Origin: a bacterium
Lineage (GTDB): Bacteria > CAIWAD01
DNA length: 36,650 nucleotides
Assembly: GCA_030685015.1 (NCBI GenBank)
Contig: JAUXWS010000033.1
Span: 1 to 36,650, forward strand
Reading direction: 5' to 3'
Shown one piece after another: positions 1 to 36,650 of the stretch. The translations under genes and the position numbers were made by a program. The notes below the pieces were generated by a model. That model was given only the letters and a program-made list of their open reading frames with translations, searched no databases and was not told the DNA's origin. The stretch's first letter is position 1; the number at the start of each line of letters is the position of its first letter.

Positions 1-910
1 CGGCGGCGCGGGCCGGGGCCTCGGCCACCGCCTCCCGGGTGGGACCGGCGGCCGCCCGGCGGGGCGCTGGCGGCGGGGCGGTGGCCAGCTCCTGGAAGTG
101 GGGACCGGACAGCCGCTCCGGGTCGTAGCCCTCGTCAAGCAGCTCCTCGTGCACCTGGCTCAGGCGCTCGATGCCGCGCTGGCAGTGCTCGGGATCCAGT
201 TCGCCGACCAGGTAGAGACGCCCCTCGCGCAGGGCGGCCTCCGCCGTGGACAGGCTGCCGCCGTAGGGATCCAGCACCAGCTCGCCCGGGCGGCTGGAGG
301 CCCTGATCATCTGCTGGAGGATGGCCAGGGGCTTGCTCGTTCCGTGCTGGAAGCGGTAGTTGGAGACTTTCGAGTAGAAGCTGATGCGCCCCTGGTTGTC
401 CCGCTCGAAGAAGACGTTGGAGGGGCGCTTCTCCGACTGGAGAGGCCGCGTGCGGCCCCGCGAGGCATAGATGACCAGTTCGTGCTGGGGAGCGTAGTTG
501 CCGGCCAGATCCCCCGATCCATGGTTGTTCTTCACCCAGATCAGGCAGTTCTTGTACTTGAGCCGGCCCGCCGCCTGGCGCGGCGACAGTCCGCGCGTGC
601 GCTCCTGGATCGCCTCGAAGATGGCGGGGAAGCTCAGGTGGTCGCACCAGCAGTAGAAATGGGCGCCCGGCTTGAGGACCCGCTCCGATTCGTGGATGAA
701 GCGTGGCAGGTCGAAGGTGGCGGCGGAGATGGCGCTCACCTTGCCATGGGCCACCGGGCGGTTGGATTGGTAGTCCTTGTAGGGGGGGTCGGTCAGCACC
801 AGGTCCACGCTGGCGTCGGGCAACAGGGGGAAGAGGTCCCCGCAGTCGCCCTGGAAGACGGTGTTGGGCTTAGGAGGCGTGCCGCTTGCGGCGGATGGAC
901 TGCGCTTCAT
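1..910 (-). CDS. DNA amino-methyltransferase, beta class (3' end cut by window edge)
   Basis: Transfers a methyl group from S-adenosylmethionine to an exocyclic amino group of adenine or cytosine in DNA (N6_N4_Mtase family). The frame opens with ATG at 910 and stays open for 303 codons to the left edge, so the C-terminus is missing. Visible motifs: catalytic DPPY at residues 41-44 (motif IV); an HGTSKP motif-X segment near 189-194; and the SAM-binding DPYGGS loop at 213-218 (motif I). Motif IV before motif X and motif I is the beta-class order, as in CcrM-type and many type II enzymes. The last visible ~30 residues are rich in Ala, Pro and Arg. It is divergent from the lipoprotein gene at 1052. 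No restriction endonuclease is visible, but one could lie beyond the edge. Family call is firm; target base and sequence cannot be read. Confidence 0.87.
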   Translation of the reverse strand, partial: MKRSPSAASGTPPKPNTVFQGDCGDLFPLLPDASVDLVLTDPPYKDYQSNRPVAHGKVSAISAATFDLPRFIHESERVLKPGAHFYCWCDHLSFPAIFEAIQERTRGLSPRQAAGRLKYKNCLIWVKNNHGSGDLAGNYAPQHELVIYASRGRTRPLQSEKRPSNVFFERDNQGRISFYSKVSNYRFQHGTSKPLAILQQMIRASSRPGELVLDPYGGSLSTAEAALREGRLYLVGELDPEHCQRGIERLSQVHEELLDEGYDPERLSGPHFQELATAPPPAPRRAAAGPTREAVAEAPARAA

Positions 911-987
911 GGGAGCTTCGGCCATTCCTTACAATGAACGCCGTCAAGATAGAACCTGTGCGAACGTCGGACAAGGCGCGGCCCGAC

Positions 988-1016
988 TTGCGAAAGGGTG
1001 GGCACATTTCGATTTT
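988..1016 (+). promoter_or_regulatory. Possible sigma70-like promoter for the lipoprotein gene
   Basis: TTGCGA at 988-993 and GATTTT at 1011-1016 are separated by 17 bases. Each matches four of six consensus positions. They lie in the divergent 141-bp gap between the methyltransferase and the lipoprotein gene, which is AT-richer than the surrounding coding DNA. This is pattern matching only. Confidence 0.28.
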
Positions 1017-1051
1017 CAAACAGAAACACGCGGATAACCAAGGGGAATGCC

Positions 1052-1474
1052 ATGCGTTGCCTGAGCCTGATCGCCGCCCTGCTCTTCCTCATGTCCTGCG
1101 GGGAAAGCAAGCCCCCCGCCGCCGACCTGCTCCAGAACGGCGAGAACTTTTACAAAGACCGCAAGCTGGTCGAGGCCCTGGACCAGTTCAAGCAGTACGT
1201 GGAGTACTATCCGGACTCCAGCCAGGCCGGCCGCTGCGCCTTCATGGTCGGCTTCATCTACGCCAACGACTTCCAGGACACGCTCAAGGCCCGGGAAGCC
1301 TACCAGGCCTTCCTCGACGGCTACCCGGCGGCCGACCCCGGTCTGCGCATGTCGGCCGAGTGGGAGTTGAAGCACCTGGGCCAGGACATCAGCGACCTGG
1401 ATTTCCTGGCGCCCCCGGAGACAGTGCCGGCCGACCAGGCGCCCGGCGCGGAGGAACCCGCCGCCAAACCCTGA
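1052..1474 (+). CDS. Small TPR-like lipoprotein
   Basis: Predicted 140-residue exported lipoprotein. It starts with a lipoprotein signal peptide: hydrophobic residues 4-14, then an LMSC lipobox with Cys16 as the expected lipidated residue. The mature part reads as one or two tetratricopeptide-like helical pairs (A..F..G..FYKDRKLVEALDQF, then a second pair after YYPDS). This resembles fragments of BamD/YbgF-type proteins but is much shorter than BamD. An Ala/Pro/Glu-rich tail follows. The start was chosen at ATG 1052 because AGGGGAA (1041-1047) is well placed and the signal peptide begins there; an in-frame upstream ATG at 998 would bury it. Role unknown; likely a periplasmic scaffold at a membrane. 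It stands alone between a divergent gene and a predicted terminator. Confidence 0.75.
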   Translation: MRCLSLIAALLFLMSCGESKPPAADLLQNGENFYKDRKLVEALDQFKQYVEYYPDSSQAGRCAFMVGFIYANDFQDTLKAREAYQAFLDGYPAADPGLRMSAEWELKHLGQDISDLDFLAPPETVPADQAPGAEEPAAKP

Positions 1475-1512
1475 GCGGCCGGCCTCAGCGCGGCGAGCAG
1501 CCCACCACCTCA

Positions 1513-1543
1513 GGCGGGAACCTGCGCGGTTCCCGCCCCGTTT
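1513..1543 (+). terminator. Predicted intrinsic terminator after the lipoprotein gene
   Basis: Perfect 10-bp stem (GGCGGGAACC at 1513-1522 with GGTTCCCGCC at 1528-1537) around a 5-base loop, followed by CCGTTTG. The T tract is short, so termination may be partial. Confidence 0.55.
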
Positions 1544-1571
1544 GAGGGGCCGTTTGCCAGGGCGGAGTTGT

Positions 1572-1609
1572 TCAGGAATCCGCCGGTCCGCCGGCGGGCC
1601 TGTTCCTGA
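1572..1609 (+). other. Stem-loop in the leader of the moxR-bat operon
   Basis: TCAGGAA (1572-1578) pairs with TTCCTGA (1603-1609), enclosing a GC-rich interior that can also pair (CGCCGG and CGCCGGCG). It ends 12 bases before the AGGAGG ribosome-binding site of moxR (1621-1626). There is no T tract, so a leader structure is more likely than a terminator. Function unknown. Confidence 0.35.
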
Positions 1610-1631
1610 CCGATCAGCAGAGGAGGAGCGC

Positions 1632-2621
1632 ATGGAGATGGATGCGATGGAACTGACGCGCCGCGTCGAGACGGCCTCGGCCTTCGTGGAGGACCTGGAG
1701 CGGGAAGTGCGGCGCGTGCTGGTGGGACAGCGCGACATGCTGGAGAAGCTGCTCATCGGCCTGCTCGCCGACGGCCACATCCTGCTGGAGGGAGTGCCCG
1801 GCCTGGCCAAGACCACGGCCGTCTCCGTCCTGGCCCGCGCCATCGACACGGAGTTCCGCCGCATCCAGTTCACGCCGGACCTGTTGCCGGCGGACCTGCT
1901 CGGCACCCAGGTCTACCATCAGGCCAGCGGCCAGTTCAGCACGCGCAAGGGCCCCATCTTCTCCCATCTCATCCTGGCCGACGAGATCAACCGCAGCCCG
2001 GCCAAGGTTCAGAGCGCCCTGCTGGAAGCCATGCAGGAGCGCCAGGTGAGCATCGGGGGCGAGACCCACCCCCTCCCTACGCCTTTTCTGGTGCTGGCCA
2101 CCCAAAACCCCCTCGAACAGGAGGGGACCTATCCCCTGGCCGAGGCCCAGGCCGACCGCTTCATGCTCAAGGTGCACGTGGACTACCCGGCGCGCGAGGA
2201 GGAGCGGGAGATCCTGCGCCGCGTGAGCGGGGCGGAGGCGGAGGAGATCCGGCCCGTCTGCGCCGTGGCCGACATCCTGGCCGCCCGCCAGCTGGCGCGG
2301 GAGATCCTGCTGGAGAAGCCCATCGAGGATTACATCCTCAACCTCGTCTTCGCCACGCGCTATCCCGACCAGTTCGGGCTGAAGGACCTGGCCCCGCTCA
2401 TCCAGGTGGGGGCCAGCCCCCGCGCCAGCATCTACCTGGCCCGCGCCGCCCGCGCCCAGGCCTTCCTGCGCCGCCGCGGCTTCGTCACGCCCGACGACGT
2501 CAAGCGCGTGGCCCGCGACGTGCTGCGCCACCGCCTCGGCCTCTCCTTCGAGGCGGAGGCGGAGGGGGTCAGCGCCGACGAGCTGATCGGCCGCCTGCTG
2601 GACCGCATCGAAGTGGCCTGA
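1632..2621 (+). CDS. moxR: MoxR-family AAA+ ATPase
   Basis: AAA+ ATPase of the MoxR family, 329 residues, normal length. These act as chaperone-like partners of von Willebrand A (VWA) domain proteins encoded beside them. Walker A is GVPGLAKT at 54-61; an Ala in place of the usual Gly before Lys is typical of MoxR. Walker B is LILADEIN at 113-120, and a sensor-1-like LATQNP segment follows. The start is ATG 1632, with AGGAGG (1621-1626) five bases upstream. It is the first gene of an eight-gene run and precedes the DUF58 gene by 11 bases, the usual MoxR/DUF58/VWA order. By inference it remodels or activates the membrane VWA complex encoded downstream. Confidence 0.93.
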   Translation: MEMDAMELTRRVETASAFVEDLEREVRRVLVGQRDMLEKLLIGLLADGHILLEGVPGLAKTTAVSVLARAIDTEFRRIQFTPDLLPADLLGTQVYHQASGQFSTRKGPIFSHLILADEINRSPAKVQSALLEAMQERQVSIGGETHPLPTPFLVLATQNPLEQEGTYPLAEAQADRFMLKVHVDYPAREEEREILRRVSGAEAEEIRPVCAVADILAARQLAREILLEKPIEDYILNLVFATRYPDQFGLKDLAPLIQVGASPRASIYLARAARAQAFLRRRGFVTPDDVKRVARDVLRHRLGLSFEAEAEGVSADELIGRLLDRIEVA

Positions 2622-2632
2622 GGGGACCGGCC

Positions 2633-3508
2633 ATGCTGTCGCGCGAGCTGCTCGAGCACATCCGCCGCATCGAGATCCGCACCCGCCGCCGGGTGCAGAC
2701 CCTCTTTGCCGGCGAGTACCACAGCGCTTTCCGGGGCCAGGGCATGGACTTCGCCGAAGTGCGCGAGTACGTGCCGGGCGACGAGGTCCGCGCCATCGAC
2801 TGGAACGTCAGCGCCCGCATGGGCAGTCCTTTCGTCAAGGTCTTCCAGGAGGAGCGCGAGCTGAACGTGCTGCTGGCGGTGGACGTCTCCGCCTCGGGGC
2901 GTTTCGGCTCGGGCCCCAAGAGCAAGCGCGAGTGGATGGCCGAGCTGGGCGCCGTCCTCGCCTTCTCGGCCATGCGCAACCGGGACAAGGCCGGCCTCAT
3001 CCTCTTCAGCGACCGCATTGAGCGCCACGTGCCGCCCGCCAAGGGCACGCGGCACGGCCTGCGCCTCATCCGCGACCTGCTCGCCCACGAGGCGGCCGGG
3101 CGCGGCACGGACATCGCCCTGCTCCTCCAGCACATTCGGCGCACCCAGAAGAAGAAGGCGATCATCTTTCTCATCAGCGACTTCCAGGCTCCGCTCGACG
3201 CGCGGGCGCTGCGCTCCCTGGCCCGCCGGCACGACCTGGTCGCCCTTTGGGTGCGGGACCCGCTGGAAGAGGCCTTGCCGCCCCTGGGCCTGCTGCGCCT
3301 GGAGGACCTGGAGAGCGGACGGGGCCGCTGGCTGGACGCGGGCGATGCGGCCGTGCGCCGCCACTGGCGCGAGCGCTGGGCCGAGCGCCGCCGGGCGCTC
3401 GAGGGCGCCCTGCGGGCCGCCGCCGTGGACCACCTGGCCCTGGTGGCGGGGGAGGATCCGGGCCGCCCCCTCGAGCAGCTCTTCCTTCGCCGGAGCCGCC
3501 GCACATGA
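2633..3508 (+). CDS. DUF58 domain protein (VWA-like)
   Basis: Cytoplasmic protein of 291 residues. It has the DUF58 signature near 40-57 (DFAEVREYVPGDEVRAIDW) and a degenerate VWA fold after it, with DVSAS at 84-88 as a MIDAS-like metal site and a later LISD strand. No transmembrane segment is visible. DUF58 proteins are almost always encoded directly after moxR and before Bat VWA proteins, as here. Its stop overlaps the next start as ATGA (3505-3508), implying translational coupling. Biochemical role is not established for the family; an adaptor between MoxR and the membrane VWA proteins is the usual inference. Confidence 0.9.
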   Translation: MLSRELLEHIRRIEIRTRRRVQTLFAGEYHSAFRGQGMDFAEVREYVPGDEVRAIDWNVSARMGSPFVKVFQEERELNVLLAVDVSASGRFGSGPKSKREWMAELGAVLAFSAMRNRDKAGLILFSDRIERHVPPAKGTRHGLRLIRDLLAHEAAGRGTDIALLLQHIRRTQKKKAIIFLISDFQAPLDARALRSLARRHDLVALWVRDPLEEALPPLGLLRLEDLESGRGRWLDAGDAAVRRHWRERWAERRRALEGALRAAAVDHLALVAGEDPGRPLEQLFLRRSRRT

Positions 3509-4461
3509 GGGGGCGCGTGCTGCCGGCCGTCCTCATGGCAATCCTCCTCGGCGGGTCGCCCCTCCCTGCCTGGGAATGGGCCAGCATTACCCTGGAGCGG
3601 GACTCCCTCACCCTGGGCGACCCCCTCACCCTCACCATCCGCGTGGCGGCCGCGCCCGGCGAGCTGGTGGACTGGCCCCTGCCCGGCCGCGAGCTGTTGG
3701 GTGGCTGGCGCCTCCTAGGGGCGGACTCCCTGCGCACGGAGGAGGGAGCGGAGGGCCGCCTGCTGATGCGCACCCTGCGCCTGGCCCGCTTCCAGCTGGG
3801 TCCGGCCCCCCTGCCTGTGCCCGGCCCCTGGCGTGAGGGCCGACCGGCCCTGGGCGACACCCTTCGCCTGGAGATCCTGGGCACCCTGCCGGACGATGCC
3901 CAGGCGGCGGACATCCTGGAGCCGGGCCGCTTGGCCCACGGCATGGGCTGGTGGCTGGCCCGCCTCGGCCTGGTCCTGCTGGCCGCCCTGGCGGCCGGGT
4001 TGGGTTGGCGGTGGTGGCGCCGCGCCGGACAGGCGCCGGCGGAGCCGCCCCTGCCGCCCGATCCCTGGCAGGACTTCCTGGACTGCCTGGGCGCCATCCA
4101 GGAGCGGGGACTGTGGCGCCGGGGCGAGGTGGAGACCCACTACGGCGACCTCAGCCTGGCCCTGCGCGGTCTGCTTGAGGATTGCCTGGACCTGCCGTGC
4201 CGGGAGCGCTCGACGGAGGAGCTGCGCGAGCTGCTGCGCGGATCGGCCCTGGACGGCGGGGACCTGGAGGCCCTTTTCCTGCTGCTGGAGGAGAACGACT
4301 GGGTCAAGTACGCCCGGCGCTGGCCCGCGGCCGAGACCTGCGCCCGCCAGGTGGAGCGCTACCAGCAATGGGCCGTGCCGCGCAAGGAGAAGCTGCTGGC
4401 GCGCCATCGCGCCCTGCTGGCCGCCCACCAGGCGGTCGAAGCGCGGGGGGAGGAGCAATGA
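3505..4461 (+). CDS. DUF4381-like membrane protein of the Bat operon
   Basis: Predicted 318-residue membrane protein. A signal peptide (about 1-23, ending near LPAWEW) leads to a beta-rich periplasmic domain containing LTLGDPLTLTIRV, similar in style to the Ig-like repeats of BatD. A single transmembrane helix follows near 152-170 (WWLARLGLVLLAALAAGLGW), then a helical cytoplasmic tail. This layout and its place between DUF58 and the first VWA gene match the DUF4381/BatX-type component of moxR operons. The start is the ATG overlapping the DUF58 stop (ATGA); the frame is open upstream, but that extension is a shadow of the DUF58 gene. It overlaps batA in the same way at 4458-4461. Family assignment rests on topology and context more than on motifs. 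Confidence 0.72.
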   Translation: MRGRVLPAVLMAILLGGSPLPAWEWASITLERDSLTLGDPLTLTIRVAAAPGELVDWPLPGRELLGGWRLLGADSLRTEEGAEGRLLMRTLRLARFQLGPAPLPVPGPWREGRPALGDTLRLEILGTLPDDAQAADILEPGRLAHGMGWWLARLGLVLLAALAAGLGWRWWRRAGQAPAEPPLPPDPWQDFLDCLGAIQERGLWRRGEVETHYGDLSLALRGLLEDCLDLPCRERSTEELRELLRGSALDGGDLEALFLLLEENDWVKYARRWPAAETCARQVERYQQWAVPRKEKLLARHRALLAAHQAVEARGEEQ

Positions 4462-5459
4462 GCTTCCAGGAACCCGGCTGGTTCTGGCTGATCCCCCTGC
4501 TGGCGTTGGGGGCGGCCTGGCGCTGGTGGCCGCGCCGCCATCCTGGATTGGGCGGGCGCCGCGAGGCCGTGCTGGTCCACAGTCTGGCCGACGCCCCGGA
4601 GTGCGCGCCGCCCACCTGGCGCACCTGGGCCAAGGTCTGGCTGGGCGAGATCCTCCTGTTGGCCGCCCTCGTCCTGGCCGTGACCGCACTGGCGCGCCCC
4701 GTGCGCTTCAGCGCGGAGCGCGAGTTCAGCACGGAGGGCCTGGACCTCCTGCTTTGCCTGGACCTTTCCGGCTCCATGCAGGCCCAGGACTTCAAGCCCA
4801 ACCGCTTCGAGGCGGCCCGCGCCGTGGCGCTGGACTTCATCAAGGAGCGGGGCCGGGACCGCATCGGCCTGGTCGTCTTCGCCGGGGAGGCCTACACCCA
4901 GTGTCCGCTCACCCTGGACCACGACATGCTGGGCGGCCTCATCGGCGATCTCAAGCTGGGCGAGATGGAGGACGGCACGGCGGTGGGCCTCGCCCTGGCC
5001 ACGGCGGCGGGGCGCCTCAAGGAGAGCAAGGCCAAGAGCCGGGTGGTCATCCTGCTGACGGACGGCGTCAACAACCGCGGCCTGGATCCGCGCACGGCCC
5101 TGGACATGGCGGTGACACTGGGCCTGCGTGTCTACACCATCGGCGTGGGTCAGGAGGGCCTGGCCCCCATTCCCGTGCAGACGCCCTTCGGCGTGATGAT
5201 CCAGCAGATGGAGGTGGACATCGACGAGGATCTCCTGCGCGAGATGGCCGACCGCACCGGGGGGCGCTACTTCCGGGCCCGCGACCTGAAGGAGCTGAAG
5301 GAGGTCTACGCCGCCATCGATCGGCTGGAGAAGACGGAGATCAAGGTGAAGGAGTACCGGCTGACGGAGGAACGCTGGTTCCCCTGGCTGGCGGCGGGCC
5401 TCGCCCTGCTTCTGCTGGAGCGCCTGCTGCGATTGTGGGCGGGGAGGCTGGCGGCATGA
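4458..5459 (+). CDS. batA: BatA-type VWA membrane protein
   Basis: Membrane-anchored von Willebrand factor A protein, 333 residues, normal for BatA. Two N-terminal transmembrane helices (about 6-24 and 62-80) flank a basic loop. A VWA domain follows, with the MIDAS motif DLSGS at 102-106, a threonine-containing CPLTLDHD stretch and a LLTDG strand. A third helix near the C-terminus (WLAAGLALLLLERLL) is followed by a short basic tail. BatA and BatB are thought to form a metal-dependent complex in the inner membrane linked to oxygen tolerance and envelope stress. Its start and stop both lie in ATGA overlaps with the neighbours. Confidence 0.9.
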   Translation: MSFQEPGWFWLIPLLALGAAWRWWPRRHPGLGGRREAVLVHSLADAPECAPPTWRTWAKVWLGEILLLAALVLAVTALARPVRFSAEREFSTEGLDLLLCLDLSGSMQAQDFKPNRFEAARAVALDFIKERGRDRIGLVVFAGEAYTQCPLTLDHDMLGGLIGDLKLGEMEDGTAVGLALATAAGRLKESKAKSRVVILLTDGVNNRGLDPRTALDMAVTLGLRVYTIGVGQEGLAPIPVQTPFGVMIQQMEVDIDEDLLREMADRTGGRYFRARDLKELKEVYAAIDRLEKTEIKVKEYRLTEERWFPWLAAGLALLLLERLLRLWAGRLAA

Positions 5460-7216
5460 TCCTCTTCTCCCATGCCTGGGTGCTGTGGCTGCACCTGGCC
5501 CTGCCGCTCCTGGCCTGGCTGGCCTGGCGCGAGGCCGGCCGCCCTCGCCGTCTGCTCGCCCATGGCGGCGCGGCGGCCCGGGAGCGCCTCCTGCCGGGCT
5601 GGTCGCGCCCCCGCGCCCTGCTGCGCGGGCTGGCCGCCCTGCTCGGCCTGGCCTGCTGGATCACGGCGGTGGCCGGTCCCCAGTTGGGCACGCGCCAGGT
5701 GGAGGTGGAGCGCACCGGCGTGGACGTGGTGGTGGCGGTGGATGTCAGCCAGTCCATGGCGGCGCAGGATCTGGCCCCCGACCGCATGGCGCGGGCCCGC
5801 CACAGCATCCGCCAGTTGCTGTCGCGCATGAAGGGGGACCGCGTCGCCCTCCTCCCCTTCGCCGGGGCCACCCATCTCCAGCATCCCCTCACCAGCGACT
5901 ACGCCCTGGCCGGCGTGATGACCGACCTGCTCCGTCCCGGACTGCTGCCCGTGCCGGGCAGCGACCTGGGCGGCGCCATCCGCCGGGCGATGGGGGTCTA
6001 CCAGGACACGGCCCCCGGCCAGCGCGTGCTCATCATCCTGTCCGACGGGGAGGATCTGGAGGGCAACTGGGAGGAGGCGCTGGTCCAGGCCCGCGAGGCG
6101 GGCGTGACCATCCACACGGTGGGGATGGGGACGCCCGAGGGCGCCCCCCTGCCCGATCCACAGAGGCCGGGCTCCTACAAGACGGACCGCCAGGGCAGCA
6201 TCGTCTTCTCACGCCTGGATGAGGCGGTCCTGCAGCGCATGGCGGCCGAGGGGGGCGGGCTTTACCTGCGCTCCACCCCGGGCGGCGACGAGCTGGTGCG
6301 CATCCTCGAGCGGGTGGGCGAGATGGAGGGCCGTCGCCTGGGCAGCCGCATGTATGCCGGCTGGCAGGATCGTTTCGCCGTCTTCCTGCTGCCGGGCATG
6401 CTGCTCGTGCTGGGCGCCTGGTGGTGGCCGGCCCGCCGCCGGCTGCCCGCGGCCGGCCTCGCGCTGATCGCGCTGCTGACCTTGGCGGCGTCGGCCGGGG
6501 CGGACCAGGCCAGCGAGAACAACCGCGCCCTGCGCGCCTACCGCCAGGGCGACCACGGCGCCGCCACGGAAGGGTTCGGACGGGCCTTGGCGCTGAAGGA
6601 GAACGCCCAGATCCGTTTCAACCTGGGGGACGCCCTCTTTCGCAGCGGCGATCTGGACGGCGCCGCCGCCCAGTTCCGCCTGGCGGCCGGCGAGGGGTCG
6701 GGCGCCGACGCGGACCTGGCGGCCCGGGCCTATGCCAACCTGGGGCGCGTCCTGCTTGACCAAAAGCGGCCGCAGGAGGCGGCCCAGGCCCTCGAGGAGG
6801 CCCTCGTGCGCCGGCCGGGCCTGGCCGAAGCCCGCCACAACCTGGAACTGGCCCTTCGCCAGATGCAGGACGGGGAGGGCCAAGGCGATCCGCAGGACGG
6901 CGAACAGGGAGAGGATGGACAGAAGCAGGATCAGGGGGGCGGCCAGAGCCAGGACGAGGAGCAGAAGGGGGAGGAAGGTCAGGACGGGCAGCCGCGGCCG
7001 TCCCAGGATGGACAGCAGGACGAGGCGGGCCGCCCGCGGGAGGCCCGGCAGGACGAGGCGGGCCAAGCCGCCGACTCCAGCGCCCAGGCCCGGCCCCTTG
7101 ATCCGGACCAGTTGCAGCAGCTGCTCAACGCGGTGGGCGCCCAGGAGCGGCAGAGCCTGGAGCGTCAACTACAGCGGCTGCCGGGCGAGCGGCGCCGCGT
7201 GGAAAAGGACTGGTAG
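5456..7216 (+). CDS. batB: BatB-BatC fusion: VWA membrane protein with TPR domain
   Basis: A 586-residue protein joining two proteins that are separate in many Bat operons. Residues 1-~325 are BatB-like: two N-terminal membrane helices, a VWA domain with MIDAS motif DVSQS at 96-100 and ILSDGED downstream, and a third membrane helix near 305 (FLLPGMLLVLGAWWW). A second hydrophobic stretch (AAGLALIALLTLAASAGA) resembles the old BatC signal peptide and is now internal. It is followed by three TPR-like units (about 345-470). Residues ~475-560 are a disordered tail rich in Gln, Asp, Glu and Gly, as seen in BatC. The start at 5456 overlaps the batA stop (ATGA). No stop or frameshift separates the halves. 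Confidence 0.87.
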   Translation: MILFSHAWVLWLHLALPLLAWLAWREAGRPRRLLAHGGAAARERLLPGWSRPRALLRGLAALLGLACWITAVAGPQLGTRQVEVERTGVDVVVAVDVSQSMAAQDLAPDRMARARHSIRQLLSRMKGDRVALLPFAGATHLQHPLTSDYALAGVMTDLLRPGLLPVPGSDLGGAIRRAMGVYQDTAPGQRVLIILSDGEDLEGNWEEALVQAREAGVTIHTVGMGTPEGAPLPDPQRPGSYKTDRQGSIVFSRLDEAVLQRMAAEGGGLYLRSTPGGDELVRILERVGEMEGRRLGSRMYAGWQDRFAVFLLPGMLLVLGAWWWPARRRLPAAGLALIALLTLAASAGADQASENNRALRAYRQGDHGAATEGFGRALALKENAQIRFNLGDALFRSGDLDGAAAQFRLAAGEGSGADADLAARAYANLGRVLLDQKRPQEAAQALEEALVRRPGLAEARHNLELALRQMQDGEGQGDPQDGEQGEDGQKQDQGGGQSQDEEQKGEEGQDGQPRPSQDGQQDEAGRPREARQDEAGQAADSSAQARPLDPDQLQQLLNAVGAQERQSLERQLQRLPGERRRVEKDW

Positions 7217-7217
7217 G

Positions 7218-8945
7218 ATGCAGAGAGCGGTGTGGACATGGCTGGCGGGCTGGCTCCTCCTCGCCTCCTCCCTGGCGGCGGCAAGCTTCACGGCCCGCCT
7301 GGAGCAGGAGGGGGACGAGATCCGCATCGTCTACACGCTGAAGGACCTGCGTGGGCAAACGGCCGACGGCGAGCCGCGCTTCCCTGACTTCCGCGGCCTC
7401 AAGCGCCTCTCCGGTCCCGCCGTGGGCACCAGCATGAGCATCGTCAACGGGGCGGTCAGCCAGGAGAAGAGCTGGACTTTCTCCTTCCTTCTTCAATCGG
7501 ACCAGCCGGTCCGCGTGGGGCCGGCCACCGTCCAGGTGGGCGGACAGACCTTGAGCACGGATGCGCTCACCGTGCCCGGCCGCGGCCAGGCCCGCGCCGG
7601 GGGCGAGCGCCCGGCCCGCCTCAGTTTCGAGGTGGAGCCCCGGCGTCCGGTGGTGGGGCAGACCGCGCGCCTGAGGCTGCGCCTGGACTTCAAGCTCAAT
7701 GTGCGTGGCTATGACGTGCCCCAGCTGGGCAGCGCGCCGGGTTTTGTGGTGGAGGCCCTCGAACGGCCCCGCCAGCCCGAGGTGCAGACCCGCACCATCG
7801 GTGGCGAAAGCTGGAACACGGCCGTCCTGGCCGAATGGCTGCTCATTCCCGTCCGCGAGGGCAGCCTGCGCCTGGAGCCGCTGGCCATGTCCCTCCAGGT
7901 GGAGGAGAGCCAGTCCCGCCGCGGGCGGGATCCCTTCGATTTCTTCGGATCATCCGTCTTCAACCGCCTGAAGACCCTCTCCCTCGGCACCGACCCGCTC
8001 GTCCTGGAGGTGCAGGCCCTGCCGCCCGGAGCGCCGCCCGAGTTCAGCGGGGTGGTGGGCAGTTTCAGCCTGGGCGCCGCCCCCGACCGCACCAGCCTCA
8101 AGGCGGGCGAGGCCCTCACCCTGACCGTGACGGTGGAGGGGACGGGTTACCTGAGTGGTCTGGAGGCGCCCCTCCTCAGCCACTCGCCCGATCTCGAGCG
8201 CTATGACACGCAGACGGAGAGTTCGCTCAAGGCGACAGCCCGCGGCCAGCAGGGCCGCAAGCGCTTCAAGACCCTGCTCGTGCCGCGCCAGCCGGGCGAG
8301 CAGCGCATCGATGCGGTCGTCTTCGCCTGGTATGATCCGGCCACAGGCAGCTATCAGCGACGCAGCGCCGGACCGTGGACGGTGGAGGTGGCCCCGGGCG
8401 AAGGAGGCGCCGCCTTCTCAGCCCTGCCTCCCGTCGGCGGTCGCGTGCTCAGCTACGGACAGGACATCCGCCACATCCTGCCCGCACACGCCGCCCTGCC
8501 GTGGCGCCGTCCGCCCGTCCACCATCGTATCCCATGGCTGGCCGGCCTGGGCCTGGCCCTGATCCTGGTGCCGTCCGCCGCCGGAGTCGCCACTTGGCGG
8601 GAGCGCCGCCGCCGGTCAGCGCCCGCGCTGCGCAGCCGGGGTGCCCTGCGCCGGGCCCGCCAGGCTCTGCGCCGGGGAGCCGGGGGGCCGGCCCTGCAGG
8701 AGGAGGTGCTGCGCGGCTACCTGGCCGACCGCCTGGGGCGCGCCGCCACCGGCCTTCTGCCCGAGGATTGCCGGCGCGAGTTGACGCGGCGCGACGCGCC
8801 GGCCGAGCTGTCCGAACGCCTCGAACAGAGCTGGCGGGCCCTCGAGTTCGCCCGCTACGGCCGGGGCGGCGCCCTGCCCGAGTCCGCGCTGGACGGACTG
8901 CTGGCCGACCTGGAGGCCTGGTTCAGCCGGGAGGAGAAGCGATGA
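7218..8945 (+). CDS. batD: BatD-family protein
   Basis: A 575-residue BatD-family exported protein. An N-terminal signal peptide (about 1-22) is followed by repeated beta-sandwich domains marked by segments such as PVRVGPATVQVGGQ, RRPVVGQTARLRLRLDF and SLKAGEALTLTVTVEGTG, the family hallmark. A transmembrane helix near 440 (WLAGLGLALILVPSAAGVATW) leads to a helical cytoplasmic tail. The start ATG 7218 lies one base after the batBC stop, with GGACTGGTAGG upstream. The stop overlaps batE as ATGA. BatD is thought to work with BatA/BatB in the periplasm; its exact function is not settled. Confidence 0.87.
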   Translation: MQRAVWTWLAGWLLLASSLAAASFTARLEQEGDEIRIVYTLKDLRGQTADGEPRFPDFRGLKRLSGPAVGTSMSIVNGAVSQEKSWTFSFLLQSDQPVRVGPATVQVGGQTLSTDALTVPGRGQARAGGERPARLSFEVEPRRPVVGQTARLRLRLDFKLNVRGYDVPQLGSAPGFVVEALERPRQPEVQTRTIGGESWNTAVLAEWLLIPVREGSLRLEPLAMSLQVEESQSRRGRDPFDFFGSSVFNRLKTLSLGTDPLVLEVQALPPGAPPEFSGVVGSFSLGAAPDRTSLKAGEALTLTVTVEGTGYLSGLEAPLLSHSPDLERYDTQTESSLKATARGQQGRKRFKTLLVPRQPGEQRIDAVVFAWYDPATGSYQRRSAGPWTVEVAPGEGGAAFSALPPVGGRVLSYGQDIRHILPAHAALPWRRPPVHHRIPWLAGLGLALILVPSAAGVATWRERRRRSAPALRSRGALRRARQALRRGAGGPALQEEVLRGYLADRLGRAATGLLPEDCRRELTRRDAPAELSERLEQSWRALEFARYGRGGALPESALDGLLADLEAWFSREEKR

Positions 8946-9775
8946 GCGCCCCCGTCCGTTTTCTGCTTTGCCTGCTGCTGGCGGCCGCCTGGCCAGCGCC
9001 TCCCGTCCAGGCGGCTGAGGAGACTCCCCTCCGACGCTTCGCGGCGGCCCAGGAGGCCTACCAGCGGGAGGATTTCCCGCAGGCCGTCCAGCTGTGGCAG
9101 AGCCTGCTCGACGAGGGCTACGGAGGAGGGGAGCTGGTCTACAACCTGGGCAACGCCCACTTCCGCCAGGGCGACCTGGGCCGCGCCGTGCTCAACTGGG
9201 AGCGGGCCCTCCTGCTGGATCCGCGGGACCGGGATGCCCGCGCCAACCTGGACCTGGTGCGGGCGCGCCTGGCCGACCAGTTCGACCCGCACGTCCGCCT
9301 GCCGCTCTGGGATGCCTTGGACGGTCTGCTGGCCCGCCTCCCGTCCGCCCTGCTGGCCTGGGCGACTCTGATCTTCGCCCTGGGCGCGGCAGGTGTGGGC
9401 GCCTGCCGTTATGTTGTGCCCGAGCGCCGCCTGCCGGCGGCGGGACGCCTGCTCCTCGCCATGCTGATGCTCCCGGCCCTGGCCGGCTTGACGCTTCTGC
9501 TGTTGCAGGACCGCCGCCTGAGCCACCGTCCGCGGGCCGTGCTGCTGGCCCCCAAGGTCGAGGTGCGCGCCGCGCCCAGCCCGGGCGCGACCGCCCAGTT
9601 CGACCTCCATGTGGGCACCACGGTCGTGCTGCTGCGGGAAGGGGAGCAGGGCTGGTGCGAGATCGAGCTTCCCGATGGCCGCAGCGGCTGGGTGCCACCC
9701 GCCAGCGTGGAACTTGTCAACCTGCCCATGCCGGGCGGCCATCTGCCGGGCGGCCATGGGCCGATCGGCCAATAA
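8942..9775 (+). CDS. batE: BatE-like TPR and SH3 protein
   Basis: A 277-residue protein with a signal peptide (about 1-24, ending near VQAAEE). Two TPR units follow (AQEAYQREDFPQAVQLWQSLL and VYNLGNAHFRQGDLGRAVLNWE; about 33-100). Two transmembrane helices lie near 135-155 and 165-185. A bacterial SH3 domain follows (about 200-260), with the VEVRAAPSP..A..F.L..GT.V.LL..... W..IEL.DG..GWV pattern. TPR plus SH3 is the usual BatE architecture. The last ~15 residues are rich in Gly, Pro and His. It overlaps batD (ATGA) and is followed 12 bases later by a SPOR lipoprotein gene, probably in the same transcript. Confidence 0.83.
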   Translation: MSAPVRFLLCLLLAAAWPAPPVQAAEETPLRRFAAAQEAYQREDFPQAVQLWQSLLDEGYGGGELVYNLGNAHFRQGDLGRAVLNWERALLLDPRDRDARANLDLVRARLADQFDPHVRLPLWDALDGLLARLPSALLAWATLIFALGAAGVGACRYVVPERRLPAAGRLLLAMLMLPALAGLTLLLLQDRRLSHRPRAVLLAPKVEVRAAPSPGATAQFDLHVGTTVVLLREGEQGWCEIELPDGRSGWVPPASVELVNLPMPGGHLPGGHGPIGQ

Positions 9776-9787
9776 CGAGGGTCGACC

Positions 9788-10591
9788 ATGCGTCTGGGCT
9801 GCCCGGCCATCCTCCTGATCCTGCTTCTGGGCGGCTGCCTGCGCCCGGCCATTGAGGCGGACGCCCCCCTGCGCGGCCACCCCCAGCCTGCTCCGGATGC
9901 GGGACTGGCCCAAGGAAGCCCTGTCCGGCAGGAGGAATGGCTGGATCCGGCCGATCTGCCCCTGCGGCCCTTGTCTCGTCCGGGTTCGGCCCGGCGGGTG
10001 GGGGCCGCGCCGCCACCGCGCCCCGCGCCGGCGGGGTCCGTCCCGGCCTTGCCAGGGGCAGCGGCGGCCCTCGGCGGGGAGTCCCCGCCCGAGCGGACGA
10101 TGGAGGACCGGCGTCCGCCCCGCCAGCCTTTTCTTCGGCCGGCCCTGGGCGAGTCACTTCCCGCGACTGCGCCGCCGGTGGCGGAGGAGCTCCCCCTGCT
10201 GGATCCCCCGCCGAGGCAGCCATCCCTCGACGAGGTCCTCCCGGGCCGGGAGGATCCGCCGGAGACAGCCTGGCTGGAGAGCCCCGAGGATGCCTGGGCG
10301 GCCGAGGAGGAGCTGCTGGCCCCCGCCACCCCGGCCCGTCCGGTCGTCCCGCCCGACGCCCGCTTCCAGATCCAGATCATGTCCACCTCCGATCCCGAGA
10401 CGGCCGAGGACATGCGCCTCCAGGCCGAACTGGTCTTTGCGGGCGCAGCGGTGGAGGTGGTTTGGGATCCGCCCAACTACAAGGTGAGGGTGGGCGGCGT
10501 GGCGACGATGGAGGAGGCGGGCGAGCTGAAGCGTCAGGCCCTGCGCCTGGGATTCAACAACGCCTGGGTCGTGCCGCGCCGGCAACCCTGA
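9788..10591 (+). CDS. SPOR-domain lipoprotein
   Basis: A 267-residue exported lipoprotein. The signal peptide ends in LLGGC with Cys17 as lipidation site. A long linker rich in Pro, Ala and Glu (about 20-185) has low complexity and is probably disordered. The C-terminal ~75 residues form a SPOR domain: FQIQIMSTSDPETAEDM, then V.VVWDPPNYKVRVGGVATMEEA, then the final AWVV strand. SPOR domains bind denuded septal peptidoglycan glycans, so a wall- or division-associated role is likely. It closes the Bat cluster and lies just upstream of the SRP RNA promoter. Asp after the lipidated Cys is absent (Leu is +2), so outer-membrane sorting is plausible if the Lol rule applies here. Confidence 0.83.
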   Translation: MRLGCPAILLILLLGGCLRPAIEADAPLRGHPQPAPDAGLAQGSPVRQEEWLDPADLPLRPLSRPGSARRVGAAPPPRPAPAGSVPALPGAAAALGGESPPERTMEDRRPPRQPFLRPALGESLPATAPPVAEELPLLDPPPRQPSLDEVLPGREDPPETAWLESPEDAWAAEEELLAPATPARPVVPPDARFQIQIMSTSDPETAEDMRLQAELVFAGAAVEVVWDPPNYKVRVGGVATMEEAGELKRQALRLGFNNAWVVPRRQP

Positions 10592-10627
10592 GAGTTCCGC
10601 CGCCGCGACCCATCCCGCCGGGAGCCA

Positions 10628-10636
10628 TGCTATATT
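10628..10636 (+). promoter_or_regulatory. Extended -10 promoter for SRP RNA
   Basis: TGCTATATT gives an extended -10 element (TG, one base, then TATATT at 10631-10636) in an otherwise GC-rich gap. No good -35 is present, which suits an extended -10 promoter. Transcription would start near 10643-10645, just ahead of a hairpin and the SRP RNA. Confidence 0.55.
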
Positions 10637-10645
10637 GGGCGCGGT

Positions 10646-10674
10646 CGGCCCCGCCGACTTGGCGGTAGGGGCCG
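10646..10674 (+). other. Leader hairpin overlapping the 5' end of SRP RNA
   Basis: CGGCCCC (10646-10652) can pair with GGGGCCG (10668-10674), with GCC/GGC pairs inside. The 3' arm shares three bases (10672-10674) with the closing helix of the SRP RNA, so the two structures exclude each other at that point. It lies just downstream of the predicted start site and may be a precursor element removed by processing. Confidence 0.45.
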
Positions 10675-10797
10675 GTCGGATGCAGATGACGGGGATCCGT
10701 GCGATGACAGGTCGCCCAATCCCGTCAGGACCGGAAGGTAGCAGCGGCAAGCGATACTGGCTTGTGCCGCGGTGAACCGTCGTCTGCATCCGGCCGG
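10672..10797 (+). ncRNA. ffs: Signal recognition particle RNA (bacterial small type)
   Basis: The RNA scaffold of the signal recognition particle; with Ffh it targets nascent membrane and exported proteins. The conserved apical sequence GTCAGGACCGGAAGGTAGCA starts at 10724 and shows the GGAA tetraloop and the asymmetric Ffh-binding loop. The closing helix pairs CCGGTCGGATGCAGATGACG (from 10672) with the segment ending at 10797 (CCGTCGTCTGCATCCGGCCG region), with few mismatches. The ~126-nt length fits the short type without an Alu domain, unless the upstream hairpin is kept. It sits directly upstream of dnaX, the same order as scr-dnaX-yaaK-recR in Bacillus. Ends are set from the helix and may be off by a few bases. 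Confidence 0.93.
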
Positions 10798-10840
10798 TCT
10801 TCTGCTCCACCATCCGGCCGCAATCCCGGGAGAGCCCTGC

Positions 10841-12562
10841 ATGTCCTATCTGGTCCTCGCCCGCAAGTGGCGGCCCCAGCGCTTCACCGAGGTGATCGGC
10901 CAGCGTCACGTGGTGCGCACCCTGGAGAATGCCATCCGCAGCGGGCGCATCGCCCATGCCTACATCTTCAGCGGACCGCGCGGCGTGGGGAAGACCTCCA
11001 TCGCCCGCATCCTGGCCAAAAGCCTCAATTGCGCCGAGGGCCCCACCCCCGAGCCCTGCGGCGTCTGCCGCTCCTGCCAGGACGTGCAGGCCGGCAGCCA
11101 TTTCGACGTGATCGAGATCGACGGCGCCAGCAACAAGTCCGTGAACGACATCCGGGAGCTGCGGGCCAACGTCAAGTACGGGCCCGGCGAGTCGCGCTGG
11201 AAGGTCTACATCATCGATGAAGTGCACATGCTGTCCACCAGCGCCTTCAACGCCCTGCTCAAGACCTTGGAGGAGCCGCCGCCCAACACCGTCTTCATCT
11301 TCGCCACGACAGAGCTGCACAAGCTGCCCCTCACCGTGCTCTCGCGCTGCCAGCGCTTCGATTTCAAGCGCCTGACCCCCCAGGAGATCGAGGAGAGCCT
11401 GACCCGCGTCTGCGCCAGCGAGGAGGTGCGCATCGAGCCGCGCACCCTGCGCCTCATCGCGCGGCGGGCCGACGGCGGCATGCGGGACGCCCAGTCCATG
11501 TTGGATCAGGTGCTCTCCTTCAGCGAGGGCGAGGTCTCCCATGAGGAGGTGGTGCAGGCCCTGGGACTGGTCGGACAGGAACGCCTGGACCAGGTGCTGG
11601 AGGCCCTGCGCGACCGCGACGGCGCCGCCGCCCTCCGCCTTGCCCGCGACCTGAGCGCGGCGGGCACGGATCTGGCCGAGTTCCTTCTGCAGCTGGCCGA
11701 CCAGTTGCGGCACCTTCTCCTGGTGCGTCTGGACCCCGCCGGCGCCGCCGCCGAGCTGCCGGAGGATCTGCTGGCCCGCTTGGGCGCCCTGGCGCCCGCC
11801 TTCCCCGAGGACGACCTCGTCCGCATGCTGGGCTATCTGGGCGGACAGATCGAGGCCATCCGCCGGGGCGGGCATCCCCGCCTGCGCTTCGAACTGACCC
11901 TGCTTCGCCTGGTCCGCATGGAGCAGAGCCTGGACTTGCAGGACCTGCTGCGCACCCTGGCCGGCCTGCCCGCGGAAAGCCTGGGCGCGGCGGCGGACGG
12001 GGAGGCAAAAAAAAGCCCGGCTCGGGCCGGCCCTGACCTGATACCACCGCGGCCGGAGACGGCGATCTCCACGCCGGACAAGGACACGCGGCCGGCCCCC
12101 CCTGGCCAGGCGGGAAGGGCGCTGGCGCCCCCCGCGGGGGAGCAGGAGCCGGCGGTGGTCGCGACGCCACCGGTCGACCTGGCCCGCCTGCGGGAGTTGT
12201 GGCCGGCTTTCCAGGAGGCGGTGGAGCGGGATTTCCCCCTGCTCCTGGACGGTTTCCTGCAGGTGCTGCCCGTCGGGCTGGGCGAGGGGCGCCTCGTGCT
12301 CAAGGGGGAGCTGGGGGGCGGCCTCATCGCCGACCACTTGCGGCAGGCCCGGCCCCAGTTGGAGGCCCTGCTGGGCCGCTTGCTGGGCGGGGCGGCCCCT
12401 ACGCTGGAGTTCAAGGAGGGCGCCCTCAGCGACGAGGAACGCTTCCTCAAGACGCGGCGCACCCACCTGGACTCCCGCAGCCGCTTCGATGAGCTGCGGC
12501 GGGAGGCGCCGCTGGTGGAGGACCTCTTCGCACGGATGGAGGGTCGCCTGCTGGACGGCTGA
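10841..12562 (+). CDS. dnaX: DNA polymerase III subunit tau (and gamma by recoding)
   Basis: Clamp-loader ATPase of the replicative polymerase; 573 residues for full-length tau. The AAA+ domain has Walker A GPRGVGKT at 45-52, a zinc site with Cys64, Cys73, Cys76 and Cys79, Walker B-like IIDEVHML, and the SRC sensor (LSRCQRF). After domain III (about residue 370) comes a linker rich in Pro and Ala, then the tau-specific C-terminal domain. At codons 389-392 an A8 run followed by a hairpin provides a recoding site; a -1 shift ends at TGA 12034-12036, giving a ~398-residue gamma form. The start ATG 10841 begins the conserved MSYLVLARKWRP; an in-frame ATG at 10772 lies inside the SRP RNA and is rejected. 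It lies upstream of ybaB and recR. Confidence 0.95.
   Translation: MSYLVLARKWRPQRFTEVIGQRHVVRTLENAIRSGRIAHAYIFSGPRGVGKTSIARILAKSLNCAEGPTPEPCGVCRSCQDVQAGSHFDVIEIDGASNKSVNDIRELRANVKYGPGESRWKVYIIDEVHMLSTSAFNALLKTLEEPPPNTVFIFATTELHKLPLTVLSRCQRFDFKRLTPQEIEESLTRVCASEEVRIEPRTLRLIARRADGGMRDAQSMLDQVLSFSEGEVSHEEVVQALGLVGQERLDQVLEALRDRDGAAALRLARDLSAAGTDLAEFLLQLADQLRHLLLVRLDPAGAAAELPEDLLARLGALAPAFPEDDLVRMLGYLGGQIEAIRRGGHPRLRFELTLLRLVRMEQSLDLQDLLRTLAGLPAESLGAAADGEAKKSPARAGPDLIPPRPETAISTPDKDTRPAPPGQAGRALAPPAGEQEPAVVATPPVDLARLRELWPAFQEAVERDFPLLLDGFLQVLPVGLGEGRLVLKGELGGGLIADHLRQARPQLEALLGRLLGGAAPTLEFKEGALSDEERFLKTRRTHLDSRSRFDELRREAPLVEDLFARMEGRLLDG
11999..12036 (+). promoter_or_regulatory. dnaX recoding signal (slippery A8, hairpin, frame -1 stop)
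   Basis: A Shine-Dalgarno-like GGGGAGG (11999-12005) precedes A8 (12007-12014), which reads GCA AAA AAA AGC in the zero frame and so contains A_AAA_AAA. A GCCCG/CGGGC stem with a GCT loop (12015-12027) follows immediately. The -1 frame stops at 12034-12036 and the +1 frame at 12039-12041, so slippage either way gives a gamma-length product. The hairpin touches the A run, closer than the E. coli spacer, so transcriptional slippage is as likely as ribosomal frameshifting. Confidence 0.72.
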
Positions 12563-12587
12563 GGCGGCGCGTGGATCGGGAGGACGG

Positions 12588-12908
12588 ATGAAGGGCGGAT
12601 TGGGCGGGCTCATCAAGCAGGCGCAGGTCATGAAGCTCAAGGTGGAGCAGTTGCAGGCCCGCCTGGCCGAGGAGCGCTTCGAGGCCGAGGCGGGGGAGGC
12701 GGAGGCCGGCGGCGTCGTGCGCGTGACAGTGAGTGGCCGCCAGCAACTGCTTGCCCTGCGGATCGATCCGGACCTGGGCCGGGATCCGGCCCTGCTGGAG
12801 GATCTGCTGCTGACCGCCGTCAACCGCGCCCTGGCCGACAGCCGGGCCCGTTCCGAGCGGGAGATGGCGGCCTTGACGGGCGGCGCCAACCTGCCCTTCG
12901 CCCTGTGA
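12588..12908 (+). CDS. ybaB: YbaB/EbfC nucleoid-associated protein
   Basis: Small DNA-binding protein of 106 residues, typical for YbaB/EbfC. It forms dimers that bind DNA and affect nucleoid organisation. Visible features: an N-terminal G-rich segment with QAQVMKLKVEQLQARLAEE (helical), the central strand EAGGVVRVTVSGRQQLLALRIDP, and a C-terminal helix with LLTAVNRALADSR. The start ATG 12588 has GGGAGGAC upstream (12578-12585). It lies between dnaX and recR in the conserved order, and its stop shares a base with the recR start (TGATG at 12906-12910). Confidence 0.92.
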   Translation: MKGGLGGLIKQAQVMKLKVEQLQARLAEERFEAEAGEAEAGGVVRVTVSGRQQLLALRIDPDLGRDPALLEDLLLTAVNRALADSRARSEREMAALTGGANLPFAL

Positions 12909-13507
12909 TGTCGGGTCTGAGTCCCAGCCTGGAGGCCCTGGTGGCCGAACTGGGCCGCCTGCCCGGCATTGGCCGCAAGACGGCCCTGCGCCTGGGCCTG
13001 CACTTGCTGCTGCAGGGCGGGCGGGTGCGGGAGCTGGCGGCCGCCCTCGTCCGCGCCGCCGACCAATGCCGCTTCTGTGTGCGCTGCGGCAATTTGAGCG
13101 AGGACGAGAGCTGCGCCCTTTGCGCCAGCCCCGCCCGTGACCAGGGCTTGGTCTGCGTGGTGGAGCAGGTGCCGGACCTGCTCGCCTTCGAGCGGGGCGG
13201 CGAGTACCGCGGCCTCTACCATGTGCTGGGTGGCGCCCTCTCGCCGCTGGACGGGGTGGGTCCGGAGCGCTTGCGCATCGCCGAGCTGGAGCAACGCCTG
13301 CGGAGCGAGGGCGTCCGCGAGGTGATCCTCGCCACCAGCACCACGGTGGAGGGGGACGCCACCGCCCTCTATCTGCAGCGCCGGTTGGAGGACCTGGACA
13401 TCCGCCTCAGCCGCCTGGCCCGGGGCATGCCGGCGGGGGGCAGCCTGGAGATGTTCGACCAGTTGACCCTGGCGCGCGCCCTGGACGGACGGGAGCGCTT
13501 GAAGTAG
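12908..13507 (+). CDS. recR: Recombination mediator RecR
   Basis: Works with RecO (and RecF) to load RecA on SSB-coated single-stranded DNA at gaps. 199 residues, normal length. Helix-hairpin-helix near 15-30 (LGRLPGIGRKTALRLGLHLL); a four-cysteine zinc site at Cys57, Cys60, Cys69 and Cys72; a Toprim domain starting with LVCVVEQVPDLLAFE; and the C-terminal LARGMPAGGSLEMFDQLTLARAL motif. The start was placed at ATG 12908, overlapping the ybaB stop; a GTG one codon earlier is possible but offers nothing better. Confidence 0.95.
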   Translation: MSGLSPSLEALVAELGRLPGIGRKTALRLGLHLLLQGGRVRELAAALVRAADQCRFCVRCGNLSEDESCALCASPARDQGLVCVVEQVPDLLAFERGGEYRGLYHVLGGALSPLDGVGPERLRIAELEQRLRSEGVREVILATSTTVEGDATALYLQRRLEDLDIRLSRLARGMPAGGSLEMFDQLTLARALDGRERLK

Positions 13508-13552
13508 CCTGTGGCACGGGCTGGGACCGTACAGGCGGGAGGGAGGAAGCCG

Positions 13553-14284
13553 GTGTTCACCATCCCCAACTTCCTCACACTGCTGCGCTTCATCATGGTG
13601 CCCGCCTTCCTCATCCTCTTCTTCAGCGAGTTCACGCCCCTCCACCTGGTGGCCACCGCCATCTTCGTGCTGGCCGCCGTGACCGACTGGCTGGACGGTT
13701 TCCTGGCCCGCTGGCTGCAGCAGGAGTCCCAGTTCGGCCAGTTCGCCGATCCGCTGGCCGACAAGCTGCTCTCCGTCTCGCTCTTCTTCGCCCTGCTCAT
13801 GCGGGGCGACCTGGGCCAGCAGGTGCCCATCGCCGTGCCCTGCATCGTGGCCATTGCCCTGGCCGAGCTGGGCATCCTCATCCTGTCGGTGATCAGCCTC
13901 TACCGGGGAGTCGACCTCTCCTTCTCCAAACTGGGCAAGCTCAAGACGGCCATCCAGTTCACCACGATCCTGCTGGCCCTCTTCCGCCTCAACGTGATGG
14001 AGATCGACAACCTGTCCCCGGCCTGGATCTCGCGCCTGATGGGCTGGGACGGCATCCTGCCCTGGATCGGGGCCGGCTTCGTGGCCAGCACCGTGCTGAC
14101 GGTGGCCACCTTCGCCATCTATCTCCTGCGCTATCCACGACATCGCAAGGCCCTGCGTCAGGCCCGCCTGGCGGCCCGCCAACAGGCGCGCATCCGCCGC
14201 GAACTGCGCCGGTCCGTGCGGCCAGGCCGGGGAGCGGGGGAGAGCGGGGCGGCGGGCGACATTCCACCGGGGGAGGAAGGATGA
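13553..14284 (+). CDS. pgsA: CDP-diacylglycerol-glycerol-3-phosphate 3-phosphatidyltransferase
   Basis: Makes phosphatidylglycerol phosphate from CDP-diacylglycerol and glycerol-3-phosphate in the inner membrane. The CDP-alcohol phosphotransferase motif DG-x2-AR-x8-G-x3-D-x3-D is complete (residues 48-70). Several hydrophobic helices surround it. The basic C-terminal tail (about 195-243; many Arg and Gly) is longer than usual. A GTG start at 13553 is preferred: GGGAGGAAG (13540-13548) is just upstream and the protein then begins FTIPNFLTLLRF, as in known PgsA; the GTG at 13511 would add 14 residues without a good binding site. It overlaps pgpA as ATGA, coupling two consecutive pathway steps. 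A phosphatidylserine synthase relative is possible but less likely. Confidence 0.88.
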   Translation: MFTIPNFLTLLRFIMVPAFLILFFSEFTPLHLVATAIFVLAAVTDWLDGFLARWLQQESQFGQFADPLADKLLSVSLFFALLMRGDLGQQVPIAVPCIVAIALAELGILILSVISLYRGVDLSFSKLGKLKTAIQFTTILLALFRLNVMEIDNLSPAWISRLMGWDGILPWIGAGFVASTVLTVATFAIYLLRYPRHRKALRQARLAARQQARIRRELRRSVRPGRGAGESGAAGDIPPGEEG

Positions 14285-14736
14285 GCCCCCTGTTGCTGGC
14301 CTGGGCCCAGGGCCTGGGTCTGGGACGCCTGCCCGTGGCGCCGGGGACCTGGGGTTCGCTCCTCGCCTTTCCCCTGTGGTGGCTGACCGGTGGAGCGGCC
14401 AGTCCGCCCCTGGCCCTGGCCGTGATGGGCGTGGCGCTGCTTGCGCTGGGCTGGGCCGCCTGCGAGGCGGGCGAGCGGGCCTGGGGACACGATCCCTCCC
14501 GCGTGGTGGCGGACGAGGTGGCCGGTCAGTGGCTGACCCTGGTGGTGGCCGCGCCGACCAGTTGGCTGGGATGCGGGGCGGCTTTCCTGCTCTTCCGCCT
14601 CTTCGACATCTGGAAACCCTGCTGGGTGGACCGCCTCCAGCGTCTGCCGGGCGGCCTGGGGGTGATGGCCGACGACCTCCTGGCCGGGCTGCTGGCCGGG
14701 ATCATCCTGCGCGTGGTCGGCCTGTGGGCGGCCTGA
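14281..14736 (+). CDS. pgpA: Phosphatidylglycerophosphatase A
   Basis: Removes the terminal phosphate of phosphatidylglycerol phosphate to give phosphatidylglycerol. 151 residues, typical. Family signatures: LGLGRLPVAPGTWGSL near the N-terminus, VVADEVAGQWLTL in the middle with acidic catalytic residues, FRLFDIWKPCWVDRLQ, and a C-terminal GVMADDLLAGLLAG. Several transmembrane stretches are visible. The start overlaps the pgsA stop (ATGA), so the substrate-producing enzyme and this phosphatase are made together. Confidence 0.93.
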   Translation: MSPLLLAWAQGLGLGRLPVAPGTWGSLLAFPLWWLTGGAASPPLALAVMGVALLALGWAACEAGERAWGHDPSRVVADEVAGQWLTLVVAAPTSWLGCGAAFLLFRLFDIWKPCWVDRLQRLPGGLGVMADDLLAGLLAGIILRVVGLWAA

Positions 14737-14783
14737 GCCCGGCGGGACGGGCGCCTGTCGGGCCGGTCGGACGATGGGGTTGC

Positions 14784-14810
14784 GGGGGGCGCGCTGGCGC
14801 CGCCCCTGTC
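14784..14810 (+). terminator. Weak hairpin between pgpA and cinA
   Basis: GGGGCG (14786-14791) pairs with CGCCCC (14801-14806) and adjoining bases extend the stem with one bulge. Only TGTCTGG follows, so there is no real T tract. It may slow or partly end transcription before cinA. Confidence 0.25.
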
Positions 14811-14830
14811 TGGAATTTCGAACGGGAGTC

Positions 14831-16171
14831 ATGAAGAATCCAGCGAAGGATGGAATCCACGGAACGGGCGCACCGGCGGGGCGGTTGACGCCGGGCCTGC
14901 GCGTGGTGGCCATCGGCGACGAACTGGTGGATGGCCACACGGCCGACAGCAACGGCCGGGAGATCGTGGCCGCCCTGGACGGCTTGGGTCTGCGCCCCCG
15001 GGACCTGCGGCTGGTGCGGGACGAGGCGGCCGCCCTGCGCCGCGAGGTGGAGGACCTGCTGGATCCGGCCGGTGGCGTGGAGGTGGTGATCAGCACGGGC
15101 GGCCTGGGACCCACGGTGGATGACCGCAGCCGCCAGGTCCTGGCCGATGCCTTCGGGGCGGAGCTGGTCTTCGACGAGGCACGCTGGCGGGAGCTGGAGG
15201 ACTGGTTCCGCGAACGGGGCCGCGTGCCGGGCCCCTTGCAGCGCAGCCAGGCCCTCCATCCGCGGCCCGGCCGCCACCTGCGCAACGAGGTGGGCACAGC
15301 GGACGGCCTCGTCTTCGAGCAGGCGGGCCGCCTCTGGATCGCCCTGCCCGGCGTGCCCAGCGAGATGCGCCACCTCCTGGCCGGCGGCGTGTTGCCCCTG
15401 CTGACGGAGCGCTTCGGAGCGCGGCCCCGCGGCCTCACCCTGGCCTTCCGCAGCCGGCGCCTGCCCGAAGCCGACCTGGCCAGGCGCCTGGAGCCGCTGG
15501 CCGACCTGGCGGCGCTGGGCGAGCCGGGTTTCTACCCCAACGCGGACGGCGTGCTCTTCCGGCTGCGCCTGCCCCCGCTGGACGCCGCGGAGCAGGAAGA
15601 ACGCGCCGGGCAGGCCCGTCGACTGGTGCGGTCCCGGCTGGGTCCCTTTCTTCTGGCAGAAAGCGGCAAGCCGGTGGTGGAGCTGGTCTTCCAGCGCCTG
15701 CGCCGCCTGGGCGCCACCCTGGTCCTGGCCGAATCCTGCACGGGGGGATGGCTGGCCCGCGACCTGACCGATTTTCCCGGCGCCTCGGCCGTGTTCCGGG
15801 GCGGGGTGGTGGCCTACGCCAACGAGGCGAAGCAGGAGCTGCTGGGCGTGCCCCCCGCGCTGATCAGCCGCTGGGGGGCGGTCTCCCCGGCGGTGGCGGC
15901 GGCCATGGCCCGCGGCGTCCGGCAGCGCCTGGCGGCGGACTGGGGCCTGGCCGTGACCGGCATCGCCGGGCCGGAAGGCGGCAGCCCGCAGAAAGCGGTC
16001 GGGACAGTCTGGCTGGGACTGGTCGGGCCGGCGGGGGAGACGACTCGCCTGCTGGACCTGCGCGGCAACCGTGAACAGATCCGCCGGCGGGCGGCCGGTC
16101 AGGCCTGGGCCTGGCTCTTCGAGCGCCTGCCGGAGTCCGGTGACGAAGCCCAGGCGGAGCCCGAGGCGTGA
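14831..16171 (+). CDS. cinA: CinA-like protein with nicotinamide-nucleotide amidase domain
   Basis: Two-domain CinA protein of 446 residues. The N-terminal part (about 22-190) is a MoCF-like/COG1058 domain with GDELVDGHTADSN and STGGLGPTVDD, associated with ADP-ribose pyrophosphatase activity in studied members. The C-terminal part (about 285-435) is PncC, which deamidates nicotinamide mononucleotide to nicotinic acid mononucleotide in pyridine nucleotide salvage. It shows AESCTGG at 300-306, then GGVVAYANEAKQELLGVP and TGIAGPEGG. The start ATG 14831 follows CGGGAG; an ATG at 14774 is in frame but has no better support. It sits upstream of thpR and recA, a common arrangement. Confidence 0.93.
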   Translation: MKNPAKDGIHGTGAPAGRLTPGLRVVAIGDELVDGHTADSNGREIVAALDGLGLRPRDLRLVRDEAAALRREVEDLLDPAGGVEVVISTGGLGPTVDDRSRQVLADAFGAELVFDEARWRELEDWFRERGRVPGPLQRSQALHPRPGRHLRNEVGTADGLVFEQAGRLWIALPGVPSEMRHLLAGGVLPLLTERFGARPRGLTLAFRSRRLPEADLARRLEPLADLAALGEPGFYPNADGVLFRLRLPPLDAAEQEERAGQARRLVRSRLGPFLLAESGKPVVELVFQRLRRLGATLVLAESCTGGWLARDLTDFPGASAVFRGGVVAYANEAKQELLGVPPALISRWGAVSPAVAAAMARGVRQRLAADWGLAVTGIAGPEGGSPQKAVGTVWLGLVGPAGETTRLLDLRGNREQIRRRAAGQAWAWLFERLPESGDEAQAEPEA

Positions 16172-16238
16172 GCGGACGCGCAATAGGAGACAGGACCTGG
16201 TCGGCGCCTGGCGCGCCACGGCCAGGTTCCCCCCGCCC

Positions 16239-16811
16239 ATGACGAGACGCTTGTTCATCGCCCTGGCCCTGCCCGACGAGGTGAAGGCCGAGCTGGCCCG
16301 CACGCGGGAGCAGCTGGCCAGCCGGCGGGACCGCATCAATTGGGTGCGGGACGGGCAACTGCACCTCACCCTGCGTTTCCTGGGGGAGACGGAGGACCGC
16401 CTGGTGCCGGACCTGGAGCGCGTCCTGGAGCAGCTGGCGAAAGACCACGCCGCGCCCGCCCTGCGCCTGGGCGAGCCCGGCATCTTCGGTCCGCCCTCGG
16501 CGCCCCGCGTGCTCTGGGTGGGGTTGAAGGGGGCCACGCGCGACTTGGAGGCGCTGGCCGGGAGCCTGGAGAAGCAGCTGCGCCGCCTGGGCCTGCCCCC
16601 CTCCGAGCACGGCTTCAAGGCGCACCTGACCATCGGCCGGGTGAAGAGTTGCCGGGATGATCTGGCCGCCGCCCACCTGCGGCATCCGCCCCTGCCTCTG
16701 CCCATGCGCTTGCGCGAGCTGCTGCTCATTGAGAGCCGGCTCCGCCCGGAGGGAGCCGAGCATCATGTCCTGACCCGACATATTTTAGGGACGGAAGCAT
16801 CCACGGCCTGA
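16239..16811 (+). CDS. thpR: RNA 2',3'-cyclic phosphodiesterase (2H family)
   Basis: A 2H phosphoesterase of the LigT/ThpR family, 190 residues. It opens 2',3'-cyclic phosphates on RNA ends, and some members also join tRNA half-molecules in vitro. Both catalytic HxT motifs are present: HLT at 42-44 and HLT at 129-131. The fold markers RLFIALALPDEV at the N-terminus and NWVRDGQLHLTLRFLGE are clear. The ATG 16239 start has a poor ribosome-binding site (C-rich upstream), so expression may be low or depend on cinA readthrough. It ends 18 bases before recA, and a possible recA -10 (TATTTT, 16781-16786) lies inside its 3' end. Confidence 0.92.
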   Translation: MTRRLFIALALPDEVKAELARTREQLASRRDRINWVRDGQLHLTLRFLGETEDRLVPDLERVLEQLAKDHAAPALRLGEPGIFGPPSAPRVLWVGLKGATRDLEALAGSLEKQLRRLGLPPSEHGFKAHLTIGRVKSCRDDLAAAHLRHPPLPLPMRLRELLLIESRLRPEGAEHHVLTRHILGTEASTA

Positions 16812-16829
16812 CACCCAGTAGAGGACACC

Positions 16830-17849
16830 ATGGCACAAACGGACGAACGACAGAAAGCACTCAAGGATACGATCAGCCAGATCGACAAGGAATTCGGCAA
16901 AGGATCGGTCATGCGCCTGGGGGACGATGCGGCACGCATGGACGTGTCCGTCATCCCCAGCGGCAGCCTGCTGCTGGACCGCGCCCTGGGCATCGGGGGC
17001 ATTCCCCGCGGCCGCATCGTGGAGATCTTCGGTCCGGAAAGCTCGGGCAAGACGACCATGACCCTCCATGTGGTGGCCGAGGCCCAGAAACTGGGGGGGC
17101 TCTGCGCCTTCATCGACGCCGAGCACGCCCTGGACCCCATCTATGCCCGGAAACTGGGCGTGGACACGGACAACCTGCTCGTCAGCCAGCCCGACTATGG
17201 CGAGCAGGCCCTGGCCATCGCCGACAAGCTGATCCGCTCCAACGCCCTGGACGTGGTGGTGGTGGACTCGGTGGCCGCCTTGGTCCCCAAGGCCGAGATC
17301 GAGGGGGAGATGGGCGACTACCACGTGGGCACCCAGGCCCGCCTCATGAGCCAGGCCATGCGCAAGCTGACCACCTGCGTCTCCAAGTCCAACACCTGCC
17401 TCATCTTCATCAACCAGATCCGCATGAAGATCGGCGTCATGTTCGGCAACCCGGAGACGACCACGGGCGGCAACGCCCTCAAGTTCTACAGCAGCATCCG
17501 CCTGGACATCCGCCGGGTGGGGACGGTCAAGGTGGGCCAGGACGCGGTGGGCAACCGTACGCGGGTCAAGGTCGTCAAGAACAAGTTGGCGCCCCCCTTC
17601 CGCGAGGCGGAGTTCGACATCGCCTTCGGCGAGGGCATCTCCCGCACGGGCGAGCTGATCGACCTGGGCCTGGAGCACGAGATCATCAGCAAGAGCGGGA
17701 CCTGGTTCTCCTACGGCGAGGAGCGCCTGGGGCAGGGGCGCGACAACGTCAAGACCCTGCTCGTGGAGAAGCCGGAGCTGGCGCGCGAGATCGAGGTCAA
17801 GGTCCGCGCCAAGATGGGCCTGCCCCCGCTGGCGGAACCCCTGACCTGA
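16830..17849 (+). CDS. recA: Recombinase RecA
   Basis: Forms ATP-dependent filaments on single-stranded DNA, drives strand exchange and triggers the SOS response. 339 residues, slightly short only in the acidic C-terminal tail. Walker A GPESSGKT is at 68-75; Walker B is [12 protein letters not shown]; loop 2 carries [15 protein letters not shown]. The start ATG 16830 follows AGAGGA (16817-16822). No standard LexA box (CTG-N10-CAG or GAAC-N4-GTTC) is visible upstream. TATTTT at 16781-16786, inside thpR, is the only -10-like sequence I see. The short C-terminal end (about 10 residues after KMGLPPL) lacks the usual run of acidic residues, which modulates filament assembly in E. coli. Confidence 0.97.
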
Positions 17850-17906
17850 TGCCGGGGCCTCCGGCCCGCGGTCCGGATGCCGATCCAACCAGGAGGCTGC
17901 TGGGCG

Positions 17907-18599
17907 ATGCCGCACCGCCTGCTTGTCGCGTTGCTGGCTGTTTCCCTGCTGCACACGGGGGTTCTGCCCGTGCGCGCCGAGATCGACGTGACATTTGCGG
18001 CGCGCTGGCCCTCCCGGCTGGAGCGCCTGCTGGATCGGCTGGAGAATGATGCCCGGATCCAGGTGTGGCTGCGCCTGGAAACCCTGGAAGGCGCCCGCTT
18101 CAAGGCGCGCTTCCAGGGCCTGGAACGGATGCCCGAGGCGGACTACGCGCAGGTCCTGGAGGCCTGGTCGAGGCGCGATCCGGTGCGCCTTGCGCTGCCG
18201 GCCCTGAACGGGTCCCTCGTGGTCGAGAACCACTTCGAGGGGGGCCGCGCCTTGCGCGGGACCTTCCAGGGCTTCGACGGACCCTTCCAGTTGCTGGCAG
18301 GAGGGACCCAGCCGGACGCCCCGCGCGCCCTGCCCCTGGATGGGCTGCTCCTGTCGGGCCCGACGGGGCGCCTGATACTGTCTCGCAGGGATCTGGACAG
18401 GACCGGGGATTGGCCGCCCTCGCGCTCCCTGCTGCTCCTCCTGGACAACTCCAACGAGGGGCGTCGCCTGCCGCTGGATTCCTTGGCCAGGGCGACGACC
18501 CTGGGAGAGGGCGGGCAGGGCGATGGGTATGGCTTTTGGGGGTGGGTTCTCGGAATGAGACGGATGGCCGCTTCGCGCGGCGGAGGCCGGGAGGCGTGA
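17907..18599 (+). CDS. Exported protein of unknown function
   Basis: A 230-residue protein I do not recognise. A clear signal peptide (LLVALLAVSLLHTG..PVRAE) cleaves near residue 22. The mature part holds two stretches with a short beta-barrel feel, V.L.LETLEGARFKARFQGLE and ALRGTFQGFDGPFQLL, suggesting duplicated Sm/SH3-like folds, but this is only inference. The C-terminal ~25 residues are rich in Gly and Arg. The ATG 17907 start has AGGAGG (17891-17896) ten bases upstream; the in-frame ATG at 17877 would put ten extra residues ahead of the signal peptide. Its stop shares a base with the plsY start (TGATG), so it is probably co-translated with plsY. Confidence 0.65.
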   Translation: MPHRLLVALLAVSLLHTGVLPVRAEIDVTFAARWPSRLERLLDRLENDARIQVWLRLETLEGARFKARFQGLERMPEADYAQVLEAWSRRDPVRLALPALNGSLVVENHFEGGRALRGTFQGFDGPFQLLAGGTQPDAPRALPLDGLLLSGPTGRLILSRRDLDRTGDWPPSRSLLLLLDNSNEGRRLPLDSLARATTLGEGGQGDGYGFWGWVLGMRRMAASRGGGREA

Positions 18600-19189
18600 T
18601 GATCTCGCCGCTGCTTGCCCTGCTGTCCGCCTGGCTGTTGGGCGCGCTGCCCATGGGACGCTGGATCGCCCGCTGGCGGGGTGGCCCGGATCCCACGCGC
18701 ATCGGCTCGGGCTCCAGCGGAGCCACCAACACCGGCCGCCTGCTTGGCTGGCGCTGGGGCGTGCTGGTGGGTCTGCTCGACCTGGGCAAGGGCGCGCTGG
18801 CGGCGGCCCTGGGCGTCTGGGTGGGGGCGGATCAACCCTGGCTGGCGGCGGCCACCGGCCTGGCGGCGGTGGCGGGGCATTGCTGGTCGCCCCTGGCCCG
18901 CTGGCGGGGCGGCAAGGGCGCGGCGACGGGCGCCGGAGCGGCCCTGGTGCTGGCCCCCGTGGCGGCGACCTTGTCCCTGGCGGGCGCGGTTGTCCTGCTG
19001 CTGCTGACCCGGCGGATGGCGCCGGCCAGCCTGGCTGGTGTGACCTTGTTCCCCGCCCTGCTCTACGTCACGGGCGAGGCGCAGGGCCCCGGCCTGGGCT
19101 TCGGCCTGGCCTTGCTCGTCCTGGTCTGGTTCACGCACCGGAGCAACCTGGGCCGCCTGGCCGGCGGCGGGGAGCCGACCCTGTGGTAA
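18599..19189 (+). CDS. plsY: Glycerol-3-phosphate acyltransferase PlsY
   Basis: Integral membrane enzyme that moves an acyl group from acyl-phosphate to glycerol-3-phosphate, the first step of phosphatidic acid synthesis. 196 residues with about five membrane helices. The three family motifs are present: IGSGSSGATNTGRLLG (about 37-52), GHCWSPLARWRGGKGAATGAGA (in the middle; GGKG is the phosphate-binding part), and THRSNLGRLAGGGEP near the C-terminus. Motif 1 has SS where NI or NP is common, a mild variation. It is followed by gpsA, which supplies its glycerol-3-phosphate substrate. Confidence 0.93.
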   Translation: MISPLLALLSAWLLGALPMGRWIARWRGGPDPTRIGSGSSGATNTGRLLGWRWGVLVGLLDLGKGALAAALGVWVGADQPWLAAATGLAAVAGHCWSPLARWRGGKGAATGAGAALVLAPVAATLSLAGAVVLLLLTRRMAPASLAGVTLFPALLYVTGEAQGPGLGFGLALLVLVWFTHRSNLGRLAGGGEPTLW

Positions 19190-19211
19190 GGACCCAAGCG
19201 GAGGGTGCGGC

Positions 19212-20216
19212 ATGACGCGCGTGGCCGTGGCGGGGATGGGCTCCTGGGGCACGGCCCTGGCTCTCCATCTGCATGGGCAGGGCTGCGTGGTACGGGCCTG
19301 GGAGTGGGACGGAGCGCAGGTGGCCCGCTACTCCGGAGGTGCGCGGCGCTCACCCTTCCTGCCCGGCGTCGAGTTGCCGGCGGCCATCGAGGTGAGGCAG
19401 GATCTGGCCTGGTTGGTGGAGGACGCGGAGCTGCTGCTGCTGGCCGTGCCCAGCCACACCCAGCGCGCCCTCCTGAACGAGTTGCGGCCCCATCTGCCCG
19501 AGGCCCTGCCCCTGGTCAACGTGGCCAAGGGCATTGAGCAGGGCAGCCTGCAGCGTCTCAGCCAGGTGGCCGCCGAGCTGCTGCCGGGGCGGGATGCGGC
19601 CCTCTATGTCTGCCTCTCCGGCCCCAGCCACGCCGAGGAGGTCTGCCGCGGCATCCCCACCGCGGTGGTGGCGGCGGGGACGGGCCGGCCGGTCCTGGAG
19701 CGCGTGCAGGCCCTCTTCTCAAGCGCCAGCTTCCGTGTCTACCGCAACCTGGACCTGGCCGGCGTGGAGTGGGGGGGCGCCCTCAAGAACGTGATCGCCC
19801 TGGCCGCCGGCATGTGCGACGGGCTGGGCTTCGGCGACAACACCAAGGCGGCGCTCATGACGCGCGGCCAGGTGGAGTTGGCCCGCCTGGGCACGATCCT
19901 GGGCGGGCGGCCCGAGACCTTCGGCGGCCTGGCGGGCATGGGCGACTTGATCGTCACCTGCGCCAGCCGGCACAGCCGCAACCGCGCCGTGGGGGAGCAG
20001 ATCGGCCGGGGGCGCAGCCTGGAGCAGGTGCTGGCCGGCATGGAGATGGTGGCCGAGGGCGTGCGCACGACGGAGAGCGCCCACCGCCTGGCCCTGCGGC
20101 ACGGCGTCTCCATGCCCATCACGGCCGCCGTGCACGCCATTCTCTTCGCCGGCAAGGATCCGCGCGAGGAAGTGGTGCGCCTGATGACCCGGGACCTGAG
20201 GGCGGAGGAGGATTAG
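19212..20216 (+). CDS. gpsA: Glycerol-3-phosphate dehydrogenase (NAD(P)+)
   Basis: Reduces dihydroxyacetone phosphate to sn-glycerol-3-phosphate for membrane lipid synthesis. 334 residues, typical. The Rossmann loop is GMGSWG at 8-13. LVNVAKGIEQ, LSGPSHAEEV, the catalytic Lys in GALKNVIALAAG, and GDLIVTCASRHSRNR (substrate binding) are all present. The start ATG 19212 follows GGAGGGTGCGG. It lies 22 bases after plsY, pairing supply and use of glycerol-3-phosphate. The stop TAG overlaps the GTG start of the acylphosphatase gene. Confidence 0.95.
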   Translation: MTRVAVAGMGSWGTALALHLHGQGCVVRAWEWDGAQVARYSGGARRSPFLPGVELPAAIEVRQDLAWLVEDAELLLLAVPSHTQRALLNELRPHLPEALPLVNVAKGIEQGSLQRLSQVAAELLPGRDAALYVCLSGPSHAEEVCRGIPTAVVAAGTGRPVLERVQALFSSASFRVYRNLDLAGVEWGGALKNVIALAAGMCDGLGFGDNTKAALMTRGQVELARLGTILGGRPETFGGLAGMGDLIVTCASRHSRNRAVGEQIGRGRSLEQVLAGMEMVAEGVRTTESAHRLALRHGVSMPITAAVHAILFAGKDPREEVVRLMTRDLRAEED

Positions 20217-20494
20217 TGGACCAGCTGGTCAGCACGGAGCAGGCCATCTTCCAGGGCGAGGTGCAGGGCGTGGGCTTCCGCTGGACCTTCAGCCGACTGG
20301 CCCGCGAACACGGGCTCCGCGGCTGGGTGCGCAACTTGCCCGACGGCTCGGTGGAGGCGGTGATGCAGGGCGAGCGGGAGCGCATCGCCGTGGTGATGAG
20401 GCGCATCATGCTGGTCTCCGATCGCATCCGCGTCACGGGGGTGGAGCAACGCAAGCTGCAGCTGCCGCCCATCACCGGCTTCAATGTCCGCTGA
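20216..20494 (+). CDS. acyP: Acylphosphatase
   Basis: Hydrolyses carboxyl-phosphate bonds such as acyl-phosphates. 92 residues, family-typical. The signature VQGVGFRW carries the catalytic Arg22, and GWVRNLPDGSVEAVMQGE carries the catalytic Asn40. A GTG start at 20216 overlaps the gpsA stop (TAGTG), with GGAGGAGG directly upstream. Because PlsY uses acyl-phosphate, an enzyme that destroys this class of compound next to plsY-gpsA may limit acyl-phosphate levels; that link is inference. Confidence 0.92.
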   Translation: MDQLVSTEQAIFQGEVQGVGFRWTFSRLAREHGLRGWVRNLPDGSVEAVMQGERERIAVVMRRIMLVSDRIRVTGVEQRKLQLPPITGFNVR

Positions 20495-20558
20495 AAGGGG
20501 ACCGGGCGGTCCTGTCCCGGTGGCGTCCCAAGGTCGTCCGCATCATGCAGGGGGCAAG

Positions 20559-23194
<2,636 letters not shown>

Positions 23195-23270
23195 GCAGGT
23201 CTTTTTCTCACGGGGCTGAATCACAACATTCGTCGGGCTGACAGCAAGATGACAAGGGAGCAGGAATTCG

Positions 23271-23834
23271 ATGGCCTCCACTGCCGACTTTCGCAACGGA
23301 CTGACCTTTTTGCATGACGGCGAGATCTTCCGCATTGTGGAGTTCCAGCACGTCAAGCCGGGCAAGGGCGGCGCCTTCGTGCGCACCAAGATCAAGAACG
23401 TGCGCACCGGCCGTGTGCTGGAGCCCACCTTCCGCTCCGGGGAGAAGATCGAGATCGTCCGCCTGGAGAGCCGCAAGCTCCAGTACCTCTACCAGGACGC
23501 CAACGGCTACGTCTTCATGGACAACGAGAGCTTCGACCAGCTCCACCTGCCCGGCCACTTGGTCGAGGAGGTGATCGACCTGATGAAGGAGAACACGGAG
23601 GTGGACGTCCTTTTCCATGGCGAGGAGGCGCTGGGCATCGAGTTGCCGCAGTCCGTCGACCTGCGCATCGTGGAGACGGAGCCCAACGACAAGGGCGACA
23701 CGGCCTCCGGCTCCAAGAAGCCGGCCCGGCTGGAGACGGGCGCCACCGTCAACGTGCCCTTCTTCGTGGGCGAGGGCGAAGTGATCCGGGTGGACACCAG
23801 AAAGCGCGAATACGTGGAACGGGTGAAGGGGTAA
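23271..23834 (+). CDS. efp: Elongation factor P
   Basis: Binds ribosomes stalled at proline runs and stimulates peptide bond formation. 187 residues with three beta-barrel domains. The modification loop reads KPGKGGAF with Lys32 at the tip (E. coli Lys34), a form compatible with beta-lysylation; the modifying enzymes are not in the window. The C-terminal domain ends with the [14 protein letters not shown] signature. The start ATG 23271 follows AAGGGAGCAGG. It lies two bases before accB, and the efp-accB-accC order is widespread. Many proteins here are proline-rich (SPOR lipoprotein, AccB linker), consistent with a need for EF-P. Confidence 0.96.
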
Positions 23835-23836
23835 GC

Positions 23837-24304
23837 ATGGATTTCAACGAGATCCGCAAGCTCGTGCTGCTCGTGGAGAAGGCCGCCATCTCCTCCCTGG
23901 AAGTGGAGGAGGGTGAGTTCAGCATCCGCATCGAGAAGCATCCGCATCAGGCTCCGGCGTCGCCCATGGCGCAGACCATGTACGCCCCGCCGCCGTCCCC
24001 AGCCCACCAGCCGGCTCCCGCCGCGCCGGCGGCGGCCGCAGGCGGGGAAAGCCCCGTCCCCTCCCACCTGCTGGAGGTGAAGGCGCCCATGGTGGGCACC
24101 TACTACCGGTCGCCGGGACCGGACAAGGAACCCTTCGTCAAGCTGGGGGACCGCATCAGCCCGGGGCAGACCCTCTGCATCCTGGAGGCGATGAAGATCA
24201 TGAACGAGATCGAGGCCGAAGTGGGGGGGAGGATCGTCGAGATCCTGGTGGAGAACGCCCAGCCCGTCCAGTTCGACCAGGTCCTGTTCCGCATCGAGCC
24301 CTGA
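23837..24304 (+). CDS. accB: Biotin carboxyl carrier protein of acetyl-CoA carboxylase
   Basis: Carries biotin between the carboxylase (AccC) and carboxyltransferase sites in the first step of fatty acid synthesis. 155 residues. N-terminal helix-strand segment ([25 protein letters not shown]), a Pro/Ala linker (about 38-76), then the biotinyl domain with EAMKIMNE and the biotinylated Lys120. [15 protein letters not shown] is the usual thumb-containing start of that domain. The gene starts two bases after the efp stop and ends seven bases before accC. Confidence 0.96.
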
Positions 24305-24311
24305 GGCCGCC

Positions 24312-25655
<1,344 letters not shown>

Positions 25656-25684
25656 GTTCCGGCCGGGGATGCTCCGGCGGGAAC
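25656..25684 (+). other. Stem-loop between accC and gcvH
   Basis: GTTCC (25656-25660) and GCCGG (25662-25666) pair with CCGGC (25674-25678) and the following GGGAAC, leaving a one-base bulge and a short loop. It begins right after the accC stop. There is no T tract, so an mRNA end-stabilising or weak attenuating structure fits better than a full terminator. Confidence 0.35.
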
Positions 25685-25705
25685 CCACATACACGGAGAG
25701 ACACC

Positions 25706-26086
25706 ATGAACATTCCGGGCAACCTGCTCTACACGGAAGAGCACGAATGGGTGCTGGTCGAAGAGGGCACCGTGCTCATCGGCATCACGGACCACGCCCA
25801 GGGCGAGCTGGGGGACATCGTCGACGTGCAGCTCTTCGAGGTGGGCGCGGAATTCCAGAAGGGCCAGAGCATCGGCACCATCGACGCCGTCAAGGCCACG
25901 GCCGACCTCTATGCCCCCGTCTCCGGCATTATCCAGGAAATCAACGAGGACCTGCCCGACGCCCCGGACACCCTCAACCAGGATCCCTACGGCCGGGGCT
26001 GGATCTACCGCATCCGCCTGACCGATCTCGCCGAGCTGGACGAGCTGCTCAGCCCGGACGACTACGAGGAGCACATCGACATTTAG
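25706..26086 (+). CDS. gcvH: Glycine cleavage system H protein
   Basis: Lipoyl carrier protein of the glycine cleavage system; shuttles the aminomethyl group from the P protein to the T protein. 126 residues, family-typical. The lipoylation site is Lys63 in IDAVKATADLYAPVSG (consensus ESVKA; Asp for Glu and Ala for Ser are mild changes). YTEEHEWV at the N-terminus and the GWIYRIRL strand are conserved. The start ATG 25706 follows GGAGAG (25695-25700). Its TAG stop overlaps the first bases of a possible repeat element. gcvPA follows after a 301-bp spacer; gcvT and lpd are absent from the window. Confidence 0.95.
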   Translation: MNIPGNLLYTEEHEWVLVEEGTVLIGITDHAQGELGDIVDVQLFEVGAEFQKGQSIGTIDAVKATADLYAPVSGIIQEINEDLPDAPDTLNQDPYGRGWIYRIRLTDLAELDELLSPDDYEEHIDI

Positions 26087-26248
26087 CAGCCTGCCGACGT
26101 GGCCGCTTGGCGGTCTTCATCGCCCCTGTCGGCCCGAGTTTTCCGCAAGTTTCTTGAACAGACCACCAGCATGCACTGCGAAACTTTCGAAAAATCGGCC
26201 TCGACATGGACGCGAATCCCATCCAAGGCCCAAATCCAACAGGCTGCT
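26085..26248 (+). mobile_element. Candidate MITE-like element with 9-bp terminal inverted repeats
   Basis: AGCAGCCTG (26085-26093) and CAGGCTGCT (26240-26248) are perfect inverted repeats 164 bp apart end to end. The right half of the interior is clearly less GC-rich than its surroundings and contains AAGTTTC/GAAACTT (26147-26153 with 26180-26186). No coding frame or obvious target-site duplication is visible. The left end includes the last two bases of the gcvH stop codon. One copy only in this window, so the mobile nature is inference. Confidence 0.33.
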
Positions 26249-26387
26249 GGTCCGTCCACCGTCGCTCATGCGACGGCCGTCCGCTGCAGACCCTGACCCG
26301 ATCACGGCGGATCGCTCCCCTGGGGCCGGTCCGCCTTGCCATTCCACCTCATCCGCCCGGGCTTGCGCCCGGGAATCCGGAGGATGC
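26249..26387 (+). promoter_or_regulatory. gcvPA leader with two perfect hairpins
   Basis: The remainder of the 301-bp gap before gcvPA. CCGTCGC/GCGACGG with a TCAT loop occupies 26259-26276. CCCGGGC/GCCCGGG with a TTGC loop occupies 26356-26373, ending five bases before the GGAGG ribosome-binding site (26379-26383). The second hairpin could limit ribosome access or could be a degenerate copy of a dispersed palindrome. I see no glycine riboswitch consensus, no tRNA and no coding frame with support. Confidence 0.4.
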
Positions 26388-27761
26388 ATGCCCTACATCA
26401 GCAATACGGACGCCGATCGCCGGTCCATGCTGTCGGCCATCGGCGTGGAGCGCTTCGAGGATCTCCTCGAGAGCGTCCCCGCAGACCTGCGCCTGCGCCA
26501 ACCGCTGGATCTGCCCGCCCCGCTGTCGGAGGCGGCGCTTGTCCGCGCCGTGGGCGACCTGGCCGCCGCCAACCGGCCGGTGCCGCCCCAGGACTGCTAC
26601 CTGGGCGGGGGCGCCTACGTGACCCACCTGCCCGAGGCGGTCCGCAGCCTGGCCCTGCGCAGCGAGTTCATCACCGCCTACACGCCCTACCAGGCCGAGG
26701 TCAGCCAGGGCACGCTGCAGACCATCTTTGAATTCCAAACGATGATCAGCGAACTGGCCGGTCTGGACCTGGCCAACGCCTCCCTCTACGATGGCGCCAC
26801 GGCGCTGGTGGAAGCCGTGCGCATGGCCCTGGCCGTCGCCCGGGAGAAGGACAAGGGCCGGCGCCGCGTGCTGGTGACGCCCCATCTGCTGCCCCGCTGG
26901 CGGGAGGTGCTGGCCACCTACTTCCATCCGCTGCGCGGGCAGGTGACCCTTGACTTCCTCCCGGTGGAGGGCACGCGGCTGGCGCCCGACCGGCTGCGCG
27001 GCTGCCTGGGGGACGACGTGGCGGCGCTGGTGGTGCAGAGCCCCAACGCCCTGGGCTTGGTGGAGGACGTGGCGCCCCTGGCCGCCGCGGCCCATGAAGC
27101 GGGTGCGCTGCTCATCCAGGCCTTTGATCCCATCGCCGTGGCCCTCTTCCAGTGTCCGGGCGAGGCGGGCGCCGACATCGCGGTGGCGGAGGGGCAGTCC
27201 ATCGCCCAGCCCCTGCAGTTCGGCGGCCCCTACCTGGGCCTCTTCGCCGCCCGGGGCGACCTGGTCAAGCAGATGCCCGGCCGCCTCATCGGCGAGACGG
27301 TGGACACGGAGGGCACGCGCGGCTTCGTGCTGGCCTTCCAGACCCGCGAGCAGCACATCCGGCGGGAGAAAGCCACCAGCAACATCTGCACGAACCAGGC
27401 CCTGGTGGCCACCTTCGCCACCATCAACCTGGCGCTGCTGGGGCCGGTCGGCCTGCGCGAAAAGGCCCAGGCCCTCTACACGCGGGCCTCCTGGCTGGCT
27501 GGGCAGGCGGCCCGCCTGCCCGGCGTCCAGGTGCTGGGGGAGGGCGAGCGCTTCCGCGAGGTGGCCCTCAGCGTGCCCGGGCGGGACGCCGTGCTGGCCC
27601 GCCTGGCGGCCGAGGGGCTGCTGGGCGGCCTGCCGTTGCCGCCCGAGCTGGCCAGGGAGGGCCTGCTCGTGGCGGTCAATGAGTGGCAGGAGGAGGCGGA
27701 TCTGCGCCGCTGGCTGGACGCCATGGCGCGGGCCCTCAAGGGGGAGCTGTCCCATGACTGA
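26388..27761 (+). CDS. gcvPA: Glycine dehydrogenase (decarboxylating) subunit 1
   Basis: N-terminal half of the split P protein, which decarboxylates glycine and hands the aminomethyl group to lipoyl-GcvH. 457 residues, typical for GcvPA. It opens PYISNTDADRRSMLSAIGV, a GcvPA hallmark, and carries YTPYQAEVSQGTLQ, SLYDGATAL and REQHIRREKATSNICTNQAL. The ATG 26388 start has GGAGG four bases upstream; the frame is open upstream to 26154, but that part lies in the repeat element. Its last codons (CATGACTGA) overlap an internal ATG that opens a short duplicated frame before gcvPB. Confidence 0.95.
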   Translation: MPYISNTDADRRSMLSAIGVERFEDLLESVPADLRLRQPLDLPAPLSEAALVRAVGDLAAANRPVPPQDCYLGGGAYVTHLPEAVRSLALRSEFITAYTPYQAEVSQGTLQTIFEFQTMISELAGLDLANASLYDGATALVEAVRMALAVAREKDKGRRRVLVTPHLLPRWREVLATYFHPLRGQVTLDFLPVEGTRLAPDRLRGCLGDDVAALVVQSPNALGLVEDVAPLAAAAHEAGALLIQAFDPIAVALFQCPGEAGADIAVAEGQSIAQPLQFGGPYLGLFAARGDLVKQMPGRLIGETVDTEGTRGFVLAFQTREQHIRREKATSNICTNQALVATFATINLALLGPVGLREKAQALYTRASWLAGQAARLPGVQVLGEGERFREVALSVPGRDAVLARLAAEGLLGGLPLPPELAREGLLVAVNEWQEEADLRRWLDAMARALKGELSHD

Positions 27762-27858
27762 TCTCATCTTCGAGAAGTCGCGGCCCCGGCGCGCCGCAGG
27801 TGCCACAAGCCGCGACGAGGTCTCCCATGACTGATCTCATCTTCGAGAAGTCGCGGCC
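27750..27858 (+). repeat. Direct duplication of the gcvPA/gcvPB junction (73-bp period)
   Basis: Two identical 36-bp copies, 27750-27785 and 27823-27858, each starting TCCCATGACTGATCTCATCT. Each contains the stop-start overlap ATGACTGA and the first eleven codons of gcvPB. The offset is 73 bases, so the first copy is out of frame with gcvPB. The upstream seven bases also match partly. Confidence 0.95.
27754..27834 (+). CDS. 26-codon leader frame made by the gcv junction duplication
   Basis: ATG 27754 opens a 26-residue frame. Its first eleven residues copy the GcvPB N-terminus (MTDLIFEKSRP) and its last three (SHD) copy the GcvPA C-terminus. Its ATG overlaps the gcvPA stop (ATGACTGA), and its own stop at 27832-27834 overlaps the gcvPB ATG (27827) in the same way. 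It could be translated as a coupling relay between the two subunits, or be a relic with no role. No other family resemblance. Confidence 0.35.
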   Translation: MTDLIFEKSRPRRAAGATSRDEVSHD

Positions 27859-29296
27859 GGGCGCCGGATCCTTCACCGCCGCCACGGGGGGCGTCTCCTT
27901 CGGCGGACTGGCGCCGCGCCGACCGGCCGCCCTGGCCCGGACGCGGCCCCTGGCCCTGCCCGAACTGCCCGAGGGCGAGGTGGTGCGCCACTACCTGCAC
28001 CTGTCCACGCTCAACCATCATGTGGACAAGGACTTCTACCCCCTGGGCTCCTGCACGATGAAGTACAACCCCAAGGTCAACGACGCCCTGGCCCTGCTGC
28101 CCGGCTTCACCGGCCTGCATCCCGAGCAATCCTCGGCGGAGGCCGGGGGCGCTCTGCGCCTGCTCTGGGAGCTGGGCGAGGCGCTGAAGGAGATCAGCGG
28201 AATGGACGCCGTCACCCTGCAGCCGGTGGCGGGCGCCCATGGCGAGCTGACCGCCCTCTTCATGATCCGGGCCTGGCATGAGAAACAGGGGCGGGCCCGC
28301 CGCAAGGTGGTCATCCCCGACGCCGCCCACGGCACCAACCCCGCCTCCATCACCATGGCCGGCTACGAGGTGGTGCAGGTGAAAAGCGCGGCGGACGGCT
28401 GCATGGACCTCGCGGCGCTCAAGGCCGCCCTGGACGAGGACGTGGCCGCCTTCATGATCACCAACCCCAACACGGTGGGCATCTTCGAGCGCCACATCGT
28501 CGAGATCAATGCCATGGTTCATGAGGTGGGGGCGCTCTCCTACATGGACGGCGCCAACCTCAACGCCCTGCTCGGCATCGTCAAGGCCGGCGAGCTGGGC
28601 TTCGACGTGATGCACATCAACCTGCACAAGACCTTCAGCGTCCCCCATGGCGGCGGCGGCCCCGGGGCCGGTCCGCTCGTGGTCAAGGGCCGGCTTGCCC
28701 CCTTCCTGCCCAGCCCGCTGCCCGTGCTGGAGGAAGGTCGCGTGCGCTGGCGCAAGACGGGCCCCGACAGCATCGGCAAGGTGCACGCCTACTTCGGCAA
28801 TTTCGGGGCGCTGGTGCGGGCCCACGCCTACATCCGGCGCTTGGGGGCGCCTGGACTGAAGCGGGTGGCGGAGAACGCCATCATCAACGCCAACTACGTG
28901 CGGGCCGGCCTGCAGGACCTCTACCGCCTGGGCTTCCCTGGCATCCCCCTGCACGAGGTGGTGTTCAGCGCCGTCAACCAGAAGAAGCTGGGCTACAAGG
29001 CCAGCCACATCGCCAAGCGCCTGCTCGACTTCGGCATGCACGCCCCCACCACCTACTTCCCGCTCATCGTGCCGGAGGCCTTGATGGTGGAGCCCACCGA
29101 GACGGAGAGCCGCGCCACCCTGGACCGCTTCATCGCCGCCATGCGCCAGATCCACGCCGAGTGCGAGGCGAAGGATCCGCTGCTGGACAGCGCGCCCAAC
29201 CTGACGCCGGTGCGCAAGCTGGACGACGTGCGGGCGGTCAAACAGCCGCGCCTGCGCTGGCGCCCGGAGCCCGCGGGCCATGCTGACTCCGCCTGA
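27827..29296 (+). CDS. gcvPB: Glycine dehydrogenase (decarboxylating) subunit 2
   Basis: PLP-binding half of the split P protein, 489 residues. The PLP-linked Lys268 is in HINLHKTFSVPHGGGGPG. DKDFYPLGSCTMKYNPK, DAAHGTNPASITMAGY and ITNPNTVGIFE are all conserved. The start is the second of two duplicated start regions (ATG 27827), because only this frame continues into the enzyme. An in-frame ATG at 27800 lies inside the duplication and would add nine residues unlike any GcvPB. Its 3' end overlaps dinG by 17 bases in another frame. Confidence 0.95.
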   Translation: MTDLIFEKSRPGAGSFTAATGGVSFGGLAPRRPAALARTRPLALPELPEGEVVRHYLHLSTLNHHVDKDFYPLGSCTMKYNPKVNDALALLPGFTGLHPEQSSAEAGGALRLLWELGEALKEISGMDAVTLQPVAGAHGELTALFMIRAWHEKQGRARRKVVIPDAAHGTNPASITMAGYEVVQVKSAADGCMDLAALKAALDEDVAAFMITNPNTVGIFERHIVEINAMVHEVGALSYMDGANLNALLGIVKAGELGFDVMHINLHKTFSVPHGGGGPGAGPLVVKGRLAPFLPSPLPVLEEGRVRWRKTGPDSIGKVHAYFGNFGALVRAHAYIRRLGAPGLKRVAENAIINANYVRAGLQDLYRLGFPGIPLHEVVFSAVNQKKLGYKASHIAKRLLDFGMHAPTTYFPLIVPEALMVEPTETESRATLDRFIAAMRQIHAECEAKDPLLDSAPNLTPVRKLDDVRAVKQPRLRWRPEPAGHADSA

Positions 29297-32189
29297 GGCC
29301 CTGCTCCGCGCCCTGGACCTGGAGCGCTTTGTCGCCCTGGACCTGGAGACGACGGGGCTGGAGGAGAGCTGCGACATCATCGAGCTGGGCCTGGCCTGCT
29401 ATGAAGCGGGTCAGGTCCGTTCACGCATCTCCACCCTGGTCCGGCCCACGCAACCAGTCCCGCCGCGCATCCTGCAATTGACGGGCATCGATCCCCGCAA
29501 GCTCAAGAAGGCCCCCTCCCCCGCGGAGGCCCTGCCCGCCGCCTTGGAAGCCATCGGGAGCTCGCCCGTGGTCGCCCACAATCTGGCCTTCGACCAGGGT
29601 GTGCTCACCCGCGCCGCGGCCCGGGCCGGGATTGCCTGGCAGCCGGCCCGGCCCGGGCTGGACACGGTGCCCCTGGCCCGCGTCCTGCTGCCCACCATCG
29701 CCAGCCACCGGCTGGCCGACGTGGCGGCCCATCTCGCCATCCCGCTGGAGAAGGCCCATCGCGCCCTGGATGACGCCGAGGCGGCGGGGGGAATCCTTCT
29801 GCGCCTGATCGCCCTGGGCAGCGGGCTGGACTTGGCCCTGCTCCAGCGGCTTTGCCTGCTCGCCCACGGCAGCGGCGATCCCCAGGAGGCCCTCTTCCAT
29901 GGCCTGCGCGACTGGGTGCGGGCCCAGGGCGAGACGGGCGCCTGGCGCGCCAACCAGCCCCTGGGCCGCGAGCCGCACTATCGCGCGCCGGGCGGACCGG
30001 ACGCGGCGCCGCCCTTCCGGGCCGAGGAGTGGTTCGGACCGGAGGGTCGCCTGCAGGCCTCGGTGGAAGGCTTCCGGCACCGTCCGCAACAGGAGGAGAT
30101 GGCCCGCGCGGTGGGGGCGCTGCTGGCGGATCCCGCACCCGAGGAGGGTCCGCTCTGCCTGGTGGCCGAGGCGGCCACGGGCACGGGCAAGTCCTTCGCC
30201 TATCTGCTGCCCGCCCTGCTCACCGGCGCCGCCCGCCGGGAGGCGGGGGGCGGGCCGGTGGTCGTCTCCACCCACACGCGGCACCTGCAGGACCAGCTCT
30301 TCCACCAGGACATCCCGCGTCTGGGTCGGCTGCTGGAGAGGCCACTGGAGGCCGTATTGCTCAAGGGGCGGGGCAACTACCTGTGCGGCCACCGGCTGGA
30401 GCGCCTGCTGGACGAGGCCCAGGAGCGCGTGGGACCCGCCGACCGCCTCGCCCTCATGCCGCTGGTGACCTGGGCGGCGATCACGCGCAGCGGGGACGTG
30501 GAGGAGTGCACGGGCTTCCGCGCCGTCCATCTGGGCCGGCTGTGGAGCCAAGTGCGCAGCGAGGGGACGGCCTGCGCCAATCCCGCCTGCCGCGCCGCGG
30601 CCTCCCGCGCCGGCGAGCGGGCGGTCTGCTGGGGCGGCCGGGCGCGCCAGGCCGCCCAGGGCGCCCATCTCATCGTGGTGAACCACAGCCTGCTCCTCGC
30701 CGACCTGGGGGTGGACCACGGCGTGCTTGGCTCCTTCGAGACCCTCATCGTGGACGAGGCCCACCAGTTCGGCCGGGCGGCCGACCAGCACCTGCGCCGC
30801 AGCTTCTCCTTCCAGCACCTGGAAGGCCGCCTGCGCGGCCTCCATGATCCCCAGGGCCAGGGGCGGGGCCTGTTCCGCCAGACCCGCAACCGCTGGAACA
30901 CGCTCCTGCCGGAGGAGGCCTTGCGTGAAAAGGGCCAGCGCGCCCTCGAGGAGGCGGCCGCCGCCTGCGACGAGGCGCTCGCGGTCGTGGTCGCGGCCCG
31001 CGCCGCCCTGGCGGAGGTGCAGCGCGCGCGTCACGGCGAGAGCCTGCAGCGCAACCGCTACACCCACAAGGAGCGCCTGCGCGGCGCCAACAATCCCCTG
31101 CGGCTGCTGAGCGCCGACTGCAGGCGGCTTGAACCCGCCCTGGCCGCCCTGCTGCGCAGCCTGGCCACCCTCGCCACCATCCTTGAGGAGGCGCGCGAGG
31201 AGCAGATCCAGCCGCAGCTGGGCGAGCTGAAGGGAGTGGGCGAGGCCCTGGCCGGGGACGCCGAGTGCTTCGCCCTGATCCACGGCGAGGAGGATGACGA
31301 GGGCGAGGCGGTCCTGTGGGTGGAGATTCATCCCGTCACCCTGGAGAGCACCTTCCATCGCCTGCCCCTCGAGCCCGGCCGCCGCCTGGCCACCGAGCTG
31401 TGGGGTCCGCTCAAGCGGATCCTGCTCACCAGCGCCACCCTGACCGTGGCGGGGCGCTTCGACTGGCTGCTGGACCGCCTGGGCCTCTCCGCCCTGCCCG
31501 GCGCGCCGCGCTGCGTCGCCTTCGAGAGCCCCTTCCAGCTGCCGCGCCAGGCCCGCTTCCTGGTGCCGACCTGGCTGCCCGAAGCATCCGGCCGCGAGGC
31601 GGAGGCCTTCGCCCAGGCGCTGGCCGCCCTGGTGGCCGCGTGCAGCGAGCGGCACGGCCGGGGCACCCTGATCCTCTTCACCAGCTACGCCCTGCTCAGC
31701 CGCTGCCACCTGGCCCTGCTGCGCGAGCTGGACCAGAAGCGCTTCCCCCTCCTCGCCCAGGGCCTGGACGGTTCCCGCACCGAGCTCCTGGAGCGCTTCC
31801 GCGCCTCGGGCGGCTCCGTCCTGCTGGGGGTGGACTCCTTCTGGGAAGGGGTGGATCTGCCGGGCGAGGCCCTGCAGCTGCTGGTCATGACCAAGCTGCC
31901 CTTCGACGTGCCCGGCGAGCCGCTCATCGACGCCCGTTCCGAACGCATCCAGGCCCGCGGCGGCAACGCCTTTCGCGACCTGAGCGTGCCCGAGGCGGTG
32001 ATCCGCTTTCGCCAGGGCTTCGGCCGCCTCATCCGCCATGAGTCGGACAAGGGCGTTTTCCTCTTGCTGGATGCGCGGGTGGTGCGCAAGGAGTACGGCC
32101 AGACCTTCCTGGGCAGCCTGCCCCTCAAGCACCAGATGGTGCTGCGGGAGGAGGACCTGCACCGGGAGTTGCGGGCCTTCTTCGGATAA
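29280..32189 (+). CDS. dinG: DnaQ-like exonuclease fused to DinG/XPD-type helicase
   Basis: A 969-residue fusion. Residues 1-~180 form a DEDDh 3'-5' exonuclease: ALDLETTGL with Asp21 and Glu23 (ExoI), HNLAFDQGVL (ExoII), and HRALDDAEA (ExoIII). After a linker, a superfamily 2 helicase of the DinG/XPD group follows, with Walker A AATGTGKS near 298-305, the DEAH box (IVDEAHQF) near 492-495, TSATLT, and FWEGVDLPGEAL plus FRQGFGRLIRH motifs near the end. Cys369 (NYLC), Cys432, Cys437 and Cys450 match the Fe-S cysteine spacing (C...C-x4-C...C) of E. coli DinG. Start ATG 29280 lies 17 bases inside gcvPB; the binding site is weak (GGAG, 29266-29269). Confidence 0.93.
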   Translation: MLTPPEALLRALDLERFVALDLETTGLEESCDIIELGLACYEAGQVRSRISTLVRPTQPVPPRILQLTGIDPRKLKKAPSPAEALPAALEAIGSSPVVAHNLAFDQGVLTRAAARAGIAWQPARPGLDTVPLARVLLPTIASHRLADVAAHLAIPLEKAHRALDDAEAAGGILLRLIALGSGLDLALLQRLCLLAHGSGDPQEALFHGLRDWVRAQGETGAWRANQPLGREPHYRAPGGPDAAPPFRAEEWFGPEGRLQASVEGFRHRPQQEEMARAVGALLADPAPEEGPLCLVAEAATGTGKSFAYLLPALLTGAARREAGGGPVVVSTHTRHLQDQLFHQDIPRLGRLLERPLEAVLLKGRGNYLCGHRLERLLDEAQERVGPADRLALMPLVTWAAITRSGDVEECTGFRAVHLGRLWSQVRSEGTACANPACRAAASRAGERAVCWGGRARQAAQGAHLIVVNHSLLLADLGVDHGVLGSFETLIVDEAHQFGRAADQHLRRSFSFQHLEGRLRGLHDPQGQGRGLFRQTRNRWNTLLPEEALREKGQRALEEAAAACDEALAVVVAARAALAEVQRARHGESLQRNRYTHKERLRGANNPLRLLSADCRRLEPALAALLRSLATLATILEEAREEQIQPQLGELKGVGEALAGDAECFALIHGEEDDEGEAVLWVEIHPVTLESTFHRLPLEPGRRLATELWGPLKRILLTSATLTVAGRFDWLLDRLGLSALPGAPRCVAFESPFQLPRQARFLVPTWLPEASGREAEAFAQALAALVAACSERHGRGTLILFTSYALLSRCHLALLRELDQKRFPLLAQGLDGSRTELLERFRASGGSVLLGVDSFWEGVDLPGEALQLLVMTKLPFDVPGEPLIDARSERIQARGGNAFRDLSVPEAVIRFRQGFGRLIRHESDKGVFLLLDARVVRKEYGQTFLGSLPLKHQMVLREEDLHRELRAFFG

Positions 32190-32260
32190 GGCGGCATGCG
32201 GCGCCGGCGCCGCCTTGCGCCGTGGATTGCTGACGGAATCTGGACAGGGAGAGGCCGACA

Positions 32261-32662
32261 ATGAAAATCACGCGGGTGGACCACATCGGGATCGCCGTCC
32301 CCAGCCTGGACGAGGCCCAGCCCTTCTGGGAGGCCATGCTGGGCCTGCGCTTCCATGAGCGGGAAGTGGTGGCGGAGCAGAGAGTGACCGTGGCCGTGGG
32401 CGAGGCGGGGGAGACCCACATCGAGCTGCTGGAGCCGACCGATCCCGCCAGCCCCATCGCCCGTTTCCTGGAGAAGAACCGGCCGGGCATCCATCACATC
32501 GCCCTGCACGTGGACAACCTGGAGGAGGCCCTGGCGCGCCTGAAGGAGCAGGGTGCCCAGCTCATCGACGCCGAGCCCCGCTGTGGCGCGGGCGGCAAGC
32601 GCATCGCCTTCGTGGAGCGCTGGAGTGCCTCGGGCGTGCTGTTGGAGTTGTGCGAGGGCTGA
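32261..32662 (+). CDS. mce: Methylmalonyl-CoA epimerase
   Basis: Interconverts (R)- and (S)-methylmalonyl-CoA in propionate metabolism. 133 residues with a glyoxalase/VOC fold. Conserved segments: ITRVDHIGIAVPSLDEA with metal-ligand His8, ETHIELLEP, GIHHIALHVDNLEEAL, and the C-terminal GVLLELCEG. Near the end it reads IAFVERWSASGVLLEL, whereas the family usually has F.HPKS..GVL.EL; the usual HP occurs instead in two downstream copies of this 3' end (32663-32834). The start ATG 32261 follows GGGAGAGG. The mutase partner genes are not in the window. Confidence 0.93.
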   Translation: MKITRVDHIGIAVPSLDEAQPFWEAMLGLRFHEREVVAEQRVTVAVGEAGETHIELLEPTDPASPIARFLEKNRPGIHHIALHVDNLEEALARLKEQGAQLIDAEPRCGAGGKRIAFVERWSASGVLLELCEG

Positions 32663-32834
32663 GCGCGCGCTTGCCGGGCGGCAGGCGCATGGCCTTCGTG
32701 CACCCCAGGAGTGCCTCGGGCGTGCTGCTGGAGTTGTGCGAGGGCTGAGCGTGCGCTTGCCGGGCGGCAAGCGCATCGCGTTCGTGCACCCCGGGAGTGC
32801 CTCGGGCGTGCTGCTGGAGCTGCGCGAGGGCTGA
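32588..32834 (+). repeat. 86-bp tandem triplication of the mce 3' end
   Basis: Three direct copies with an exact 86-bp period end in stop codons at 32660-32662, 32746-32748 and 32832-32834. Copy 1 is the end of mce (alike from about 32589); copies 2 (32663-32748) and 3 (32749-32834) are intergenic. By hand count copies 2 and 3 differ at about 7 of 86 positions. In the mce frame copies 2 and 3 spell FVHPRSASGVLLELCEG and FVHPGSASGVLLELREG. Copy 3 also holds a 10-bp stem, TGCGCTTGCC/GGCAAGCGCA, around GGGC. Confidence 0.95.
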
Positions 32835-32847
32835 GGGGGACGCTTGT

Positions 32848-32901
32848 TATCCCAGCGAAAGCTGGGATCCTGTGGCTTGTCCCACGCGGGAGTCCACGCC
32901 A
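32848..32901. repeat. Partial copy of a dispersed intergenic palindrome
   Basis: ATCCCAGC-GAAA-GCTGGGAT (32849-32868) is an 8-bp stem with a GAAA loop. Read as protein the segment gives VIPAKAGI, the well-known signature of dispersed intergenic palindromes in many bacteria. A second imperfect stem (GTGGC...GCCAC) follows to about 32901. One copy here. Confidence 0.6.
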
Positions 32902-33012
32902 CGGACCTGCCGGCAGCTTGCGCCCCCGCGCCGCGCGGCGCTGGACGAAAGGTCCCACCCCACTGTACCTTTACTGCCCGGTGCCAAGACCTTTCTCCGA
33001 CGCAGGAGTCCC

Positions 33013-34863
33013 ATGTTCTCTCTCGACCCCGCCCAGTACCCGCCCGGCTGCGGAGTCTATCTCTTCCGCGACGCGGCCGGGACCGTGCTCTACGTGGGCA
33101 AGGCGGTCAATCTCCGCCAGCGCCTGCGCAGCTACGCGGCGGGCGGCGACGGGCGCGCCCAGATTCCCACCATGCTTCGGCGGGCCGCCACCCTGGAGGT
33201 GATCGTCACCGGCAGCGAGGTGGAGGCCCTCGTGCTGGAGAACAACCTGGTCAAGGAGCACCGTCCCCGCTACAACATCCTCCTGCGCGACGACAAGAGC
33301 TTCCCCTTCATCCGCGTCACCCGCGAACTCTACCCCCGCATCCTCCTCACGCGCCGGGTGGTGCGCGACGGCAGCCGCTACTTCGGGCCCTACACCGAGG
33401 TGCGCGCCCTGCGCGGCTTTCTCAAGAGCCTGCGCGAGCGGCTGCGCATCCGCCAGTGCGACCTGGCCATCAGCGAGGAGAGCATCGCCCAGCATCGCCA
33501 CAAGGTCTGTCTCGACTACCACCTGGGCACCTGTCTGGGTCCCTGCGAGGGACGGCAGACGCCGGCCGACTACGAGGCCGCCCTCGACCTGGCCCGCGGC
33601 CTGCTGCGGGGCCAGGGTCGCCAGTGGCGCCGCGAGGAGGAGGAGCGCATGCGCCAGGCCGCCGCCCGCCTCGACTACGAGGAGGCCGCCCGCCGGCGGG
33701 ATGCGATCCAGGCCCTCGAGCAGCTGATGCGCGGCCAGAAAGTGGAGGTGCAGGACGCGGGCGACGCCGATGTGATCGGCCTGGCCCGCGCCGACCACGA
33801 GGCGACGGTGGCCCTCCTGCGCCTGCGGGACGGACGGGTGTTGGGGCGCTTCCACAGCACCCTGGCCGGCACCCTGGGTCGCCCGCCGGGGGAGATCCTC
33901 GCCGCCTTCCTCTTCCAGTACTACAACCAGTGCGAGGAGCTGCCCCACGAGATCTGGCTGGGATCCGCCCCGGCCGACCAGCCGCTGCTTGAGACTTGGC
34001 TGGCCGGGCGTGCCGCGGCCCTGGCCGCCGAGGGAGTGGGGGCGGGGCGGAGGCCGCGCCTGCTTGTGCCGCAGCGCGGGGACCGGGCCGCCCTGCTGCG
34101 CATGGCCGTCCAGAACGCCGCCCAGGTGCTTGAAGAGCGGCAGCTGCGGCGCCTGGCCCGCGATCGGGTGCCCGCCTCCCTGGAGGCCCTCCGGCGCGAT
34201 CTGGGGCTGCCCGCCCTGCCCCGCCGCATCGAGGGCTTCGATATCAGCCATTTCGGCGGAGCAGCCACGGTGGCCAGCCTCGTCGTGTTCGTGGACGGCC
34301 GGCCCCGCAAGCAGGACTACCGCCATTTCCACGTGAAGTCGGTGGCAGGCGTGGATGATTTCGCGGCGATGGAGGAGGTGGTCGAGCGGCGCTACCGGCG
34401 CCTGACGGAAGCGGGCCACGCCCTGCCGGACCTGGTGTTGATCGACGGGGGCAAGGGCCAGCTGGGCCGGGCCCACGCCGCCCTGCGCAGGCTGGGCCTG
34501 GCCGGCCTGCCGGTCTGTGGTCTGGCCAAGCGCTTCGAGGAGGTCTTCCTGCCCGGCGAGTCCCTTCCCCGCAACATTCCGCGCGACTCCGCCGCCAATC
34601 GTCTCCTGCAACAGGTGCGGGACGAGGCGCACCGCTTCGCCCTGCGCTTCAACCGGGACCAGATGGCCCGCCTGGCCCTGCCCGATCCCCTCGCCGGCGT
34701 GCCCGGGATCGGCCCCGAACTCAGCTCGAGGCTGCTCCTGCGCTTCGGCGGCCTGCGCCGTCTGGCCCGGGCCACGCGCGAGGAGCTGCTGGAGGTCAAG
34801 GGCGTCGGCCCCGCCCTGGCCGATCGCCTGCGCCAGCACCTGCGTCCCTCCGCGGAACTCTGA
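33013..34863 (+). CDS. uvrC: UvrABC excinuclease subunit C
   Basis: Makes both incisions in nucleotide excision repair. 616 residues, family-typical. The GIY-YIG nuclease opens the protein (CGVYLFRDAAGTVLYVGKAVNLRQRL); cysteines in RQCDLAI and KVCLDYHLGTCLGPCEG match the Fe-S cluster site known in UvrC. A UVR helix follows (RMRQAAARLDYEEAARRRDAI), then the RNase H-like second nuclease (GFDISHFGG), and helix-hairpin-helix repeats at the end (GVPGIGPELSSRLL, EVKGVGPALADRL). The ATG 33013 start has CAGGAG (33003-33008) upstream; an ATG 72 codons earlier (32797) runs through the repeat region and is rejected. Confidence 0.96.
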   Translation: MFSLDPAQYPPGCGVYLFRDAAGTVLYVGKAVNLRQRLRSYAAGGDGRAQIPTMLRRAATLEVIVTGSEVEALVLENNLVKEHRPRYNILLRDDKSFPFIRVTRELYPRILLTRRVVRDGSRYFGPYTEVRALRGFLKSLRERLRIRQCDLAISEESIAQHRHKVCLDYHLGTCLGPCEGRQTPADYEAALDLARGLLRGQGRQWRREEEERMRQAAARLDYEEAARRRDAIQALEQLMRGQKVEVQDAGDADVIGLARADHEATVALLRLRDGRVLGRFHSTLAGTLGRPPGEILAAFLFQYYNQCEELPHEIWLGSAPADQPLLETWLAGRAAALAAEGVGAGRRPRLLVPQRGDRAALLRMAVQNAAQVLEERQLRRLARDRVPASLEALRRDLGLPALPRRIEGFDISHFGGAATVASLVVFVDGRPRKQDYRHFHVKSVAGVDDFAAMEEVVERRYRRLTEAGHALPDLVLIDGGKGQLGRAHAALRRLGLAGLPVCGLAKRFEEVFLPGESLPRNIPRDSAANRLLQQVRDEAHRFALRFNRDQMARLALPDPLAGVPGIGPELSSRLLLRFGGLRRLARATREELLEVKGVGPALADRLRQHLRPSAEL

Positions 34864-34891
34864 CGGACTCCCCCCTCGCACAGGGCGCCCC

Positions 34892-34917
34892 GCCCGTCCT
34901 GTGCAGGATCGGGCGCT
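34892..34917 (+). terminator. Predicted terminator after uvrC
   Basis: GCCCGTCCT and AGGA-T-CGGGC pair with one bulged T around a GTGC loop (34892-34914), followed by GCTTTG. A competing hairpin (GCACAGG 34878-34884 with CCTGTGC 34898-34904) shares its bases. The T tract is weak, so termination may be incomplete. Confidence 0.5.
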
Positions 34918-35069
34918 TTGCACATGTTTTCCTTCTAACCTTGGCGGATCACGAAGATGGGTAAGGATTTCATCCCGGCCCACTTCTTGCATGAGCGGGC
35001 ACGTCTTAACCTCAGTCGCCCCGCCCTAAGGGCACTGCAAGCCAACTCACATCGACGAAGGAGGATCCC

Positions 35070-36518
35070 ATGCAGAAAGCAATGATGCTGGCCGCCCTGC
35101 TCAGTGCGGGCGTCGCCTGTGCCGGCACGGTCACCTGGCAATGCAACATGAACGTCCAGATCGCCCTGAATGCCTTCACACCGGGCGTGGACCAGGTGGT
35201 GGTGCGTGGCTACTTCAACGACTGGAGTGGCACCAACCCCACCCTGACCGACCCCGACAACGACGGCATCTACACCGGCAGCTTCAACCACGGTGCCTTC
35301 CCCGTGCCCTTCTACGGGGAGTACAAGTACGTGATCCGCTACGGCGGCACCAACGACTCCTGGGAGTTCGTCAGCAACCGGCCCTACACCTACCTGGGCG
35401 ACGATCTGCTGCTGCCGGTGGAGTACTACAACAACGTGACGGCCGTGCCCGGTGTCTGCGACGTGGAGATCACTTTCCAGGTGGACATGAACGTGCAGAT
35501 GGCCACGGGCGCCTTCAACCCGGGCGCCGGCGACATCGTGGTCGTGCGCGGCGGCACCTCGCCCTTGCAGTGGGGCGGCACGGATTGGACCTGCGCCGAC
35601 CAGGGCGGCGGCATCTACGCCGTGGAGGTCCCCTTCGCCGGACAGGCCGAGAGCAACGCCATCGAGCACAAGTTTGTCATCGTGGCGGGCGGCGACAACT
35701 GGGAGAGCAGCCCCAATCGCCTGGCCTACGCCGATTGCGCGTGGCCCGATGCAGACGCCGACGGCTACAAGGACGGCGTCATGCCCGTCGTTTTCTTCGC
35801 CAACGTGGGCTGGGACAACATCATCGACCATCCCGTGCTGGTCACCTTCGACGTGGACGCCTCCCGCATCTCCTGCTGGTTCGCCAACGGCATGGGCGAC
35901 AATGGCGGCCTGACCAGTTACGCCGACATGAATTTCATCTCGGTGCACGGCTTCTTCAATGGATGGCCGGCCTGGGACGGCAGCATCAATCCCGCCTACC
36001 ATCTGGCCCCCGCCGGTCCCTGCCGCTGGGTGGGCAGCATCCTCTTCCCCACGGGCAGCTCCAAGATTCAGATCTACAAGTACGGAGCCAACGGCTGGGA
36101 CAACGAGGCCGGTTTCGCCCAGGACCACAGCATGGACTTGAGCGGCGACCAGGGCACGGGCTTCCTGACTATCTATGACGTGTTTGGCAGCAACGGCTCC
36201 AACTGGGATTGCTTCGGTGGCTGTTATGAGACGGTGGACGCCCGCGAGCTGCCCAGTGCCTTCGCCCTGGACCAGAACGTGCCGAATCCCTTCAACCCGG
36301 TGACTTCCATTGCCTTCACCCTGGATGCCACCGCCCACGCCACCTTGTCCGTCCACGACCTGTCGGGCGCCCGCGTGGCCACCCTGGTGGACGGTCTGCT
36401 GAGCGGCGGCCGCCACGAGGTCTCCTTTGACGCCTCCACCCTGGCCAGCGGCGTCTATGTCTATTCGCTGCAGAGCGAAGGGCGCATGGAAAGCCGCAAA
36501 ATGGTGCTGGTGAAGTGA
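35070..36518 (+). CDS. Secreted modular protein with C-terminal sorting (FlgD-Ig-like) domain
   Basis: A 482-residue exported protein. The signal peptide ends near residue 19 (LSAGVACAG). Three beta-rich modules follow, about 19-125, 128-250 and 258-395. The first two share the pattern F/W.VDMNVQ...G.F.PG.D.VVVRG, a ....Y......EYK/HKFVI strand and NWE...NR, resembling starch-binding-like (CBM/SusE-type) modules of secreted FCB proteins. DPDNDG and DADADGYKDG may bind Ca2+. The last ~80 residues (QNVPNPFNP...LSVHDLSGARVATL...ASGVYVYSL...SRKMVLVK) form the type IX-style sorting domain. Start ATG 35070 follows AAGGAGG. A single gene flanked by a terminator on each side; ligand unknown. Confidence 0.85.
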   Translation: MQKAMMLAALLSAGVACAGTVTWQCNMNVQIALNAFTPGVDQVVVRGYFNDWSGTNPTLTDPDNDGIYTGSFNHGAFPVPFYGEYKYVIRYGGTNDSWEFVSNRPYTYLGDDLLLPVEYYNNVTAVPGVCDVEITFQVDMNVQMATGAFNPGAGDIVVVRGGTSPLQWGGTDWTCADQGGGIYAVEVPFAGQAESNAIEHKFVIVAGGDNWESSPNRLAYADCAWPDADADGYKDGVMPVVFFANVGWDNIIDHPVLVTFDVDASRISCWFANGMGDNGGLTSYADMNFISVHGFFNGWPAWDGSINPAYHLAPAGPCRWVGSILFPTGSSKIQIYKYGANGWDNEAGFAQDHSMDLSGDQGTGFLTIYDVFGSNGSNWDCFGGCYETVDARELPSAFALDQNVPNPFNPVTSIAFTLDATAHATLSVHDLSGARVATLVDGLLSGGRHEVSFDASTLASGVYVYSLQSEGRMESRKMVLVK

Positions 36519-36576
36519 TATGGAACGGCCTTCGTCAAGACCATTTTGATTGAGGTTGTGTCACATGTCGAGTTCC

Positions 36577-36614
36577 AATCCCCCGGCTGCGCGAGCAGCC
36601 GGGGGATTCTGATT
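36577..36614 (+). terminator. Strong hairpin terminator after the secreted protein
   Basis: A perfect 14-bp stem (AATCCCCCGGCTGC 36577-36590 with GCAGCCGGGGGATT 36595-36608) around a GCGA tetraloop, followed by CTGATT. The T tract is short but the stem is very strong; A/T pairs at the base make it usable on either strand. The remaining 36 bases to the right edge show nothing further. Confidence 0.75.
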
Positions 36615-36650
36615 GGGCGCGTGAGTCGTCGACGGTGAATCAGACTGATA

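Follow-up and report, generated by a model that had tools for sequence, protein, structure and literature searches.

The dnaX gene of G000, the source genome of the DNA analysed here (GCA_030685015.1, contig JAUXWS010000033.1, lineage CAIWAD01, 3.61 Mb), carries a run of eight A's that is most likely a real and conserved recoding site, and most likely one of the Thermus kind, with transcriptional slippage on an unusually short run in a new lineage. We consider it fairly probable that RNA polymerase slips on this run as it does in Thermus dnaX and that both tau and gamma are made. Slippage would yield mRNAs with varied numbers of A's; those remaining in frame would be translated into tau, and those out of frame would run into one or the other of a pair of TGA codons close by, yielding gamma, which comprises domains I-III without the tau tail. 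The run, the frames around it, the stops, their conservation and a flipped phase in one relative (G003) are present in the genomes. From these features we infer slippage, with RNA polymerase and not the ribosome as its agent, and the production of both proteins.

The window, that is, the whole stretch of DNA analysed (36.65 kb), contains dnaX together with the features collected in Table 1; the SRP RNA gene (RF00169) was the sole match of the Rfam scan. The codons across the run read GGG GAG GCA AAA AAA AGC CCG, with a C at 12006 just before the eight A's. The run lies 16 residues after the end of domain III (residue 373), so a product stopping there would retain clamp-loader domains I-III in full and lack the tau tail. 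Overall, the predicted gamma products measure about 397-400 aa, their TGA stops lying 6 and 8 codons past the run.

Table 1. Features in and around dnaX of G000 (positions are those of the window)
Feature	Position	Strand	Details
Small SRP RNA gene	10688..10786	+	RF00169, 57.9 bits; context, just upstream of dnaX
dnaX, DNA polymerase III tau	10841..12562	+	573 aa; TIGR02397, E 1.2e-134
dnaX domains			PF13177, residues 20-178; PF22608, 182-230; PF12169 (domain III), 232-373
Shine-Dalgarno-like GGGGAGG	11999..12005	+	1 nt 5' of A8; probably merely Gly-Glu-Ala codons
A8 run	12007..12014	+	residues 389-392; proposed slippage site; homologous A10 in G001, G002, G003
Intrinsic-terminator-like stem, then T8	12007..12028	-	pattern scan; also in G001, absent from G002 and G003; probably incidental
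Stem of 5 bp with 3-nt loop, GCCCG-GCT-CGGGC	12015..12027	+	flush with A8; probably incidental
TGA, frame of +1 nt or -1 ribosomal shift	12034..12036	+	predicted gamma 398 aa, ending AKKKPGSGRP
TGA, frame of -1 or +2 nt	12039..12041	+	predicted gamma 399-400 aa, ending ARLGPALT

The A8 run is exceptional, as judged from a gene G+C content of 71%, the closure of both alternative frames and the presence of A10 in the relatives. An earlier note on this DNA had called the run striking for so G+C-rich a gene, and the counts bear this out. Runs of at least eight A's arose in only 8 of 20,000 synonymous codon shuffles of G000 dnaX, A runs elsewhere in the gene reach four at most, and the A8 is unique in the window (shuffle mean 0.01). 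At none of 498 other codon positions in the gene are both frames closed as fast as at the A8. The coordinates and lengths given in the note for GGGGAGG, the flush 5-bp stem, the stops in both frames, the 573-aa tau and the predicted gamma of about 398 aa were likewise all correct.

The whole G000 genome contains five places with at least eight A's, and none of the other four, all of which were checked, falls in an ORF with an excess of G+C at third positions, a crude filter. Such places were also checked in the relatives (all 5 in G001, all 10 in G003 and 3 of the 10 in G002), where several overlap ORFs that pass this filter.

The phylum sample consisted of five genomes (G000 to G004), three of them with the record names DYSB01000065.1, CAIWAD010000135.1 and JAUIFJ010000019.1. 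G001, G002 and G003 belong to the same family as G000, with G003 as outgroup, and every family genome is a draft assembly. The dnaX gene of G004 is broken off by a contig end; the family comparison covers four complete dnaX genes. A scan of genome contigs returned as its top three loci the same contigs as L002-L004; its other 77 loci were scanned for runs only and stand outside the panel described below.

All four family genes have an A run at the homologous place, A8 in G000 and A10 in G001, G002 and G003, the A10 runs starting at residues 393, 390 and 386, respectively. The note had named absence of the run from all near relatives as evidence against its proposal; this was looked for, and the run is present there and is longer. 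Outside dnaX, G001 and G003 have no A10 anywhere in the genome, whereas G002 has a single one. The linker around the run is poorly alignable, and each family gene closes both non-tau frames with stops of its own, 0-9 codons off. Equally fast closure was found at none of 502 other positions in G001, at none of 503 in G002 and at a fraction of 0.0038 of 520 in G003.

The codon phase at the run varies among the family members. In G003, dnaX is split: the genomic frame encodes gamma, with a TAG two codons past the A10, and the tau tail, which +1 or -2 nt would bring into frame, is still recognisable at 28% identity (E 1.8e-11), so that tau would depend on the slip. This gene (L004) lies on a single contig with a coverage of 1.76 according to its record name, so that an assembly error in the A10 is possible. 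The two layouts within one family argue for selection on the run with its flanking stops and not on the frame.

The additional A10 of G002 (contig C81, 1226-1235) is directly followed by an inverted repeat and lies in no filter-passing ORF; it is probably a transcription-end element.

Slippage gives transcripts in all frames, so both non-tau frames must close and any phase is tolerated. A -1 shift by the ribosome requires an in-phase heptamer and the closure of a single frame. The family, with both frames closed and a varying phase, shows the pattern of slippage. Varying phase by itself leaves room for the ribosome, as an A10 contains an in-phase A_AAA_AAA whatever the phase.

An alternative that we regard as unlikely, while giving it some weight, is that gamma is made by a ribosomal -1 frameshift of the single tRNA-Lys(UUU) on A_AAA_AAA, with RNA polymerase faithful on A8. 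Such a shift could use the in-phase A_AAA_AAA at 12007-12013 and the stop that closes the -1 frame 6 codons past the run; it would yield the same 398-aa gamma, and both products in all three relatives. A single tRNA-Lys (UUU) was found in G000 among 42 tRNAs, all of which were typed, although a missed tRNA is possible in this 97% complete genome. In the Thermus case, two Lys tRNAs disfavour ribosomal shifting, and this argument does not apply to G000, since it has only one. Moreover, strong slippage by the E. coli polymerase takes a longer run than A8: for this enzyme, the available part of PMC6260861 reports that slippage is undetectable on fewer than eight A's and nearly absent from the A runs tested. 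The spelling and surroundings of the run, however, speak against the ribosome: the accessible sections of PMC5009743 describe A_AAA_AAG as the heptamer at which E. coli ribosomes shift far more readily than at A_AAA_AAA, and set the required Shine-Dalgarno distance at 9-14 nt and the usual stem distance at 5-9 nt, whereas in G000 the Shine-Dalgarno-like stretch is 1 nt off and the stem is flush with the run. Furthermore, the +1 frame is closed as well, at a distance matched by 12.7% of positions in G000, 3.0% in G002 and 4.0% in G001, and the relatives retain A10 in varying phase.

While RNA polymerase sits on the run, a stem 3' of it is still untranscribed. The slippage-stimulating stem that is known lies adjacent 5' of the run, in RNA already made (PMC5009743, available part), and the argument for transcriptional slippage from a flush hairpin therefore fails. 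The earlier note had relied on the zero spacing of the hairpin as a sign of slippage, and this part of its reasoning has to be abandoned, also because such a stem is as frequent as chance allows and lacks conservation. Taken alone, the 13-nt stem has a z of -2.13; folding 3' of the A8 is at the level of shuffles (z 0.18 over 30 nt and 0.41 over 60 nt), stems of at least five pairs start at 62 of 750 positions in the same part of the gene, and no stem was found beside the run in G001, G002 or G003. The upstream flank of the A8 is no more folded than shuffles either, with a z of 2.10 for 40 nt and 0.13 for 25 nt. The Shine-Dalgarno-like stretch has no counterpart within 25 nt upstream of the run in G001 or G002, and G003 has one only at the far end of that distance. 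We rejected the hairpin as a stimulator given its ordinary folding, lack of conservation and position on the wrong (3') side of the run, and the Shine-Dalgarno-like stretch given its spacing of 1 nt and lack of conservation; judged from the four genes, both are probably bystanders. What stands of the note's preference for Thermus-like slippage over an E. coli-type site is carried by the run in all four genes, the closed frames, the varying phase and the lack of the E. coli stimulators in the gene of G000.

On the minus strand, the same hairpin followed by T8 matches the pattern of an intrinsic terminator, which would halt antisense transcription in dnaX. We rejected this candidate and consider it most improbable: the pattern recurs in G001 but is missing in G002 and G003, flush stems of at least five pairs are common, and a terminator leaves the closed frames and the flipped frame of G003 unexplained.

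We then compared dnaX genes outside the phylum. The panel started from 169 loci, of which 11 were truncated; the 158 complete genes comprise the four family genes and 154 from outside the phylum. They were drawn from 60 genomes, with G052 excluded for its weak best match, and from the 110 listed of 133 further matching genomes. A runs past residue 330 were grouped by length and counted as closed when both non-tau frames stop within 14 codons; the expectation was computed from the background of each gene itself.

Both frames are closed at 145 of 291 A5 runs, 72 of 129 A6, 28 of 56 A7, 17 of 34 A8, 13 of 16 A9 and 13 of 13 runs of at least A10. Runs of at least A9 are thus closed in 26 of 29 cases against 10.8 expected (P = 7e-11), whereas A5-A8 runs show a slight excess (262/510 vs. 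234.5 expected, P = 0.005) and the A8 class by itself shows none (17/34 vs. 15.1 expected). The contrast between runs of at least A9 and shorter ones is robust, with Fisher P values between 6e-7 and 0.0012 at cut-offs of 5, 8, 10, 14 and 20 codons. Such long runs occur in 28 of the 154 genes, compared to 16.7 expected from codon shuffles, and these 28 genes belong to 28 different families. No run of nine or more T's was found in the 154 panel genes. In-phase A_AAA_AAG is contained in just 2 of the 29 runs, showing no preference, and for E. coli-type heptamers in shorter panel runs an excess of closure was not clear. Four of the 29 runs lie in split genes, where a frame other than the genomic one stays open longer past the run; a single extra A leads into it in three cases, and a slip in the opposite direction in one. 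The downstream flanks of the 29 runs show ordinary folding (mean z -0.26, s.e. 0.19). Taken together, at least nine A's in dnaX look like a common, repeatedly evolved slippage device, and the A8 class does not.

The panel also bears on whether the run in G000 is a chance spelling of a lysine pair as AAA AAA, with no role. Lys-rich linkers do give A runs in AT-rich dnaX genes, as runs of at least A9 are about as frequent as expected below 40% G+C (7 vs. 7.6 expected). However, at a G+C content of at least 60%, where dnaX of G000 belongs, they occur in 3 of 38 genes outside the phylum against 0.10 expected, and within the family the run is conserved in all four genes together with closed frames. 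Chance is thereby strongly disfavoured, and we hold it to be very improbable.

The A8 of G000 lies at the lower length limit for Thermus-type slippage, and the panel signal begins at A9. As A8 is also at the detection limit for the E. coli RNA polymerase and there is no A8 signal in the panel, the mechanism is less certain in G000 than in its A10 relatives. Below the panel threshold, slippage in G000 may be weak, the shift may be ribosomal, or the site may be fading. The shorter run makes a lower gamma yield in G000 than in the relatives probable.

That an A10 slippage run has shrunk to A8 in the G000 species, which would now make almost only tau, appears rather unlikely to us. The A10 in the relatives, including the outgroup G003, agrees with such a loss, as does the background behaviour of A8 runs in the panel and the near absence of slippage by the E. 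coli polymerase at this length. Yet stops still close each alternative frame within 8 codons, a distance unmatched at the 498 other positions of the gene, and codon choice still holds the A8 in a gene of 71% G+C (8/20,000 shuffles). In addition, slippage length limits differ among bacteria, according to the available text of PMC1088944. Slippage of RNA polymerase on the A8, with tau and gamma both made, remains our preferred explanation.

A broader reading, which we offer tentatively as possible and a little short of probable, is that runs of at least A9 in dnaX are a repeatedly evolved bacterial switch gated by the length at which slippage sets in. Run length, phase and the protein spelled by the genome would then have drifted freely in the family, because slippage supplies every frame, and the A8 of G000 would be near loss or retuning.

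Transcriptional slippage in dnaX was reportedly described for the A9 of Thermus thermophilus by Larsen et al. in 2000. The available parts of PMC5009743 and PMC1088944 treat it as established. As in Thermus, the A run of G000 falls in the later part of dnaX, the genome spells tau, stops lie close by in both other frames, and gamma is predicted. It differs from Thermus in having A8 instead of A9 and a single tRNA-Lys, and in the position of the run, which stands at residue 389 of 573, directly after domain III, and about seven-eighths along the gene in Thermus (PMC1088944, in the part at hand).

Split dnaX genes were the subject of PMC3711429 (2013), whose available portion lists 17 of them, nine with A10, argues for slippage and takes runs of eight or longer. 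G003 resembles these genes in its A10, its gamma in the genomic frame and its tau reached by a shift in the -1 direction, whereas G000 has tau in the genomic frame. The rule given in that portion, that slippage orthologs need not share the direction, holds here only weakly, in that the family has both layouts.

Compared to E. coli dnaX, G000 likewise has one tRNA-Lys and a gamma that ends shortly past a run of lysine codons. Unlike E. coli, it lacks A_AAA_AAG (A_AAA_AAA is followed by AGC), a Shine-Dalgarno spaced by 9-14 nt and an 11-bp stem spaced by 5-9 nt, and its third frame is closed too. In the slippage site of the Roseiflexus IS, a hairpin touches the run as in G000, but on the 5' side instead of the 3' side (PMC5009743, accessible sections).

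These results would extend dnaX slippage, known from Thermus, to a small uncultured phylum, and a family in which the genome spells either tau or gamma shows both layouts together. In the literature searched, subscription papers aside, we found no wider survey of poly-A runs in dnaX. Slippage that only truncates is called difficult to predict in the available part of PMC1088944; the closed-frame test offers a purely comparative way to recognise it, with a threshold between A8 and A9. The findings are also relevant to the question of how widely clamp loaders come with a gamma/tau pair.

The panel runs of at least A9 fall into two clusters, near residues 358-418 and 493-558, apart from a single run at 451, which might hint at two kinds of truncation. 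In dnaX of G006 (L151), an A9 lies near the C-terminus and the longer frame is reached by +2 or -1 nt, the sole such case in the panel. The 30 nt upstream of the 29 runs are slightly more stable than shuffles in a post hoc comparison (mean z -0.70, s.e. 0.23); the corresponding mean z is +0.16 (s.e. 0.15) for the 34 A8 runs and -0.84 (s.e. 0.34) for the four family genes. The more stable upstream folds of the long runs could be nascent hairpins that aid slippage.
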